Shown here: in pieces, positions 1-64,000 of the stretch
How the letters are laid out: each line of letters starts with the position of its first letter
How positions within the stretch are numbered: position 1 is the first letter of the stretch
From: Anseongella ginsenosidimutans
Lineage (GTDB): Bacteria > Bacteroidota > Bacteroidia > Sphingobacteriales > Sphingobacteriaceae
Direction of reading: 5' to 3'
Assembly (NCBI RefSeq): GCF_008033235.1
Contig: NZ_CP042432.1
Coordinates: 3,286,001-3,350,000 of the forward strand
DNA length: 64,000 nt
Position numbers and translations under genes: made by a program
Notes under the pieces: generated by a model
Databases searched by the model: none
What the model saw: only the letters and a program-made list of their open reading frames with translations
What the model was told of the DNA's origin: nothing

Positions 1-432
1 GTGATGGGCAATAGCGTGCGCGATTTCGTGGCCCATTACCGTGGCCAGGCCGGCGTCAGTTTTGCAAACCGGAAGTATGCCGGTATAGACGGCCACTTTT
101 CCGCCGGGCATGCAAAAAGCATTTTTCTGTTCGCTGCTTATCAGGTTGAATTCCCATTGGAAGCCTTCGATATTTTCGCTGTACCCGTTTTGGTTCATAT
201 AGGTTTCGACAGCCCTGGCAAGTTTGTTGCCGATATTCTTCACCCTGTTTGCATCAGCGGTCCCCTTGATCACTTTATTTTCATCAAGAAACTGGTCGTA
301 TTGGCTGTTTGCCATTTGCATCAACTCGCCGCTTGACACCAGGCTGAGTTGCTTCCGGCCTGTCAGGGGCACGGTGGAACAGGCTGCCAGTACCAGGCCG
401 GCAGCAAGTAGAGGTATGGTTTTCCTTTTCAT
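1..432 (-). CDS. M48 family metalloprotease lipoprotein, C-terminus beyond window
   Basis: Zinc-dependent M48 peptidase, probably anchored in the envelope and acting on periplasmic or outer-membrane proteins (BepA/LoiP-like family). The visible 144 residues start MKRKTIPLLAAGLVLAACS, a lipoprotein signal with lipobox L-A-A-C and Cys18. They end in the zinc motif HEIAH inside GHEIAHAIAHH at the window edge. The catalytic Glu is present; the third zinc ligand lies outside the window. The gene starts about 20 bp after the plsY stop on the same strand, so the two are probably co-transcribed. The + strand reading frame over the same bases is a shadow. Family assignment is strong; the substrate is unknown. 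Confidence 0.85.
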   Translation of the reverse strand, partial: MKRKTIPLLAAGLVLAACSTVPLTGRKQLSLVSSGELMQMANSQYDQFLDENKVIKGTADANRVKNIGNKLARAVETYMNQNGYSENIEGFQWEFNLISSEQKNAFCMPGGKVAVYTGILPVCKTDAGLATVMGHEIAHAIAHH

Positions 433-454
433 AAATTCAATTTTTTCGCTCGCT

Positions 455-1090
455 TCAATTCCGTTTAAAAAGATTGGCTTTCCCTTCCTTTCCTTTTAAC
501 AAGCGTTCAATGTTTTTCTGGTGAGTGATCAGTACCAATACGCAAACGCAGATACCGAAAAGCACTACTGACCTTACCGGTTCCTTTATCACGAAAATGA
601 TGACAATGGGATAAGCAAAACTTGCCATCATGGAACTCAGCGACACATATTTCGTCAGCAGCAGCATGACCACGAAAACAAGGACACAGTACAGGGCCGC
701 CTCAGATTGTATCGCTAAAATCATTCCAAATAAAGTAGCAATTCCCTTTCCGCCGCGGAAACCGGCGTAGACGGGGAAAATGTGCCCCATCACAGCCGTA
801 ATTCCTAATGAAAGCTGGAAGTTGATAAAAGGGATTGTGCCAGGATTATTGACACTAAAGATAAATGCGATATTGGTAGCGGCGAACCCTTTCAGAATAT
901 CGATTACCATTACCGGGATCCCCGCCTTTTTTCCAAGTACCCGGAACGTATTGGTAGCTCCTGCGTTTCCGCTCCCATATTCGCGGATATCTATGCCGTA
1001 AAACACCTTGCCAAGCCACACAGCCGTGGGAATGGAACCTATCATGTAAGCAAGCAGCAAAGCCGTTAGTGAATGTGCAGGGATCATCAA
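455..1090 (-). CDS. plsY: Glycerol-3-phosphate acyltransferase PlsY
   Basis: Membrane acyltransferase that moves an acyl group from acyl-phosphate to the sn-1 position of glycerol-3-phosphate, the first step of phospholipid synthesis. At 211 residues it has the normal family length, with several hydrophobic segments. The three PlsY signatures are visible: GSIPTA (18-23) with GSGNAGATN (39-47), the D-x2-LKG stretch (64-68), and GHIFPVYAGFRGGKGIAT (101-118). The reading frame opens with two Met codons and either could be the start. A TAnnTTTG box lies about 48 bp upstream. The G3P-producing gpsA lies 3.2 kb away. Identification is secure. Confidence 0.96.
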   Translation of the reverse strand: MMIPAHSLTALLLAYMIGSIPTAVWLGKVFYGIDIREYGSGNAGATNTFRVLGKKAGIPVMVIDILKGFAATNIAFIFSVNNPGTIPFINFQLSLGITAVMGHIFPVYAGFRGGKGIATLFGMILAIQSEAALYCVLVFVVMLLLTKYVSLSSMMASFAYPIVIIFVIKEPVRSVVLFGICVCVLVLITHQKNIERLLKGKEGKANLFKRN

Positions 1091-1138
1091 TCTATCAATG
1101 TTCGATCAGTACGTAAAATACGGATTATTCTTTCATTG

Positions 1139-1146
1139 CAAAGGTA
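1139..1146 (-). promoter_or_regulatory. Putative -7 promoter element of plsY
   Basis: Read on the minus strand this is TACCTTTG, an exact match to the Bacteroidota -7 consensus TAnnTTTG, about 48 bp before the plsY start. No clear TTG-type -33 element is visible at the expected distance, so this rests on the -7 box alone. Confidence 0.45.
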
Positions 1147-1169
1147 AAAATAGAAAATTGCCTGACACT

Positions 1170-2027
1170 TCAGTCAGCAATAACGGCCTTCAGGCTAAGA
1201 TCAAGGCTTTTAACTGAGTGGGTCAGCGCACCCATAGAAATAAAGTCGACCCCTGTCCCTGCATATTCGCGGATATTTCCCGAAGTGATTCCTCCCGATG
1301 CTTCGGTAACGAATCTTCCGTCAATCCGGGCAAGAGCGTCCTTCAGAGCTTCGGGACTGAAATTATCCAGGAGGATCCTGTCCACATTCCCCGTGTCCAG
1401 TACTTCTTCCAGTTCGGCGGCGTTCCTCACTTCGATCTCAACTTCAAGTGATTTGTTTTGTCTCTCCAGGTATTTCCGGCTTGCTTCGATGGCCTGCCGG
1501 ATGCCGCCGGCATAGTCCACGTGATTATCTTTGATCAATATCATATCATACAAGCCAAAGCGGTGGTTCACTCCCCCGCCTATCGTGACGGCCCATTTTT
1601 CCACGAAACGAATACACGGTGTGGTTTTGCGGGTGTCCAGCACTTTTGTACCGGTACCTTCCAGTTCGCGGGTGATCTCCCGGGTGAGGGTAGCAATCCC
1701 GCTCATCCGCTGCATACAGTTAAGCACCAGTCTTTCGGCGGTCAGGATCGCGCGGGCATCTCCTTCAACAGTAAGGACCACGTCGCCGGGATATACCTCA
1801 CTGCCGTCTTCAAGGTTTACCCTGACTTCCAGGCCGGGATGAACTTCACGGAAAATATGCAGCGCGAGTTCCACACCTGCAATCACCCCCTTTTCCTTAG
1901 CCAGCAGGCGGGCCTTTCCCCTCCTGTCTTCCGGTATCGTGGCCAGGGAAGTATGGTCGCCGTCACCCAGGTCTTCGGCCAGGGCTCGTTGTATAAATTG
2001 ATGAATGTCTTTTTCGTTTATCTGCAT
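1170..2027 (-). CDS. nadC: Nicotinate-nucleotide pyrophosphorylase (carboxylating)
   Basis: Converts quinolinate and PRPP to nicotinate mononucleotide, CO2 and pyrophosphate in de novo NAD synthesis. The start is set at Met in MQINEKD (285 residues), not at the Met 18 codons further upstream, because the extension MCLSYYKYRVNF is not family-like and would overlap the promoter. Motifs: EDLGDGDHTS near the N-terminus, LDTRKTTP (substrate-binding Arg), and GGGVNHRFGLYDMILIKDNH, the phosphate/quinolinate site. The gene is divergent from gpmI with 41 bp between the two starts. No nadA or nadB is in the window. Confidence 0.96.
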   Translation of the reverse strand: MQINEKDIHQFIQRALAEDLGDGDHTSLATIPEDRRGKARLLAKEKGVIAGVELALHIFREVHPGLEVRVNLEDGSEVYPGDVVLTVEGDARAILTAERLVLNCMQRMSGIATLTREITRELEGTGTKVLDTRKTTPCIRFVEKWAVTIGGGVNHRFGLYDMILIKDNHVDYAGGIRQAIEASRKYLERQNKSLEVEIEVRNAAELEEVLDTGNVDRILLDNFSPEALKDALARIDGRFVTEASGGITSGNIREYAGTGVDFISMGALTHSVKSLDLSLKAVIAD

Positions 2028-2033
2028 GACCGC

Positions 2034-2041
2034 CAAAAATA
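2034..2041 (-). promoter_or_regulatory. Putative -7 promoter element of nadC, immediately before the start codon
   Basis: On the minus strand TATTTTTG matches TAnnTTTG exactly and is followed by GCGGTC and then the nadC ATG. Only six bases separate the box from the start codon, so transcription would begin at or next to the ATG (a leaderless or near-leaderless mRNA). No TTG -33 element is evident. Confidence 0.45.
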
Positions 2042-2056
2042 ATAAAAAATTGACCC

Positions 2057-2064
2057 TATATTTG
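2057..2064 (+). promoter_or_regulatory. Putative -7 promoter element of gpmI, immediately before the start codon
   Basis: TATATTTG matches TAnnTTTG and is separated from the gpmI ATG by only TAAT. It lies back to back with the nadC box in the 41-bp divergent gap. No Shine-Dalgarno-like purine run fits between the box and the ATG. Confidence 0.45.
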
Positions 2065-2068
2065 TAAT

Positions 2069-3595
2069 ATGATAAACACATCCAAAAAAGCAGTTCTTAT
2101 TATTCTTGATGGTTGGGGTTACGGAAGAAACGATAATTCCAATGCAATCTTTAAAGCGAATACTCCTTTTTTCGATCAATTAATAGCAAATTACCCCAAT
2201 TCCCGGCTTCAGGCTTCCGGCGAAGCAGTAGGCCTGCCCGAAGGCCAGATGGGAAACTCAGAAGTAGGGCATCTCAACATCGGGGCGGGAAGAGTGGTTT
2301 ACCAGGAGCTGGTGCGGATCAATAAAGCGATCCGGGAGAAACAGCTTGACGAGAATGCCGTTTTACTCGATACCATCCGTTACGTCAAGGAAAGCGGGAA
2401 AAAGCTTCACCTGATAGGATTGGTTTCTGACGGGGGCGTTCACTCCCATATCGATCACCTGAAAGGCCTGCTTACGATTCTGAAAAATCACGAACTGAGC
2501 CAGGTATATATACATGCTTTTACCGACGGCAGGGATACCGATCCCAAATCAGGAGCAGGCTTTATCCGGGAGCTGCGCGAGCATATTAAGATCAGCACGG
2601 GCACGCTGGCGTCGGCCATCGGGAGGTATTATTCCATGGACAGGGACAACCGCTGGGAGCGGGTAAAACTCGCTTATGACCTCCTGGTAAAAGGCGAAGG
2701 GCGGGCAGTCGAATGCATACAAAAAGGGGTAGAAGCCTCTTATGAAGAAGGAATAACGGACGAGTTTTTAAAGCCTGTTTATAAGGTGGACGAAAATGGC
2801 AACCCCCGCGCAACCATCGAAGACGGCGATGCCGTTATCTGTTTTAACTTCCGTACCGATCGCGGAAGGGAGATTACCAGGGCCCTCACCCAGGAAGATT
2901 TTCCCGACCAGGACATGAAAAAGCTGAATCTGCATTACGTGACCCTGACGCGCTATGACAATACCTTCAAGGGAGTGAAAGTGATCTACGAAAAAGACGA
3001 CCTTAAAATGACATTGGGCGAAGTGCTGGAAAATGCCGGGAAAAAGCAGATCAGGATTGCGGAAACTGAAAAGTACCCTCATGTTACTTTCTTTTTCTCC
3101 GGAGGCCGGGAAAAGGAATTCGAGGGTGAGAAACGCCTGCTTGTCCCTTCGCCCAAGGTAGCCACCTATGATCTTCAGCCGGAAATGAGCGCCGAAAAAA
3201 TCACGGAAGCCATCCTTCCTGAACTGGAGAACGAAACCGCTGACTTCGTGTGCCTTAACTTTGCCAATACCGACATGGTAGGTCATACCGGGGTATTCGG
3301 GGCGGTTATCCAGGCAGCGGAAACGGTTGACCACTGCACGGAAAAGATCGTAAAAGCAGGCATGGCTCATGGTTATTCCTTCGTGATCATTGCCGACCAT
3401 GGAAACGCCGATTACATGGTCAATGACGACGGATCACCGAATACGGCCCATTCCACCAACCTGGTTCCCTGTATAGTGATAGACGAACAGGTGACCTCGG
3501 TTAAAGACGGAAAGTTAGGGGATGTAGCGCCGACTATTTTAAAACTCATCGGACTGGAGCAACCTGCTGCTATGACTGGAGAAGCGCTGGTTTAA
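2069..3595 (+). CDS. gpmI: 2,3-bisphosphoglycerate-independent phosphoglycerate mutase
   Basis: Cofactor-independent glycolytic mutase that interconverts 3- and 2-phosphoglycerate using two manganese ions. At 508 residues it has the standard length. The alkaline-phosphatase-like core opens with LIILDGWG (metal ligand Asp14). The catalytic Ser64 lies in MGNSEVGH, followed by the substrate-binding DGGVHSHIDH and YSMDRDNRWERV motifs. C-terminal metal ligands lie in NFANTDMVGHTG and IADHGNADYM. The ATG sits right behind a -7 promoter box. A small lipoprotein gene follows after 27 bp and may share the transcript. Confidence 0.97.
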   Translation: MINTSKKAVLIILDGWGYGRNDNSNAIFKANTPFFDQLIANYPNSRLQASGEAVGLPEGQMGNSEVGHLNIGAGRVVYQELVRINKAIREKQLDENAVLLDTIRYVKESGKKLHLIGLVSDGGVHSHIDHLKGLLTILKNHELSQVYIHAFTDGRDTDPKSGAGFIRELREHIKISTGTLASAIGRYYSMDRDNRWERVKLAYDLLVKGEGRAVECIQKGVEASYEEGITDEFLKPVYKVDENGNPRATIEDGDAVICFNFRTDRGREITRALTQEDFPDQDMKKLNLHYVTLTRYDNTFKGVKVIYEKDDLKMTLGEVLENAGKKQIRIAETEKYPHVTFFFSGGREKEFEGEKRLLVPSPKVATYDLQPEMSAEKITEAILPELENETADFVCLNFANTDMVGHTGVFGAVIQAAETVDHCTEKIVKAGMAHGYSFVIIADHGNADYMVNDDGSPNTAHSTNLVPCIVIDEQVTSVKDGKLGDVAPTILKLIGLEQPAAMTGEALV

Positions 3596-3622
3596 ACGGG
3601 GAATGCAATAAACCTTTCTAAT

Positions 3623-4150
3623 TTGAATATCCGGCTGATTTTCATTCTTCTGGGCGTTATTTTATGGGGATGTGAGCGAACTCCTCCCCCGCCGGAGAGC
3701 GCCGGCTCCTATTTCAGCCTTGACAACTATTTCGGAAAGGAAATAGAACGGCTGAATTTAAAGCAGCCCCTGGTAGAAAAAACGGTTAAAAAAAACGACC
3801 AGCAGGAAAAGCGATCCCTGAAAGAGCTGGACTGGGCCGTGGAGCTTAAAGCCTTTAAAAGTTCAGATATCAATAAGCCGGCATGGCGAAACAGCTATTC
3901 CGCCGATTCCACAGAAGGCAGCGTGGTTTACACAGCCACGGAAGACGGGCTCCGGGTCCGGACCATCCGCATCCGCCAAAATCCGGAAGGCAGGATCCTT
4001 TCGATTGTCATAGAACGGGCGGAAGAGAATTACCTGTACACCTCCAATGAACTTCTGAAATACTATCCTGATTCTCTCTATTTTATTGAACGACATCAAA
4101 AAGTCCGGGTTCTCGGGCCGGACGCGTTCCAGGTAAGCGGAAGATTTTAA
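3623..4150 (+). CDS. Small lipoprotein of unknown function
   Basis: A 175-residue protein with a lipoprotein signal: after a TTG start, NIRLIFILLGVILWGC gives a lipobox L-W-G-C at Cys17, followed by a Pro-rich ERTPPPP linker. The mature part is mixed alpha/beta in appearance and highly charged, with a Lys-rich stretch (KTVKKNDQQEKR), and ends in VLGPDAFQVSGRF. I recognise no enzymatic motif. TTG is the only start that keeps the signal peptide whole. Its position 27 bp after gpmI suggests co-transcription, but glycolysis gives no obvious clue to function. Confidence 0.7.
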   Translation: MNIRLIFILLGVILWGCERTPPPPESAGSYFSLDNYFGKEIERLNLKQPLVEKTVKKNDQQEKRSLKELDWAVELKAFKSSDINKPAWRNSYSADSTEGSVVYTATEDGLRVRTIRIRQNPEGRILSIVIERAEENYLYTSNELLKYYPDSLYFIERHQKVRVLGPDAFQVSGRF

Positions 4151-4197
4151 TAATAGTAATTCTTCCAACACTATTAGGATATCTCCGGTATTTTTTG

Positions 4198-4205
4198 TAA
4201 CTTCG
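4198..4205 (+). promoter_or_regulatory. Possible -7 promoter element for gpsA and the downstream fusion gene
   Basis: TAACTTCG differs from TAnnTTTG at one base and sits in an AT-rich gap about 90 bp before gpsA. A second one-mismatch candidate, TGACTTTG, lies about 25 bp further on. Which one is used cannot be decided from the sequence. Confidence 0.3.
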
Positions 4206-4295
4206 CAATCCCAGTCAAATTCCTAATGACTTTGTTGTATCGTGGAGGCCATGATACTTGAACTGCTGCAATTACTTTAAAAATTATTCCTGAAT

Positions 4296-5294
4296 TTGAA
4301 TAAGTTCCATCGCATTACTATTTCGGGAGGAGGAAGCTGGGCAACTGCTTTAACAAAGATCTTTGCGGAAAGCGGCGTGCATGTTTGCTGGCACCTGCGC
4401 TCCGATGCTCACGTAGAACAGATCCGGGAAAAAGGAAGAAACCCCAATTACCTGAGCTACCTGGAGCTTCCCATGGAGAATATCCATCCCGTATCAGATT
4501 TTGAAGAAGCAGCCCGGGCGGCCGATCATATCCTGTTTGCAATTCCATCCGCTTACCTGGAAGCAAGTCTTGGCAAAACCGATCCGGAACTGCTGCAGGA
4601 TAAAAAAGTGATCGTGTCCATTAAGGGCGTTGTCACTAGCGATAATCTCCTGCCTACCGATTATTTAAGCCAGCGTTTCCAGCTGGAAGATTCCAGCCTG
4701 GCAGTGATCGGAGGCCCCTGCCATGCGGAAGAAATTGCCATGGAAAGAAAAACGTATGTGACTGTTGCTTCGCGAAACAATGAACTCGCCGAAACGGTCG
4801 CCGGTTCCATCACCTCGCATTACATCCGGACGGTCATCAATAACGATCCCCTGGGGGTAGAATATTCAGCCATTCTAAAAAACGTGATCGGCATAGCCTG
4901 CGGTATTGCCCACGGGCTTAACTACGGAGATAACTTCCAGGCGGTGATCGTGTCCAATGCCTTACGGGAAATCAAACATTTCCTGGAAATTATGCATCCG
5001 CTGGAACGGGATTTGTCGCAATCAGCTTATTTCGGCGACTTGCTGGTTACGGCCTATTCGGAGTTCAGCCGCAACCGTACGTTCGGGCATATGATAGGGC
5101 GCGGATATACCGTGCAGCTGGCGCATATGCAAATGAACATGGTGGCCGAGGGCTATTTCGCCGTAAAGGGAATTTACGATATGTCCAGGCAAATCGGGCT
5201 GGAAATGCCTCTTGTATCTGCGGTTTACCGCATACTTTATAATCATATATCTCCATACATCGAATTCAAGTTGCTGGAGAATAAACTTATTTGA
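4296..5294 (+). CDS. gpsA: Glycerol-3-phosphate dehydrogenase [NAD(P)+]
   Basis: Cytoplasmic enzyme reducing dihydroxyacetone phosphate to sn-glycerol-3-phosphate. At 332 residues it has normal length. The nucleotide-binding loop is GGGSWATAL (11-19), slightly different from the usual GAGSWGTAL. GGPCHAEEIA (139-148) and the catalytic Lys195 in ILKNVIGIACG are present. The start is TTG; no ATG lies near the proper N-terminus. Its stop almost touches the next gene, a glucosylglycerol-phosphate-synthase-like fusion whose acceptor would be the product of this enzyme. That arrangement suggests a role in osmolyte synthesis besides phospholipid supply. Confidence 0.95.
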   Translation: MNKFHRITISGGGSWATALTKIFAESGVHVCWHLRSDAHVEQIREKGRNPNYLSYLELPMENIHPVSDFEEAARAADHILFAIPSAYLEASLGKTDPELLQDKKVIVSIKGVVTSDNLLPTDYLSQRFQLEDSSLAVIGGPCHAEEIAMERKTYVTVASRNNELAETVAGSITSHYIRTVINNDPLGVEYSAILKNVIGIACGIAHGLNYGDNFQAVIVSNALREIKHFLEIMHPLERDLSQSAYFGDLLVTAYSEFSRNRTFGHMIGRGYTVQLAHMQMNMVAEGYFAVKGIYDMSRQIGLEMPLVSAVYRILYNHISPYIEFKLLENKLI

Positions 5295-5296
5295 CA

Positions 5297-7537
5297 ATGT
5301 TACTTGCAACCGATCTGGACGGCACCTTTCTCGGCGGGAAAAGTGTCGACAAATTAAAACTATACCGTCTTATCAGGGACAATGAAGATATCAGGCTGGC
5401 TTTTGTCACCGGCCGCGGCGTGGAGAGTGTACTTCCGCTTCTCAATGATTCCCTGATCCCGAATCCCGACTATATCATCTCGGATGTGGGGGCTACCCTG
5501 CTGAACGGCCGTACGCTCGAACCCATAGAACCCATCCAATCCCTTATCGAAAAGAAATGGCCGGGAAAGCTGCTTTTCCGGAAAAAACTACGGAAGGTCA
5601 AAGGCCTTACCTACCAGGAAGTGCCCCAGCAGCGGCGCTGTTCCTTTTATTACGAAGACAACCTGGCCCTGGACGAAGTAAAGAAACTCGCCGCAGAATA
5701 CGAATGCGACGTATTGTTATCGGCCGGAAAATACCTGGACATTCTTCCGGGCGGCATCAATAAGGGGCATACGCTAAAGCAGCTGGTTAAAATGATGGGT
5801 TTTCCCGAAGACCAGGTACTGGTTGCCGGCGATACCATGAACGACCTTTCCCTTTACGAAACCGGTTACAAGGGAGTCGTTGTGGGGGCGGCCGAAAAAG
5901 CCCTAAGCCAGTCTACATCCGGGAAGGAAAATGTGTATCAGGCCAAAAGTCCCGGCGCCGGTGGAATATTGGAAGCCATGCAGCACTTTTCCGAATTCAA
6001 GTCATTCTACCGGGAGCCTGAGCGTGTCCCGGTAACAAAAGCCCACGGCGAGGAAACGCAGCTGCTGATGGTTTATCATCGCCTGCCTTATGAAAAGCGG
6101 GAAATAAACGGGCAGGTAAAGCGCGTCCCTCCCAAGAGCCCCAACGGCATTATTCCTTCCTTGCTTGGATTTTTCGAGGACGGGCGTTCCGGCGCCTGGA
6201 TTGCCTGGGAAGAACATAGCCGCAAACAGCCTGTCGGGAGTACAAAAAACTACATTGATGAAGAGAAGTATCCCAACCTGATCGCTTCAGCCGTTCCGCT
6301 GGGGAAAAAGGATATTGATATATTTTATAAGGTATTCTCAAAGGAAGCCTTCTGGCCGGTCATTTTCTCGTTCATTGACAAGGCAAAGTTCAACCACGAT
6401 CATTGGGAAACCTACCTGAAGGTCAACCGCCTCTTTGCCGAACGGGTAGCCGAGGAAGCCGACCACGAGGCGCTGGTCTGGATCCACGAATACAACCTCT
6501 GGATGGTGCCGGGATACCTGCGGGCCCTGCGGCCGGATCTCAAGATCGGCTTCTTTCATCATACCGCCTTCCCCCCGGCCGATATTTTTAATATAATACC
6601 CTGGCGAAGGGATATCATCGGCAGCCTGCTGCAATGCGACTTCCTGAGCTTCCATATCCCGCGCTATATCGAAAATTTCGTGGACGTGGTAAAAAGCCAT
6701 GCCCCCGTAACGGTCCACTCCCAGGTAAACGCCGCCAGCCAGTTCCTTACTTACAGCTGTGCGCTGGGGATTGATAAAATGACCAAGGAAATTGAAGTAG
6801 CCGGTAAAAAGATCCGCCTTGGAGCCCAGCCTGTCGGCGTGAACGTAGCGAATATAAAACGCATTTACCAGGAAGATAAAACGCAGAAGCAGATTGCCGA
6901 ACTTTTAAAACGAACGAAGGGAAAACGCATTATTCTTTCCATTGAGCGCCTGGACTACGTGAAAGGCCCGCTGGAAAAGATCCGCGCTTTCGCTGAGTTT
7001 CTCGAAGAGTACCCGGAGTTCCACGGAAAGATCGAACTCATTAATATATGCACCCCGCCGGCACAGGGGATGAAGATCTATGACAAGATACAGGTAGAAC
7101 TCGATCAGGCGATCGGAAAGATAAACGGCCGTTATTCCAGCCTTGAATGGACGCCCATCCGTTATTTCTTCCGTTCCGTCCCTTTCGAGGAGGTCATCAC
7201 TTATTACGCCATCGCCGATGTGGCCTGGATCACACCTCTCCGGGACGGGCTCAACCTGGTGGCCAAGGAATATATTGCCGTACAGGGGCAGAAGGAAAAA
7301 CCCTCCGGCGCATTGGTATTGTCAGAATTTGCGGGCGCTTCGGTGGAACTTCCCTATGCCATCCTGACCAATCCTTACGATAGCAAAAACCTGAAAGAAA
7401 CGCTTCTTCACGCGCTTACCATGGACGAAAACGAACGGTCCCTGCGCATGGAACGGCTTTACGAAACGGTAAGCTATTATGACGTGCAGCGCTGGGGAAA
7501 GGAATTTATGGAAGAATTGGAGAAGGCAGTTCAATAA
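5297..7537 (+). CDS. HAD phosphatase-GT20 glucosyltransferase fusion, probable glucosylglycerol-phosphate synthase/phosphatase
   Basis: A 746-residue two-domain enzyme. Residues 1 to about 240 form a HAD phosphatase of the sucrose/trehalose-phosphate phosphatase type: DLDGT with Asp6 and Asp8 at the start, and GDTMNDLSLY near its end. Residues from about 250 form a GT20 glucosyltransferase. The GT20 part resembles cyanobacterial glucosylglycerol-phosphate synthase more than OtsA: KSPNGIIPSL (~280), SKEAFWP (~348), HEYNLWMVPG (~397), FFHHTAFP (~419), ERLDYVKG (~550) and PLRDGLNLVAKEY (~647). Such an enzyme would join glucose from ADP-glucose to glycerol-3-phosphate and then remove the phosphate to yield glucosylglycerol. 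I chose the ATG two bases after the gpsA stop over a TTG overlapping it. Trehalose-6-phosphate synthase is the alternative. Confidence 0.85.
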   Translation: MLLATDLDGTFLGGKSVDKLKLYRLIRDNEDIRLAFVTGRGVESVLPLLNDSLIPNPDYIISDVGATLLNGRTLEPIEPIQSLIEKKWPGKLLFRKKLRKVKGLTYQEVPQQRRCSFYYEDNLALDEVKKLAAEYECDVLLSAGKYLDILPGGINKGHTLKQLVKMMGFPEDQVLVAGDTMNDLSLYETGYKGVVVGAAEKALSQSTSGKENVYQAKSPGAGGILEAMQHFSEFKSFYREPERVPVTKAHGEETQLLMVYHRLPYEKREINGQVKRVPPKSPNGIIPSLLGFFEDGRSGAWIAWEEHSRKQPVGSTKNYIDEEKYPNLIASAVPLGKKDIDIFYKVFSKEAFWPVIFSFIDKAKFNHDHWETYLKVNRLFAERVAEEADHEALVWIHEYNLWMVPGYLRALRPDLKIGFFHHTAFPPADIFNIIPWRRDIIGSLLQCDFLSFHIPRYIENFVDVVKSHAPVTVHSQVNAASQFLTYSCALGIDKMTKEIEVAGKKIRLGAQPVGVNVANIKRIYQEDKTQKQIAELLKRTKGKRIILSIERLDYVKGPLEKIRAFAEFLEEYPEFHGKIELINICTPPAQGMKIYDKIQVELDQAIGKINGRYSSLEWTPIRYFFRSVPFEEVITYYAIADVAWITPLRDGLNLVAKEYIAVQGQKEKPSGALVLSEFAGASVELPYAILTNPYDSKNLKETLLHALTMDENERSLRMERLYETVSYYDVQRWGKEFMEELEKAVQ

Positions 7538-8837
7538 AATAGATCATCGTCCTGTCAATGGTTTCGCTAAGCGGAAGTATCTTTGGTACGTAGCTTCCGT
7601 CAGCAGGCGCTTGTGAACGGATGCCATAATCGTCATCATTAATCACAGCGATCTTCCGGCTGCTGATCAGGGCAAGCCCCTCCGGTTTATCATGTGGATA
7701 ATCCGGGAATTCCTTCAGCAGATCCACCAGGAGTTCCTTGGAAACGGTTTTTATGCCTGCTGAAGCGAGTTCCGCTTCGCTTAGCTCTTCCATGGTCTTT
7801 CCGTTGACCAATTTTCCCGCTTCTCCGTTCTCGGGGTCCGAAATATCGCTTGCCTCTGAAATATCCACCAGGTAAATGTGCTTATAGCGGGCGGGGTCTG
7901 CGGGGTCGCCGGGCAACTTATCATCCCTTTCCAGCACCAGGAATGAAGTATTACTGATAGCCCTGATGTCGCAAACAAGTGTACCGTCATTCAGCATGGG
8001 GTAAATATACTGGACGCTTTCCCCGGTTTCCGGATCGATCAGCAGAATCCTGGTATTCTGCGAGCCCGCCCCTGCCGCCGCATTCGGGTTATTCAGCGGC
8101 GCCTGCATAATAGCTGCCAGTCGTTTCCCGTCAGTAGTAAAGGTCAATCCCTCCAGGCCCCTTCCAGCCTGCCGCCGGGCAAAAACCCTTGGCAGCAGGA
8201 TTGCATCAGAATCGGCTTCAAAGGGCGTCAGCTTTTCAAGCAATTGCCCGCCGCCCGAAAAATGAAGAAGAGAAGGTCCGTACTCCTCGCTCACCCAAAA
8301 GGTGCCGTCCCGGGCAACCGCCAGCCCTTCGGGATCGATTCCATTGGGATCCGGCTCAATTACGCGCCCCAGCGTATCAAGTGCGATTTCTCCCGTAGCC
8401 CCCAGGCCGGGAACATCATTTACCGGCGGATTAGGTATCCCGCTTGCCTCTCCTGCCGGCATATTCAGGCTGATCCGGAGAGACATGCGCATGGAATCAC
8501 CGGCCAGCTTGTATTTCGCAATATGCGGGTTGAATCTCTTTGCGATGAACACTTTTTCATCCGGGTTGGCCGCATCCACCACAGGTCCGCGGTCCGTCAG
8601 CAGGTAGAAAGCCCCCTCTTCGCCCGGAACAGCGACTATCGAAGAGCCGAACCCGCCGTTAAAAACGCCAGTCCCTTTTCGGTTACGGGCAATGACCTCC
8701 TGGCCGGACAGGGAAACAAACTCTTCCGGATAAGGATATTGCGGTTCAAGGGGCGGAAGTTCCGTACCTTCCTGGCAAGCCTGACATAAAAGGATAACAA
8801 ATAATAAAAGATTGATTTTCCGTCGAACCGCTCGCAT
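7506..8837 (-). CDS. Esterase-like activity of phytase family lipoprotein
   Basis: Exported beta-propeller-like protein of the family called esterase-like activity of phytase. The start is placed at Met in MRAVRRKINLLLFVILLCQAC, which gives a lipoprotein signal with Cys21 (443 residues); an upstream Met would add 13 residues before the signal. Recognisable stretches are LTDRGPVVD, DPEGLAVARDGTFWVSEEYGPSL, RGLEGLTFTTDGKRL, and near the end PHDKPEGLALI followed by VINDDDYG. These repeated EGLA/EGLTF plus acidic clusters are typical of the family and probably bind calcium or substrate. The 3' end overlaps the end of the convergent fusion gene by 32 bp. The substrate is unknown. Confidence 0.82.
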   Translation of the reverse strand: MRAVRRKINLLLFVILLCQACQEGTELPPLEPQYPYPEEFVSLSGQEVIARNRKGTGVFNGGFGSSIVAVPGEEGAFYLLTDRGPVVDAANPDEKVFIAKRFNPHIAKYKLAGDSMRMSLRISLNMPAGEASGIPNPPVNDVPGLGATGEIALDTLGRVIEPDPNGIDPEGLAVARDGTFWVSEEYGPSLLHFSGGGQLLEKLTPFEADSDAILLPRVFARRQAGRGLEGLTFTTDGKRLAAIMQAPLNNPNAAAGAGSQNTRILLIDPETGESVQYIYPMLNDGTLVCDIRAISNTSFLVLERDDKLPGDPADPARYKHIYLVDISEASDISDPENGEAGKLVNGKTMEELSEAELASAGIKTVSKELLVDLLKEFPDYPHDKPEGLALISSRKIAVINDDDYGIRSQAPADGSYVPKILPLSETIDRTMIYFIELPSPILP

Positions 8838-8856
8838 ATCAGAAGTGTGGAGATTA

Positions 8857-9435
8857 TTAGAATTCGCGCCGCTCAAGGATCACTGACTTAATTACGGCGT
8901 CTTCCAGGTCAAACTTCGCATATTCATGGCTTTCTTCCGGCTCCAAAGCAACCCGCGCTCCTTCCGCCGGAGCCGCCAGGCGCCGCGCTTCGCGCAGGCG
9001 CAGCACTTCAGCGGGAACTTCCGCTCCGGCTGCCGTGTCAGTTGCCCGGATAAAGGCCCGGGATAACTCCTGTTTAAGCGGGCTGTCGCGCTGTCGGGAC
9101 CAGGCGTTTTCAGGATTCCGGGACCTTTCCTCCTGCCAGGTGCTTTCCTGCCGCCGCTCGTTTTCCTGTCCGGAAAGTTCCTCCCCCAGCGAACGGGCCT
9201 CCGCTTCGGGAACCGTATCGCTTTCTTCCCACCAGCGGCCTTCCGGTACGCGGTCGCCCGGAACGGGAACAGCAGGAGTCCCGGGCCGCTGAGAAACAAC
9301 CGGTTTCGCCTGCGAGGCAGGCCTTTTGGGAAGCGGACGCGGCTTTTCCTTCTCCTTTTTCCTGGCGCCCTCGAAAGCCTTGAACAGGTAAGCAACTGCT
9401 ACAATGACCAGGGGAATAATGGTTTCAAGATCCAT
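8857..9435 (-). CDS. Membrane-anchored, charged low-complexity protein of unknown function
   Basis: A 192-residue protein. An N-terminal hydrophobic segment (about residues 5-20, ETIIPLVIVAVAYLFKAFEG) is followed by a long Lys/Arg/Pro- and then Glu/Arg-rich region with no enzymatic motif. It ends in a short more ordered part, AKFDLEDAVIKSVILERREF. This suggests a single-pass inner-membrane protein with a mostly disordered cytoplasmic tail. It lies just upstream of the phytase-esterase-like lipoprotein gene on the same strand and is divergent from smc. Conservation of the short C-terminal block could be tested; function is not assignable. Confidence 0.65.
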   Translation of the reverse strand: MDLETIIPLVIVAVAYLFKAFEGARKKEKEKPRPLPKRPASQAKPVVSQRPGTPAVPVPGDRVPEGRWWEESDTVPEAEARSLGEELSGQENERRQESTWQEERSRNPENAWSRQRDSPLKQELSRAFIRATDTAAGAEVPAEVLRLREARRLAAPAEGARVALEPEESHEYAKFDLEDAVIKSVILERREF

Positions 9436-9557
9436 GAAAGCGGACTGTTGATAAATTGGATTTGTATAAAAATAATTTAGTAAAGATATTTATCCCCTTA
9501 ATAAGAACCAAATCCCGTGTCTCAACGTGCAGGTCAACGTGTCGTGTTAAAGTCAGT

Positions 9558-12500
9558 ATGAAGCTTACATCGCTGGAAATTAAGGGCTTCAAAAGTTTTG
9601 GAGACAAGGTAATCATTAATTTTGACGTAGGGGTTACCTCCATCGTAGGGCCAAACGGCTGTGGAAAGTCAAATGTAGTGGACGCCATCCGCTGGGTTTT
9701 GGGCGAGCAAAGCACCCGCATGCTTCGTTCCGAAAAAATGGAAAACGTTATCTTTAACGGAACATCCAGCCGCAAACCCAGTAACCTTGCCGAAGTTTCC
9801 CTCAGCTTTGACAACACGAGGAATGTCCTTCCGACGGAATTCAGCCAGGTCACGATTACCCGCAAGCTGTACCGCAGCGGCGACAGCGAATACCGCCTGA
9901 ATGATGTGCAATGCCGATTAAAGGACATTACCGACCTTTTTCTGGATACAGGCATCGGCCCGGATTCTTACTCCATCATTGAGCTTAAAATGATCGAAGA
10001 GATCCTGAACAACAAGGATAATTCCAGGCGCGCCCTCTTTGAAGAAGCTTCAGGTATCTCTAAATATAAAGTTCGTAAAAAGCAAACACTTAATAAGTTA
10101 AAAGATACCGAGTCTGACCTTTCCCGGGTAGAAGACCTTCTTTTCGAAATTGAAAAGAACCTAAAGACCCTTGAAAACCAGGCAAAGAAAGCCGAACGGT
10201 TCTACCGCCTCAAAGACCAGTACAAAGAAACGAGCGTAGCCCTTGCCTCTTTCCGCATCCATGCCTTTCGCCAGTCCCTGGAGGAACTTCAAAAGCAGGA
10301 ACAGCAGCAGCAGGATGAACTGCTGCGCCTTCAAACCGAAAGCCAGAAACTGGAAGCGGTATTGCAGGAAGAAAAACGCCTGAGCCTGCAGAAGGAAAAA
10401 AACCTTTCCGTACAGCAGAAAGCCACCAACGAATACGTAGCCTCCATCAGGCAGTACGAAAGCGAAAAGAAACTAAAGAACGAACAGCTGAAGTTCCGGC
10501 AGGAAAAAGAATCGCGTCTGCTGGCCGAGCTTTCCAGCGATAAACTCTGGATGGAGCGCAGCCGGGAAAATATTATCCAGCTGGAAACCGGGAGAGAAAC
10601 CGAAAGCAACCTGCTGGCAGCAGCGGAGCAGCAGCTTTCGGTCCTGAAAGCCCGCCTGGAAGCCTTACGCGAAGATCACCGGGAAAGCAGGATCCGGCTT
10701 GAAGAGGCCGGAACGGAAGCAAAACGCCTCCAGGAAGAAGCCTACCAGGCGGAGAAGGAAAAGGATATCCTGACAATACAGGCCCAAACACTTGAACAGG
10801 AATTGCAGCGCACCACCAGCGACGCAAGGGAAAAAGAAGACGAGCTGCAGGGATTCAGCGCTTCCATTTCCAGGCTGGACAAGCTGGTACGCGAAAGGGA
10901 ACAGCTCCTGCAGGAGGCGCTTGAAACGGAAGAGAACCTGGTCGCCCGCCTGCTGCAAACCGAAGAAGAGATCAGGGAGACAAAGGAGAAAACGGCCGTT
11001 TCAGGACGTTTGCGGGATGCAAAACAAAATGAATACCACCTTACCAAGAGCCTGGTTGATAACCTGGAAGGCTACCCGGAATCCATAAAATTCCTCCGGA
11101 AAAACGCCGGATGGGCGAAAAAGGCCCCCCTTCTTTCTGATATCCTGTTTTGCAGGGAGGCCTACCGGATAGCGATTGAGAATTACCTGGAGCCTTACAT
11201 GAACTATTATGTAGTGGAAAGCTACAAGGAGGCCATGCAGGCGATTTCCCTTCTTAGCGATGCTTCCAGAGGCCGGGCTAATTTTTTCGTACTGGAAGCA
11301 TTCAAAGAGTATGAAGCCTTGCCTCCGGTGGAAATAAAGGACTTACTCCCCGCGCTGGAAATCATCGAAAGCGAAGAAAAATACCAGCCCCTGTGCCACT
11401 ATCTTCTTCAGGGCGTCTATCTACTTTCCAAAGAGAAGGAAGCTGGCTTTGATCCGGAAGCTTACCCGGTGACGGTTCTCAGCGAGTCGGGAAAATACGC
11501 AAAGGGAAAATTCAGTATTTCCGGCGGATTCGTCGGGTTATTTGAGGGTAAACGCATTGGCCGGGCAAGGAACCTGGAGGTATTGCAAAAAGAGATCAAA
11601 AAACTAGATACCCAGCTCGAAGAACTCGCATCAAAAACAGGGGAACTGGAACAGCAATACATCCGGCTGAAAGAAAGCACGAAAAAGAAAGAAATTGCCG
11701 ATCTCCGCACGGAACTGAGCCGCTATTCAAACGAATTACTTACCCTGCAAACGAAAGAAAGCCAGTACCGGGAATTTATCGGCAGCAGCGCGCTCCGGAA
11801 GGAAGACATTGTTCAGAAGCTCAGCCAATACCGTGATTCTCTCGCGGAGCTGCAGCCCCGGCTGCAGGTACTTGAAGAAGAAAAGCTGCAGGCCGGCAGC
11901 AGGCAGCTCCGGGCCCAGGAAGACTTCAAAGAAGTCAGCGACAAGGTAAACGCGGTTTCGGGCGAATTCAACCAGCAGAATATCCAGTTTCACCAGCAAA
12001 AAAATAAGCTGGACGGCTTACTGAAGGACCTGGACTATAAACAGGCCGATGTGGAGCGCTACCAGGAACGGATAGAAAAAAATACCGCTGAGCTGGACAG
12101 TACCCGCAAAGGAATTGCAGAATTGCTGCAGATGGAAGACGGAGCGGATGAAGACCTTCAGTCCATGTACAGCCAAAAGGAGGAAATGGAAAAGGGCCTC
12201 CGGGAAGCGGAAGAAGATCACTATGCCACCAAGGGGAATATCAGCCAGGTGGAAGAGCAGCTTAGCCTGCTGCGGCGCCGGAAGGAACAGGCTGACTTTC
12301 TTTCTTCCGAACTGAAGGATAAAAAAACACAATTAAAAATAGACCTCAACTCGCTGAAGGAAAGATTATCGGTCAATTTTAACATTGATATCGAAGACCT
12401 GCTGGAACAGGAAGAAACACCTCAGGGCGATGAAGGAGAACTGGCGGCAAAAGCCGAAAAACTAAAAAATCAGCTCGATAATTTCGGCGCCATTAACCCC

Positions 12501-13103
12501 ATGGCAATGGAAGCGTTCAATGAAATGAATGAGCGTTACCAATTCATTTCCAGGGAGAAAAACGATCTTCTTGAAGCCAAGGCTTCTTTGCTGAGTACTA
12601 TTGGGGAGATTGACGATACGGCAAGGCATCAGTTCCTGGCAGCCTTTAATCAGATCAAGGAGAATTTCCGGAACGTATTTCGTTCGCTTTTCAACCAGGA
12701 GGATTCCTGCGATCTTTTCCTGGTAAAGCCGGACGAGCCCCTGGAGTCGGAAATAGAGATCGTGGCCCGGCCTAAAGGAAAGAAACCGCTTTCCATTAAC
12801 CAGCTGTCCGGCGGGGAAAAAACACTGACCGCCACAGCCATTCTCTTCTCCTTGTACCTGCTCAAGCCGGCTCCTTTCTGTATTTTTGATGAAGTAGATG
12901 CTCCCCTGGATGATACCAATATTGACAAGTTCAATAATATTATCCGGGAGTTCTCCAAAGACTCCCAATTCATTGTGGTGACTCACAATAAACGTACGAT
13001 TGCCAGCACGGATGTGATCTACGGGGTAACAATGGTAGAGCAGGGAATCTCCAGGGTGGTGCCGGTAGACCTCCGGGGCCTTGAGACGGCAGCCGCTGTA
13101 TAA
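9558..13103 (+). CDS. smc: Chromosome segregation ATPase SMC
   Basis: Structural maintenance of chromosomes protein, the DNA-tethering ATPase of bacterial condensin. With the start at MKLTSLEIKGFKSFGDK it has 1181 residues, the family norm; the frame is open 102 bp further up but that extension is not SMC-like. Walker A GPNGCGKSN (31-39) is followed by a long coiled coil, a hinge at about 515-680 (EGYPESIKFLRKNAGW to FSISGGFVGLFEGKR) and a second coiled coil. The C-terminal head has the signature LSGGEKTLTA (~1086) and Walker B CIFDEVDAPLDD (~1107). No scpA or scpB is in the window. The stop abuts the convergent lolD-like gene. Confidence 0.97.
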   Translation: MKLTSLEIKGFKSFGDKVIINFDVGVTSIVGPNGCGKSNVVDAIRWVLGEQSTRMLRSEKMENVIFNGTSSRKPSNLAEVSLSFDNTRNVLPTEFSQVTITRKLYRSGDSEYRLNDVQCRLKDITDLFLDTGIGPDSYSIIELKMIEEILNNKDNSRRALFEEASGISKYKVRKKQTLNKLKDTESDLSRVEDLLFEIEKNLKTLENQAKKAERFYRLKDQYKETSVALASFRIHAFRQSLEELQKQEQQQQDELLRLQTESQKLEAVLQEEKRLSLQKEKNLSVQQKATNEYVASIRQYESEKKLKNEQLKFRQEKESRLLAELSSDKLWMERSRENIIQLETGRETESNLLAAAEQQLSVLKARLEALREDHRESRIRLEEAGTEAKRLQEEAYQAEKEKDILTIQAQTLEQELQRTTSDAREKEDELQGFSASISRLDKLVREREQLLQEALETEENLVARLLQTEEEIRETKEKTAVSGRLRDAKQNEYHLTKSLVDNLEGYPESIKFLRKNAGWAKKAPLLSDILFCREAYRIAIENYLEPYMNYYVVESYKEAMQAISLLSDASRGRANFFVLEAFKEYEALPPVEIKDLLPALEIIESEEKYQPLCHYLLQGVYLLSKEKEAGFDPEAYPVTVLSESGKYAKGKFSISGGFVGLFEGKRIGRARNLEVLQKEIKKLDTQLEELASKTGELEQQYIRLKESTKKKEIADLRTELSRYSNELLTLQTKESQYREFIGSSALRKEDIVQKLSQYRDSLAELQPRLQVLEEEKLQAGSRQLRAQEDFKEVSDKVNAVSGEFNQQNIQFHQQKNKLDGLLKDLDYKQADVERYQERIEKNTAELDSTRKGIAELLQMEDGADEDLQSMYSQKEEMEKGLREAEEDHYATKGNISQVEEQLSLLRRRKEQADFLSSELKDKKTQLKIDLNSLKERLSVNFNIDIEDLLEQEETPQGDEGELAAKAEKLKNQLDNFGAINPMAMEAFNEMNERYQFISREKNDLLEAKASLLSTIGEIDDTARHQFLAAFNQIKENFRNVFRSLFNQEDSCDLFLVKPDEPLESEIEIVARPKGKKPLSINQLSGGEKTLTATAILFSLYLLKPAPFCIFDEVDAPLDDTNIDKFNNIIREFSKDSQFIVVTHNKRTIASTDVIYGVTMVEQGISRVVPVDLRGLETAAAV

Positions 13104-13768
13104 TTATTGATCGCTTCCGGAAACGATCTTCCCGTCCTGCATCTGCAGGCGGCGGTCCGCCATGGCAGCCAGTTCCGCGTGATGAGTGACGATCACAAAG
13201 GTCTGGCCCAATTCGTCACGAAGGTCAAAAAAGAGCTGGTGCAGCTCCCCTGAATTTTTGGAATCAAGATTTCCCGAAGGTTCATCGGTAAGCACCAGCG
13301 CCGGGTTATTTATCAGCGCACGGGCAACGGCTACGCGCTGCTGCTCCCCGCCCGACAACTCAGAAGGCTTATGCCCCGACCGCCCCCCAGCCCAAGCATA
13401 TCCAGGAGCCGCCTGGCTTCTTTTTCGGCCGCCGGTAAGGTTTTCCCGGCAATAAAGGCCGGCATGCAAATATTTTCCAGGGCGGTAAACTCCGGCAGCA
13501 GATGGTGGAACTGGAAGACAAAACCAATAAAGCGGTTTCGGAAAGCGCTCAGCTTCTTTTCTCCAAGGCGGCTGATATCCATTCCGTTAATGGTCACATT
13601 CCCTGAATCAGGTTTATCAAGCGTACCGATAATATGAAGCAGGGTACTCTTTCCGGCGCCGGACGGACCGGTAATGGAGATCACTTCGCCTTTTTTCACC
13701 TCCAGGTCAATGTCTTTCAGGATAAGGAGATCCCCGTAGGATTTTTTGATGGAACTGGCTTTAAGCAT
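13104..13768 (-). pseudogene. lolD: LolD-type ABC transporter ATP-binding protein, frameshifted (probable sequence error)
   Basis: ATPase of the LolCDE/MacB type, probably for release of lipoproteins from the inner membrane. The first part carries Walker [10 protein letters not shown] (34-42) and the Q-loop region [18 protein letters not shown]. The second part, in another frame, carries the signature [16 protein letters not shown], Walker [14 protein letters not shown] and the switch VTHH. The break falls in a run of six G (minus strand; six C at 13383-13388). One more G gives [17 protein letters not shown] and a 221-residue product, the exact family size. Every ATPase motif is intact. The gene follows an SDR gene by two bases. 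The lolD name is likely but other close subfamilies are possible. Confidence 0.85.
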
Positions 13769-13770
13769 GG

Positions 13771-14586
13771 TTATTTAATCAGCGGGTCTTTTTCTTTTGT
13801 AAAATGTTTATACACCAGGCGGTCGGTCAGTTTTGGGAAAAAGCGGCTCATAAAAACTGTCAGGCGCCCCTGCCCGGTAATGATCAGGTCGCGCCTGCGC
13901 TGCTGGACCCCTCTCACGATCAGCCCGGCAACCTCCTCCGCGCTCATCATGCTGCCTTCTTCCATCGAGGAACGTCCCTGTAGTGAACCATCGGCTACCA
14001 GGGCGGTATTACGGATATTCGAGGCCGTAAAACCCGGACAGGCCACCATTACATGGACGCCCTTCCGGAGATTCTCAATGCGGAGCGATTCCATAAATCC
14101 CTGCACGGCAAACTTCGAGGCCGAATAGCCCGTGCGGCCCGGCAACCCCTTGTAACCTGCAATAGAAGAAACGCCAACCACAGAACCCCGGCTTTCAATA
14201 ATAGCAGGCAAAGCATACTTGGTGCAGTAAACAGTTCCCCAGAAGTTCACGTCCATCACTTTGCGCAAAACCGCCAGATCAAGATCCCGGAACAAAGCCC
14301 GCATACTGATCCCGGCATTATTTACCAGAACATCTATTCCGCCGAACGTACTCAGGGCCTGTTCCACAAACAGCCGGCAATCTTCTTCCCTGGATACATC
14401 CGTTTGAACGGCCACCGCCCGGATACCGTATTTTTCTTCCAATTCGCGGGTGATGGCGCAAAGCGCTACGTACTGCCTGGCTCCCAGCACCAGGTTTGCC
14501 CCTTCTTCTGCAAACCGCTCGGCGCAAGCTTTCCCGATACCCGAGGATGCGCCGGTAATAAGGACGGTTTTCCCTTTTAGCTCCAT
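13771..14586 (-). CDS. SDR family NAD(P)-dependent oxidoreductase
   Basis: Classical short-chain dehydrogenase of 271 residues. Cofactor motif TGASSGIG (11-18), NNAG (89-92), catalytic Ser140 or Ser141 in VSSIAG, and YSASK with Tyr154 and Lys158 are all present. The C-terminal part (residues about 200-271) contains [13 protein letters not shown] and a basic tail, as in Bacteroidota members related to DltE/YqjQ-type SDRs. Substrate unknown. It stands two bases upstream of the lolD-like gene, so they probably share a transcript. A TAnnTTTG box lies four bases before its ATG. Confidence 0.92.
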
Positions 14587-14590
14587 TTTC

Positions 14591-14598
14591 CAAAGATA
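14591..14598 (-). promoter_or_regulatory. Putative -7 promoter element of the SDR-lolD pair, immediately before the start codon
   Basis: TATCTTTG on the minus strand, separated from the SDR ATG only by GAAA. Exact match to TAnnTTTG. Predicts a leaderless or nearly leaderless transcript. Confidence 0.5.
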
Positions 14599-14631
14599 AT
14601 TTTTTGGCTGTAAGATTTTTTAGAAAAGTAG

Positions 14632-14644
14632 TGCAAACGTTTGT
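14632..14644. promoter_or_regulatory. LacI-family operator-like palindrome upstream of the SusC gene
   Basis: TGCAAACGTTTGT contains the perfect 10-bp palindrome CAAACGTTTG with the central CG typical of LacI/GalR-family operators. It lies about 155 bp before the SusC start and about 45 bp from the divergent SDR start, so it could control the polysaccharide locus. No LacI-type regulator gene is in the window, so the regulator is not identified. Confidence 0.4.
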
Positions 14645-14797
14645 TTTTTACTTTACCATCAGTTAACTTAGAGTGTCTTTTGCACCAAAACTCTCCGGCT
14701 CCTCTTAAGTTCCGGAATAAACATTAATAATTTTAAATCGATTGAGAGAAACTCTACTCGTGATTTTTTAAATTTTTAATGACCAAAACCATAGCAC

Positions 14798-17700
14798 ATG
14801 GAACAAAAGACCAGAAAATGGATGTGCATTTGCTGCATCCTATGCACGTCATTGGTTTCCCGGGCCCAGGAGCAATTTTCGGGAACCGTCAGGGACAGCA
14901 TCAGCGGAACACCTCTTCCCGGAGTTTCCGTAAACATCAGAGGAGGAACATCGGGGACAGCTACTGACTCCGCCGGGAACTTTGTATTAGCCGGCGAAGA
15001 AAGCCAGGCAGTCCTTGTATTTTCCTTCCTTGGTTACACGACCAGGGAAATAAGCGCCCGCACCGGGCAGCCGGTAAACGTAAAATTAGCGCAGGGCAGC
15101 CAGTCCCTTGACGAGGTGGTCGTAGTCGGTTACGGCACCCAGCGAAAGGTAAACCTAACCGGAGCTGTAGGAACGGCAAGCGGCGAGGTACTGGAAAACC
15201 GGCCTATCGCCAATGTTGGAGAAGGGTTGCAGGGCGTTATTCCCAACCTCAATATTACCCCGCGCAACGGGGACCCTTCCCAGTCCATTGATTTCAATAT
15301 CCGCGGATATGAATCTATCAACGGAGGGTCTCCGCTGATTTTGGTGGACGGGGTCCCGATGGACCTCAACCGCGTCAATCCCAGTGACATTGAAAGCATC
15401 AGCGTATTGAAAGATGCCTCAGCGGCGGCGGTTTACGGTGCCAGGGCGGCCTTCGGAGTAGTGCTGGTAGAAACCAAAAGCGGACAGGCGGGAAAAGTAA
15501 AGATCTCCCTGAATACGCAATGGTCGCTGGCAAAGCCTATTTTTAACATGGATCCCGTAACCGACCCTTATGAAGTGGTCACTGCCTGGAACCAGGCAAA
15601 TATGCGTACCAACGGTGTGCCGCGCTATGACGAAGACATGGTAGCCGGCACCAAAGCCTGGTCCGAAAACCCGCAAACAGCTCCCGAGTGGGCGGTAGTG
15701 GACGGAGTATTCCGATTCTACGGCGCTAATAATTACCAGGATAAGATCATGACCGACGCTGCGCCAACCAATCAGCATGACCTTACCATTTCCGGAGGGT
15801 CAGAAAACGCCAACTATTATGTTTCTTTTGGCTACCTGAGCAAGGATGGATACCTGCGCTACAATAACGAGGAGTTCAAACGCTATAATATCCTGATGAA
15901 GGGCGAGTTCAAGATCAATGACTGGCTCACGCTGGATGAAAAGATCGTATTTAACGCACAGAACAGCGACAAGCCGCATTTCTATAACTGGGATGTGAAT
16001 ATCAATTCCCTTGCCAGGGTCAGTCCCATTATGCCGGTACAATTTCCCGACCTGGATTATTACCTCAGCCCCGGTGACCGGGAACAGTACGAACAATACA
16101 TCGGAATGTACTTTGGCGGCACCAATTTTTTTCCCTACCTGTTGAATGGCGGCCGCAGTACTTTCACCAATAACGACACCTGGCTTACCTCCGGAGCTAC
16201 ATTAACGCCGGTACAGGGCTTAAAAGTCATTGCTAACTTTTCCTATAATATTTTCCACCGGAATTTCCAGGATGTGGCCAGCAAGGTGGATATTGTTTCC
16301 ACAGACCTCACTGACCCCAACCCGATAAGTAACGGGTTCAGCGGTGATGACTGGATCGATGAACGGACGGATCATAACCAGTATTACGTCTTGAACACCT
16401 TTGCCGAATACACTTATGACCGCCTGGAGGATCACTACTTTAAAGCCATGGTAGGCTACAACCAGGAATGGGGAATGAATAAATTCACCAGGGCGCAGGC
16501 GCGCTCGCTGATCAATCCCTCGATCACCGATATCAATGCCACTACCGGCACCCAGCAAACCTTTGGCAACAGTTCACATGTATCTCTGCGGGGAGCTTTT
16601 TACCGGCTGAATTATATTTATAAGGATAAGTACCTGCTGGAAACCAACGGCCGATATGACGGAACGTCCCGGTTCCCGAAAGAGGATCGCTTCGGCTTTT
16701 TTCCCTCAGTTTCCTTCGGATGGAGAATTTCTAATGAAAACTTTCTTTCCGGGGCCGGCGACTGGCTGAATAACCTCAAGATCAGGGCTTCCTACGGAAC
16801 CCTGGGTAACCAGCTGCTTGGCGATGACTATTATCCATACATTGCTACCCTGGGGATCGGCACATCACCCTATATCATGGACGACGGCCTTATCCCCTAC
16901 GTGTCCGCGCCGGGACTGGTAAGCCCTACCCTTACCTGGGAAACCGTTGTTTCTCAAAACATTGGCCTGGATATCACGCTGCTGAACTCCCGTCTGGACG
17001 CCTCCTTCGATGTCTATACAAGGGAAACCAAGGATATGCTGATGGATGTGGAATACCCGGATATACTCGGAACGGACGCGCCGCAGTCCAATGCAGCGGA
17101 TCTTAAAACAACCGGCTGGGAGCTGGCTTTGACCTGGCGGGACAAGATAAACCAGGACTGGAATTATAATTTTACTCTTTCATTGTCAGACTGGACGGCA
17201 GAGATTACCCGCTATGATAATCCTACCGGGGCGCTTTCCGAGTTTTACGTCGGGCAGAAACTGGGAGATATCTGGGGCTATGAAACGGTAGGTATCTTCC
17301 AGTCGGAAGAAGAAATTGCAAACGCTCCGGACCAGTCCAATATCGGCGCCAACTGGAAACCGGGAGACATCCGCTATGCCGACCTCAACGGGGACGGTGT
17401 CATCAGCGCGGGAAGCAACACACTGGCCGACCCCGGCGACCGGAAAATCATTGGCAATGAGAACCCGAGGTACAGTTTCGGCGTCAATGCCGGCGCCGGC
17501 TTCAGGGGCTTCCGGCTGTCCGCCTTTTTCCAGGGTTACTGGCAACGGGACCACTGGCCTACGTCCGGCAACTGGACCTGGTTCTTCCCTTTCAATGCAG
17601 GGCATATCGAAAGGTATTTCATTACCGATTCCTGGAGCGAAGACAACCGGGACGCCTATTTCGCGGCGCCGCATATTTCAACGAACGACAAGAAAAATAT

Positions 17701-17968
17701 CCAAACGCAATCCCGTTTCCTGCAAAACGCAGGGTATATCAGGCTGAAGAACATCATGCTTAGCTATGATCTTCCCGCACACCTGCTGGAAAAGGCCGGG
17801 CTTGGCCAGGCAAGGATCTACTTCACGGGAATGAACCTCTGGGAATACTCCCCCATACGGAAACCGCTGGATCCCGAATCCATTCAAAACACCACATTTG
17901 ATACAAACGGAGCGATCGAATATCCGCTGCAGCGTATCTATAGCCTTGGTCTTAGCCTAACATTCTGA
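14798..17968 (+). CDS. SusC/RagA family TonB-linked outer membrane protein
   Basis: TonB-dependent beta-barrel transporter for oligosaccharides (1056 residues). After a signal peptide ending near SRAQ, a carboxypeptidase-regulatory-like domain (about 26-100) is followed by the SusC signature LDEVVVVGYGTQRK (104-117), a plug domain with DGVPMDLNRVNPSDIESI and LKDASAAAVYGARA, and the barrel to the C-terminus (SLGLSLTF, terminal aromatic residue). It is followed at 14 bp by its SusD partner and then a heparinase II/III-like enzyme, a minimal polysaccharide-utilisation locus. There is no N-terminal anti-sigma-interacting (STN) extension, so control by an ECF sigma/anti-sigma pair is unlikely. The LacI-like palindrome upstream may regulate it. 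Confidence 0.95.
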   Translation: MEQKTRKWMCICCILCTSLVSRAQEQFSGTVRDSISGTPLPGVSVNIRGGTSGTATDSAGNFVLAGEESQAVLVFSFLGYTTREISARTGQPVNVKLAQGSQSLDEVVVVGYGTQRKVNLTGAVGTASGEVLENRPIANVGEGLQGVIPNLNITPRNGDPSQSIDFNIRGYESINGGSPLILVDGVPMDLNRVNPSDIESISVLKDASAAAVYGARAAFGVVLVETKSGQAGKVKISLNTQWSLAKPIFNMDPVTDPYEVVTAWNQANMRTNGVPRYDEDMVAGTKAWSENPQTAPEWAVVDGVFRFYGANNYQDKIMTDAAPTNQHDLTISGGSENANYYVSFGYLSKDGYLRYNNEEFKRYNILMKGEFKINDWLTLDEKIVFNAQNSDKPHFYNWDVNINSLARVSPIMPVQFPDLDYYLSPGDREQYEQYIGMYFGGTNFFPYLLNGGRSTFTNNDTWLTSGATLTPVQGLKVIANFSYNIFHRNFQDVASKVDIVSTDLTDPNPISNGFSGDDWIDERTDHNQYYVLNTFAEYTYDRLEDHYFKAMVGYNQEWGMNKFTRAQARSLINPSITDINATTGTQQTFGNSSHVSLRGAFYRLNYIYKDKYLLETNGRYDGTSRFPKEDRFGFFPSVSFGWRISNENFLSGAGDWLNNLKIRASYGTLGNQLLGDDYYPYIATLGIGTSPYIMDDGLIPYVSAPGLVSPTLTWETVVSQNIGLDITLLNSRLDASFDVYTRETKDMLMDVEYPDILGTDAPQSNAADLKTTGWELALTWRDKINQDWNYNFTLSLSDWTAEITRYDNPTGALSEFYVGQKLGDIWGYETVGIFQSEEEIANAPDQSNIGANWKPGDIRYADLNGDGVISAGSNTLADPGDRKIIGNENPRYSFGVNAGAGFRGFRLSAFFQGYWQRDHWPTSGNWTWFFPFNAGHIERYFITDSWSEDNRDAYFAAPHISTNDKKNIQTQSRFLQNAGYIRLKNIMLSYDLPAHLLEKAGLGQARIYFTGMNLWEYSPIRKPLDPESIQNTTFDTNGAIEYPLQRIYSLGLSLTF

Positions 17969-17982
17969 CAAAAGAAATAATT

Positions 17983-19758
17983 ATGAAAAAGCATATAGAA
18001 AAATGGAGCCTGCTGATCCTCACCGCGTTTTTTGCTGCCTCCTGCAACGATGAATTCCTTGAAAGAAAACCCCTGGACGAAGTCAGCAGCGAAACTTTCT
18101 GGAATTCCGAAAACGACCTTCAGGTATACAATAACAGCCTGTATGACCTTGCTCGGAACGATGACAATGTGCCGATCCTGATGGGGCATTACCAGAATTT
18201 CGAAAGCTATTTCGGAAGTATCTGGTTCCAGGATGAATTTTCCGACAATATGGCGCCCAGGCACGACCGCCATACTTTTTTCCAGCAGGTACGCGCCGGC
18301 AAACACAATATTCCAACTGATCCGCAATGGTTCGGTTACAAAGGCTGGAACTTTGTAAGGGCTGTCAATGTAGGCCTTGCCAATTACAGCAAGGCGCCCC
18401 TGGAAGAGGAAGTGATCAACAAATACGCCGCGGAAGCAAGATTGTTCAGGGGTTGGTTCTACGCGGAAAAAGTGCAGAAATTCGGGGATGTGCCATGGGT
18501 GGACAAACCGCTGGACACGGAATCCGAAGAATTGTATGCGGCCCGGACGCCACGGGAAGAGGCCATGCTGAAAGTGCTGGAAGACCTTAGCTTCGCCGCC
18601 GAAAACCTTCCCGATGACTGGGAAGACGGAAACGCTCCCGGCCGTTTGAACCGATGGTGTGCATTGCTGGTAAAGTCCCGGGTTTGCCTTTACGAGGGAA
18701 CCTGGAGAAAGTACCACGGCGGCAGCGATGCAGAAATGTGGCTCCGGGAAGCAGCCAACGCCGCAAAGGAAATAATGGACAATGGCCCTTATTCCTTATA
18801 CAATACCGGCGATCCGGAAAATGATTATAACGCCTATCACCGCAGCCTTGACCTTTCGGGAAACCCTGAAGTCATGTACTGGCGGAAATACCAGCTGGGC
18901 GTACTCACCAACCATGTGCAAAGCTATTTTGAATACGCCGGTGGGGCCACCAAAAGTTTAGTGGAAGATTACCTGTGTACGGACGGACTGCCCGTTTCCC
19001 TTTCCCCGCTCTACCAGGGCGACGCACAAATTGAAGATGTCTTCGTAAACAGGGACCCCAGGCTGCGGCAAACGGTCCTTCATCCGGAGGATGCCGGAAA
19101 ATACCAGTATCACCTGGCCGACGGACGGCCCTACCCTCGTCTGACAGGCATGTCAGGGGGATACCGGTCCACTACGGGCTACCATATCATCAAACATTAT
19201 AATGCAGCCGATATGATCGGGAAAGCGTATAATACGGCCGAATCCCCCGCTATTATTTTACGTTTTGGCGAAGTCCTCCTGAACTATGCCGAAGCGCTTG
19301 CTGAGCTTGGCGAGCTTTCCCAGCAGGATCTGGACATCAGTATTAACCTCCTTCGGGACCGGGTGGCTATGCCTCATATGGTGCGGGGAAACGTCCCGGC
19401 AGACCCAAGGTATACCGCCGACGGCGTGCCCCCGCTGATCGTGGAGATCCGCAGGGAACGGCGGGTAGAGTTATTCATGGAAGGCCACCGCTATAAAGAC
19501 CTTAAACGCTGGAAGCAGGGCAAGAAACTGGAGATCCCTGCCATGGGGATCCGATGGGATGCTGCCGCCATTACCCGTTATCCCGGTGCAACCGTGCAGT
19601 CTTCTGTTGACCCGCTATCCGGAAACACGTATATTGACGTATATAAGGGAACAGATTGGGAAAACCCGGTATTTGATGAAAGCAAACATTATTTATGGCC
19701 GGTTCCATTGAGCTCAATTGCACAGAACCCGAACCTGGGCCAAAACCCAGGATGGTAA
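17983..19758 (+). CDS. SusD/RagB family nutrient-binding outer membrane lipoprotein
   Basis: Surface lipoprotein that caps SusC and captures glycan (591 residues). Signal MKKHIEKWSLLILTAFFAASC gives Cys21 as lipidated residue, followed by NDEFLERKPLDEVSSETFW, the typical SusD beginning. Helical TPR-like core; the C-terminal part has EVLLNYAEALAELG and the SusD-typical IRRERRVELFMEGHRYKDLKRW motif, and ends LWPVPLSSIAQNPNLGQNPGW, also typical. Position directly after SusC supports pairing. The ligand is unknown; the neighbouring lyase-like gene suggests a uronate-containing polysaccharide. Confidence 0.95.
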   Translation: MKKHIEKWSLLILTAFFAASCNDEFLERKPLDEVSSETFWNSENDLQVYNNSLYDLARNDDNVPILMGHYQNFESYFGSIWFQDEFSDNMAPRHDRHTFFQQVRAGKHNIPTDPQWFGYKGWNFVRAVNVGLANYSKAPLEEEVINKYAAEARLFRGWFYAEKVQKFGDVPWVDKPLDTESEELYAARTPREEAMLKVLEDLSFAAENLPDDWEDGNAPGRLNRWCALLVKSRVCLYEGTWRKYHGGSDAEMWLREAANAAKEIMDNGPYSLYNTGDPENDYNAYHRSLDLSGNPEVMYWRKYQLGVLTNHVQSYFEYAGGATKSLVEDYLCTDGLPVSLSPLYQGDAQIEDVFVNRDPRLRQTVLHPEDAGKYQYHLADGRPYPRLTGMSGGYRSTTGYHIIKHYNAADMIGKAYNTAESPAIILRFGEVLLNYAEALAELGELSQQDLDISINLLRDRVAMPHMVRGNVPADPRYTADGVPPLIVEIRRERRVELFMEGHRYKDLKRWKQGKKLEIPAMGIRWDAAAITRYPGATVQSSVDPLSGNTYIDVYKGTDWENPVFDESKHYLWPVPLSSIAQNPNLGQNPGW

Positions 19759-19789
19759 GCGTTTGATAAACAAGGAAATTTGAAACAAT

Positions 19790-21820
19790 ATGAAAAAGGC
19801 AAATAATCTTTTCCGGCTAAGGAAATGGCTGATACTGATCCTCTTGCTGCCGGCCGGAACGGCCCCGCTTGCGGCAGCTTCGGAAGCAGCCGGGCCCGGG
19901 GCTATGCCCCCGGCTGCGGCAGCGACATCCCCGGCTTTGGCAGCACCGGCCGGGACAGCAGGACGGCCGGAAGCAACGGCCCCGACTGCTGCGGCAAAAA
20001 TAGTGACAGAAATAAAAACGCCGGCGACTGATTCCCTTAGCCTGGAAAACCCCGTCACGGCGGACTACCTGCAGAAACACCTGCGCAAAAGTTCCCCGCG
20101 CCTGCTGCTAAGCCCTGAACTGGAAGCCCGTTTAAAAAGCAAGCTCGAAATCGACCCGGTGGTGCAGAACATGTACCAGGCCATTAAACTGAATGCTGCC
20201 GGAATACTCACGGAGCCTTTGCTTGAAAGGATCGTGACGGGCAGAAGGCTGCTGTCCGTATCACGGGAAATGCTGTACAGGATGAACATTCTTTGCATGG
20301 TCTACCGCATGGAAGAAGATCCTGCCGTACTTACCCGGATCAATGAGGAACTGAACGCGGTATCCAATTTCAGCGACTGGAACCCTTCCCATTACCTGGA
20401 TGTCGCAGAAATGTCCATGGCCGTGGCCCTGGCCGTAGATTGGGCGGGAGCGTCACTTCCTGACAGCACGGTAACGCTGGCGAAGAAAGCGCTGATCGAA
20501 AAGGGCATCAAACCCAGTTATAATAAAAAAGGAAATACCGGCTGGATAAACGGGGACAATAACTGGAACCAGGTATGCAATGCCGGCATGATCGCCGCTT
20601 CCCTCGTGATTGCGGACCAGGATCCCGTGCTGGCAGCGAAAACCATCAGCAGGGCGCTGGAAGGCATTCCTCATGCCCTGGAAGCATACGGGCCTGACGG
20701 CGTGTACCCGGAGGGCTCCACTTACTGGAGTTATGGCACCAGCTTTTCGGTCCTTACCGCTTCTATACTGGAAAGCGCGTTCGGAACCGATTTTGGGCTG
20801 TCCGCCTATCCCGCCTTCATGGAAAGCGCCGACTTCCGCCTGCTAAGCGTTGCTCCGTCAGGCTGGTACTATAATTTTTCAGACTGCGGTGATGAAAGGA
20901 GTGAAAACGGCGACCTGGTTCTGGCCTGGTTTGCCGCTAAAACCGGAAATAAAATTTACTTTGAAAAAGAACGCTTCCTTCAAAAGCCGGAAGAAATGGA
21001 AAAACTATCCAGGCACGCGGGGGCCGGCCTGGTGTGGCTGGCCGCTTTTGAAAGCAGGGATGAAACCGCTCTTCCCCTGGTGTGGAAGGGAGAAGGGCCC
21101 AACCCCGTTGTCATTTTCAGGGGCGGCCCGGAAGATCCGGGGAATTATTACCTGGGAGCGAAAGGCGGGCGGGGAACCAACAATCACGGGAATATGGATG
21201 CCGGTTCCTTTGTATTTGAACTGGATGGCGTGCGATGGGCCATTGACCCGGGAAACCAGGCTTATCATGAGCTGGAAAAAACAGGGTTTAACCTTTGGGG
21301 AAGCTGCCAGGATTGCGAGCGATGGACACTGCTCACAAAAAACAATTTCGGGCACAGTACCCTGACGGTGAACAACGCTCTGCACGCCGTGGATGGGCAT
21401 GCCGGCCTGGCAGACTTTAAGAACGGCGAAAGACCTGAAGCGGCCTTTGATCTCACAGCTGCTTTCGGAGATCACCTGCAAAGCGCCGTCAGGCGCTTCA
21501 CCAAAGAGAACGATCATTCGCTTTTAATTGAAGACACCATTGAAATAACCGACTCTACGAAGCTGGTAACATGGCAATTAATAACTACTTCGGATGTAGA
21601 GATCACCAGGCGGGGAGCCATTCTTAGCCAGGATGGAAAGCAGCTGAGGCTGGAAAATCTTTCCCACCCGGACATTCCCGTTTCGGTGATTTCACTCGAT
21701 CCTCCACCGCTTGAACTTGACAGAAAGATCAAGGGCCTGAAGCGGCTCGAGATCAGGCTTCCCGCAGAGGCATTCACCAACGGCGCCGGAACCATTAGGG
21801 TACGGCTGAGCCGGAATTAA
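19790..21820 (+). CDS. Heparinase II/III-like family protein (putative polysaccharide lyase)
   Basis: Exported protein of 676 residues. The signal segment WLILILLLPAGTAPLAAA is followed by an unusual Ala/Pro/Gly-rich stretch (about 27-68), probably a flexible linker. The alpha/alpha toroid then follows: NNWNQVCNAGM (~257) and YPEGSTYWSYGTSF (~308-321), with the Tyr usually catalytic. The C-terminal beta-sandwich starts with NNHGNMDAGSFVFELDG (His466) and WAIDPG. These motifs are typical of heparinase II/III-type lyases cleaving uronic-acid polysaccharides by beta-elimination. The polymer (glycosaminoglycan, alginate or other) cannot be told from the sequence. It is the third gene of the SusC/D operon and probably makes oligosaccharides for it. 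Confidence 0.88.
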   Translation: MKKANNLFRLRKWLILILLLPAGTAPLAAASEAAGPGAMPPAAAATSPALAAPAGTAGRPEATAPTAAAKIVTEIKTPATDSLSLENPVTADYLQKHLRKSSPRLLLSPELEARLKSKLEIDPVVQNMYQAIKLNAAGILTEPLLERIVTGRRLLSVSREMLYRMNILCMVYRMEEDPAVLTRINEELNAVSNFSDWNPSHYLDVAEMSMAVALAVDWAGASLPDSTVTLAKKALIEKGIKPSYNKKGNTGWINGDNNWNQVCNAGMIAASLVIADQDPVLAAKTISRALEGIPHALEAYGPDGVYPEGSTYWSYGTSFSVLTASILESAFGTDFGLSAYPAFMESADFRLLSVAPSGWYYNFSDCGDERSENGDLVLAWFAAKTGNKIYFEKERFLQKPEEMEKLSRHAGAGLVWLAAFESRDETALPLVWKGEGPNPVVIFRGGPEDPGNYYLGAKGGRGTNNHGNMDAGSFVFELDGVRWAIDPGNQAYHELEKTGFNLWGSCQDCERWTLLTKNNFGHSTLTVNNALHAVDGHAGLADFKNGERPEAAFDLTAAFGDHLQSAVRRFTKENDHSLLIEDTIEITDSTKLVTWQLITTSDVEITRRGAILSQDGKQLRLENLSHPDIPVSVISLDPPPLELDRKIKGLKRLEIRLPAEAFTNGAGTIRVRLSRN

Positions 21821-21951
21821 ATTTAAGCGGCGGATTTGCCACCGTTGCATCGCCGCGGGCAACATCATTGCGGGTTGCCATGGCACTATGCCGGGGGCCG
21901 CGGCGGCCGGAACCTCTGACGATGGGCTTGGGGCGGACCGGGCGGGTCGCG

Positions 21952-22563
21952 TCAGGCTTCGCCCTTATAAGGCACCCGGGTTTGAATGGAACGCCCAAGG
22001 GTTACCTCATCCGCATATTCTATTTCTCCTCCGAAGGCGATGCCCCGGGCGATGCTGGAGAGGAGGACGGGGATATCTTTGAGTTTTTTATACAGGTAGA
22101 ATACGGTGGTGTCTCCCTCCATGGTGGCGCTGAGTGCAAGAATGATCTCTTTGGCTTCGCCTTTTCCCGCGCGTTCCAGCAGTTTGCCAATATGCAGATC
22201 GGAAGGCCCGATGCCGTCCATCGGCGAGATCAATCCGCCCAGCACGTGGTACAGGCCCTTGTATTGCCGGGTATTCTCAATGGCCATCACATCCCGGCTG
22301 TCTTCCACCACGCAAATAAGGCTCCGGTCACGTTTGGGCGCCGTACAAATGCTGCAGAGAGGCGCATCGGAAATATTTCCGCATTCGCTGCAGAAGTTGA
22401 CTTCCTTTTTTAGCTTCAAAAGAGCGCCGGCAAACCTTTCCACTTCCTGTTCGGGGCGGTTAAGCAGGAAAAGCACCATTCGCAACGCCGTTTTTTCTCC
22501 TATTCCAGGCAGCCTGGCAACCTCCGCCACGGCCTCTTCCAATAGTTTGGACGAAAAGTTCAT
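21952..22563 (-). CDS. recR: Recombination mediator protein RecR
   Basis: RecFOR-pathway protein that helps load RecA at gaps (203 residues, normal length). Helix-hairpin-helix LPGIGEKTALRMV (18-30), four-cysteine zinc finger at Cys58, Cys61, Cys70 and Cys73, then a Toprim domain starting around residue 81 with VVEDSRDV and a Walker-like stretch. It ends ARGIAFGGEIEYADEVTLGR, the conserved RecR C-terminus. The 130 bp between its stop and the heparinase-like gene hold no gene. It is divergent from the symporter gene. Confidence 0.97.
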   Translation of the reverse strand: MNFSSKLLEEAVAEVARLPGIGEKTALRMVLFLLNRPEQEVERFAGALLKLKKEVNFCSECGNISDAPLCSICTAPKRDRSLICVVEDSRDVMAIENTRQYKGLYHVLGGLISPMDGIGPSDLHIGKLLERAGKGEAKEIILALSATMEGDTTVFYLYKKLKDIPVLLSSIARGIAFGGEIEYADEVTLGRSIQTRVPYKGEA

Positions 22564-22570
22564 ATACTTG

Positions 22571-22578
22571 CAAAGAAA
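22571..22578 (-). promoter_or_regulatory. Putative -7 promoter element of recR, immediately before the start codon
   Basis: TTTCTTTG on the minus strand, one mismatch to TAnnTTTG, seven bases before the recR ATG. Same close spacing as at nadC, gpmI, tgt and the SDR gene. Confidence 0.35.
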
Positions 22579-22636
22579 CTGTTTTGATTTTTATTTGTGT
22601 GAAATTATTTTCATCTTAACCTGCAAATTAACCTGG

Positions 22637-24124
22637 ATGTCACCAATTTTTATTATCTCCTGCATTGTCGCGTATTTCGGACTTTTGCTGCTTATAGCCT
22701 GGATTACCGGCAAAAACGCGGATGATGACGCATATTTCCGGGGAAACAAGGCCTCGCCCTGGATTGCGGTGGCGTTCGGTATGCTGGCTGACTCGCTTTC
22801 AGGAGTTACCTATATTTCCGTGCCGGGAGCCGTCGGCTCCGCGCAGTTTTCCTACCTGCAACTGGTGATCGGTTATATTTTCGGGTATTTTATTATCGGA
22901 GCGGTACTGCTTCCGCTTTACTATAAAATGAACCTGACGTCCATTTACAGTTATCTTCATACCCGCTTTGGCGCCTGGGCGCAAAAAACAGGCGCTTTCT
23001 TTTTCCTGCTTTCGCGTACGCTGGGGGCAGCCGCCAGGCTTTACCTGACTGCCAGCGTGATCCAGTTATTTGTTTTTGACGCCCTGGGCATTCCTTTCTG
23101 GCTGGCGGTGACCATTATCATCGCACTCATGCTGGTGTACACGTACAAGGGAGGGATAAAAACCCTGGTCTGGACAGATACGCTGCAATCCGGCTTTTTG
23201 CTGCTGGCAGTAGTCCTTTCCATTGTAGCCATCAGCAATGAACTTCAGCTGGGCTTTTTCGACCTTGTTAACACGGTGGCGGAAAGCACCTATTCCAAAA
23301 CCTTTTTCTGGGATCCGAAACCCACCTCTTTCTTCTGGAAGCAATTTCTTGCCGGCGTATTCATCGCCGTGGCCATGACCGGGCTTGACCAGAATATGAT
23401 GCAAAAAAGCCTGAGCTGCAAACGTCTCTGGGATGCGCAAAAGAATATCTACTCGTATAGCATCGTGATGTTCATCGTGAATTTCTTTTTCCTCTGCCTG
23501 GGCGTACTCCTGTACACCTATGCCGTAAAAATGGGCATCAGCATTCCTGAGGTAAGTGACAACCTCTTCCCCACGCTTGCACTGGAACACCTGGGCATGT
23601 TTGCAGGGCTGATATTTATAGTGGGCCTTACGGCCGCTACCTTTTCCAGCGCTGATTCTGTCCTGACTACCCTGACCACCTCCTTTTACATAGATTTTCT
23701 GAATATGCAGGCAAGGCAGGATTATTCGCAGCAACAAAAAACAAAGATCCGGAAGCGTATTCATTTGGGCTTTGCCGTTGTTTTGCTCCTGGTGATCCTT
23801 GTCTTCCGGGTACTGAATGACAATGCGATCATCAATACCGTACTTATTCTGGCAGGCTATACCTACGGCCCACTGCTGGGGCTCTTCTCCTTCGGCCTGT
23901 TTGCCAAAAGAAAAGTCATCGACAAATTTGTCCCGGCGATCTGTATCTTTGCGCCCCTGTTATGTTTTATCCTGGATAAGAATTCTGCGGAATGGCTGAA
24001 CGGGTATGAGATCGGGAACGAACTGATATTATTGAACGGGATACTGACCTACGCGGGATTGATCATTATTTCCAAACGGGGAGAACAGGCGGGTCATAAA
24101 ACCGCGATAAACACGCAAGCATAA
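22637..24124 (+). CDS. Sodium:solute symporter family transporter
   Basis: Inner-membrane transporter of the SSS family, about 13 hydrophobic helices, 495 residues. The start is placed at MSPIFIISCIVAYFGLL; the frame is open far upstream but that part is antisense to recR. Family features: GKNADDDAYFRGN after the first helix, GMLADSLSGVTYISVPG with the unwound first core helix, GLDQNMMQKSLSC, and GLTAATFSSADSVLTTLTTSFYID, where the Ser-rich helix contributes to the sodium site. The substrate is not evident; sugar, sialic acid or amino acid are all possible. The stop is directly followed by the LOG-like gene, so they form an operon. Confidence 0.9.
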   Translation: MSPIFIISCIVAYFGLLLLIAWITGKNADDDAYFRGNKASPWIAVAFGMLADSLSGVTYISVPGAVGSAQFSYLQLVIGYIFGYFIIGAVLLPLYYKMNLTSIYSYLHTRFGAWAQKTGAFFFLLSRTLGAAARLYLTASVIQLFVFDALGIPFWLAVTIIIALMLVYTYKGGIKTLVWTDTLQSGFLLLAVVLSIVAISNELQLGFFDLVNTVAESTYSKTFFWDPKPTSFFWKQFLAGVFIAVAMTGLDQNMMQKSLSCKRLWDAQKNIYSYSIVMFIVNFFFLCLGVLLYTYAVKMGISIPEVSDNLFPTLALEHLGMFAGLIFIVGLTAATFSSADSVLTTLTTSFYIDFLNMQARQDYSQQQKTKIRKRIHLGFAVVLLLVILVFRVLNDNAIINTVLILAGYTYGPLLGLFSFGLFAKRKVIDKFVPAICIFAPLLCFILDKNSAEWLNGYEIGNELILLNGILTYAGLIIISKRGEQAGHKTAINTQA

Positions 24125-24832
24125 ATGAACAGCGAAGAAGCAATACGAAAGGCATTCGGACAAAAGGACTGGCAGAGCATTAAGGTAAATGATTCCTGGC
24201 AGATATTTAAAATGATGTCGGAATTTGTGGAAGGATTTGAAAAAATGGCCCGGATTGGCCCCTGCGTATCTATCTTCGGGTCGGCGCGCACGAAACCAGG
24301 TCATAAATATTATGAAATGGCTACCGAAATCGCCGGTAAACTTACCAGCCGCGGCTTCGGGATCATTACCGGCGGCGGGCCGGGGATCATGGAAGCGGCC
24401 AATAAGGGCGCCCAGATGAACGGCGGTAAATCGGTAGGGCTGAACATCCATCTTCCGCATGAGCAGGATTCCAATCCTTACATCGACAAGGATAAACTCA
24501 TGAACTACGATTATTTTTTCGTGCGCAAGGTCATGTTCGTCAAGTATTCCCAGGGTTTTATTGTGCTGCCGGGAGGTTTCGGTACCATGGACGAACTATT
24601 TGAAGCCATCACCCTTATTCAAACAAGCAAAATTGCAGAGTTTCCCATTATCCTCGTTGGAAAATCATTCTGGAGCGGCCTAATTGACTGGATCAAAGAA
24701 GAAGTGCTGGATCGCGAAAATAACGTCGGCCCCCAGGACCTGAACCTGTTCCGGATAGTAGATACGGCGGAAGAAGCCGTTGAACACGTGGTCCGGTTCT
24801 ACGAGAAATACGTACTGAAACCCAATTTTTAA
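24125..24832 (+). CDS. LOG/TIGR00730 family Rossmann-fold protein (putative nucleoside-5'-monophosphate phosphoribohydrolase)
   Basis: A 235-residue member of the LOG (lonely guy) lysine-decarboxylase-like family, which releases the base from nucleoside 5'-monophosphates. Nucleotide-binding GSAR (52-55), GGGPGIMEAANKG (83-95) and the family signature PGGFGTMDE (149-157), with Arg and Glu active-site residues, are intact. An N-terminal helical extension of about 45 residues is common in bacterial long-form members. The first codon abuts the symporter stop; the next gene starts four bases after its stop. The family name lysine decarboxylase in older annotation is wrong for these motifs. Confidence 0.93.
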   Translation: MNSEEAIRKAFGQKDWQSIKVNDSWQIFKMMSEFVEGFEKMARIGPCVSIFGSARTKPGHKYYEMATEIAGKLTSRGFGIITGGGPGIMEAANKGAQMNGGKSVGLNIHLPHEQDSNPYIDKDKLMNYDYFFVRKVMFVKYSQGFIVLPGGFGTMDELFEAITLIQTSKIAEFPIILVGKSFWSGLIDWIKEEVLDRENNVGPQDLNLFRIVDTAEEAVEHVVRFYEKYVLKPNF

Positions 24833-24836
24833 TGGA

Positions 24837-25634
24837 ATGAGAAGTATCGTTTTAAGCCTGGTACTTTTAAGTATTATTCATTTGCGGCCCGCTGCTGCAC
24901 AGGAAGTTTGCAGCATAGGCCTGGGAGATACGCTTATCCACGTGCTGATCACCGGGGATCAGGAAGGCCCGGTGCATTTCCTGAATCTTCATGACGATGA
25001 AAACACGGCGGTAAAAGCAGCCCTGCAAGTGATGGAGGAAAAGGGCGGGCGGCTGGTGGAGCTAAAGCACAGCGGGGAACGCCTGGTAAAATTTCCAACC
25101 GGCAACCGCAGTTACCAGTTTGACCCCAACCGCATGTTTACGGCCGAAGGCAGAAAAGCCACCCTGAAGCGTTACGGAAGTACCGGGCTCCAGGCAGAAA
25201 AAGCGCTGGCAGGATTTGCCGACAGCCTCCTGCAAGTCTACGATATCGCTAATATCCCTTGCATCATCACCCTTCACAACAATACCGAGGATAACTTTTC
25301 CGCCAAATCTTATCTCCCGGGAGCTATTTATGATAAGGAAGCCCGGAAAGTTTACCTGGCGTCCGGAGCGGATGCCGACGATTTCGTCGTGGTAACCAGG
25401 AGCCGGTACTACCGCTTTTATAAAAGGAAAGATATAAATGTAGTCCTCCAGAGTAAAAACCCCACAGATGATGGATCCCTTTCCGTGTATGCCGAATGGG
25501 AAGGCCTTCCCTATATCAACATAGAAGCGCAGGAAGGCCACCTGGAACAGCAGGTACGGATGATATCGGTCACATATCAGTTATTGCTGGAACCTGCAGG
25601 CTTCTTCTCCCGCCTGTTCGGAAACCAGCCATAG
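24837..25634 (+). CDS. Secreted protein of unknown function
   Basis: A 265-residue protein with a signal peptide, MRSIVLSLVLLSIIHLRPAAAQ. The mature part is mixed alpha/beta. Possible functional residues are the acidic cluster HDDEN (52-56), where a His and Glu could bind metal, and LHNNTEDNFSAKSY further on. I recognise no family with confidence; the HDDE and LHNN pair is reminiscent of zinc-dependent carboxypeptidase-like or amidohydrolase folds, which is a guess. It is the last gene of the symporter-LOG operon, four bases after the LOG stop, and converges on the dipeptidase gene. Confidence 0.6.
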   Translation: MRSIVLSLVLLSIIHLRPAAAQEVCSIGLGDTLIHVLITGDQEGPVHFLNLHDDENTAVKAALQVMEEKGGRLVELKHSGERLVKFPTGNRSYQFDPNRMFTAEGRKATLKRYGSTGLQAEKALAGFADSLLQVYDIANIPCIITLHNNTEDNFSAKSYLPGAIYDKEARKVYLASGADADDFVVVTRSRYYRFYKRKDINVVLQSKNPTDDGSLSVYAEWEGLPYINIEAQEGHLEQQVRMISVTYQLLLEPAGFFSRLFGNQP

Positions 25635-25687
25635 TGAGGACGCAGCACTAAGATGGCAATTGATTGTCATGGCTCAATAGAGGGTCG

Positions 25688-26893
25688 CTAAGGGGATGTA
25701 TTTGCCCGGAAAACCCGCAGGAAATTTTCTCCAAGTATCTTCCGGATATCTTCGTCAGAGTACCCACGCTCTTTTAATGCGCTGGTGATCTTCGGGTAAT
25801 CAGACACATCGTCCAGCCCCTCCGGCAGGGAACTGATCCCGTCAAAATCCGATCCCAGGCCTACGTGATCAACGCCTGCCAGGCGCGCGATATAATCAAT
25901 ATGGTCAATAAGCAGCGAAAACGGGGCGCGCAGCGCTTCCGCCTCGGAAGGGTGCATTTCCAGAATTGCCGAACCAATAGCATAATCGGAAGAAAGGGAT
26001 TGCCGGAGTGAATCGGCCTCCCCGGGATATTTTCTTACCAGGGCTTTTACTTTTCGATTATAGGAAGGGTCGATATAAGCCGAATAAAAATTCACGCAGA
26101 TGAGGCCTCCGTTCCGGGCTACCGCCTTGATCTGTTCATCTTTCAGGTTCCGGTAATGGGGACACAGCGCATATACGGAACTATGGGAAAGGATCACCGG
26201 CCGCTCAACGATCTTCATGGCGTCCCAAAAAGTAGAATCGCCGGTGTGAGAAAGGTCCACCATTATGCCCAGTTCGTTCATGCGTCTTACCACTTCTTCT
26301 CCGAATTCGCTTAATCCTCTGACTGTCAGATTTTCAGGGTGAAGCACTTCATCCTGTGCTGAACTTGCCCAGGAAGTGCTGTTGTTCCAGGTAAGCGTCA
26401 GGTAACGTGCGCCGCGGGCATACAAGCTGTCCAGGCAGGCTAAGTTCTCATTGATCATATGCCCTCCTTCCACCCCGATAATTGCCGCCAGCTTTTTCTG
26501 TTCTACTACGCGCCTCAGCTCCTCATAGCTGGTCACCAGTTCCATGCGTGCCGCGTTCCGCGCGATTGTTTTCTCCAGGACATCTATTTCAGCATTCGCC
26601 CGCTCAAACCCGCCTTCGGAAGTATATTTATCACCGCACCATACCGAAAAAACCTGGACGTCTACGCCGCCCGCCGCAAAGCGGCCCAGGTCTGAATGCG
26701 CTTTTCCGCGAAGGTCATCTTCCAGTTTCAATCCCCGCATCAGGGAAGAGGAAAGGACGTCGTTATGCCCGTCGGCCAGGATGGCTTCATAATGAAGGCC
26801 CTGCTTCTCTGCCCCGCGTGCCGACTGAGCCATAGCGCCGTAAGGAAGAGCCGCCAGGGCCACCGCACATCCTAACAATGAAGCAGGTTTCAT
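25688..26893 (-). CDS. Membrane dipeptidase (M19, renal dipeptidase family)
   Basis: Exported zinc dipeptidase of 401 residues that hydrolyses dipeptides, including D-amino-acid-containing ones in some members. Signal MKPASLLGCAVALAALPYGAMAQ. Zinc ligands are visible: DGHND (His43, Asp45), the Glu of VEGGHMI, the His of VDLSHTG, and the His of ILSHSS; GSDFDG holds the substrate-binding Asp. C-terminus KILGENFLRVF is typical. The gene starts two bases after the GH109-like gene stop, so both are transcribed together. Its role may be peptide scavenging from wall or protein debris. Confidence 0.94.
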   Translation of the reverse strand: MKPASLLGCAVALAALPYGAMAQSARGAEKQGLHYEAILADGHNDVLSSSLMRGLKLEDDLRGKAHSDLGRFAAGGVDVQVFSVWCGDKYTSEGGFERANAEIDVLEKTIARNAARMELVTSYEELRRVVEQKKLAAIIGVEGGHMINENLACLDSLYARGARYLTLTWNNSTSWASSAQDEVLHPENLTVRGLSEFGEEVVRRMNELGIMVDLSHTGDSTFWDAMKIVERPVILSHSSVYALCPHYRNLKDEQIKAVARNGGLICVNFYSAYIDPSYNRKVKALVRKYPGEADSLRQSLSSDYAIGSAILEMHPSEAEALRAPFSLLIDHIDYIARLAGVDHVGLGSDFDGISSLPEGLDDVSDYPKITSALKERGYSDEDIRKILGENFLRVFRANTSP

Positions 26894-26895
26894 AT

Positions 26896-28317
26896 TCAGG
26901 CTTTTACCTTAGTGGTGCCACCGCCTTCCAGCGAAAGGTCTACCGGTTTATTCGTTTTCCACGAGCCCGCCGTAAAGTCCGGAACGTCAACGGAATTGGA
27001 ACGATTGGCTACCGACCATTCGCTTAGCGGAGTGATCGCACTCCAGAGCGCGCCGTCATATACATCCTGGTCAAGCGGCAGGCCGTTGCGCAGGCAATCG
27101 ATCAGCCGCCAGTCCATCATAAAGTCCATTCCTCCATGCCCGCCGATCTTTTTAGCCATCTCGCCTACTTTTTTTACGATCTCCGGCGTGTATTGCTCTT
27201 CCAGCTTTTTGAATTCATCCTCCGAAATCCATTCGTGTTGCAGTGCGATCTTTGCCGGCGAAGGCCATTTGCGGGCCACGCCCTTGGTTCCGCTTACCAG
27301 GTGGATCCTTGAGTACGGGCGGGGCGAGGTCACATCATGCTGGATCATGATACTGCGGCCGTTTTTGGTACGAACGCTGGTGGTATTCATATTTCCCCGG
27401 AAACGCTTATTGGCGTAGGTGGCAAAAAAGTCATCTTCCTCCGCCAGTTCGCGGGCCTTTTCAGCCATATGAAAATCATTGCTTGAAAGGGATACCAGGT
27501 AATCCATCTGGTCTCCCCGGTTGATGTTCATCACCTGGCAGATGGGCCCAAGGCCATGTGTAGGATAAAGATTCCCGTTCCGGAAGTTCTCTTTCAGCCG
27601 CCACATGTCGTAATACCCTTCCTTGCTAAAATTCAGGTCCAGCAGGTTGTGGATATAGGCCCCTTCCCCATGAATGATCTCCCCGAAAAAGCCCTGCCGG
27701 GCCATGTTCAGGGTCATCAGCTCAAAGAAATCATAACAGCAGTTCTCCATCATCACGCAATGCTTTTTAGTGCGTTCCGATGTTTCTACCAACTGCCAGC
27801 ATTCCTCCAGGGTAGTGGCTATGGGCACTTCGCTTACCGCATGCTTGTCGTTTTCCATCGCGTAAACGGCCATGGGTGTATGCCAGTCCCAGGGGGTAAC
27901 AATATAAACCAGGTCGATATCTTCCCGTTCGCAGATCTCCTTCCAGGCAAAAGTACTTCCTGAATAGGTGTCCGGGTTATGATCAGTGCCCTCCAGCGAC
28001 TTTTTTACCTTTTCCACCCGGTCGGGGCGAATATCACATAAGGCCTTGATTTCCACGCCCTCGATATGACTCATCCTGTTCACTGCGCCCGGCCCTCGCT
28101 GGCCAAGCCCTATAAAACCTATGCGTACGGTTTCCAGCTTCGGGGCTGCATAACCGCTCATATTGAACCGCTGCTGCCGCTGGCTTCGCGCAATTTGTTG
28201 CTGGATGGTCTCGGCGCCGCCGGCACCCGCCTTCGCCAGTCCAGGTAAACCCGCTCCTGCCAGGCCCAGGCCGGCCAGCCCGCTTATTTTTAAGAAATCT
28301 CTTCTGTTATTGCTCAT
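26896..28317 (-). CDS. Gfo/Idh/MocA family oxidoreductase, GH109-like, Tat-exported
   Basis: A 473-residue protein with the twin-arginine signal NNRRDFLK (3-10) followed by a hydrophobic run, so it folds in the cytoplasm with its cofactor and is then exported. Rossmann motif GFIGLGQRG (67-75); EVPIATTLEECWQLV and MMENCCYDFFEL are close to GH109 proteins, which use NAD+ to cleave N-acetylgalactosaminides by redox chemistry. The C-terminal GGHGGMDFMMDWRLIDCLRNGLPLDQDVYDG is typical too. I placed the start at Met in MSNNRRDF, not 13 codons upstream. Activity on GalNAc is inferred from family and not certain. Co-transcribed with the downstream dipeptidase. Confidence 0.88.
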   Translation of the reverse strand: MSNNRRDFLKISGLAGLGLAGAGLPGLAKAGAGGAETIQQQIARSQRQQRFNMSGYAAPKLETVRIGFIGLGQRGPGAVNRMSHIEGVEIKALCDIRPDRVEKVKKSLEGTDHNPDTYSGSTFAWKEICEREDIDLVYIVTPWDWHTPMAVYAMENDKHAVSEVPIATTLEECWQLVETSERTKKHCVMMENCCYDFFELMTLNMARQGFFGEIIHGEGAYIHNLLDLNFSKEGYYDMWRLKENFRNGNLYPTHGLGPICQVMNINRGDQMDYLVSLSSNDFHMAEKARELAEEDDFFATYANKRFRGNMNTTSVRTKNGRSIMIQHDVTSPRPYSRIHLVSGTKGVARKWPSPAKIALQHEWISEDEFKKLEEQYTPEIVKKVGEMAKKIGGHGGMDFMMDWRLIDCLRNGLPLDQDVYDGALWSAITPLSEWSVANRSNSVDVPDFTAGSWKTNKPVDLSLEGGGTTKVKA

Positions 28318-28353
28318 TCGGATTAGATTATTTGTTTTTTTTGTAAGAAGGAG

Positions 28354-28384
28354 CAAAATAAGAAAAACTTAAATTAAGTCAAAC
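28354..28384 (-). promoter_or_regulatory. Putative promoter of the GH109-dipeptidase operon
   Basis: On the minus strand GTTTG is followed after 19 bases by TATTTTG, one base short of TAnnTTTG. The spacing matches the Bacteroidota -33/-7 arrangement. The GH109 start lies about 36 bp further. Confidence 0.35.
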
Positions 28385-28407
28385 ATAACTTTACCCCCTG
28401 ACGCGTA

Positions 28408-30888
28408 TCATTTGTCGAGTATTTCAAATCTGCCCGAAAGCCTTTCCCCCTCTTCGTCCACCAGCGTAATGGTATGAGCCCCCGCGGATGGGCTCAGGGC
28501 TATTTCATGAAGTCCGGAAGTAACACCAAGGTATTCCCCGTCCAGGTGCCAGTATATTTTTGCCGCCGGCCGCCGGTGCGCTACGCTGAAGACAGTTTCC
28601 CCCCGTTTTCCGTTTAATTCAACGGGGATATAGATCTTTGTCCCCGGTGACGGATAGATAAATGCCATCGCTTCGCTGTTCCCGGTATGCGGACTGCAGC
28701 CCTCCGCATATGGCGGTAAAGGGCGATAATCCTGGTTACGGTCCTTATAATACCATTCCATTGCCGGCGGAAGCACAAACCAGGATTGGTGCATCATCGC
28801 CGAAGGAAGCATGCAGTCACCGGTCACCCTCTGCGTACCAGAGGCGTCCAGGTGTATTAATTGATGATAAGGGCAAGGCCCTGTACGAAGCCCGGCTTTT
28901 GGAACATAGCTGCTGTCTGCGCCGGTACAAAGATCGGTGGCCCGGTATCCGCTCCGGGCGCAAACCGGAATCCGCGCCAGCTTATCGTAAGGGACCTGGA
29001 ACCAGGAAGCAGCCGGTAGCAGCCGGAAGATATCAAATAGAACAGGGGCAGCTGCGGTAATGCCTGTAAGGCCGGCTCTGCCTTCGCCGTCGGCGTTTCC
29101 CGCCCAAACGGCCACCACATAGCGGGGCGTGATCCCGATCGCCCAGCCGTCCCGGAAACCGAAGCTGGTCCCGGTCTTCCATGCCACCTGCTGCGTGGAA
29201 GTAAACTGCCTCCAGAGCATCTCTTCACCGGGACGAACCACTTCTTCCATTGCGCGGAACGAAAACCAAATGCCGGCGGCATCCAGCAGTCCGTCTTTTT
29301 CAAGGCGCTTGTCTGTTTTACCGGACCCGTCCTCTTCCTTGGAAAGCCCGTCCTTAGAAAGCCCGTCCTCCCCTTGCGGCCCGGCCCGATAGCGGGGCGC
29401 ATGAAAGTCTGCCGGATCGTATCTTCCGCTGTAATCGTACTGGTGATTCAGCACCCGGGCCATACTGGCGTAAATGCCCGCCAGGTCCCACATGCTTACC
29501 TCACCTCCTCCCAGGATAAGCGATAGCCCGTAATGGCCCGGCGGCCTGTCAAGAGTCGTGAGGCCCATCCTTTTCAGAAGGGAATGAAATCTTTCATAGC
29601 GGTATTCCTGCAGCATCTTTACCGCGGGAATATTCAGAGAGCGGGAAAGGGCCCGCCCGGCGGGAACGGCGCCGCTGTATTCCAGATCGAAATTATGGGG
29701 GGTGAACCCCGCAATCCGCGTGGGTATATCGGCCACGAGAGTATTCGGCAACAACATACCTTCGGAAAGCATGGCCGCATACAAAACAGGCTTCAGGGTA
29801 CTTCCCGGACTCCGCGGAGCCGGAATCACATCCACGTAGGATTCCACTTCCGGATCCTCCGGCGCATACACATTCCCTACATAAGCCAGCGCTGCTCCTG
29901 TTTCCACTTCCAGCACCAGAGCTGCGGCATTATTAACGCCATTTGCTTTCAATCGCCGGTGATGCAGCCCAATAATGTCATTTACCTTTTCCTGGAGCGA
30001 AGCGCTCAGGGTCGTGCGGGCCCGGGTAGTTAAAGCACTTACCGGGTCTCCGGAATTCTTCCCGGCGGCAGCTACATGCTCCTTATAAAAGCGGGTAAGT
30101 AAATGAGGGGCGCGCTGCGGAAGATCTAACGGCTCGCCCGGCAGCGGTTCCTGCATGGCCAGCTTGCCGGTGAGCGGATCTATTACGCCCTCCCTGCTTA
30201 ATTTCTCAAGCAGCCTGTTTCTTTTAAGCAGCAATGCCCTGCTGTTCTTGCCGGGATAAACAAGGGAAGGGCTATTCGGCAACACAGCCAGGGCAGCGGT
30301 TTCGCCCCAGGATAGCTGCTCCGGGCTGCGCCCGAAATAACGCCAGGAAGCGGCTTCCAATCCAACTACATTGCCCCCGAACGGCGCGTTCCTGGCATAC
30401 AGCGCAAGCACTTCTTCCTTCGAATAGGTTAATTCCAGCCTGATCGCCAGCATGATCTCCAGGCATTTTTGCCAGATGGTCCGTGGCTTGTTCCTGGACA
30501 GGCGAATGACCTGCATGCTCAGGGTACTTCCCCCGCTCACAATGCTGCCCGCTTTTATATTTTGAAAGAAGGCCCTGCCGAGCGCCAAAATATCGAAACC
30601 CGGATGGCTGTAAAAACGCTTATCCTCGAAGGCAATGATCGCTTTGCTGAATTTTTCGGGTACATCAGCGCCGGGCGGAAACCTCCATTGACCGTCCCGG
30701 GCAACGCGCGCACCCAGGAGTACCCCTTCCCTGCTTTCAATCAGGTAGGAAGTGGGTGTGCGGAAAAGCGGGTCTGGCAGGGAAAACCAGAAAAGCAGTA
30801 AAAAGCTAAAATAGACAGCTCCGCTCAGCAGCCATTCTTTCCTGAGGCCGCAAACCCTGAGCTGAATTACCTGCCATATTCTCAACAC
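28408..30888 (-). CDS. pbpC: Penicillin-binding protein 1C (bifunctional glycosyltransferase/transpeptidase)
   Basis: Class A peptidoglycan synthase of 826 residues. One N-terminal membrane segment (about 20-37) precedes a GT51 domain with AFEDKRFYSHPGFD and GGSTLSMQVIRL, then a penicillin-binding domain with the serine motif SPGSTLKP, KTGTSFGFRDGW, and a C-terminal PBP1C-specific domain. The start is GTG, sharing one base with the alpha-2-macroglobulin stop, so translation is coupled. The pbpC/alpha-2-macroglobulin pair is widespread (E. coli PbpC-YfhM); known work links the pair to repair of damaged wall and trapping of foreign proteases. Several Asp/Gly/Lys-rich residues between the transpeptidase motifs look like a local low-complexity insertion. 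Confidence 0.95.
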   Translation of the reverse strand: MLRIWQVIQLRVCGLRKEWLLSGAVYFSFLLLFWFSLPDPLFRTPTSYLIESREGVLLGARVARDGQWRFPPGADVPEKFSKAIIAFEDKRFYSHPGFDILALGRAFFQNIKAGSIVSGGSTLSMQVIRLSRNKPRTIWQKCLEIMLAIRLELTYSKEEVLALYARNAPFGGNVVGLEAASWRYFGRSPEQLSWGETAALAVLPNSPSLVYPGKNSRALLLKRNRLLEKLSREGVIDPLTGKLAMQEPLPGEPLDLPQRAPHLLTRFYKEHVAAAGKNSGDPVSALTTRARTTLSASLQEKVNDIIGLHHRRLKANGVNNAAALVLEVETGAALAYVGNVYAPEDPEVESYVDVIPAPRSPGSTLKPVLYAAMLSEGMLLPNTLVADIPTRIAGFTPHNFDLEYSGAVPAGRALSRSLNIPAVKMLQEYRYERFHSLLKRMGLTTLDRPPGHYGLSLILGGGEVSMWDLAGIYASMARVLNHQYDYSGRYDPADFHAPRYRAGPQGEDGLSKDGLSKEEDGSGKTDKRLEKDGLLDAAGIWFSFRAMEEVVRPGEEMLWRQFTSTQQVAWKTGTSFGFRDGWAIGITPRYVVAVWAGNADGEGRAGLTGITAAAPVLFDIFRLLPAASWFQVPYDKLARIPVCARSGYRATDLCTGADSSYVPKAGLRTGPCPYHQLIHLDASGTQRVTGDCMLPSAMMHQSWFVLPPAMEWYYKDRNQDYRPLPPYAEGCSPHTGNSEAMAFIYPSPGTKIYIPVELNGKRGETVFSVAHRRPAAKIYWHLDGEYLGVTSGLHEIALSPSAGAHTITLVDEEGERLSGRFEILDK

Positions 30889-33800
30889 TAATTACTCTCC
30901 AGAGGATTATATATTTCTACCCACCTGCCTGCCGTACGGGCGCTGATACCGGCATCATACATCGCCTCGCAATAGACCGGCGGCTGATAAAACCTTCCGG
31001 GATAAGCCGCGTTCAGCATGACATGGTAAGTGACCGAACGCTTTTCAGGCAGGTCGAAATAAGTATATACGCGGTCGTCCCGGATATCCTGGTATGTAAA
31101 AGACGAGGAAAGCGAGAGATTGTCATCACCCGAAAGACGTGTGTTAATGATCTCCCAGCCAGAAGGAAATACCTGCGACAGGGCCATCTCCTGGTAATCC
31201 CCGTTCCCCCCCGGATTGTTCAGGGTAACCTCCGCCATAAAGTCGGTGCCCTGCGCCATGCGGGCGGGATTAACCGGCTTTCCGTCAAGGCTTTTATATT
31301 TTACCGTCATACCCAGCAGGCCGCTTGCTTTTGCCGGCGGTGGATTTTCTCCGGGCGCCGGCTGGCCACTGAGGACCCATCGTACAAACAGTACATTTTC
31401 CCCGTCATTACGGATCATAGCCTGCTGCTTCCCGTTTTGCAGATTCAAGGGGATTCGGGCCAGGTAGGATGAGGTATTGATCGTGCCTTTATCATTATTG
31501 AGCCCATAGGCGGCGAGTAATTTACTTCCTGAGGCGCTCTTGCCGCAATATTCGGCGATGGATATTAATGACCAGGCGGTTGTCTGCGTGCTATACCAGC
31601 TTTCGCCGGAAAGCTCTCTGCTAACTTCCCCGAGAAGCTCCTTTGCCTGCTCCCTGCGTCCCATCGTCACCAGTGATTGCAGTATAATGGCTTTATCACG
31701 AAGGCTGCTTCCATAGGTTCTTCCGGGCCGCCGGTAAGAAGGGGCCGTGAGGGGAAGATTATCCGCCAGCCGGGAAGCCGCTTCCGCTTGCCCGCCCAGA
31801 TGATAGGCCGCGGCCAAAAGCCAGCCCGCTACCGGATGGAGGTAGCTGAACTCCCTCAAGCGATTCATCGCGCCCATTTCCGGAGCCCCTGCAGCAGCGA
31901 GCAGGTAAAGCCGGTAGGCCTGCAGCAGGTCTCCTCCCTGGAAGTTATACGCTCCGGGCGACCAGGCCGCCGCTTTATTGCGTTGGTATTTGACCCATTG
32001 ATCAAGGAAGCCAGGAGGCAAACTATACCCTCTTTCCCGGGCTTCCAGCAGGAAATGGCCGGCATAACTGGTCCCCCATTCATCGGATTCCTTGGCTCCC
32101 GGCCAGTAAGCCAATCCGCCGTCAGTGCGCTGAAACCCTTTCAGGCGCTGGATGCCGGCCTTTACGTTTCGCGCAATGGCCGCCTTTTCCTGCTCCCCGG
32201 GATCGCTTAATTGTTCCAGCACCAATTGCGGGAATACCGATGAGGTCACCTGCTCCAGACAGCCGTGGGGATAGCGGACCAGGTAATCCAGGTGTTTAGC
32301 CAGCTGAAGGGCGGGAATGGCCGATACCTCCAGATAACCTTCCCTGCTCCCGGCGGTTCCTACGGGCAGGAAGTTAGTTTCCCAAGTTTTTCCAGGCGCC
32401 ACTTCTTGTTCTATTATATTAGTAACTACCGGGTTGGGATTCCTTATATCAAGTTCTACTTCATAATTTGCCTTTTGATTTCCGCTGCTGGCAGTGATGC
32501 TCACCTTGCCTATGCCGGCAGCTGAGCCGGCCTCCAGCTCAAAATATACCAGTTGTTCGCCAGGCTCGTTAAAATGTACGGTTTGACTGCTGCTTTCTCC
32601 GCCGGCAGGGTGTATCAGCTTATTAGCGGAAAGCCGGAGGGCTATATCCCGTGTTCCGGCGGCGGTAGAAAAAACGGTCACCGGCATCCGTACCTTTTCG
32701 CCGGGGGACAATACCCGCGGAAGGGTAGCGAGCAGCATCAGGGGTTTCTTCACAGATACCGCTTTCTCCGCCATTCCATAAGCGCCCTTGTCTCCGGCTA
32801 CTACCATCACCCGCACGGAGCCGATGTATGGATCCAGCCGGAAAGAATGTGTTTGTTCCTTCCCTTTTTCGAGCCGGAAAGGGCCCATAAATTTTACTAC
32901 CGGCTTAAAGCGGTTAGCCCGGGCTGCTCCTGCGTCGCGGTTTAGCTCTTCGTCCCCGCCAATACTCAGGATTCGCTCCAGGTCTCCTCCCCACGCGCCT
33001 ATTACCGCATCAAAAAGATCCCAGGTTTTAACGCCAAGCGCTTCCCGGGCGTAAAAAGCCGCGTGCGGATCCGGTGTGTTAAAACGGGTCAGGTCCAGCA
33101 GGCCCTCGTCCACGATGGCAAGCGTATAGGTCATCGCTTTCCCGGAGGCTTCCGAGACGGTTACCGACGCCTGCTCTTCAGGCCGGATGGATGCCGGCAT
33201 ATCAATAGCCGGCTTAAGGATGGTTTCCGGCGCCTCCACAAGGATGGGAATAACCCCGTACATGCGAATGGGCAGATCATTCAGTGTTTGAGAATGTGGC
33301 TGCAAAAGGCTGACATTCACATACACATTAGGAGCCATTTCCTTCTCGGCCTTGAATTTGAAAACTGTTTGCCCTTTCTGGGTATCGGTCCAAAAAGTCC
33401 TGATCACCTTGCTGCCCGATTCAATACTCACCAGGCAGCGTCCCCCTTCGCTACTGGGAATGGTCAGCACAACCTCCTCGCCTACCTGGAACCGTTCCTT
33501 ATTTGCCGTAAAGGAAAGCATGGCGGCCTCCGTAGGATGTTCGTCCCGCATGCGTTCATTCCAGCCGGGCCAGTCAATGTACAGCGTTTCGCCTGTAATA
33601 TGCCCGCTTTCCAGGTCTTTAACACGCAGGAGGTAGCGGCCCCATTCCGGGTATTCCACGCGCAGGTTCCATTTAGCGCGCCCGTTTTGCAGGGTTATTT
33701 CCTCTTCCTGAAGCAGCTTATTATAACTGTCCTGCGCAAAGTTACTGAGATCGTCCCCGTTTTCATCCCACCACCAGCGCCATTGAACCTTGTAAAGGCT

Positions 33801-36467
33801 CACTTTTACTTTCCTGCTGCCGGAAAGAAGCTTCCCTTCCGTATCCAGGTTTACAATATCCACCGGATGGTTTTTTCCGGTTACCAGGAAGCCGGAAAAA
33901 CTCTCTCCTTCCGGGATTTTTACTCCTACATAGGAGTTGTAGGCATGGTAAGGAAGGGAAACCCGGTCCATACTGAAATTGCCGCCGGGCTCGAATACTT
34001 TTACCAGGAAATTAGCCTTCAGTACCCCGGGTGCTGTGTTTCCTACGGTAATCTTCGGGGTAAAGCTTACATGTCCTTTCGCATCCAGTTTCCCCTCAAA
34101 TATTTTTACCAGTTCCGGGCTGAAGGCTGCTGCCGGGTCATCAAAGCTATAACCATTATACTGCCCGAATGCGGTACCCTGATGTGAGAGATAGGCGTCC
34201 ACACTTGCTTTCAGATTTTGTGCGGTTCCCCCGAACAGCCAGCGCGAAGACAAATGCACCACCTGCATACCGGCTTTGGAAAGCGATTTATTTTCTCCAA
34301 AATCAAGGTCAATTTTCAGCCGGTTGGGCATGATGGTCTCAATCTTCAGCGATTTACTGAACTCGGCGCCGCCCACTTTTACTTTCGCGGTCCAGTTGCC
34401 CGTGGGAGCATCCTGTCCCGTCGCAAAAGGAAAGGCATAAAAACCATTGTCCGACTCATTCCTGACCGTGCGAAGGTATAGCTGGCCGCGCGGGTTGAAT
34501 ACTTCAAAGATGACAGGATGCGCCGCCGGGAGCCTTCCGGCCTTATCTTCCAGCATAAACGTGAGAAAGAGAGAATCGCCGGGCCTCCATACGCCTCTCT
34601 CGCCGTAAATATAGCCCTTGAGTCCCTGCTGCACCTCTCCGCCGCCTACATCAAAACGGCTCAGGGGAAGGCTGCTCCCGTCATCGAGCTTCAGGTAGCC
34701 ACGCTGTTCGCCCTTCCTGGCAATCAGGAGAAAGGGTTTTCTGCCTGTTTCAAACCGAGCCAGACCCTCCCCGTCGCTTTTTCCACGCTCCAGCACCTGC
34801 TGCTGGTAGTCCAGCAATTCCAGCTCCACGCCTTCCATCGGTTTTGCCGTAAGAATATCCGTAACTGATACCAGTATGGAATTCCCGGCGCCCCGTTTTA
34901 CGATCAGCCCCAGGTTGGAGGCAATGACATTCTTCGTGGCCCAGCGCCGTTTATTATAATAAGCATCATTGCAGGGATTATCCCGCTCTTTCCAATCGAA
35001 TCCATAGGGATAATACTGATCGTACCGGCTCCAGAACTGATCGTCTTCGTCGATATTTTCGGAGTACCCGCTTTGCTCTTCCTGCTCCGCAGCGGCTTCC
35101 CCCTGGCAGGCATAGAGCGAGTAGGCCCTTCTGAAACCAATGGTAACCGTATAAATGGCCCCCGGCTCTGCATTTACCAGCTCATCTATATCCAGGGAAA
35201 AGCGGTTTCTTTTAGCAAGATCAAGGGATTTATCCTTATTCAGCCAAATCGTTTTCTGCGCCACCGGCCTGGCTACTCTTCTGAGGTCATAATTACTTTC
35301 CAGGTTATTTTGCTGGAGGAACTGCGGAATATTGTCCTCGTATATTTTAATAATGCTCACGTCTACGGCTTTCAGGTTTACCGCATCAAAGGGCAGCACC
35401 AGTTTGCCGGACTGGGGCAGAATGGCTCCTTTTCCCAGGATGCTGACCGAAGGCATCCTGTTCTCAAAAAAAATACTTCCGCTGAAAGCGTTTTCCAGCC
35501 GCTGGTCAAGGCTGCTCCTTACACCCTGGTTTATCTGTACCTGGTATTCACCTTCATAGACATCGGGCGCGTATATTTTTAATTCGCTCCCCTCCACGGT
35601 ATAGCGAAGATCCGAAAGACCAGCTACGGTGACCAGCCCTTCCAGGCTTTGAGCCGAAGAAAGAGGTTGGGAGAACTGAAGCAATACGTATTGGCCGGGA
35701 TCGTTAACAGCGCGCATGTTAAGCACTTTGAAAACTCCTTTTGCAGGCACGATGACGGTCTTTTCCCCCTCCTGCCCGTTGCCGATAGCCGTCCCGTTCC
35801 AGCTGAGGAGAAGCTTTTTTTCAGCGTCTTCCCGCAGGAGGCTGTCAATCGTAAAATGGTATTTTTTTTCTTCGGCGCGGTGCTGCCATTTAATTAGGGG
35901 CTTTTTGCCCTCGTAATCAACGGAAAGCAGCTTTTCCACCTGCAGAGGATCCTCAATGTCGGCGGTGGTAATGTATCCGTTATATTCCAGGTATTCCGGG
36001 GACGTGCTGCTGCTCACCCTTAAGCCTTCTTCCGCGATGTCGAAGGAAGGTTCGATTACCTGGAATTGAAAGGTGAATTCCTCCAGCTCCTCCGGCACGT
36101 CAATAACCGCTGAAAGATCAAAAACCGCCGTATACATGCGTCCGGGCTCCAGGTTCCCGGCCGGCCGGAACTCAATAGTGCCAGGATCCGTCCGGTAAGC
36201 CTTGCCTTCAATTCCCGGCTCAAACCGGAACAAAGAAGCAGGCAGCTCCGCACCTTCTTCGTAGAGGGAAGGCACTTCCGAAGCAAGCCGTATTCGAACG
36301 GGGCTTTGCCTGGATATGGTTCCGGTCGTATAGGATTCTATATATTTTGCGAACGCAGGATCAACTTCCCGCACGGGTGGCTTGCAGGATGCCAGGATGA
36401 TCGTTACCAGGAAAAACAAGTAAAAAACAGAGCGTGGCCGGGAAGCAGCATGTATAGTTTCTACCAT
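30888..36467 (-). CDS. Alpha-2-macroglobulin family lipoprotein
   Basis: A giant periplasmic protease-trapping protein (1859 residues). Lipoprotein signal with Cys28 (LASC). N-terminal macroglobulin-like beta domains are followed by the bait region and ANG domain. The thioester domain carries the intact motif GCLEQ with Cys1403 (in YPHGCLEQV), so it should form the internal Cys-Gln thioester that covalently captures proteases. Helical thioester repeats follow, then a C-terminal receptor-like domain. The gene directly precedes pbpC with a one-base overlap. Long + strand open frames across it are shadows. Confidence 0.95.
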   Translation of the reverse strand: MVETIHAASRPRSVFYLFFLVTIILASCKPPVREVDPAFAKYIESYTTGTISRQSPVRIRLASEVPSLYEEGAELPASLFRFEPGIEGKAYRTDPGTIEFRPAGNLEPGRMYTAVFDLSAVIDVPEELEEFTFQFQVIEPSFDIAEEGLRVSSSTSPEYLEYNGYITTADIEDPLQVEKLLSVDYEGKKPLIKWQHRAEEKKYHFTIDSLLREDAEKKLLLSWNGTAIGNGQEGEKTVIVPAKGVFKVLNMRAVNDPGQYVLLQFSQPLSSAQSLEGLVTVAGLSDLRYTVEGSELKIYAPDVYEGEYQVQINQGVRSSLDQRLENAFSGSIFFENRMPSVSILGKGAILPQSGKLVLPFDAVNLKAVDVSIIKIYEDNIPQFLQQNNLESNYDLRRVARPVAQKTIWLNKDKSLDLAKRNRFSLDIDELVNAEPGAIYTVTIGFRRAYSLYACQGEAAAEQEEQSGYSENIDEDDQFWSRYDQYYPYGFDWKERDNPCNDAYYNKRRWATKNVIASNLGLIVKRGAGNSILVSVTDILTAKPMEGVELELLDYQQQVLERGKSDGEGLARFETGRKPFLLIARKGEQRGYLKLDDGSSLPLSRFDVGGGEVQQGLKGYIYGERGVWRPGDSLFLTFMLEDKAGRLPAAHPVIFEVFNPRGQLYLRTVRNESDNGFYAFPFATGQDAPTGNWTAKVKVGGAEFSKSLKIETIMPNRLKIDLDFGENKSLSKAGMQVVHLSSRWLFGGTAQNLKASVDAYLSHQGTAFGQYNGYSFDDPAAAFSPELVKIFEGKLDAKGHVSFTPKITVGNTAPGVLKANFLVKVFEPGGNFSMDRVSLPYHAYNSYVGVKIPEGESFSGFLVTGKNHPVDIVNLDTEGKLLSGSRKVKVSLYKVQWRWWWDENGDDLSNFAQDSYNKLLQEEEITLQNGRAKWNLRVEYPEWGRYLLRVKDLESGHITGETLYIDWPGWNERMRDEHPTEAAMLSFTANKERFQVGEEVVLTIPSSEGGRCLVSIESGSKVIRTFWTDTQKGQTVFKFKAEKEMAPNVYVNVSLLQPHSQTLNDLPIRMYGVIPILVEAPETILKPAIDMPASIRPEEQASVTVSEASGKAMTYTLAIVDEGLLDLTRFNTPDPHAAFYAREALGVKTWDLFDAVIGAWGGDLERILSIGGDEELNRDAGAARANRFKPVVKFMGPFRLEKGKEQTHSFRLDPYIGSVRVMVVAGDKGAYGMAEKAVSVKKPLMLLATLPRVLSPGEKVRMPVTVFSTAAGTRDIALRLSANKLIHPAGGESSSQTVHFNEPGEQLVYFELEAGSAAGIGKVSITASSGNQKANYEVELDIRNPNPVVTNIIEQEVAPGKTWETNFLPVGTAGSREGYLEVSAIPALQLAKHLDYLVRYPHGCLEQVTSSVFPQLVLEQLSDPGEQEKAAIARNVKAGIQRLKGFQRTDGGLAYWPGAKESDEWGTSYAGHFLLEARERGYSLPPGFLDQWVKYQRNKAAAWSPGAYNFQGGDLLQAYRLYLLAAAGAPEMGAMNRLREFSYLHPVAGWLLAAAYHLGGQAEAASRLADNLPLTAPSYRRPGRTYGSSLRDKAIILQSLVTMGRREQAKELLGEVSRELSGESWYSTQTTAWSLISIAEYCGKSASGSKLLAAYGLNNDKGTINTSSYLARIPLNLQNGKQQAMIRNDGENVLFVRWVLSGQPAPGENPPPAKASGLLGMTVKYKSLDGKPVNPARMAQGTDFMAEVTLNNPGGNGDYQEMALSQVFPSGWEIINTRLSGDDNLSLSSSFTYQDIRDDRVYTYFDLPEKRSVTYHVMLNAAYPGRFYQPPVYCEAMYDAGISARTAGRWVEIYNPLESN

Positions 36468-36542
36468 AGCAGATTTTTAAATTAAACCTAAAATTGGAAT
36501 AAATTTCAAGAAACGCAAATGGGCATTTGCAGGTAGAAGCAA

Positions 36543-36947
36543 TTAACCAATGATTACGCCCGGCTTATTCAGGAGCGGGACCCGAACAAGATTTTCTTCC
36601 ACGATGCTTTCCGGGAGAAAAATGAATTTCTTATCGTAAATAGTTCCGTTCTGATAATAGCTGAGCCAATATTCATTGTTCAGGCCAAATACCTGTTCGT
36701 CAATCATTTCTACCAGCGCGTATTCATGCGCTTCAATGCGGGGAAAAGCGTGGCGAAGAACAGAAGTCTTTACCTCCTTCCCTTTCTTCATCCCGTATCC
36801 CTTCGAGCTGATCATCACCGTTTCAATGGCTTCGTTCTTTAGGTTTAGCAGGTAAACCTTCCAGCTTTTCGCTTCGGCGGAAGCTTCCTCCAGCACCACC
36901 GCCATGGCGACATTTCTGACTTCGTTCTTGGGAAGGTGTGCTAACAT
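36543..36947 (-). CDS. Conserved-looking small protein downstream of topA, function unknown
   Basis: A 134-residue cytoplasmic protein, no signal or membrane segment. It is rich in beta-type sequence with motifs KVYLLNLKN, VMISSKGYG, KTSVLRHAFPRI and IYDKKFIFLPESI. I do not recognise a family. It starts 14 bp after the topA stop and is very likely in the same transcript. The translated start MLAHLPKNEVRNV fits as a cytoplasmic beginning. Linkage to topA suggests possible chromosome or translation-related housekeeping, but that is inference only. Confidence 0.7.
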   Translation of the reverse strand: MLAHLPKNEVRNVAMAVVLEEASAEAKSWKVYLLNLKNEAIETVMISSKGYGMKKGKEVKTSVLRHAFPRIEAHEYALVEMIDEQVFGLNNEYWLSYYQNGTIYDKKFIFLPESIVEENLVRVPLLNKPGVIIG

Positions 36948-36961
36948 ACCCGTGTACAGGT

Positions 36962-39319
36962 TTAGGATTTTTTGCGTTTTGGTTTAGACTTCGGATTGGC
37001 TTTGGCTTCCTCCGACAGCTTTACGCAATCTTCGTAGCTTAAGCTTGCCGGATCGGTCCCCTTGGGGATCTTTACGTTTTGTTTTCCAAAGGCAATAAAA
37101 GGGCCCCAGCGTCCATTGAGTACCTTTACATCGGGGTTTTCCTCAAAGGTTTTGATGGTTTTTTCCGCATCTTTTTTCCTTTTTTCCAGAATAATCTCTA
37201 TGGCCTTCTCTTCAGCAATATCCAGCGGTTCCATATCTTTCGGAATGGAATAGAACTTTTTATCATGCTGGATATAAGGGCCGAAGCGGCCGATGTTCAC
37301 CTGCATTTCCTTTTCCTCGAAAGACCCTATCTTTTTAGGAAGCTTGAATAATTCAAGGGCTTCTTCCAGTCCGATGGTTTCAATGGACTGGCTGCCGCGC
37401 AGGCTCGCATATCGTGGCTTTTCTTCTTCACTGCTTTCTCCCAATTGCACGAAGGGACCATACCGGCCAATGCGCACGGCCACCCGCTTTCCGCTCACGG
37501 GGTCGAGGCCAAGTTCACGCTCGCCGGTAGCCTTGCCGGCATTTTCTATGGTTTCTTCGACATTCTTGTGGAAAGGGCCGTAAAAATCTTCCAGCATGCG
37601 GGTCCACTCCTTCATTCCCTGGGCTATTTCATCGAATTCCTTTTCCACGCTGGCCGTGAAATTATAGTCCATGATCCCGTTAAAATGCTGCATCAGGAAA
37701 TCATTGACAACGGCGCCCACATCACTGGGGAATAACTTATTCTTTTCCGCGCCAGTGATCTCAGTCGCTGTTTCCTTTTTGATCTTTCCTTCGGGGAATT
37801 TAGCCAGGCTTTGCGTTTTATCGGGTGTGGGGAGCGTCAGTATCCGGTATTCCCTGGGCTTTCCATCCCGGTCTTCCTTTATCACATAGCCTCTTTTCTG
37901 GATAGTTGAAATAGTCGGCGCGTAAGTCGAGGGCCGGCCAATCCCCAGCTCTTCGAGCTTCTTCACCAGGCTTGCTTCCGTATAGCGGGCAGGCGAACGG
38001 GAAAAACGTTCGGTGGCCTGCATCTGTTCCAGTTCCAGGGACTGCCCCTGATTCAGGGGAGGCAGCATTCCTTTTACCTCGGATGTATTTTCATCTTCTT
38101 CATCCGTGGATTCCATATAGACTTTGAGAAATCCGTCAAATTTCAGCACTTCGCCCTCTGCCTGTAATTCTTCTTCGCGGGTGGAAATGCCAATTTTTAC
38201 GCTGGTTTTTTCGAATTGCGCCTCGCTCATCTGGGAAGCGATTGCACGTTTCCATATCAGCTCATACAGGCGCTGCGCCGCCGCATCCCCTTCCACAGTA
38301 TGCTGTCCGAAATAAGTAGGACGAATAGCTTCGTGCGCTTCCTGGGCGCTGGCGCTTTTGGTCTTATATTGCCGCAGTTTATGATATTTGTCTCCGTAAG
38401 CTTTGCTGATCTCCTGCCTGGCGCCTTCCAGGGCGGTATCGGAAAGATTCACCGAATCCGTACGCATATAGGTGATCTTCCCGGATTCATATAATTTCTG
38501 TGCCACCAGCATGGTTCGCGAAACAGAAAAACCTAGTTTCCTGGAAGCCTCCTGCTGCAGGGTGGACGTAGTAAAAGGTGCTGCAGGCGAACGTTTTGCC
38601 GGCCTCACTTCCAGGCTGTTCACCTTGAATTCAGCAGAAATACAGCTTGCAAGAAATTCTTCGGCCTCTTCCACCTGCCGGAATCGCCTTGGCAATTCCG
38701 CTTTCAGTACTGCCTTTCCATCCACGCGAAAAACCGCCGTCACCCTGAACTGCGCTTCCGCGGTGAAGGCGTTGATTTCGCGCTCGCGCTCCACTATGAG
38801 ACGAACGGCGACTGATTGCACCCTCCCCGCCGAGAGAGAAGGCTTTACTTTTTTCCACAGCACCGGGGATAATTCAAAACCAACAAGGCGGTCAAGTACC
38901 CTTCTCGCCTGCTGCGCCCGAACCAGGTCGTAGTCGATCTGCCTTGGGTTTTGAATGGCCGATAAAATGGCAGGCTTAGTAATCTCATGGAATACTATTC
39001 GTTTTATCTTGTCATCAGGCAGCTTCAACACTTCGGCCAGGTGCCAGGAAATAGCTTCCCCCTCCCGGTCCTCATCCGTCGCCAGCCATATAATTTCCGC
39101 CTTTTTCGCAAGCCTCTTTAACTCTTCCACCACGGCCTTTTTCTCAGAAGGAACTTCGTATTTCTGGGAGAAGGCATTCTCAATATCTATGGCATCGTCC
39201 CCCTTAACAAGATCACGTATATGCCCGTAACTTGACTTCACAAGAAAATCGGGGCCTAAATAGCCTTCTATTGTTTTTGCCTTCGCTGGTGATTCAACTA
39301 TCAATAAGTTTTTAGCCAT
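36962..39319 (-). CDS. topA: DNA topoisomerase I (type IA)
   Basis: Relaxes negative supercoils by single-strand passage (785 residues). Toprim domain: N-terminal LLIVESPAKAKTIEGYLG and TDEDREGE (81-88). The catalytic Tyr284 lies in ITYMRTDSVNLS. The C-terminal region has three topoisomerase repeat motifs (GRYGPFVQLG, GRFGPYIQHD, GRWGPFIAFG) but no CxxC zinc fingers, as in many Bacteroidota, and a Lys-rich tail ending KPKRKKS. A one-mismatch -7 box (TTTCTTTG) lies at 39373-39380 on the minus strand. A 927-bp repeat-rich gap precedes the gene. Confidence 0.97.
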   Translation of the reverse strand: MAKNLLIVESPAKAKTIEGYLGPDFLVKSSYGHIRDLVKGDDAIDIENAFSQKYEVPSEKKAVVEELKRLAKKAEIIWLATDEDREGEAISWHLAEVLKLPDDKIKRIVFHEITKPAILSAIQNPRQIDYDLVRAQQARRVLDRLVGFELSPVLWKKVKPSLSAGRVQSVAVRLIVEREREINAFTAEAQFRVTAVFRVDGKAVLKAELPRRFRQVEEAEEFLASCISAEFKVNSLEVRPAKRSPAAPFTTSTLQQEASRKLGFSVSRTMLVAQKLYESGKITYMRTDSVNLSDTALEGARQEISKAYGDKYHKLRQYKTKSASAQEAHEAIRPTYFGQHTVEGDAAAQRLYELIWKRAIASQMSEAQFEKTSVKIGISTREEELQAEGEVLKFDGFLKVYMESTDEEDENTSEVKGMLPPLNQGQSLELEQMQATERFSRSPARYTEASLVKKLEELGIGRPSTYAPTISTIQKRGYVIKEDRDGKPREYRILTLPTPDKTQSLAKFPEGKIKKETATEITGAEKNKLFPSDVGAVVNDFLMQHFNGIMDYNFTASVEKEFDEIAQGMKEWTRMLEDFYGPFHKNVEETIENAGKATGERELGLDPVSGKRVAVRIGRYGPFVQLGESSEEEKPRYASLRGSQSIETIGLEEALELFKLPKKIGSFEEKEMQVNIGRFGPYIQHDKKFYSIPKDMEPLDIAEEKAIEIILEKRKKDAEKTIKTFEENPDVKVLNGRWGPFIAFGKQNVKIPKGTDPASLSYEDCVKLSEEAKANPKSKPKRKKS

Positions 39320-39429
39320 CCGGTTTAATGCTGCTGACCGGCCAGGGGATTAATTTACTGACCGGCATTCCGCAAAGAAAGAGATTTGCATTCAAAAACA
39401 AAAACTATTAGGCCGAAACCTTACCCTTT

Positions 39430-39840
39430 GTCGGTTTAAGGTTCAAAGTTCATGGTTTAAAGTTCAAGGTTTAAGAGTTTTTAGTTTCCGGTTTATAGTT
39501 GTGCTTAGGGTTGGTTCAAAGTTTAAGGTTTAAGGTTTAAAAGTTTTTAGTTTTTAGTTTCCGGTTTGTAGTTGCGCTTGGGGTTGGTTCAAAGTTTAAG
39601 GTTCAAGGTTCAAGGTTTAAGAGTTTTTAGTTTTTAGTTTCCGGTTTGTAGTTGCGCTTGGGGTTGGTTCAAAGTTTAAGGTTTAAGGATCAAGGTTTAA
39701 GAGTTTTTAGTTTTTAGTTTCCGGTTTGTAGTTGTGCTTGGGGTTGGTTTAAAGTTCGGGGTTTAAAGTTTAAGGGTTAAGAGTTAAGGGTTAAGGGTTA
39801 GGGGTTTTCGGTTTATAGATATTGTTTGGGGATGGTTCAA
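39430..39840. repeat. Degenerate tandem repeat, about five copies of a ~73-89 bp unit
   Basis: Units begin at about 39430, 39511, 39584, 39664 and 39744, with a degenerate trace near 39833. Each combines words such as GGTTCAAAGTTTAAGG, TTTTTAGTTTCCGGTTT and TTGCGCTTGGGGTT. The + strand is strongly G/T-rich. Spacings of 81, 73, 80, 80 and about 89 bp show slippage of short internal words. No open frame, tRNA or spacer-like structure is visible. The last unit carries a run of GGGTTAA words. Confidence 0.85.
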
Positions 39841-39990
39841 TTCGAAGAACTTTTGTTTTTGGGGGGCGGTGCAAATGCCGGGCTTTGAGTCTGGGGTTTG
39901 GCTGCTGGCAGTAACTTCAGCTGCTGTTAACCAATATCCACCAAAACAGATAAACTACAAGCGGATAATGGAGAATAGAAGCTATGACAA
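39841..39990. other. Centre of the gene-free repeat region
   Basis: About 150 bp of mixed sequence between the G/T-rich tandem repeats and the A/C-rich block. It holds two direct copies of GCTGCTG and no supported gene. A 61-codon frame crosses it but has low complexity and no homologous motif, so it is not called. Confidence 0.5.
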
Positions 39991-40210
39991 AAGAACTACA
40001 GGCCGGCTAAAAATCGAAAACAACAGATCAAAAACCAGAAATCGAAGATTGTAAACCAGAAACGAAAAGTTAGAACAAGGAACCGGAAACTATAAACTTT
40101 ACACTAAAAACTGAAGGCCAGAAACAGAAGGCTAAAAACTATGAAACGAAAACCTAAAAACTGACCAGAAACCAAAAACTATAAACTATAAACTATAAAC
40201 CAAAAAAACA
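39991..40210. repeat. A-rich block built from reverse complements of the tandem repeat words
   Basis: Words such as AAACTATAAAC, ACTAAAAACTG, GGAACCGGAAAC and CTAAAAACTATG recur at short, irregular spacing. They are reverse complements or near-complements of the words at 39430-39840 (for example CCGGTTTATAGTT on the left and AACTATAAAC on the right). The block lies between the end of the carboxylase gene and the repeats. The two blocks together form an imperfect inverted arrangement. Confidence 0.7.
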
Positions 40211-40246
40211 ACTTCGAGCATGAAACTTCAAACTGTTGCGAAGCAA

Positions 40247-41880
40247 CTAAGTCTGAATGATTCCCGGGTTGAATCTTTTTTCGACAGGCGCATGGTTGGC
40301 TGCGGAGATGCCTTCGGAAATAATCCGGCGGGTTTCAAGGGGATCAATTATGCCGTCTACCCATAAGCGGGCGGCGGCGTACCAGGGCGTAAGCTGCGCA
40401 TCGTAGCCTGACGTGATCTTTCGGAGTAATTCCTGTTCCCTTTCAGGGGTAATGGATGTTCCTTGTTTTTTCAGGGCCGATTCTTCTATTTGAAGGAGGG
40501 TTTTGGCGGCCTGGGAACCGCCCATTACTCCCATGCGGGCCGTGGGCCAGGCGAAGATAAGACGGGGATCATAGGCTTTGCCGCACATCGCGTAATTTCC
40601 GGCGCCGTATGAGTTGCCGAGGATGAAAGTAAATTTCGGGACGACTGAATTGGCTACTGCGTTCACCATTTTTGCCCCGTCTTTGATAATTCCGCCCTGT
40701 TCCGAACGGGAGCCGACCATGAAGCCGGTGACATCCTGCAGAAAGACCAAAGGAATATTTTTCTGGTTGCAGTTCATGATAAACCGGGCGGCTTTGTCGG
40801 CGGAATCGGAATAGATCACTCCTCCGAACTGCATCTCTCCTGTCTTCGTCTTTACCACCTTGCGTTGATTGGCCACAATACCTACGGCCCAGCCGTCAAT
40901 ACGGGCAAGGCCGCAAATGATGCTTTTGCCGTAGAGTGCCTTGTATTCTTCTATTTCCGAAGCGTCGGTAAGCCGGCGAATAATGTCCAGCATATCATAG
41001 GGCTTTTCCCTGTCTTCAGGCAGCAGGCCGTAGATTTCCCGGGGGTCTTCGGAAGGAAGTACCGGATTTACCCGGCTGAAGCCGGCGCGGGGGTATCTCC
41101 AAGTTTATCCATGATCCCGCGGATGGCTTCCAGGCAGGCATGATCGTCCGGAAATTTATAATCGGTCACTCCTGATATTTCGCAATGGGTGCCTGCTCCG
41201 CCAAGGGTTTCATTGTCCGTTTCTTCGCCGATAGCCGATTTTACCAGGTAAGAACCAGCCAGGAATACCGACCCGGTTCCTTCCACGATCATCGCTTCGT
41301 CGCTCATAATGGGTAAGTAAGCGCCCCCTGCCACGCAGCTGCCCATGATCGCGGCTACCTGGACAATGCCCATGGAGGACATTCGTGCGTTGTTCCGGAA
41401 GATACGTCCGAAATGTTCTTTATCCGGGAAGATATCCTCCTGCAGCGGCAGGAAAACCCCGGCGCTGTCCACGAGGTAGATAATGGGTAACCTGTTCTCC
41501 ATCGCTATTTCCTGCGCCCGGAGGTTCTTTTTTGCGGTCATGGGGAACCAGGCGCCTGCCTTCACCGTAGCATCATTGGCCACGATCACGCATTGCCGGC
41601 CGGAAATATAACCGATGCCCGTGATCACGCCGGCCGATGGGCAGCCGCCGTATTCTTCGTACATGCCATTGGCGGCCAACGCACCGGTTTCCAGGAAATA
41701 ACTGTTTTTATCGATCAACCGGGCAATTCGCTCCCTTGCCAGCAGCTTGCCCTTCGCCTTTTGTTTGGCCGCATTTTCCTCGCCTCCGCCCTCCTTTACT
41801 TTTTTAAGCCTTGCCTGCAGCTCGTTCAGCAATCGATTATTAGCATCTTCGTTCTTGTTGAATTCCAGGTTGATGGGCAT
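40247..41880 (-). pseudogene. Acyl-CoA carboxylase beta subunit (PccB/MCC type), frameshifted (probable sequence error)
   Basis: Carboxyltransferase subunit that moves CO2 from biotin to propionyl-CoA, methylcrotonyl-CoA or similar. The N-terminal part has KLLARERI near residue 46, GGCPSAGVITG, and SMGIVQVAAIMGSCVAGGAYLP. The C-terminal part has YDMLDIIRRL, the CoA-carboxylase motif GWAVGIVANQ, FLQDVTGFMVG and GNSYGAGNYAMCGKAYDPR. The frame breaks at a run of five C on the minus strand (41089-41093). One added C gives GDTPRAGFSRVNPVLP and an overall 544 residues, the normal size. No biotin-carboxylase or biotin-carrier gene lies next to it. Substrate undecided. Confidence 0.87.
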
Positions 41881-41891
41881 GACAAGCAGGT

Positions 41892-43361
41892 TTACCTCGA
41901 ATAATTGGGGGCTTCCTTGGTGATGATGATATCATGGGGATGGCTTTCGCGGAGGCCTGCAGCCGTGATCTTAACAAAACGGGCTTTCTGAAGGTCTTCG
42001 ATGGTGGCGGCCCCGCAGTAGCCCATGCCGGCCCTGAGGCCGCCGATATACTGGTGCATCACTTCACGCAGCGTGCCTTTATAGGGTACCCTTCCTACGA
42101 TACCTTCGGGCACCAGTTTTTTTATATCGTCTTCCACATCCTGGAAATAGCGGTCTTTGGAACCCAGTTCCATCGCCTCCACGGAACCCATGCCGCGGTA
42201 GGATTTGAACTTCCTTCCTTCGTAAATAATAGTTTCACCCGGAGATTCTTCCACACCGGCAAACAGTGACCCGGCCATTACGGAACTTGCGCCGGCAGCA
42301 ATAGCCTTTACAATGTCCCCCGTTTGCTTTATCCCGCCGTCGGCGATTACCGGAATACCCATGCCTTGCAGGGCTTTAGCCGCCTCATATACAGCGCTTA
42401 GCTGCGGAACGCCTACGCCGGCAACCACGCGGGTGGTACAAATGGAGCCGGGGCCAATGCCTACTTTCACGCCGTCTACGCCTGCGTCGGCCAGGGCTTT
42501 GGCGCCTTCGCCGGTACCTACGTTCCCTGCAATGATCTCCAGGTCAGGAAAACGCTCCTTCACTTTTTTCACCTCGATGATCACACCCCGGGAATGGCCG
42601 TGGGCGGTATCAATGATGATCACATCTACTCCGGCATTTACCAGGGCAGCTACCCTGTCCAGCGTATCAGCGGTAACACCTACAGCAGCCCCTACCCGAA
42701 GGCGTCCATGGGTATCCTTGCAGGCAGTAGGGAAGTTCTTGAATTTCTGAATGTCTTTGTACGTGATCAGTCCGCTCAGCCGGCCATCCTTATCTACCAC
42801 CGGAAGCTTCTCAATTTTATGATTCTGGAGGATCTCCTCGGCCTTGGCAAGATCGGTTCCTTCCGGAGCAATCACCAGGTTATGACGGGTCATGACCTGA
42901 CCCACCTTCATCGTAATGTCCTTCTGAAAACGGAGATCGCGGTTAGTAAGAATACCGGTCAGTTTGCGCTCGCCGTCCACAATGGGAATACCCCCGATCT
43001 TGTATTCCTTCATCAGCGCCAGGGCTTCCTCCAGCGTGGCATCGTCCCGAAGCGTCACCGGATCCAGGATCATGCCGCTTTCCGACCGCTTCACCTTTCG
43101 CACTTCCAGCGCCTGCCGCTCAATGCTCATGTTCTTATGAAGAATCCCTATTCCGCCTTCCTGTGCAATAGCAATGGCAAGGGCCGATTCCGTCACCGTA
43201 TCCATGGCGGCGGAAACAATAGGAATATTGATGCGGATATTACGGGTTAATCTTGTCTGGGTATTTACTTCGCGCGGAAGGGTCTCCGAATAGGCCGGTA
43301 TGAGCAGCACATCATCGTAGGTAAGGCCTTCTCCGGCAAATTTTAAGGGGTCTGACTGCAT
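41892..43361 (-). CDS. guaB: Inosine-5'-monophosphate dehydrogenase
   Basis: Oxidises IMP to XMP, the first committed step of GMP synthesis (489 residues, normal). N-terminal [15 protein letters not shown], two CBS domains (about 95-210), the active-site loop [11 protein letters not shown] with catalytic Cys308, and the flap [19 protein letters not shown] are all present. It is the gene downstream of amt, separated by 99 bp that contain a promoter-like box, so it is probably transcribed on its own. Confidence 0.97.
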
Positions 43362-43398
43362 GGCAAATAATAGAATTAAGGGTGTATTATTTGCCGCA

Positions 43399-43406
43399 CA
43401 AAATTA
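43399..43406 (-). promoter_or_regulatory. Putative -7 promoter element of guaB
   Basis: TAATTTTG on the minus strand, exact TAnnTTTG match, about 37 bp before the guaB start. No convincing TTG element at the usual distance. Confidence 0.45.
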
Positions 43407-43460
43407 TCAATTTTTTCGATATTTTCATGATTTTTTTCAGTCAGCCCCCTCTTTCCCGGT

Positions 43461-44867
43461 TTATATATATTGTTTTTCTTCCGTGAATGCGGGCTCATCC
43501 TGTTTCAGCCGGCCTTTCCGGTCGATCAGCATCTGGCCTTCCAGGTACTTTTCGTCATGCTGACTTACGTCCAGCCCCAACTCTTCTTCTTCAGCAGAAA
43601 CACGAAGCGGGTAAACCAGGTTGATGGCCTTGAATATCAGCCAGGACATGCAGAAACTGTATCCAACCACCAATAACATGCCCAGCAGCTGGTTTTTAAA
43701 GAGGTCTATATTTCCATACCACCATCCGTCACTAATTGCGGCGTTTACTACTGAGCTGGCAAAAACGCCGGTAAGTAACATGCCTACGATCCCTCCTACG
43801 CCATGGCAGGGAAATACGTCCAGCGTATCGTCTATGGTGGAACGGGATTTCCAGTGAACGAAGAGGTTGGAAACAATACTGGCGATAAGGCCAATGAACA
43901 TGCTATGGGGAATACCTACAAAGCCCGCCGCAGGAGTAATGGCCACCATACCTACAACGGCGCCGATGCAAAATCCGAGCGCGGAAGGTTTTCTTCCCCT
44001 TGCGGCATCAAATAATATCCATCCCAGGCCCGCTGCCGCCGTCGCCGTATTGGTTGTGGCAAAGGCCGAAGCTGCCAGGCCATTGGCTCCCAGGGCAGAA
44101 CCTGCGTTGAAACCAAACCAGCCAAACCATAAGAGCCCCGTTCCGAGCAAAACAAAAGGAATATTGGCGGGTTGAATGCTTTTCTTTTGAATATGATCTT
44201 TACGACGTTTCAGAATAAGCGCGCCGGCCAGCGCCGCGCAGCCTGCGGAAATATGAACCACGGTCCCCCCGGCAAAATCAAGTACGCCGAGTTTAAAGAG
44301 AATTCCGTCCGGATGCCAGGTCCAGTGTGCAATTGGCGCGTAAACTAGCAGGCTGAACAGCACCATAAATAATATATATGCCGTAAACCGGATGCGTTCG
44401 GCCACCGCTCCCACAACCAGAGCGGGGGTAATTACGGCGAATTTCATTTGAAAAAGGGCAAACAACAATAAAGGAATAGTTGGAGCCAGGCTCCAGGGCT
44501 CTCCAGGGGCGACGCCGCTGAAAAAGAAAAAGGTTGCCGGGTTCCCGATGAAGCCGTTTACGGATTCGCCGAATGCCAGGCTAAAACCGACGACCACCCA
44601 TATCACACTGATAAGTCCGGTCGCGATGAAACTTTGCAGCATCGTAGAAATCACGTTTTTCCTGTTAACCATTCCCCCGTAAAAAAAGGACAAACCGGGT
44701 GTCATCAGGAAAACAAGCGTAGAAGCCACCAAAATCCAGGCGACATCGGCACTATTTATACCTGCCTGTTCAAGATTCACTCCTTCAGCAGGAATAAAAA
44801 TTGCCACAATACTGATCAGCGCCAGCACGATTAGCGGAAAAACGGATTTAAAACCAATCTTTTTCAT
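43461..44867 (-). CDS. amt: Ammonium transporter of the Amt family
   Basis: Ammonia/ammonium channel protein, 468 residues, with an N-terminal export-type segment and about eleven membrane helices. Typical Amt sequences: FFYGGMVNRKN after the first helix, LDFAGGTVVHISAG (channel histidine), FGWFGFNAGSALGANG, and FPCHGVGGIVGMLLTGVF (second pore His). The C-terminal tail is longer than in AmtB of E. coli. No glnK regulator lies next to it. It has a clear -33/-7 promoter. Confidence 0.96.
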   Translation of the reverse strand: MKKIGFKSVFPLIVLALISIVAIFIPAEGVNLEQAGINSADVAWILVASTLVFLMTPGLSFFYGGMVNRKNVISTMLQSFIATGLISVIWVVVGFSLAFGESVNGFIGNPATFFFFSGVAPGEPWSLAPTIPLLLFALFQMKFAVITPALVVGAVAERIRFTAYILFMVLFSLLVYAPIAHWTWHPDGILFKLGVLDFAGGTVVHISAGCAALAGALILKRRKDHIQKKSIQPANIPFVLLGTGLLWFGWFGFNAGSALGANGLAASAFATTNTATAAAGLGWILFDAARGRKPSALGFCIGAVVGMVAITPAAGFVGIPHSMFIGLIASIVSNLFVHWKSRSTIDDTLDVFPCHGVGGIVGMLLTGVFASSVVNAAISDGWWYGNIDLFKNQLLGMLLVVGYSFCMSWLIFKAINLVYPLRVSAEEEELGLDVSQHDEKYLEGQMLIDRKGRLKQDEPAFTEEKQYI

Positions 44868-44885
44868 TGTTTTATAATTTTAACA

Positions 44886-44918
44886 CAAAAATACACAACG
44901 AAATATTACAATTTCAAA
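44886..44918 (-). promoter_or_regulatory. Putative promoter of amt (-33 TTTG, -7 TATTTTTG)
   Basis: On the minus strand TTTG is followed after 21 bases by TATTTTTG, the classical Bacteroidota layout, 18 bp before the amt start. This is the best complete promoter match in the window. Confidence 0.6.
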
Positions 44919-44949
44919 TTTTTCACGCTTTTTTTATTAAAAAATCAAT

Positions 44950-44970
44950 TTTAAAAAGACGAAACGTCTT
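44950..44970 (-). terminator. Weak intrinsic terminator after dprA
   Basis: Read on the minus strand, AAGACG-TTT-CGTCTT forms a 6-bp stem followed by a T run. It begins about 12 bases after the dprA stop. The stem is short but the position fits. Confidence 0.4.
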
Positions 44971-44981
44971 AAAATTTTGGA

Positions 44982-46085
44982 TTATTTACAATAAACATAG
45001 CCTTTACCGGGTATATTACTTATAAATCCATGCATTTCCAGTTGCAACAAGATAAAAAATAAGCTTTCTTGTGAAAAATCAGCGCGAATACGGAGATCGT
45101 CAATTAAAATGCTCCCGGATTCTATAATTATTTGCAGCACTTTCCTTTCTTCTTCCGTAAGATTTCCAGAAGGAGCATTTCCCGAAGGTTCCTGATCCGG
45201 CTTTTTATCCCAGCCAAGATACCAGGCTACGTCAGCCGCGCCGGTAATAAGCTGGGCTTTATGATCCCTTATAATGCGCAGGCAACCCCGGGAATTTTCA
45301 TCGCGCAGCCTTCCGGGGAATGCAAATACCTCCCGGTCATAACTGGAGGCGATATCCGCTGTGATCAGGGCGCCGCCTTTTTCGTTTGCTTCTACGACAA
45401 TAGTGGCGTCCGACAGGCCTGCGACTATGCGGTTCCTTTTTGGGAAATTTTCCGGAAGCGCCGGAAAATCGTGGAAAAATTCGCTAAGCAAGCCGCCTTC
45501 CTGTTCCATGTCCCGCGAAATGCGGGAGTGAGCGGCAGGATAAATGCGGTTAAGGCCGTGTCCTAACACACCAATGGTAGCCAGCTTGTTTTTCAGCGCT
45601 GCCCGGTGCGCAGTGACGTCAATCCCATAGGCGAGCCCGCTTATGATCAGCGGGTCATAAGGACGCAGGCCTTCAACCAGGGTTTCGCACAACATATTGC
45701 CATATGGGGTTGCCCTCCTGGAACCTACAATACTGACCACACGTGGATGATCAATATTCGTATTTCCCCGGAAAAATAAGAGGACGGGTGCATCATGGCA
45801 GTGCTTTAACCTGCGAGGATAACTTTTGTCCAGGTAAAATAGCAGCCGGGTACCTGCTTTTTCTGCAATTTTTAATTCCGCTTCCGCCTGTTTTAAGGCA
45901 TCGGTAAACACGGGAGGCATAAATGAGCGAACAAGCTTCTCCCCGATTCCGGGTAGCCGGACAAGGTCTTTTGCCGATTCGCGGAAAACAGCTTCTCCGC
46001 TTCCGTAGTGATCCAATAGTTTACGCGCAAGCACGGGGCCGATTCCCGGCAGCAGCGTGAGCGCCAGCTGATGAAGACGTGACAT
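44982..46085 (-). CDS. dprA: DNA-processing protein DprA
   Basis: Loads RecA on incoming single-stranded DNA in natural transformation and also has roles in general recombination (367 residues). An N-terminal helix-hairpin-helix pair (TLLPGIGPVLARKLLDHYG, RLPGIGEKLVRSF) precedes the Rossmann-like core: VSIVGSRRATPYG, SGLAYGIDVTAHRAAL, GHGLNRIYPAAH, FPKRNRIVAGLSDATIVVEANEKGGALITA. A C-terminal winged-helix domain (from about 300) follows. The gene is downstream of rsmG on the same strand, 33 bp apart. Confidence 0.97.
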   Translation of the reverse strand: MSRLHQLALTLLPGIGPVLARKLLDHYGSGEAVFRESAKDLVRLPGIGEKLVRSFMPPVFTDALKQAEAELKIAEKAGTRLLFYLDKSYPRRLKHCHDAPVLLFFRGNTNIDHPRVVSIVGSRRATPYGNMLCETLVEGLRPYDPLIISGLAYGIDVTAHRAALKNKLATIGVLGHGLNRIYPAAHSRISRDMEQEGGLLSEFFHDFPALPENFPKRNRIVAGLSDATIVVEANEKGGALITADIASSYDREVFAFPGRLRDENSRGCLRIIRDHKAQLITGAADVAWYLGWDKKPDQEPSGNAPSGNLTEEERKVLQIIIESGSILIDDLRIRADFSQESLFFILLQLEMHGFISNIPGKGYVYCK

Positions 46086-46117
46086 AGGTAGAAATTTTTT
46101 AAGCCGGTGGGTTTACA

Positions 46118-46741
46118 CTAGCTTAGCGGTACATGCACTACATATTTCGTATCAAAATAAGGTTCGTCAAAAAATTCATTTACCGGGTAACTTCTGGCAG
46201 GCTGCCCCAACCCGGCGATCTCTTCAGCCAGGTCACCTCCTTTTAAATACAGGATCCCATTGTCCAGTTCGTTGAAAGAATTCTTGCTGATCTTGTCCTT
46301 TACCCAGGAATAGAATTCCGGAAGGCGGGTAACTGCGCGGGAGATCACGAAATCAAAGCGCCGGTCAATGGTTTCTACCCGTTGGTTTGCAGCAGTTACG
46401 TTTTTCAGGCCCAGGCTTTCAGCTACTTCCTTTACTACCTTGATTTTTTTCCCGATGGAATCTGCCAGGTAAAAACTGGTTTCCGGGAACAGGATCGCGA
46501 GCGGAATACCCGGGAAGCCACCGCCGGTCCCTGCATCCAGCACCCATGTGCCGTCCTTAAAGGAATTCACTTTGGCAATGGCCAGGGAATGAAGGACGTG
46601 CCGCTCGTAAAGGTGGTCGATATCCTTCCTTGAGATCACGTTTATTTTCGCGTTCCAATCAGTATAAAGCGCTTCCAGGGCTTCAAACTGTTCTGATTGA
46701 GTCGCTTCAAGGGAAGGGAAATATTTTCTGATCACTTCCAT
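46118..46741 (-). CDS. rsmG: 16S rRNA (guanine(527)-N(7))-methyltransferase
   Basis: Methylates G527 of 16S rRNA using SAM (207 residues). The start is taken at MEVIRKYFPSLEATQ; an upstream Met would add an implausible Pro/Arg-rich leader. SAM-binding VLDAGTGGGFPGIPLAI (68-84) is intact, as is ERHVLHSLAIAK. It overlaps the end of the glycosyltransferase frame by about 10 bases, so translation is probably coupled. Order on the minus strand: glycosyltransferase, rsmG, dprA. Confidence 0.96.
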   Translation of the reverse strand: MEVIRKYFPSLEATQSEQFEALEALYTDWNAKINVISRKDIDHLYERHVLHSLAIAKVNSFKDGTWVLDAGTGGGFPGIPLAILFPETSFYLADSIGKKIKVVKEVAESLGLKNVTAANQRVETIDRRFDFVISRAVTRLPEFYSWVKDKISKNSFNELDNGILYLKGGDLAEEIAGLGQPARSYPVNEFFDEPYFDTKYVVHVPLS

Positions 46742-47861
46742 TGCACGTTTTCCGGTGAGGTTGGAGTCAGGTTCATTATTAATATATATATATGGTATAG
46801 CAAATCCAGGAAAGGGAGGAAAAGCCAGAGGTCGCCGGCTTTCATTCTTTTCATTACAGGGCGAAAAACAATGTACTGGACAAGCCATTTACTGCCTGCG
46901 GCAACTCCCAGGAAGACGGGGTCCCAGGCGATGCCCGATAAAGTAAAAAGACAGGCATAAAAAAGGATAGCAGCGCACGCATGCAGGCTGAGAAAAAATT
47001 TATGTTTTCCCCTGTAGTACTTTCCAACGCTTTGGTGCCTCCTTTTCTGGCGTATATAGTCGCCCCAGGTTAGCTCCGCTTTGCTCACGGTCTGGCTTTC
47101 GCGCGAAAACGCGATACGGGTATTTCCGCTGTCCGCCGCCCGGTTAACAAAAAGGTCGTCATCGCCGGACCTAAGGTGAAGATGACTGGCAAAACCTTTC
47201 TGTTTAAAAAAAGTGACTTTTTATACGACAGGTTACGGCCCACACCCATGTAGGGCATTCCCGCAAGGGCAAATGAAAGGTAGTTAATGGCCGTATAAAA
47301 GGTTTCATAACGTATAAAAGCGTTCAGCAATCCCTTTCTTTTTTCGTAAGGCGAGGCTCCCAATACTATTTCTGTTCCTGCATGTGCATAGCCACGCTGC
47401 ATATTCTTTATCCAAAAGGGGGAAAGCGGCCGGCAATCGGCATCCGTAAACAAAAGCAGTTCATGGGCAGCTGCCTTCACGCCCATTGTCAGGGCAAACT
47501 TTTTACCTTGCCGGTATTTGTCATTTTCCGGGATATCCACCACCCGCAGCCCCGGATATTGCTCTTTCAGTTCTTTCAGCAATTCCGCGGTGCCGTCGTA
47601 AGACCGGTCATTCACTACAATGACCTCAAAATCGGGATAATCCTGCGTCAAAATAGCGGGCAGATAGCTTTCCAGGTTACCGGCTTCATTCCTCGCCGCT
47701 ACGATAACGCTCACCGGCTGCATGGGAGCCTCTCCGTCTTCCCCCTCCCGGTAAGAAAACAACTTCCTGTAAATGAATAAATAATAAGCAAGCTGTACAA
47801 GCGTTGCCGCAAAGAGCAACAGGTAAAGCAAACCAGGCAGACTTTGTAATTCTATTTCCAC
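46732..47861 (-). pseudogene. GT2 family membrane glycosyltransferase, frameshifted (probable sequence error)
   Basis: Inner-membrane glycosyltransferase, GT2 family. N-terminal membrane helix, then VSVIVAARNEAGNLESYLP, VIVVNDRSYDGTAELL, and the metal motif TDADCRPLS. The frame breaks at seven T in minus orientation (47206-47212 on plus). One added T yields SLFFKQKGFASHLHLRSGDDDLFVNRAADSG, the usual DDD motif, and continues into VSKAELTWGDYIRQKRRHQSVG (the QxxRW-like acceptor motif) and three C-terminal helices. The corrected product is 376 residues. Start is GTG. The 118-residue frame at the 3' end is not a separate gene. Confidence 0.85.
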
Positions 47862-47864
47862 CCC

Positions 47865-47872
47865 CGAAGATA
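47865..47872 (-). promoter_or_regulatory. Putative -7 promoter element of the glycosyltransferase-rsmG-dprA operon
   Basis: TATCTTCG on the minus strand, one mismatch to TAnnTTTG, only three bases before the GTG start. It is divergent from the tgt promoter box 28 bp away. Confidence 0.35.
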
Positions 47873-47899
47873 AAAAAATAAAATCTGAGAGGGGGTTCT

Positions 47900-47907
47900 T
47901 ATCTTTG
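47900..47907 (+). promoter_or_regulatory. Putative -7 promoter element of tgt, immediately before the start codon
   Basis: TATCTTTG, exact match to TAnnTTTG, followed by CCATTGC and the tgt ATG. Seven bases leave no room for a ribosome-binding site. Confidence 0.5.
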
Positions 47908-47914
47908 CCATTGC

Positions 47915-49045
47915 ATGAATTTTAAGTTGGAACATTCCGACCCTTTATCGCGGGCAAGGGCGGGAACACTTCATACCAGTCACGGAACAATTGAAACCCC
48001 GGTATTTATGCCAGTTGGCACGGCCGGCACGGTAAAAGCGGTGCATCAACGGGAACTGAAAGAAGATATCCGCGCGCAGATCATCCTGGGAAATACTTAT
48101 CACCTTTATCTCCGGCCGGGCCTGGACACTCTCCATAAAGCCGGAGGGCTCCACCAATTCAATGGCTGGGATGCTCCTATACTTACCGACAGCGGAGGTT
48201 ACCAGGTATTTTCCCTTTCAGGCACGCGAAAGATAAAGGAAGAAGGCGTTACTTTCCGTTCGCATATAGACGGATCCAGGCACCTGTTCACGCCGGAAAA
48301 CACCATGGATACCCAGCGTATCATTGGAGCCGATATTATTATGGCGCTGGACGAATGCACTCCCTACCCCTGTTCCTATCGCTATGCCGAAACCTCCCTG
48401 CAACTTACTCATCGCTGGCTGGAACGATGCATCAACCATTTTAAGGCAACAGAGCCGCTCTACGGATACGATCAGATGCTGTTCCCCATTGTGCAGGGCA
48501 GTACTTACAAAGACCTGCGGAAGGCTTCGGCCGAAACCATCGCTTCTTTCGGCCAGGAGGGAAATGCCATCGGAGGCCTGTCTGTGGGCGAGCCGGCTGA
48601 AGAGATGTACGAAATGACGGAAATAGTCTGTGAGATCCTTCCGGCAGACAAACCGCGGTATCTCATGGGAGTGGGCACTCCCGCTAATATCCTGGAATGT
48701 ATTTCCCTTGGAATTGATATGTTCGACTGCGTAATGCCCACCCGGAACGCGCGCAACGGGATGCTCTTTACCAGGAACGGGATCATTAATATAAGGAATG
48801 AAAAATGGAAAAACGACTTTTCCCCCATTGACGAAGAAAGCGATTTGTGGGCTGACAAACATTATTCAAAGGCCTACCTAAGGCATTTGGTTACCAGCAA
48901 AGAGATTCTGGGAGCGCAGATAGCTTCACTTCATAATTTACATTTTTATCTTTGGCTGACGGGAGAATCCCGGAAAAGGATCATTGACGGCACCTTTGCC
49001 CGCTGGAAGGACCAGATGGTCAAAGCGGTTTCGGCCAGGATTTAG
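47915..49045 (+). CDS. tgt: tRNA-guanine transglycosylase (queuosine synthesis), zinc cysteines absent
   Basis: Exchanges G34 for preQ1 in GUN-anticodon tRNAs (376 residues). Base-exchange residues are present: TDSGGYQVFSLSG (Asp92), the second Asp in FDCVMPTRNARNG, GGLSVGEP. The zinc site is unusual: the region that normally reads CxCxxC has ESDLWADKHYSKAYLRHL, with Ser, Leu and Asp in place of the three cysteines, while the partner His in SLHNLHFY remains. From memory this may be a Bacteroidota lineage trait rather than a defect. Located downstream of a close -7 box and before lptF/G. Confidence 0.95.
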   Translation: MNFKLEHSDPLSRARAGTLHTSHGTIETPVFMPVGTAGTVKAVHQRELKEDIRAQIILGNTYHLYLRPGLDTLHKAGGLHQFNGWDAPILTDSGGYQVFSLSGTRKIKEEGVTFRSHIDGSRHLFTPENTMDTQRIIGADIIMALDECTPYPCSYRYAETSLQLTHRWLERCINHFKATEPLYGYDQMLFPIVQGSTYKDLRKASAETIASFGQEGNAIGGLSVGEPAEEMYEMTEIVCEILPADKPRYLMGVGTPANILECISLGIDMFDCVMPTRNARNGMLFTRNGIINIRNEKWKNDFSPIDEESDLWADKHYSKAYLRHLVTSKEILGAQIASLHNLHFYLWLTGESRKRIIDGTFARWKDQMVKAVSARI

Positions 49046-49056
49046 CAATAACACGG

Positions 49057-50166
49057 ATGCGAAAAAGGCGTTTTAAAATACCGGGAATAAGCCTGCTTGA
49101 CCGTTACATTATTAAACGGTTCCTGGGTACCTTTTTTCTTACTCTTGCTATTTTTATGGCAATTGCCGTGGTATTTGACATCTCGGAAAAGATGGACGAC
49201 TTTCTTAAATGGGAGGCGCCCGTTGAAAAGATCGTTGTTGACTACTATTTAAATTTCGTTTTATTTTACGCTTCCTTCCTTAGCCCCTTCCTGATCTTCG
49301 TATCAGTCATTCTGTTTACGGCCAAGATGGCCAATGATACCGAAGTAGTAGCTATCCTTAGCGGGGGCATCAGCTACAATCGTTTCCTCTACCCCTATTT
49401 CCTGGCGGCGCTCTTCCTGGCGGCCATTACGTTTGTTTTTAACGGATATGTTATCCCGCCGGCTACCAAAACGAAGTACGACTTCGAGATGACCTATGAA
49501 GAAAAGAAGAACAGCGGGGTGGCCAGGGATATTCATATGCAGCTGGACGCGGAAACATTCGCTTATGTAGAATCCTTTAATATAGATAACAGCGTGGGCT
49601 ATAAGTTCTCCCTGGAACGCTTCGAGGGCCAGGACCTTCGCTATAAACTGATGGCCGACCGGATCCTCTGGGACACTACACTCAACAAGTGGCTTATAGA
49701 AGATTACAGTATACGGTATATTGACAGTTTACGGGAAAAAATGATCCGGGGCGATAAAATAGACACTACCCTGGCTTTCAGCCCGTCGGATTTTGACATA
49801 AAGGACGATGAGCTGACCACTACCATGACCATGAATGAGCTGGAAGAGAATATACGGGTAGAAAAGATCCGCGGAACAGGTAACCTTGAAGTATTCCAGT
49901 ACGAGTACCACCGGCGGTTTGCGTCCCCTTTCACCGTCTTTATCCTGGTACTCATTGGCGTTTCTCTTTCTTCGCGCAAATCGCGGGGCGGTGTGGGAGC
50001 TTCTCTGGGGCTGGGGATCGGACTAAGCTTTCTGTACGTGCTGTTCATGCAGTTCGCCAGCGTTTTTTCCATACAGGGAAACGTCCCTCCCGTTGTTGCT
50101 GCCTGGCTTCCAAATGTGATCTTCGGATCTATCGCCTATTATTTATACAGAATTGCACCTAAGTAA
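49057..50166 (+). CDS. LptF/LptG family lipopolysaccharide export permease
   Basis: Inner-membrane permease subunit of the LptB2FG transporter that lifts lipopolysaccharide to the periplasmic bridge (369 residues). Two to three N-terminal membrane helices (ISLLDRYIIKRFLGTFFLTL and SFLSPFLIFVSVILFTAKM), a periplasmic jellyroll domain (about 130-280), then C-terminal helices with RRFASPFTVFILVLIGVSLSSRKSRGGVG. The coupling helix TEVVAILSGGISYNRFLYPY is recognisable. Whether it is LptF or LptG cannot be decided. Its end overlaps the next gene by 14 bases. Confidence 0.92.
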   Translation: MRKRRFKIPGISLLDRYIIKRFLGTFFLTLAIFMAIAVVFDISEKMDDFLKWEAPVEKIVVDYYLNFVLFYASFLSPFLIFVSVILFTAKMANDTEVVAILSGGISYNRFLYPYFLAALFLAAITFVFNGYVIPPATKTKYDFEMTYEEKKNSGVARDIHMQLDAETFAYVESFNIDNSVGYKFSLERFEGQDLRYKLMADRILWDTTLNKWLIEDYSIRYIDSLREKMIRGDKIDTTLAFSPSDFDIKDDELTTTMTMNELEENIRVEKIRGTGNLEVFQYEYHRRFASPFTVFILVLIGVSLSSRKSRGGVGASLGLGIGLSFLYVLFMQFASVFSIQGNVPPVVAAWLPNVIFGSIAYYLYRIAPK

Positions 50167-51043
50167 CACCATAAAACTTCATTTCACGGTGTTCATCTGG
50201 GGTTTTACCGCTATTCTCGGCGCCCTGATCTCACTGGATGCCCTTCCGCTGGTTTGGTACCGGGTATTGTTTGCAGGAATTTCCCTGGCAGTATTCCTTC
50301 GCTTTCGCGGAAAACTGGCCCTGCTGCCCTCCAGGAAGCTTCTGCGCCTGCTTGGGATAGGCCTGCTGGTTTCCGGTCACTGGATCTGCTTTTATCATTC
50401 GATCAAGGTTTCAGCCGTTGCGGTAACGCTGGTTTGCCTTTCTGCACAAACACTCTTCACCGGGCTGCTGGAGCCGGCGTTCAATAAACGAAGACTCTCA
50501 CTCCTGGATGTTTTCACCGGAATCATGATCATCGCCGGCATTGCACTGATCTTTCACTTCGAGACCAGGTACACCGAAGGGATCATCGTCGGGCTGCTGG
50601 CGGCCCTCCTGGCTTGCTTGTTCACCATTTTCAATTCCTGGGAAATTAAAAAGCATGACCCGGTCACCATCAGCTTTTATGAAATGACCGGCGGATGGCT
50701 CGGCATGACGGGGTTTATTGTACTGAGCGGGGGCTTTAACAGCCTGGAGCGCTTTGCATTTTCGAACGCTGACCTTTTTTACCTTATCCTGCTCTCCACT
50801 GTTTGCACCGCTTTCGCCTATGTCTGGGGGGTGGCCGTTATGCGCGAGCTTTCGGCTTACACGGTGATCCTTATCACTAATATGGAACCTGTTTACGGGA
50901 TTTTGCTGGCAGTTATCTTTTTCGGAGAAAGCGAAAGAATGACCACGGGTTTTTACCTCGGCGCCCTTATCATCATTGCCGCCGTTTTCCTGCACCCGGT
51001 GGCAAAAAAACATTTACTTGCGATACCAGCAAAAAGAACTTAG
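50153..51043 (+). CDS. EamA/DMT superfamily transporter
   Basis: Inner-membrane drug/metabolite transporter-like protein, 296 residues, ten predicted helices arranged as two EamA repeats (TIKLHFTVFIWGFTAILGAL at the N-terminus, MTGGWLGMTGFIVLSG in the second repeat). EPVYGILLAVIFFGES near the end is the usual EamA closing motif. Start is TTG inside the lptF/G 3' end, so it is translationally coupled. Substrate unknown. Confidence 0.88.
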   Translation: MHLSNTIKLHFTVFIWGFTAILGALISLDALPLVWYRVLFAGISLAVFLRFRGKLALLPSRKLLRLLGIGLLVSGHWICFYHSIKVSAVAVTLVCLSAQTLFTGLLEPAFNKRRLSLLDVFTGIMIIAGIALIFHFETRYTEGIIVGLLAALLACLFTIFNSWEIKKHDPVTISFYEMTGGWLGMTGFIVLSGGFNSLERFAFSNADLFYLILLSTVCTAFAYVWGVAVMRELSAYTVILITNMEPVYGILLAVIFFGESERMTTGFYLGALIIIAAVFLHPVAKKHLLAIPAKRT

Positions 51044-51089
51044 TTTTATACAGTATTCAAAGGTTCTCTTAACGGTTCCCTTAATAGTA

Positions 51090-51968
51090 ATGAAACCAAT
51101 TTTAAGAAAGGTTGACGCGGGTAACGATTACACGTTCCGGATCAGGGAGGATATTCTGCCATACCTGTACAATCATTGGCATTATCACCCGGAAGCGGAG
51201 TTAACCTTTATCAGGAGAAGCAGCGGCACCCGCCTCGTGGGCGACCATATGGAACGCTTCGGCGATGGCGATCTGGTACTTTTGGGCCCTAACCTCCCCC
51301 ATATGTGGAGAAACGACGACCTGTATTTTCACCCTGGATCCCGGCATAAAAGCGAATCAATTGCCGTCCACTTCCTGCCGGAATGCCTGGGAAAAACATT
51401 TCTCCATATCCCGGAGATGAAACCGGTACGCTTACTGCTGGAAGACGCCCGGAGAGGCATCAGGCTCACCGGCGGCCTGCATGACCGGATCCGGCATAAA
51501 ATGGAGGTTATTCTTCATGCGAAAGGTGTGTACCGGGTAACCAGTCTCCTGGAGATGCTTTATGATATTGCCTGCAGCAATGAAAAATTGTTTTTATCTA
51601 GTCTGGGCTTTACCCAGAGTCATTCCTTTGACCGTGTGGACAAGATCAACGAGATCTATCATTATACTTTTAATAATTTTACCCAACCCGTGAGCATTGA
51701 GGAAGCCGCGCGCAGCGCCCATATCAGCCCGCATTCCTTTTGCCGCTATTTTAAAACGCGGACATCGAAGACCTATATCCGTTTCCTCACTGAGATACGA
51801 GTAGGCCACGCCTGCAAACTTATCCTTGAAAATTCCATGAGCATCGCCCAGGTATGTTACGCAAGCGGCTTCAACAATCTTTCTAATTTCAATCGCCGTT
51901 TCAAGGAAATTACCGGAAAAACACCCCTCGAATATTACCGGATCTTCTCCGACAGGAAAACCGGCTAA
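51090..51968 (+). CDS. AraC family transcriptional regulator
   Basis: Regulator of 292 residues. The start is at MKPILRKVDAGNDY; the frame extends further up but as an antisense-like tail of the previous gene. An N-terminal cupin-like sensor domain (HWHYHPEAELTFIRRSSGTRLVGDH, with LVLLGPNLPHMW) is followed by two C-terminal helix-turn-helix units, SIEEAARSAHISPHSFCRYFKTRTSKTY and SIAQVCYASGFNNLSNFNRRFKEITGKTPLEYY. These are typical of regulators responding to sugars. The target is unknown; no sugar operon lies next to it. A terminator follows 107 bp downstream. Confidence 0.94.
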   Translation: MKPILRKVDAGNDYTFRIREDILPYLYNHWHYHPEAELTFIRRSSGTRLVGDHMERFGDGDLVLLGPNLPHMWRNDDLYFHPGSRHKSESIAVHFLPECLGKTFLHIPEMKPVRLLLEDARRGIRLTGGLHDRIRHKMEVILHAKGVYRVTSLLEMLYDIACSNEKLFLSSLGFTQSHSFDRVDKINEIYHYTFNNFTQPVSIEEAARSAHISPHSFCRYFKTRTSKTYIRFLTEIRVGHACKLILENSMSIAQVCYASGFNNLSNFNRRFKEITGKTPLEYYRIFSDRKTG

Positions 51969-52074
51969 TGCGTCCGGCAATTTTTTTTAATCTTATTGTA
52001 GCGTTCACCTGCCTTTTCCCGTTATAGAATCAAAGACTGAACAAGCGTCTCTCCATACATCTCTTATATACGGC

Positions 52075-52111
52075 AAAGCCCTGTCCCGCCAAAAGCGGGC
52101 AGGGCTTTTTT
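52075..52111 (+). terminator. Rho-independent terminator
   Basis: AAAGCCCTG, one bulged T, CCCGC, loop CAAAA, GCGGG, CAGGGCTTT and a run of T. A 14-bp stem with an A run on the other side as well, so it may work in both directions. It ends the AraC-gene transcript. Confidence 0.85.
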
Positions 52112-52229
52112 AATTGTATTTAAACCCTTTAGTTTTACTTTTTTTGAGGTTAAAACCGCGGCTATAATGAAATAAATCCTACTTTTATGCCGTTGCACAT
52201 TATCTACAAAAACCTATAAATAACGCACT

Positions 52230-52565
52230 ATGAAAATTGATTTTAAACTTGTTGACGCTCTGAAAGAAAATTTTGGTGAGAACGGAGCAAGGAATTTTAT
52301 TTCGTTACTTGAGGAGAAAATAAAAATGATTTACCAGGACAAGCTAGCTACCAGGAATGACATTGCCCTTCTTAAAAGTGATATACGTCAGTTAGAAGGG
52401 AATATAAGCCTGCTAAAAGCAGAAGTTAAAGGAGATACGACCGCGCTTAAACTGGAAATTGCAAATTCTTATAAATCATTGTTGAAATGGCTGATTAGCA
52501 TGCTTGCACCACTTTATATAGCGCTGGCTGGTTTCATCATAACCCTGCTCATTAAAATTTTGTAA
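52230..52565 (+). CDS. Small coiled-coil protein with C-terminal membrane anchor
   Basis: An 111-residue protein without signal peptide. Residues about 10-75 are helical with heptad-like pattern (EENLKMIYQDKLATRND... and SDIRQLEGNISLLKAEVKGDTTALKLE), and the last ~25 (LLKWLISMLAPLYIALAGFIITLLIKIL) form a membrane segment. It resembles small DUF1640/CCDC90-like coiled-coil proteins in layout. Tail-anchored topology is likely. It stands alone on the + strand, downstream of a terminator and convergent with the next minus gene. Function unknown. Confidence 0.75.
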   Translation: MKIDFKLVDALKENFGENGARNFISLLEEKIKMIYQDKLATRNDIALLKSDIRQLEGNISLLKAEVKGDTTALKLEIANSYKSLLKWLISMLAPLYIALAGFIITLLIKIL

Positions 52566-52635
52566 CGGGGAGGATGGTGTGCCGGGCTTCGTGTACAGAA
52601 TGTCCGCGCGCCCGGTCTACTTAACGGGTCCGGTT

Positions 52636-54183
52636 TCAGCGTTTGTTTTTCTCAAACTTTTCCCGGATCACATCCTGAACGGGCCTGTTCTCAATTTTGC
52701 TTTCCAGCCAGGAAATAATATCCAGGTAAAGAAAGGCGCGTTTTTCATAAGGATGTTCCGAGAGGAGCAGTAAGCGGCTCCTGAGCTTTTTAAATTCTTC
52801 TTTCAGCTGGTACTCATAAATGCGACCCAGGTTCCGCACAAAGATCATGATCTCCTGCTGTACCTGGTGCAGTTCATTCATTTTGACAATAAACTTGTAA
52901 ACGGCTTTTATCTGGTAATCCAAATGCTCATCCAGCCCTTCCTCATAGGAAGCAATAAGATGGAGGATCCGGGCGAAGCATTGGAGGTCCTCCCGCAGCC
53001 CTTCTTCCCGGCAATCGGTGACTTTTTTCAGGTAGGCAATGGCATTCAGGTTATCCCCGCTCCCGAAATAAAGACAGGCAATCTTATAATAAAGTACGAG
53101 AATATGATGCGAGTCCAGGCCCGGCCGCCGTTGTTCAAGCATATCCAGCAGCCCCGGCAATATTTCACTGACGCCTTCTGAAAAGGTGCCTTCCATGAAA
53201 TGCTTATTGATCCGGTTGGTATAGAGATACATAAAGGCAAGGGTTTCTGTATTTCCCTCCAGCATGATCTCACCGCTTTCAATATCATGACTCAATTTAT
53301 CAAGCCTTTCCCCAAACTTTGAGTAATGCTGCAGGTAAAACAATGTATCAAGCAGGTAATGATAGCTTTTAAGATAAGGGCCAGGACTTATTTTCTTCAT
53401 CAGGGGGTATTCCTCGTACAGGTCAACCCAATGCTGGGCTGAGCGGTAACACAAGGGAAAATCCTGCATAATATGATAGTACCAAACCTGGGCCTGGTAA
53501 AGGAACAGCTTTTCATCAAAGCCCAGCTTATCTATTTCCAGGGAGGGTAAATTGGCATTAAAATAGGCTTCGACAAATGCCCTGTCCTTTTCATTTCGGA
53601 CATACCCTACTTTCAGGTAAAGCCCGTATAATTTCAGGGAAAGGTTTGACAGGGCGTTTTTCCGCTGAATATGTTGGTTCAGCTCACTTGCTTCAGTGGC
53701 CAGTTGCTCTGCCCTGTTACTCAGGCTTCGCGTAATATGCTGAGACTCGATCAGCTTTTCGAATTCGACGATTTCCAGGACGATAATATCCTGGTTATAC
53801 TGGGAAGCAAGGCCTTTGGCCCTTTCGAGCAGCTTCAGGCTTTGCATATACAGGCCCTTATTATAAAGGATACGTGCAAAATCAATTTGCTCACGTAATT
53901 GCAGTTCAAAGCTGATATCCGTATATTTCAACCGGAGGCTGATCAATACCTGCTTATACAGGTGAGCCTTCATATTGGCAAGCTGCATTTTAGTAACCGG
54001 CGCCCTTTGAAGGATAAGGTATTCATCATAGGCCGCCATGCGGTCCATGGTATCAAATAGTTTAATGAATTTGGCGTCTTCATTGGACGTAAGCCGCCTT
54101 GCGTATAGCTTGAAATTTCTTTTCTCCGATTTTGAAAGCGATTTGATAAGTTGGAACAGGGGGTCTGATTTCGCGTTTGCCAT
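52636..54183 (-). CDS. Large all-helical protein of unknown function (TPR-like)
   Basis: A 515-residue protein with no signal peptide or membrane segment, composed of about 20 amphipathic helices with repeats of aromatic and Leu residues (e.g. LYLYTNRINKHFMEG, ILVLYYKIACLYFGSGDNLNAIAYLKKV, which is a TPR-like pair). The N-terminal KSLSKSEKRNFKLYARRL resembles the start of a Bacteroidota helical family. No enzymatic motif. Probably a cytoplasmic scaffold or regulator. Monocistronic; divergent from leuA with 144 bp between starts. Confidence 0.75.
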   Translation of the reverse strand: MANAKSDPLFQLIKSLSKSEKRNFKLYARRLTSNEDAKFIKLFDTMDRMAAYDEYLILQRAPVTKMQLANMKAHLYKQVLISLRLKYTDISFELQLREQIDFARILYNKGLYMQSLKLLERAKGLASQYNQDIIVLEIVEFEKLIESQHITRSLSNRAEQLATEASELNQHIQRKNALSNLSLKLYGLYLKVGYVRNEKDRAFVEAYFNANLPSLEIDKLGFDEKLFLYQAQVWYYHIMQDFPLCYRSAQHWVDLYEEYPLMKKISPGPYLKSYHYLLDTLFYLQHYSKFGERLDKLSHDIESGEIMLEGNTETLAFMYLYTNRINKHFMEGTFSEGVSEILPGLLDMLEQRRPGLDSHHILVLYYKIACLYFGSGDNLNAIAYLKKVTDCREEGLREDLQCFARILHLIASYEEGLDEHLDYQIKAVYKFIVKMNELHQVQQEIMIFVRNLGRIYEYQLKEEFKKLRSRLLLLSEHPYEKRAFLYLDIISWLESKIENRPVQDVIREKFEKNKR

Positions 54184-54327
54184 TGTAACGAACAGTATTT
54201 TAATTTATTGATTATCAAACTAATGCAAAACACAGCCAAAATTTAGCTGTTGTAGCAGTAAAGTTAATGCAATTTTAATAAATCATGCTATCCGGTAGCT
54301 TCGTGAACATAAGAAAGGAATGCAGCA

Positions 54328-55500
54328 ATGGCCCCAAGGAAAATAGAAATATTTGACACTACGTTACGTGACGGGGAACAGGTCCCCGGTTGCAAGTTAA
54401 ACACTCCGGAAAAAATAGAGATCGCCCGCCAGCTCGAAAAGCTGGGAGTGGACATTATTGAAGCAGGCTTTCCTATTTCCAGCCCCGGTGATTTTAATTC
54501 GGTCGTAGAAATTGCCAAAGCCGTAAAAGACCCGGTCGTATGTGGTTTGTCACGTGCGGTAAAAAGGGACATTGAAGTAGCGGCAGACGCCCTGAAGCAT
54601 GCGAAACGCCCGCGTATTCATACCGGGATAGGCACCTCGGAAACCCATATCCGGTATAAATTCCGCACTACTCCTGAAAAGATCATAGAATGGGCGGTGG
54701 ATGCGGTCAAATATGCCAAAAGTTTCGTGGAAGACGTGGAGTTTTATGCCGAGGACGCCGGAAGGACAGATAACGAATACCTGGCACGCGTATGCGAAGC
54801 CCTTGTGAAAGTAGGCGTAACCGTCCTTAACATCCCCGATACGACAGGTTACTGTCTTCCGGAAGAATACGGAGCCAAGATCCGTTACCTGAAGGAAAAC
54901 GTAAAAGGTATTGATAAGGTAACGCTTTCGACGCACTGTCATAACGATCTTGGACTCGCTACCGCTAATTCCATCGCCGGAGCGGCAAACGGCGCCGGGC
55001 AGATCGAATGTACCCTTAACGGCATTGGCGAGCGCGCGGGAAATACTTCCCTGGAAGAAGTAGTGATGGTTATTAAACAGCATCCTGGCCTAAACCTTTA
55101 TACAGACATCCAAACGCGGCTGCTTTATCCAAGCAGCCGTCTGGTGTCTGACCGTATGGGCATGATCGTTCAGCCTAACAAAGCCATTGTCGGCTCCAAC
55201 GCATTTGCGCATTCGTCAGGCATTCACCAGGACGGTGTGATCAAGTTCCGGGAAACCTATGAGATCATCGACCCCGAAGAAGTGGGTGTTGACCAGTCAT
55301 CCATCGTGCTTACGGCACGGAGCGGACGGGCAGCCATCGCTTACCGCTCCCAGAAACTGGGTTACCACCTTACCAAAGACGAACTGGATAACGTTTATCA
55401 GCTGTTCCTCGATTATGCGGACCGGAAGAAGGAGGTGATGGACGAGGATCTGCACGAGATCATGAAGATTTCAAATATCACGGCGAGAGTAGAGGTTTAA
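54328..55500 (+). CDS. leuA: 2-isopropylmalate synthase, short form without regulatory domain
   Basis: Condenses acetyl-CoA with 2-oxoisovalerate in leucine synthesis. The 390-residue protein holds the whole TIM-barrel catalytic domain: [12 protein letters not shown] near the N-terminus, [13 protein letters not shown] (metal His), and [14 protein letters not shown], followed by the subdomain [14 protein letters not shown]. It ends at residue 390 without the roughly 120-residue leucine-binding domain, so feedback inhibition by leucine is not expected through that domain. Homocitrate or citramalate synthase is a possible alternative, but the leuC-leuD neighbours support leuA. It is the first gene of the leuACD operon. 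Confidence 0.92.
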
Positions 55501-55521
55501 AGAGGTTTTAATGAAAAGCTC

Positions 55522-56927
55522 ATGGGAAAAACGATATTTGAGAAGATATGGGACGCACACGTCGTATCTACTGTCGAAGGCGGCATTGACGCTCTTTACA
55601 TAGACAAGCATTTTATTCATGAAGTGACCAGCCCGCAGGCATTTTCCGAGCTGGAGAAACGCGGGCTGCCCCTTTTCAGGCCGGAAAACATGGTGGCTAC
55701 AGCCGATCATAACGTACCCACCCTTAATCAGCACCTACCGATTCCTGAAGCATTGTCCCGGAAACAGGTAAACACCCTGGAAGAAAATTGCAGGAAGTTC
55801 GGAGTAGAACTGTACGGGCTGGGACATCCTTACCAGGGAATTGTCCATGTTATCGGACCTGAACTGGGAATTACCCAACCGGGAATGACCATCGTTTGCG
55901 GGGATAGCCATACGTCTACTCACGGAGCGTTCGGTGCGGTAGCCTTCGGCATCGGCACCAGCCAGGTTGCAATGGTAATGGCCAGCCAGTGCCTGCTGCT
56001 TAGCCGGCCAAAAAAAATGCGTATTACCGTAAACGGGAAAACCAGCCCGGGGTATACCCCAAGGATGTGATCCTTTACATTATTTCAAAGCTGGGCACCG
56101 GCGGCGGCACGGGACATTTTGTGGAATATGCCGGAGAAGTCTTTCGGGATATGAGCATGGAAGGCCGGATGACCGTATGTAATATGAGTATTGAAATGGG
56201 TGCCCGCGGCGGCCTCATTGCCCCCGATGAAAAAACATTTAATTATATAAAGGGACGAAAGTTCGCGCCAAAGGGAGAAGCTTTTGAAAGAGCCGTATCC
56301 TATTGGAAGACTCTTTCCAGTGATGAAGACGCCATATTCGATACGGAATACCATTTTGACGCGGCGGACATCGAACCCATGATCACCTACGGAACCAACC
56401 CGGGAATGGGGATTGGTATTTCCGGCCACATTCCCAGCCTGGAGGAAGTCCCGAACAAGGAGAATTTCCGGAAATCCCTCGATTACATGGGGCTGGAGCC
56501 CGGCTCTTCACTCCTTGGAAAAACAATTGACCATGTATTCATTGGCAGCTGTACCAATTCGCGTATGGAGGACCTTCGCCTGGTAGCCAGCGTTGTAAAA
56601 GGCCGCAGAAAGGCAGAAAATGTCCATGCCATGATCGTTCCCGGTTCCCGGCAGGTGGCGGAACAAGCTCATGCGGAAGGAATTGACCGCATACTGAAGG
56701 CTGCTGGTTTTGAACTTCGCGAAGCCGGCTGTTCGGCTTGCCTGGGAATGAATGAAGACAAGATCCCTGCCGGGGAATATTGCGTTTCGACTTCTAACCG
56801 CAACTTTGAAGGCCGCCAGGGTCCGGGCGCAAGGACGTTCCTCGTGAGCCCTCTGGTTGCCGCCATTACAGCTCTTGAAGGCCGGATCGTAGATGTCAGA
56901 GAATACCTGAACCTGGTGGAAGCATAG
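55522..56927 (+). pseudogene. leuC: 3-isopropylmalate dehydratase large subunit, frameshifted (probable sequence error)
   Basis: Fe-S dehydratase that isomerises 2- to 3-isopropylmalate with LeuD. The N-terminal part has [29 protein letters not shown] and MASQCLL. The C-terminal part has [28 protein letters not shown] and ACLGMNEDK, with the cluster cysteines in place. The frame breaks at GCCCGGGG (about 56045-56052). One added base gives [17 protein letters not shown], a conserved stretch, and a total of 468 residues, the normal size. The second frame starts with GTG by chance. Lies between leuA and leuD. Confidence 0.88.
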
Positions 56928-56942
56928 TATCGTATCAATAAG

Positions 56943-57539
56943 ATGGAAAAGTTCAAGACGCTCATATCAACGGCTGTGCCCTTGCCCGTAGAAAATGTGG
57001 ATACAGATCAGATCATTCCTGCCCGCTTTCTAAAAGCTACCAGCAGGGAAGGCTTTGGAGACAACCTTTTTCGCGACTGGCGGTTCACCGCCGAAGGCGA
57101 GCCAAAGCCGGATTTTGTACTTAACAACTCCCTTTATTCGGGAAGTATTCTGCTGGCCGGACGTAATTTTGGTTCCGGATCCAGCCGGGAGCATGCTGCA
57201 TGGGCTATCTATGATTATGGTTTCAAGGTGGTTGTATCCAGCTTTTTCGCCGATATTTTCAAAGGGAATGCACTTAATACCGGGCTGCTGCCGGTAGAGG
57301 TTTCAGAACCCTTCCTTCAGCAATTGCTCACAGCTGTGCATGCACGGCCGCAGACGCTGTTGAAAGTGGATCTTGAAAACCAGGAAGTGTCGCTTCAGGA
57401 TAGCGGCCTGTCCGAAAAGTTTGGGATCAATGCCTATAAAAAGACCTGTCTCCTGAATGGTTACGACGATATTGATTACCTGCTTAGTTTAAAAGACCGC
57501 ATCCGGGCCTTTGAAGAACAAAGAAGTTTAACCATCTGA
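56943..57539 (+). CDS. leuD: 3-isopropylmalate dehydratase small subunit
   Basis: Partner of LeuC (198 residues, normal). Signature [15 protein letters not shown], then [58 protein letters not shown], a textbook LeuD core. It follows leuC by 15 bp. No leuB gene lies after it, so 3-isopropylmalate dehydrogenase must be encoded elsewhere. Confidence 0.96.
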
Positions 57540-57604
57540 TTCCTGCCGGGCAGTCCGGTGTGCATAATATCGGTGGAAAACAAGCATAAATCGGCGGAAT
57601 TATG

Positions 57605-57612
57605 TAACTTTG
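57605..57612 (+). promoter_or_regulatory. Putative -7 promoter element of the suf operon
   Basis: TAACTTTG, exact match to TAnnTTTG, 144 bp before sufB. The long leader contains a short AGCCC/GGGCT hairpin (about 57629-57641). Confidence 0.4.
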
Positions 57613-57756
57613 GCGCGAATCAAAACAAAGCCCCCTGGGCTATGTTGAACCCATTGAGACGCTTTGAAAAGACTCCCGGAAATCGATGGAAAAGCCTTTC
57701 GCCGCCGGTCAAACAAAGTTATTTAGAATGGGTTTAAGTTATGTAAGTTCAGTGCT

Positions 57757-59202
57757 ATGAGTGAAGATTTGAAAGTTCTTGAAGAAATTACCCAATCGGA
57801 GTATAAATATGGTTTCCATACCGATATTGAAACCGAATATGCGCCGGCAGGGTTAAACGAAGATATCATCCGTTTTATTTCGGCAAAAAAGGAAGAACCT
57901 GAATTCCTGCTGGAATGGAGGCTGAAAGCGTTCCGTAACTGGCAGAAAATGGAAGAACCGCATTGGCCGAATGTAACCTATCCGGGGATCGATTACCAGA
58001 AATTATCGTATTATGCTGCTCCAAAGAAAAAGCCGCAGCTTAACAGTCTGGACGAAGTCGACCCTGAATTGCGTGCCACCTTTGACAAGCTGGGCATTTC
58101 TCTTGATGAACAAAAGCTGCTGTCAGGGGTAGCCGTAGATGCGGTATTCGATTCCGTTTCTATAGCGACCACCTTCCGCGAAAAGCTGAAGGAATCGGGC
58201 GTGATCTTTTGTTCGGTAAGCGAAGCGGTGAAAGAACACCCGGAACTGGTAAAGAAATACCTGGGCTCGGTGGTTCCTCCCGGCGATAATTTCTTCGCCG
58301 CGCTGAATTCGGCCGTATTCTCTGACGGGTCCTTCGTATATATTCCCAAAGGAGTGCGCTGCCCCATGGAGCTTTCCACCTATTTCCGTATTAATGCCCA
58401 GAATACGGGCCAGTTTGAACGTACCCTCATCATCGCAGAAGAAGGCGCTTACGTAAGCTACCTTGAAGGCTGTACCGCCCCTATGCGGGATGAAAACCAG
58501 CTTCATGCCGCCGTTGTGGAGATCGTGGCCCTTGATAATGCCGAAGTAAAATATTCAACAGTACAAAACTGGTATCCCGGTGACAAGGATGGAAAAGGCG
58601 GGATCTACAATTTTGTGACGAAGCGCGGAATGTGCCAGGGGCATCATTCCAAGATCTCCTGGACCCAGGTAGAAACCGGTTCGGCCATTACCTGGAAATA
58701 CCCGAGCGTGATCCTGAAAGGAGATTACTCAATGGGCGAATTTTACTCTGTGGCGGTTACTAATAACCGTCAACAGGCCGATACCGGCACAAAAATGATC
58801 CATCTGGGAAAAAACACCCGCAGCCGGATCGTTTCCAAGGGTATTTCCGCCGGCTTCAGCAATAATTCTTACCGCGGCCTGGTAAAAGTGGGAAAGAACG
58901 CCACGCAGTCACGTAATTATACCCAATGCGACTCCCTGCTGATTGGCGATAAATGCGGCGCGCATACGTTCCCCTATATCGAGGTAAAGAACAAAACCGC
59001 CCAGATAGAACACGAAGCAACGACTTCCAAGATCGGGGAAGACCAGATATTTTACTGCAACCAACGCGGCATTGGCCCGGAAGAAGCGGTAAGCCTTATA
59101 GTGAACGGTTACTGCCGGGAAGTATTGAACCATTTGCCCATGGAATTCGCAGTAGAGGCTCAGAAGTTACTGGCAGTAAGTCTCGAAGGCAGCGTAGGTT
59201 AA
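57757..59202 (+). CDS. sufB: Fe-S cluster assembly scaffold SufB
   Basis: Scaffold subunit of the SufBC2D complex on which Fe-S clusters are built (481 residues, normal). Contains the Gly/Tyr-rich beta-helix core with [34 protein letters not shown] and [47 protein letters not shown]. It ends [34 protein letters not shown] as expected. First gene of a six-gene operon sufBCDSE plus sufT-like, all tightly packed. Confidence 0.97.
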
Positions 59203-59224
59203 TTTAAAGCATTAAGAAAAAGTT

Positions 59225-59983
59225 ATGTTAACGATAAAAGATCTGAAAGCTTCCATTGAAGGAAAAGAAATATTGAAGGGCATCAGCCTCCAGGTAAACC
59301 CGGGCGAAGTGCATGCGATCATGGGCCCGAACGGTTCAGGGAAAAGCACGCTTTCTGCGATCCTGGCCGGGCGGGAAGAATACGAAGTTACCTCGGGGAG
59401 CATCAGCTATCAGGGCGAAGACCTGATGGAACTTGCCCCCGAAGACCGCGCCCGCAAAGGCATTTTCCTTGCCTTTCAATACCCTGTGGAAATCCCCGGG
59501 GTCAGCACGACGAACTTCCTGAAAACAGCCGTTAACGAGTTACGGAAAGCCCGCGGGGAAGAGCCGCTGGACGCGGTACAATTCCTGAAATTGATGAAGG
59601 AAAAGATGAAGCTCGTGGAAATGAGCCAGTCCCTGCTGAGCCGTTCCCTGAACGAAGGATTCTCCGGCGGAGAGAAAAAAAGAAATGAGATATTCCAGAT
59701 GGCCATGCTCGAACCCAGCCTTTCCATCCTGGATGAAACCGATTCCGGCCTGGACATTGACGCCCTGAGGCTGGTATCAAACGGCGTCAACCAGTTACGG
59801 AGCAAGGACAATGCTTGTATTGTCATCACTCACTACCAACGCCTGCTGGAATATATTGTGCCGGACTTTGTCCATGTGCTGTATAACGGGAAGATCGTGA
59901 AATCGGGAGATAAAAGCCTTGCGCTTGAACTGGAAGCCAGGGGTTACGACTGGATAAAAGACGAAGATAAAGTAGAAGCTTAA
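59225..59983 (+). CDS. sufC: Fe-S cluster assembly ATPase SufC
   Basis: ABC-type ATPase that drives SufBCD (252 residues). Walker A GPNGSGKST (34-42), signature GFSGGEKKR, Walker B SLSILDETDSGLD and the switch THY are all intact. The first codon is 22 bp after sufB; sufD starts directly after its stop codon. Confidence 0.97.
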   Translation: MLTIKDLKASIEGKEILKGISLQVNPGEVHAIMGPNGSGKSTLSAILAGREEYEVTSGSISYQGEDLMELAPEDRARKGIFLAFQYPVEIPGVSTTNFLKTAVNELRKARGEEPLDAVQFLKLMKEKMKLVEMSQSLLSRSLNEGFSGGEKKRNEIFQMAMLEPSLSILDETDSGLDIDALRLVSNGVNQLRSKDNACIVITHYQRLLEYIVPDFVHVLYNGKIVKSGDKSLALELEARGYDWIKDEDKVEA

Positions 59984-61264
59984 ATGAACAATGCTATCAT
60001 AGCCCAGGATCCGGATATCCAACGCTCCATTGCCACTATAAATGCCAGGAAAGAAGAAGCAAGGGCATATTTTGAAAAGCACGGCTATCCGCATGCAAAG
60101 CTGGAAGACTGGAAATATACTCCTGTTCGGAGAATAACCGCGCCGGAATATGAATTCCCCGGCCGGGAAGCTGCCTCTTCGGTAAGCCGGGAAGCCTTTG
60201 CGTCCTACCCTCTTTCGGGACTGGATGCCTGGTACCTCGTATTTGTAAACGGATGGCTGAGCGCGGAACTTTCCACGCTTCCCGCCGGTCAGAAGGGAAT
60301 TACTGCCGGAAGCATCATGGATGAGCAGCTTCTTCCCCTGATAGGACCGCACTTTGGAAATATCGCGGCCATGAACTCCGGTTTTGTCGCTTCCAACACC
60401 GTTGGGTTTACAGACGGGGCCTTTATACACGCAGCTTCCGGAAGCAGCCTTGACAAGCCGGTGGTTCTCTATCACCTGGCCGTTACGGAGGATGCAGCGC
60501 TGAAGATACGTCCCCGGAACCTGATCATTGCCGAACCTGGTTCCTCCTTTAAGGTAATAGAAGTATTTGCGGGTGCAGCGGGCCAGGCGGCGCTTACCAA
60601 CGTGGTAACGGAAATAAAAGCTGAAAGGGACGCCCTGGTGGATTACACCAAATTGCAGCTGGAAACAGGTGAGAATTACCACGTGGGCTATACGGAAATA
60701 GAACAGCATGAAAATGCTTCTGTAGATACCCATATTATTTCGCTTAACGGAGCCTTTATCAGGAACAACCTTCATTTCCGGCTGCTGGATAAACAGTGCC
60801 GGAGTATTATGAACGGCCTGTACCTGCTGAACGGCAGCCAGTTCCTGGACAATCATACAAGGGTAAATCACGATGCCCCTGAATGCTACAGCGACCAGCT
60901 ATATAAAGGTATTATTAACGAACAGGCAACGGCGGTTTTCAACGGGAAGATCTTCGTGGAAAAAGACGCCCAAAAGACAAACGCCTACCAGCGGAACGTA
61001 AACATCCTGCTGTCGGACGAAGCGACGATCAATACCAAGCCGCAGCTGGAGATCTTTGCAGATGATGTGCGCTGTACCCACGGCGCTACCAGCGGCCACC
61101 TGGACGAGGAAGCCGTTTTCTATCTGCGCTCAAGGGGGCTGTCCGAACATGACGCCAAACGTTTGCTGCTGCGGGCATATGCAGAAGAGGTGATCGACAA
61201 ATTACAGGTGGAAGCGTTGAAAGAGCCCCTGATGAAGATTGCCGCCCAAAAATTTAACGGATAA
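59984..61264 (+). CDS. sufD: Fe-S cluster assembly protein SufD
   Basis: Partner of SufB with a right-handed beta-helix (426 residues). The N-terminal half is variable (KLEDWKYTPVRRI is characteristic). The C-terminal half has LDNHTRVNHDAPECYSDQLYKGIINEQATAVFNGKIFVEKDAQKTNAYQ and CTHGATSGHLDEEAVFYLRSRGLSEHDAKRLLL, the SufD signature. The first codon follows the sufC stop directly; sufS follows its stop directly. The long minus-strand frame over it is a shadow. Confidence 0.96.
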   Translation: MNNAIIAQDPDIQRSIATINARKEEARAYFEKHGYPHAKLEDWKYTPVRRITAPEYEFPGREAASSVSREAFASYPLSGLDAWYLVFVNGWLSAELSTLPAGQKGITAGSIMDEQLLPLIGPHFGNIAAMNSGFVASNTVGFTDGAFIHAASGSSLDKPVVLYHLAVTEDAALKIRPRNLIIAEPGSSFKVIEVFAGAAGQAALTNVVTEIKAERDALVDYTKLQLETGENYHVGYTEIEQHENASVDTHIISLNGAFIRNNLHFRLLDKQCRSIMNGLYLLNGSQFLDNHTRVNHDAPECYSDQLYKGIINEQATAVFNGKIFVEKDAQKTNAYQRNVNILLSDEATINTKPQLEIFADDVRCTHGATSGHLDEEAVFYLRSRGLSEHDAKRLLLRAYAEEVIDKLQVEALKEPLMKIAAQKFNG

Positions 61265-62476
61265 ATGATCGATATAAATGCTATCAGGGAACAATTTCCC
61301 GTACTTCACCAGGAAGTGAACGGGCATCCCCTGGTGTATTTTGACAATGCCGCTACCTCCCAAAAACCTCAGCGGGTCATTGACGCCCTGCTCCATTACT
61401 ACCGCTTCGATAATTCAAATATCCATCGCGGGGTGCATACGCTGGCCGACCGGGCCACCGAGGGGTTCGAAGACACCCGGAAACTGCTCGCCCGCTTTAT
61501 TAACGCCGCGGAATCCGAAGAGGTAATTTTTACCAAGGGAACTACAGAAGGCATCAACCTGGTGGCTCAGTCTTTCGGCAGGAGTATGCTCCGGCAGGGG
61601 GACGAAGTCATTATTTCGGCGATGGAGCATCATTCCAATATCGTCCCCTGGCAAATGATCTGCCAGGAGAAGGGAGCGGTGCTGAAAGTGATCCCCGTAA
61701 GTCCTGAAGGCGAATTACTGATGGACGAATATGCGCGGCAGCTGAGCCCGAAAACCAGGATGGTATCCATTGTACATGTTTCCAATACCCTGGGCACAGT
61801 CAACCCGGTTAAGAAAATCACGGAGATGGCCCACGAGGCGGGTGCAAAAGTACTGATAGACGCGGCGCAGTCCGTCGGACACCTTCCGCTTGATGTGCAG
61901 GAGATTGACTGTGACTTTTTAGTATTCTCCGCTCATAAGATCTACGGACCCACAGGAGTTGGCGTGCTGTATGGAAAGCGCGCGGAACTGGAGGCCATCC
62001 CTCCCTACCAGGGCGGCGGATCCATGATCCGTGACGTACATTTTGAAAAAACAACGTATAACGACATTCCCTATAAGTTTGAAGCCGGCACTCCCACCAT
62101 TGGCGAAGTGGTCGCCTTTAAGCCGGCTATTGAATTTATAAACGAGCTGGGTAAACCGGCTATTCACGCCCATGAAGACCAACTTTTCCGCCGGGCAATG
62201 GAAGGGCTGAAAGCCATACCCGGGGTTCAATTGGTGGGCACGCCTGCCGAGGCCTCCGGCATTGTCTCCTTCCTGCTGGAAAATACGCATCTCTTTGACA
62301 CGGGAATGCTGCTGGACGCCCGGGGCATTGCCGTGCGCACGGGCCATCACTGCACCCAGCCGCTAATGGAATTATACGGTATTGAAGGTACCTGCCGCGC
62401 TTCCTTCGCCGTTTACAATACGGTCGAAGAAGTCGATTATTTCCTGGAAAGCGTGGAGAAAATAACATCAAGGTGA
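61265..62476 (+). CDS. sufS: Cysteine desulfurase SufS
   Basis: PLP enzyme that takes sulfur from cysteine for Fe-S assembly (403 residues). PLP-lysine 225 lies in FSAHKIYGPTG. The catalytic Cys377 lies in TCRASFAVYNT, as in E. coli SufS; HHCTQPLM precedes it. The sufE GTG overlaps the stop by four bases, so the pair is translationally coupled, consistent with SufE accepting the sulfur. Confidence 0.97.
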   Translation: MIDINAIREQFPVLHQEVNGHPLVYFDNAATSQKPQRVIDALLHYYRFDNSNIHRGVHTLADRATEGFEDTRKLLARFINAAESEEVIFTKGTTEGINLVAQSFGRSMLRQGDEVIISAMEHHSNIVPWQMICQEKGAVLKVIPVSPEGELLMDEYARQLSPKTRMVSIVHVSNTLGTVNPVKKITEMAHEAGAKVLIDAAQSVGHLPLDVQEIDCDFLVFSAHKIYGPTGVGVLYGKRAELEAIPPYQGGGSMIRDVHFEKTTYNDIPYKFEAGTPTIGEVVAFKPAIEFINELGKPAIHAHEDQLFRRAMEGLKAIPGVQLVGTPAEASGIVSFLLENTHLFDTGMLLDARGIAVRTGHHCTQPLMELYGIEGTCRASFAVYNTVEEVDYFLESVEKITSR

Positions 62477-62904
62477 AACCGGAGATCAACGAAATACAGG
62501 AAGAGATCATTGAAGAGTTTTCGCTGCTCGAAAATGATATGGAAAGCACCATTTTCTACATCATGGAAATGGGCAGCAAGCTTCCTCCGCTCGAAGAAAA
62601 ATACAAGGTCGAAGAGAATATTGTAAAAGGCTGCCAGTCAAAAGTGTGGCTGGTGAGCGGCTTCGAGAATGGAAAAGTGATCTTTAAAGCTGACAGCAAT
62701 ACGGAGATCACCAAAGGCCTTATCAGCATGCTTATCCGTATCTGGAATGAAAGGGCTCCGGAAGAGATCCTTGATTCGGAACTCTACTTTGTAGAACGCA
62801 TTGGCATGCGAAAGGTAGTAGGCTCCCAGCGCTCGAACGGCTTTGCTTCCATGATCCGGCAAATGAAACTGTATGCGCTGGCATATAAGAACTTACCTGT
62901 TTAA
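62473..62904 (+). CDS. sufE: Sulfur acceptor protein SufE
   Basis: Takes persulfide sulfur from SufS and passes it to SufB (143 residues). Acceptor Cys54 lies in VKGCQSKVWL. The GTG start overlaps the sufS stop (GTGA). End motif NGFASMIRQMKLYALAY is family-like. Confidence 0.95.
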   Translation: MKPEINEIQEEIIEEFSLLENDMESTIFYIMEMGSKLPPLEEKYKVEENIVKGCQSKVWLVSGFENGKVIFKADSNTEITKGLISMLIRIWNERAPEEILDSELYFVERIGMRKVVGSQRSNGFASMIRQMKLYALAYKNLPV

Positions 62905-62916
62905 AAGATTTCGAAC

Positions 62917-63249
62917 ATGGAAGAAGAAAATAAAGAGAAAACGCTGGAGCAGCTTCGGGAAGACGCCATTGAAGCGGTCAAAACCTGTTATGACCCGGAG
63001 ATCCCGGTGAATATCTACGAGTTAGGGCTTATCTACGAACTGAACATCACGCCCGAGCGCAATGCGGAAATAATCATGACGCTTACTTCCCCTTTCTGTC
63101 CTGTTGCAGGCACGCTTCCGGAAGAAGTGCGGCAAAAGGTTCAGGCCGTCGAAGGTATCCGCGAAGCCGCTCTTGACGTTGTTTTTGACCCGCCCTGGGA
63201 TAAGGAGATGATGAGCGAAGAAGCAAAACTGCAGCTGGGCTTCCTGTAA
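62917..63249 (+). CDS. SufT/MIP18-like (DUF59) Fe-S assembly protein
   Basis: An 110-residue protein of the MIP18/DUF59 family, often encoded in suf operons and involved in Fe-S maturation or carriage. Motifs: VKTCYDPEIPVNIYELGLIYEL, and TLTSPFCPVAGTLPEEV with the conserved Cys61. It starts 12 bp after sufE. The gene name sufT is a context-based guess; paaD-like is the alternative. Confidence 0.88.
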   Translation: MEEENKEKTLEQLREDAIEAVKTCYDPEIPVNIYELGLIYELNITPERNAEIIMTLTSPFCPVAGTLPEEVRQKVQAVEGIREAALDVVFDPPWDKEMMSEEAKLQLGFL

Positions 63250-63277
63250 AATCCCCCCGTATACCGGAACGCCAAAA

Positions 63278-64000
63278 TTACCAGAACGCCAAAATTCCCA
63301 GACCGCCGATAATTCCCATACCGAACAGTACAGCCATATATTTTTTCAGTCTTGGATTCCCCAGGAACAACACAATTCCTCCCTTAAAAGCCAGATTGGA
63401 AAGCGACGCAGTAAGGATCAACCTCCAGGCTAGCTGTACGTCAATTTCCTGAGAGGCCGCCATGCCTGCTGTGGAAAGGGTGATAGCATCCATGTTCGTA
63501 AGACCTGAAAGTACCGCTACCCCGAACAGCCCGCCCTGCCCTACCTCATTCGATGCCCAGGCCGAAACCAATACAATAAGGCCGTACAGCCCGGCAAAGA
63601 TCAATGCATTTTTTATTTCGGCCGGATTATGTTGTTCGGGAAGCTCTCCGCTTTCCTTTCCCCGTCTGAAAAACCAAACCAGCGTCATTGCAGCAAAGAA
63701 AAACAGCTCCATTGCAATGGGCCAGGCCATTTGACTGAAAACACCGGGAGCTACCACCGCAATTTCAATCAGGACCCTGGCGTAAGAAACCACGGTGGCC
63801 GCCAGCAGCACCAGTATGGCAACATGGGTGGCACTGGCCGTACCTGCTGTCTTCCTGGCGTAAGAAACAGTAGTGGCGGTACTGGAAACAAGCCCCCCAA
63901 GCATACCTCCTGCCAGTACCCCCAGTTTTCCACCGAGTAGTTTATAGAGGAAATAACCCACAAGGCTGATTCCTACGATCAGCACAACCATCCACCATAT
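63278..64000 (-). CDS. DUF4010 / MgtC-like membrane protein, N-terminus beyond window
   Basis: Multi-pass inner-membrane protein, C-terminal part of about 240 residues (the frame is open to the window edge; the first Met at 63991 is internal). Contains GGMLGGLVSSTATTVSYARK and GQGGLFGVAVLSGLTNMDAITLS, both family-typical, plus about seven hydrophobic segments. Full members are about 410 residues, so roughly 40% is missing. Role in the cell not established. It converges on the suf operon, whose last stop lies 28 bp away. Confidence 0.85.
   Translation of the reverse strand: MWWMVVLIVGISLVGYFLYKLLGGKLGVLAGGMLGGLVSSTATTVSYARKTAGTASATHVAILVLLAATVVSYARVLIEIAVVAPGVFSQMAWPIAMELFFFAAMTLVWFFRRGKESGELPEQHNPAEIKNALIFAGLYGLIVLVSAWASNEVGQGGLFGVAVLSGLTNMDAITLSTAGMAASQEIDVQLAWRLILTASLSNLAFKGGIVLFLGNPRLKKYMAVLFGMGIIGGLGILAFW

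Follow-up and report, generated by a model that had tools for sequence, protein, structure and literature searches.

Glucosylglycerol (GG) is a protectant against salt and drought in cyanobacteria and in some proteobacteria. A fused enzyme for its synthesis (GgpPS) was described in Stenotrophomonas rhizophila, Azotobacter vinelandii, Pseudomonas mendocina and Marinobacter, and a GG phosphorylase gene lies downstream of the GgpPS gene in the latter (PMC10873239), while the MFS gene ycaD was reported with ggpPS in S. rhizophila (PMC7404187, PMC4390839). In various cyanobacteria, ggpS is co-localised with gghA, and a figure legend there also has glpD, glpK and gpsA in its gene key (PMC6753628, PMC8168540).

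We analysed a stretch of 64,000 nucleotides (64 kb) of the genome of Anseongella ginsenosidimutans, hereafter the window. It harbors a two-gene set, gpsA followed by ggpPS, which judging from its sequence very probably represents a GG synthesis operon with a dedicated supply of acceptor. The fusion is not peculiar to this genome, being widespread in two families of Bacteroidota, the Sphingobacteriaceae and the Chitinophagaceae.

Organization of the locus

The two frames proposed in a preliminary description of this DNA, gpsA and a phosphatase-glucosyltransferase fusion, both lie where they had been placed, and the family models agree with their names (Table 1), GpsA matching PF01210 (112 bits) and PF07479 (150 bits) over the cut-offs. 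Only 2 bases separate the gpsA stop from the ggpPS start, the likely ATG being accompanied by an in-frame TTG at 5291. The same description took gpsA to be the only other gene of the operon. This holds in the comparative sense that gpsA is the sole frequent neighbour of ggpPS; it is less clear at the locus itself, where same-strand frames lie upstream and the gap of 145 bases between the nearest of them and gpsA holds no terminator-like site listed by a pattern scan, the counts of promoter and terminator scans of the window being at chance level.

Table 1. Features of the ggpPS locus and its surroundings (positions within the window)
Feature	Position	Strand	Remarks
plsY-like frame	455-1090	-	name by eye; 3.2 kb from gpsA
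gpmI-like frame upstream of gpsA	2069-3595	+	name by eye
lipoprotein-like frame upstream of gpsA	3623-4150	+	name by eye
gpsA, NAD(P)H-dependent glycerol-3-phosphate dehydrogenase	4296..5294	+	TTG start, 332 aa; ggpPS-linked paralogue
ggpPS, phosphatase-glucosylglycerol-phosphate synthase fusion	5297..7537	+	746 aa, stop at 7537; TIGR02398
HAD phosphatase domain, sucrose-phosphatase type	5297..6001	+	residues 1-235 of GgpPS; PF05116
GT20 domain, glucosylglycerol-phosphate synthase	6059..7528	+	residues 255-744; TIGR02398 at residues 259-743, tree
Glu398 of GgpPS, position of OtsA Asp130 (donor binding)	6488..6490	+	alignment
Ala589 of GgpPS, position of OtsA Arg300	7061..7063	+	alignment with OtsA-type rows

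Identity of the fusion protein

The N-terminus of the protein matches PF05116, of sucrose-phosphatase type, over residues 2-231, and the C-terminal part matches PF00982 (GT20) over residues 256-742. The HAD motif residues D6, D8, T38, K156, D179 and D183 are all present and are invariant in the 36 aligned GgpPS, so that, as in a GgpPS fusion, an N-terminal HAD domain with intact motifs precedes a C-terminal GgpS; the removal of the phosphate predicted earlier for the HAD domain is consistent with these motifs. An AlphaFold2 model of the fusion (mean pLDDT 85.6) superposes on the trehalose-6-phosphate synthase 5jio (Z 42.1, 465 residues aligned, 2.5 Å) and on the sucrose-phosphatase of Synechocystis 1s2o (Z 27.6, 231 aligned, 2.9 Å).

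The GT20 part had been thought to resemble GgpS rather than OtsA from the motifs KSPNGIIPSL, SKEAFWP, HEYNLWMVPG and FFHHTAFP, all four of which are found in the translation, and this assignment was borne out by curated models, phylogeny and alignment. Indeed, the fusion passes the NCBIfam equivalog of GgpS, TIGR02398 (638.3 bits for a cut-off of 569, model positions 1-482 of 487), and misses the OtsA models TIGR02400 (419.6 vs 564.85) and PRK14501 (457.3 vs 634). In a GT20 tree of 75 rows, obtained by a quick search that raised a long-branch warning, a branch with an SH-aLRT of 100 parts 30 OtsA-type rows from 45 GgpS/GgpPS-type rows, the window's domain falling outside OtsA, contrary to the placement that the preliminary description had named as refuting its reading. 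The GgpS side is defined there by TIGR02398 and annotation, and the clade is thus placed by family model rather than next to the assayed GgpPS/GgpS of Stenotrophomonas, Azotobacter, Marinobacter and Synechocystis.

In Escherichia coli OtsA, Arg300 helps to bind glucose-6-phosphate (PMC1769515). In the alignment, this position is A, S or N in 84/84 GgpS/GgpPS rows, alanine in the window's protein, and R in 29/29 OtsA-type rows; similarly, the position of His132 is N in all 84 of the former, and H or Q in all 29 of the latter. The position of Asp130 is E in 42 of the 62 Bacteroidota GgpPS rows and D in the other 20, compared with D in 22/22 other GgpS/GgpPS rows and 29/29 OtsA-type rows. The OtsA donor-site residues Arg262, Lys267, Asp361 and Glu369 are retained in the window's GT20.

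It is improbable that the fusion is a relative of GgpPS glucosylating another phosphorylated acceptor, such as 3-phosphoglycerate, to form a product other than GG. Such a reading would draw on the identity of just 42-43% between the window's GT20 and two alphaproteobacterial GgpS, on a change at the position of Asp130 that is peculiar to much of its clade (E in 42/62 rows), and on a literature search that found neither an assayed member of the clade nor biochemical or physiological evidence for one; however, the equivalog cut-off of TIGR02398 is passed, and the co-diverged and retained GpsA described below, a maker of glycerol-3-phosphate, points to glycerol-3-phosphate as the acceptor. A trehalose-phosphate synthase/phosphatase of OtsA-OtsB type with an unusual domain order and glucose-6-phosphate as acceptor is hardly credible and was rejected: although both belong to GT20 and trehalose-6-phosphate synthases are the best solved relatives in sequence as well as in fold comparisons, the fusion misses the OtsA cut-offs while passing that of GgpS, lies outside OtsA in the tree, has another residue in place of Arg300, and carries a phosphatase of sucrose-phosphatase type (no separate OtsB model was listed for it), in a genome that already has another GT20 (L002) passing the OtsA models.

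The gpsA gene associated with ggpPS

In the family of the window's genome, gpsA lies directly upstream of ggpPS in 44 of 62 loci. Similarly, among the best 80 of at least 573 loci, a sample biased to the window's clade, gpsA is the commonest neighbour and lies directly upstream of ggpPS in 33 of the 60 named Bacteroidota loci, many of which are close kin, so that loci are not to be read as events; the next family is found at 8. Counted among these 33 are L115 and L105, both at 252-262 bases, the latter with an apparently truncated gpsA. On the contrary, no gpsA stands beside OtsA-type genes in 29 loci covered for about 1.5 kb on each side. Function does not depend on this pairing, since 27 of the 60 named Bacteroidota loci and, among the best 80, all 20 loci of other or unnamed phyla have no gpsA directly beside ggpPS.

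The number of gpsA copies follows the linkage. At least two copies were counted in 42 of 43 family genomes with linked genes, the exception (G750) being 85% complete, and a single one in all 18 family genomes with an unlinked ggpPS; among 58 genomes lacking ggpPS, hand-picked from the 338 of 399 genomes without a match over the cut-off, 57 have one copy and one has none. Outside the family, where the count covers 23 of 24 loci, 8/8 linked genomes have at least two copies and 15/15 unlinked ones have one, which brings the totals to 50/51 linked genomes with at least two copies and 33/33 unlinked genomes with one. The second gpsA of the window's genome lies elsewhere in the genome (L033) and is presumed to be the housekeeping copy.

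In GpsA trees, one branch with an SH-aLRT of 100 separates the 26 linked GpsAs from the 48 others, the rows being chosen from a larger set and labelled linked or housekeeping solely by where the gene lies; each of two outgroups tried would place the root on a different side. The divergence of the linked GpsA tracks that of GT20 (r 0.94 over 33 loci), and in 10 genomes this correlation amounts to 0.89 for the linked copy vs 0.56 for the other one. At E. coli position 152, T is found in 26/26 linked and S in 48/48 unlinked rows, and at position 120, P occurs in 26/26 linked rows and is absent from the common residues of unlinked rows. A change was expected at the feedback site, which we take to be near E. 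coli position 255; residues 252, 255 and 258-260 (E. coli numbering) are identical in linked and unlinked copies and give no sign of desensitisation.

The pairing had been singled out as worth attention, and copy number, trees and co-divergence indicate that it is not due to chance, the linked copies being an additional, divergent GpsA that goes along with ggpPS. That this gpsA is the ordinary phospholipid gene in an incidental position is very unlikely and was rejected mainly from the copy-number pattern and the split of the GpsA tree: the plsY-like frame 3.2 kb away, whose product would use glycerol-3-phosphate, speaks for it, but this frame lies on the opposite strand with other genes in between, a second gpsA exists elsewhere in the genome, linked and unlinked GpsAs are separated by a fully supported branch, and no other gene is a frequent neighbour. 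As an old duplicate of the gene for a lipid-precursor enzyme, the linked gpsA seems to be reserved for GG.

Channel genes near ggpPS

A channel gene adjoins ggpPS in G002, one of 14 genomes picked by hand; for at least this one, the adjacency had been established before the choice was made. No relative of five channel sequences taken from other loci lies within the 64-kb window. A three-domain fusion of GgpPS with a mechanosensitive channel was considered for Massilia from frames of 1120 and 1150 aa (L131, L137) and rejected: Pfam finds the channel only, ggpPS is encoded in another frame with its stop overlapping the start of the channel gene, and the long frame is taken as a by-product of high G+C.

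Supply of the glucose donor

GG synthesis is strictly dependent on ADP-glucose in Synechocystis, according to the cited account (PMC8168540). No match to GlgC passes the cut-off in the window's genome; among 61 family genomes bearing ggpPS, 56 have a GlgC match of at least 411 bits and 35 exceed the cut-off of 424.9. Since no GlgC passes the cut-off, ADP-glucose may be unavailable in Anseongella, and another donor, or a missed source of ADP-glucose, must be assumed. As to a source of UDP-glucose, PF01704 has no match in this genome, a negative without weight because none of the control genomes has a match either. Four PF00483 proteins are encoded, three of which were scanned against NCBIfam equivalogs: L147 is RmlA by cut-off, and L148 and L150 have no equivalog over the cut-off.

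Proposed pathway and significance

GpsA would reduce dihydroxyacetone phosphate to sn-glycerol-3-phosphate, to which the GT20 domain of GgpPS would add glucose from a nucleotide sugar, and the resulting GG-phosphate would be dephosphorylated by the fused HAD domain to yield GG, a compatible solute for which we infer a role in osmotic or desiccation stress. By staying with ggpPS, a dedicated and anciently diverged GpsA could provide the acceptor of GG synthesis without taxing the other GpsA, which presumably supplies phospholipids.

More tentatively, an ancient GG module may have been inherited by Sphingobacteriaceae and Chitinophagaceae together with a GpsA particular to this module, whose specialisation set it apart from the phospholipid enzyme, e.g., through release from feedback inhibition by glycerol-3-phosphate, and in GlgC-less lineages such as Anseongella the synthase may have moved from ADP-glucose to another donor, e.g., UDP-glucose. 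The change from Asp130 to Glu at the donor site is a candidate trace of this switch.

If the proposed pathway is true, two large Bacteroidota families join the likely makers of GG, and the locus is an exceptionally clear example of the duplication of a housekeeping enzyme whose extra copy has stayed with a single solute pathway. It predicts that the supply of acceptor, besides the synthase, is a controlled step, and with no GlgC over the cut-off the question of the donor can be put directly to the test. A GgpPS using a donor other than ADP-glucose, along with a dedicated GpsA, would help GG production in hosts poor in ADP-glucose.

Comparison with known systems

OtsA shares with the window's GT20 the fold and the four donor-site residues, and differs by Arg300, by its side of the tree and by curated cut-offs that the window's protein does not reach. 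The GgpS and GgpP of cyanobacteria such as Synechocystis are expected to perform the same two reactions as the fusion (PMC6753628, PMC8168540); they are, however, two separate proteins dependent on ADP-glucose in these accounts, whereas the window encodes a fusion in a genome without GlgC over the cut-off. Among alphaproteobacteria, Tistrella exhibits, by similarity, the same gene order as the window's operon. A plasmid of Dinoroseobacter shibae carries gpsA, HAD and ggpS, which match the window's operon in function and in arrangement (RefSeq annotation), but as separate HAD and GT20 genes, the latter 42% identical to the window's; this pairing may have arisen independently, since its GpsA is far from the linked copies of Bacteroidota in the GpsA tree. 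As compared by description, the proteobacterial GgpPS is, like the window's protein, a single polypeptide in which the phosphatase precedes the synthase (PMC10873239), and a gpsA partner such as that of the window is not mentioned in the cited descriptions (PMC10873239, PMC7404187, PMC4390839). GgpPS itself is of a known kind, of which the operon of Bacteroidota, accompanied by a GpsA of its own, represents a variant.

The gpsA-ggpPS gene pair

The preliminary description had proposed glucosylglycerol (GG) synthesis for a glycerol-3-phosphate dehydrogenase gene (gpsA) followed by a fused HAD phosphatase-GT20 synthase gene (ggpPS), and the GT20 motifs that it quoted are indeed present in the translation of the 746-aa frame. 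In an AlphaFold2 model of the fused protein (mean pLDDT 85.6, pTM 0.73), the C-terminal region resembles trehalose-6-phosphate synthases (5jio, Z 42.1, 465 residues, 2.5 A) and the N-terminal region resembles the Synechocystis sucrose-phosphatase (1s2o, Z 27.6, 231 residues, 2.9 A). In the phosphatase half, D6, D8, T38, K156, D179 and D183, numbered from the protein starting at window position 5297, are invariant in all 36 aligned HAD-GT20 fusions; what residues of this kind do in HAD enzymes is described in an earlier report (PMC1769515).

Location of the gene pair and of related features
Feature	Position or loci	Strand	Basis or remark
gpsA	window 4296-5294	+	PF01210 and PF07479 family searches
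ggpPS, 746-aa frame	window 5297 (ATG) to 7537 (stop)	+	begins two bases past the gpsA stop
N-terminal phosphatase, sucrose-phosphatase type	residues 2-231 of ggpPS protein		PF05116
GT20 domain	residues 256-742 of ggpPS protein		PF00982
Convergent open frame	window 8876-7506	-	overlaps the ggpPS 3' end by 32 bases (7506-7537)
Second GT20 gene of the window's genome (L002)	C1:626204-627589		OtsA-type
HAD-GT20 gene, Kitasatospora plasmid	L066:3899-6133		
Linked gpsA	L105:4267-5004; G760:C205:154775-155181		seemingly truncated or in pieces
MscS-type gene downstream of ggpPS	L131, L137, L132, L130, L127, L119, L004		channel ATG overlaps the ggpPS stop in L131 and L137
MscS-type gene divergent from ggpPS	L096, L100-L104, L126, L108		
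MscS-type gene upstream of ggpPS	L079, L138		

A probable GgpS-type synthase

The window's GT20 domain reaches 638.3 bits against the GG-phosphate synthase family TIGR02398 (cut-off 569) and remains below the cut-offs of trehalose-6-phosphate synthase, OtsA (TIGR02400, 419.6 versus 564.85; PRK14501, 457.3 versus 634); the second GT20 protein of the same genome exceeds both of the latter (581 versus 564.85 and 677 versus 634, respectively). All three fusions scored from other genera (L089, L127, L140) also pass TIGR02398, as do those of L004 and L038. In a GT20 tree of 75 rows, which came from a quick search and carried a long-branch warning, a branch of SH-aLRT 100 separates 30 OtsA-type rows, including E. 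coli OtsA, from the rest. All 29 Bacteroidota fusions group together (support 100), joined by 12 fusions of Betaproteobacteria, Campylobacterota and others (support 92), and further out, in unresolved order, stand alphaproteobacterial GgpS, a Nevskiaceae fusion and an actinobacterial protein.

Two positions separate the two types when 84 GgpS/GgpPS rows (62 from Bacteroidota, 2 from alphaproteobacteria and 20 from elsewhere) are set against 29 OtsA-type rows. Arg9, Trp40, Tyr76, Trp85 and Arg300 are among the glucose-6-phosphate residues of E. coli OtsA listed in PMC1769515. Arg300 is R in all OtsA-type rows and A, S or N in all 84 others, and the His132 position, H or Q in all of the former, is N in all of the latter. 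Arg9, Tyr76 and Trp85 are retained in the GgpS/GgpPS rows (with a gap at Arg9 in one); Trp40 is not placeable, full-length E. coli OtsA having W at 39 and 42. The W39 position is W in 84/84 GgpS/GgpPS rows, and at the W42 position 32/62 Bacteroidota rows carry E. Among donor-site residues, Gly22, His154, Arg262, Asp361 and Glu369 are retained, and Asp130 is replaced by Glu in 42/62 Bacteroidota rows, including the window's protein. Cut-offs, tree and replacement of Arg300 thus all bear out the proposal of a GgpS-type rather than an OtsA-type enzyme.

The Kitasatospora plasmid protein lies below both GgpS and OtsA cut-offs and bears Glu at the Arg300 position; other full-length matches occur on Streptomyces plasmids. 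Judged by sequence, it may perhaps represent a separate HAD-GT20 group.

Distribution

In a sample of 395 genomes across the phylum, 2 exceed the TIGR02398 cut-off, the window's own being one of them; in its family, 61 of 399 (own included) do so. The 62 loci of the latter have open frames of 746-798 aa, with a stop within the match in one (G624). A scan of GTDB genomes gave 573 relatives. Of the best 80, 60 are Bacteroidota loci, from Sphingobacteriaceae and Chitinophagaceae apart from a few without placement, and the remaining 20 come from other phyla or have no phylum name; the closest named relative among these 80, at 91% over GT20, is a MAG of A. ginsenosidimutans itself (L067).

A second GpsA kept with ggpPS

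A gpsA lies immediately upstream of ggpPS on the same strand at 44 of the 62 family loci and at 33 of the 60 Bacteroidota loci among the best 80 (gap of 3-19 bases in 30 of the 33). It is the sole frequent neighbour across these 60, the next families reaching 8 loci. None was found beside ggpPS at the remaining 20 loci, two of which (L135, L143) have scarcely any upstream DNA, nor at 29 OtsA-type loci, where the flanks covered extended roughly 1.5 kb to either side of the match.

Copy number of gpsA tracks this linkage. Family genomes with a linked gpsA hold two copies in 41 cases, three in G760 (after two pieces were merged by hand) and one in G750 (85% complete), whereas all 18 genomes with unlinked ggpPS hold one; in a set of 58 family genomes, chosen by hand from those in which no ggpPS exceeds the cut-off, 57 have one and one has none. 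Among 23 genomes searched outside the family, 8 linked ones have two or three copies and 15 unlinked ones a single copy. The seemingly truncated or broken copies in L105 and G760 fit with occasional loss of the linked gene.

In GpsA trees, one SH-aLRT 100 branch parts 26 linked from 48 unlinked copies (labels from gene position), and the split holds with either outgroup, a pair of alphaproteobacterial rows or the GpsA of E. coli. The root differs by outgroup: the former attach among the linked copies, making the unlinked ones a clade, with 15 linked rows nearer to the unlinked (support 90); the latter, whose branch is very long, joins within the unlinked set, making the linked copies a clade. 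Unlinked copies split by bacterial family. In ten genomes, linked and unlinked GpsA share 35-47% identity, and pairwise GT20 distances correlate at 0.89 with those of the linked GpsA versus 0.56 with the other; over 33 loci the linked correlation is 0.94. Neighbourhood, copy number and trees uphold the suggested pairing, and the linked GpsA may be read from these sequences as an old duplicate that moved along with ggpPS and is absent from some lineages.

Glucose donor and mechanosensitive channels

GG synthesis in Synechocystis depends strictly on ADP-glucose, according to one study (PMC8168540). No GlgC over the cut-off was found in the window's genome, a single contig 99.67% complete (best 52.5 versus 424.9 bits). 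Among the 61 ggpPS-bearing family genomes, 56 have a GlgC match of at least 411 bits, 35 passing 424.9; the other five are both genomes of the window's genus (G000, G401), G597, and the less complete G732 (90%) and G750 (85%). A UDP-glucose source was likewise not found in the window's genome, PF01704 being equally without match in control genomes.

MscS-type channel genes lie near ggpPS, in several layouts, at 23 of the best 80 loci (16/60 Bacteroidota, 7/20 other), which we take as a tendency only, since the profile used was built here and seeded with some of the same genes and the loci are related. By Pfam, all nine ggpPS-side proteins scanned belong to the MscS type; eight come from these loci and the ninth from L004. 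For comparison, 5 of 29 OtsA-type loci have such a gene, and 14 hand-picked family genomes hold 75 (about 1.1 per Mb, with rounded sizes), beside ggpPS in 5 of the 14. The window's genome has five matches, all away from the ggpPS locus. Such neighbours fit with a solute synthesised intracellularly and released on down-shock; the chemistry and physiology of the predicted GG operon are what we infer.

Comparison with known systems

No GG synthesis in Bacteroidota or dedicated GpsA appeared among the titles and abstract openings searched, mostly outside subscription journals. Fused GgpPS was already described in proteobacteria (PMC10873239), and ggpS was reported as co-localised with gghA in another paper, where a figure's gene key includes glpD, glpK and gpsA (PMC6753628). 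A Dinoroseobacter shibae plasmid carries gpsA, phosphatase and synthase in the same order, annotated as three genes, and a Tistrella plasmid shows this order by similarity, a stop within the phosphatase-synthase stretch suggesting separate genes there too; by sequence, their GpsA is too distant for telling one origin of the pairing from two. The ggpPS enzyme itself is of a known type, and what is new is an old second GpsA kept with it in an operon.
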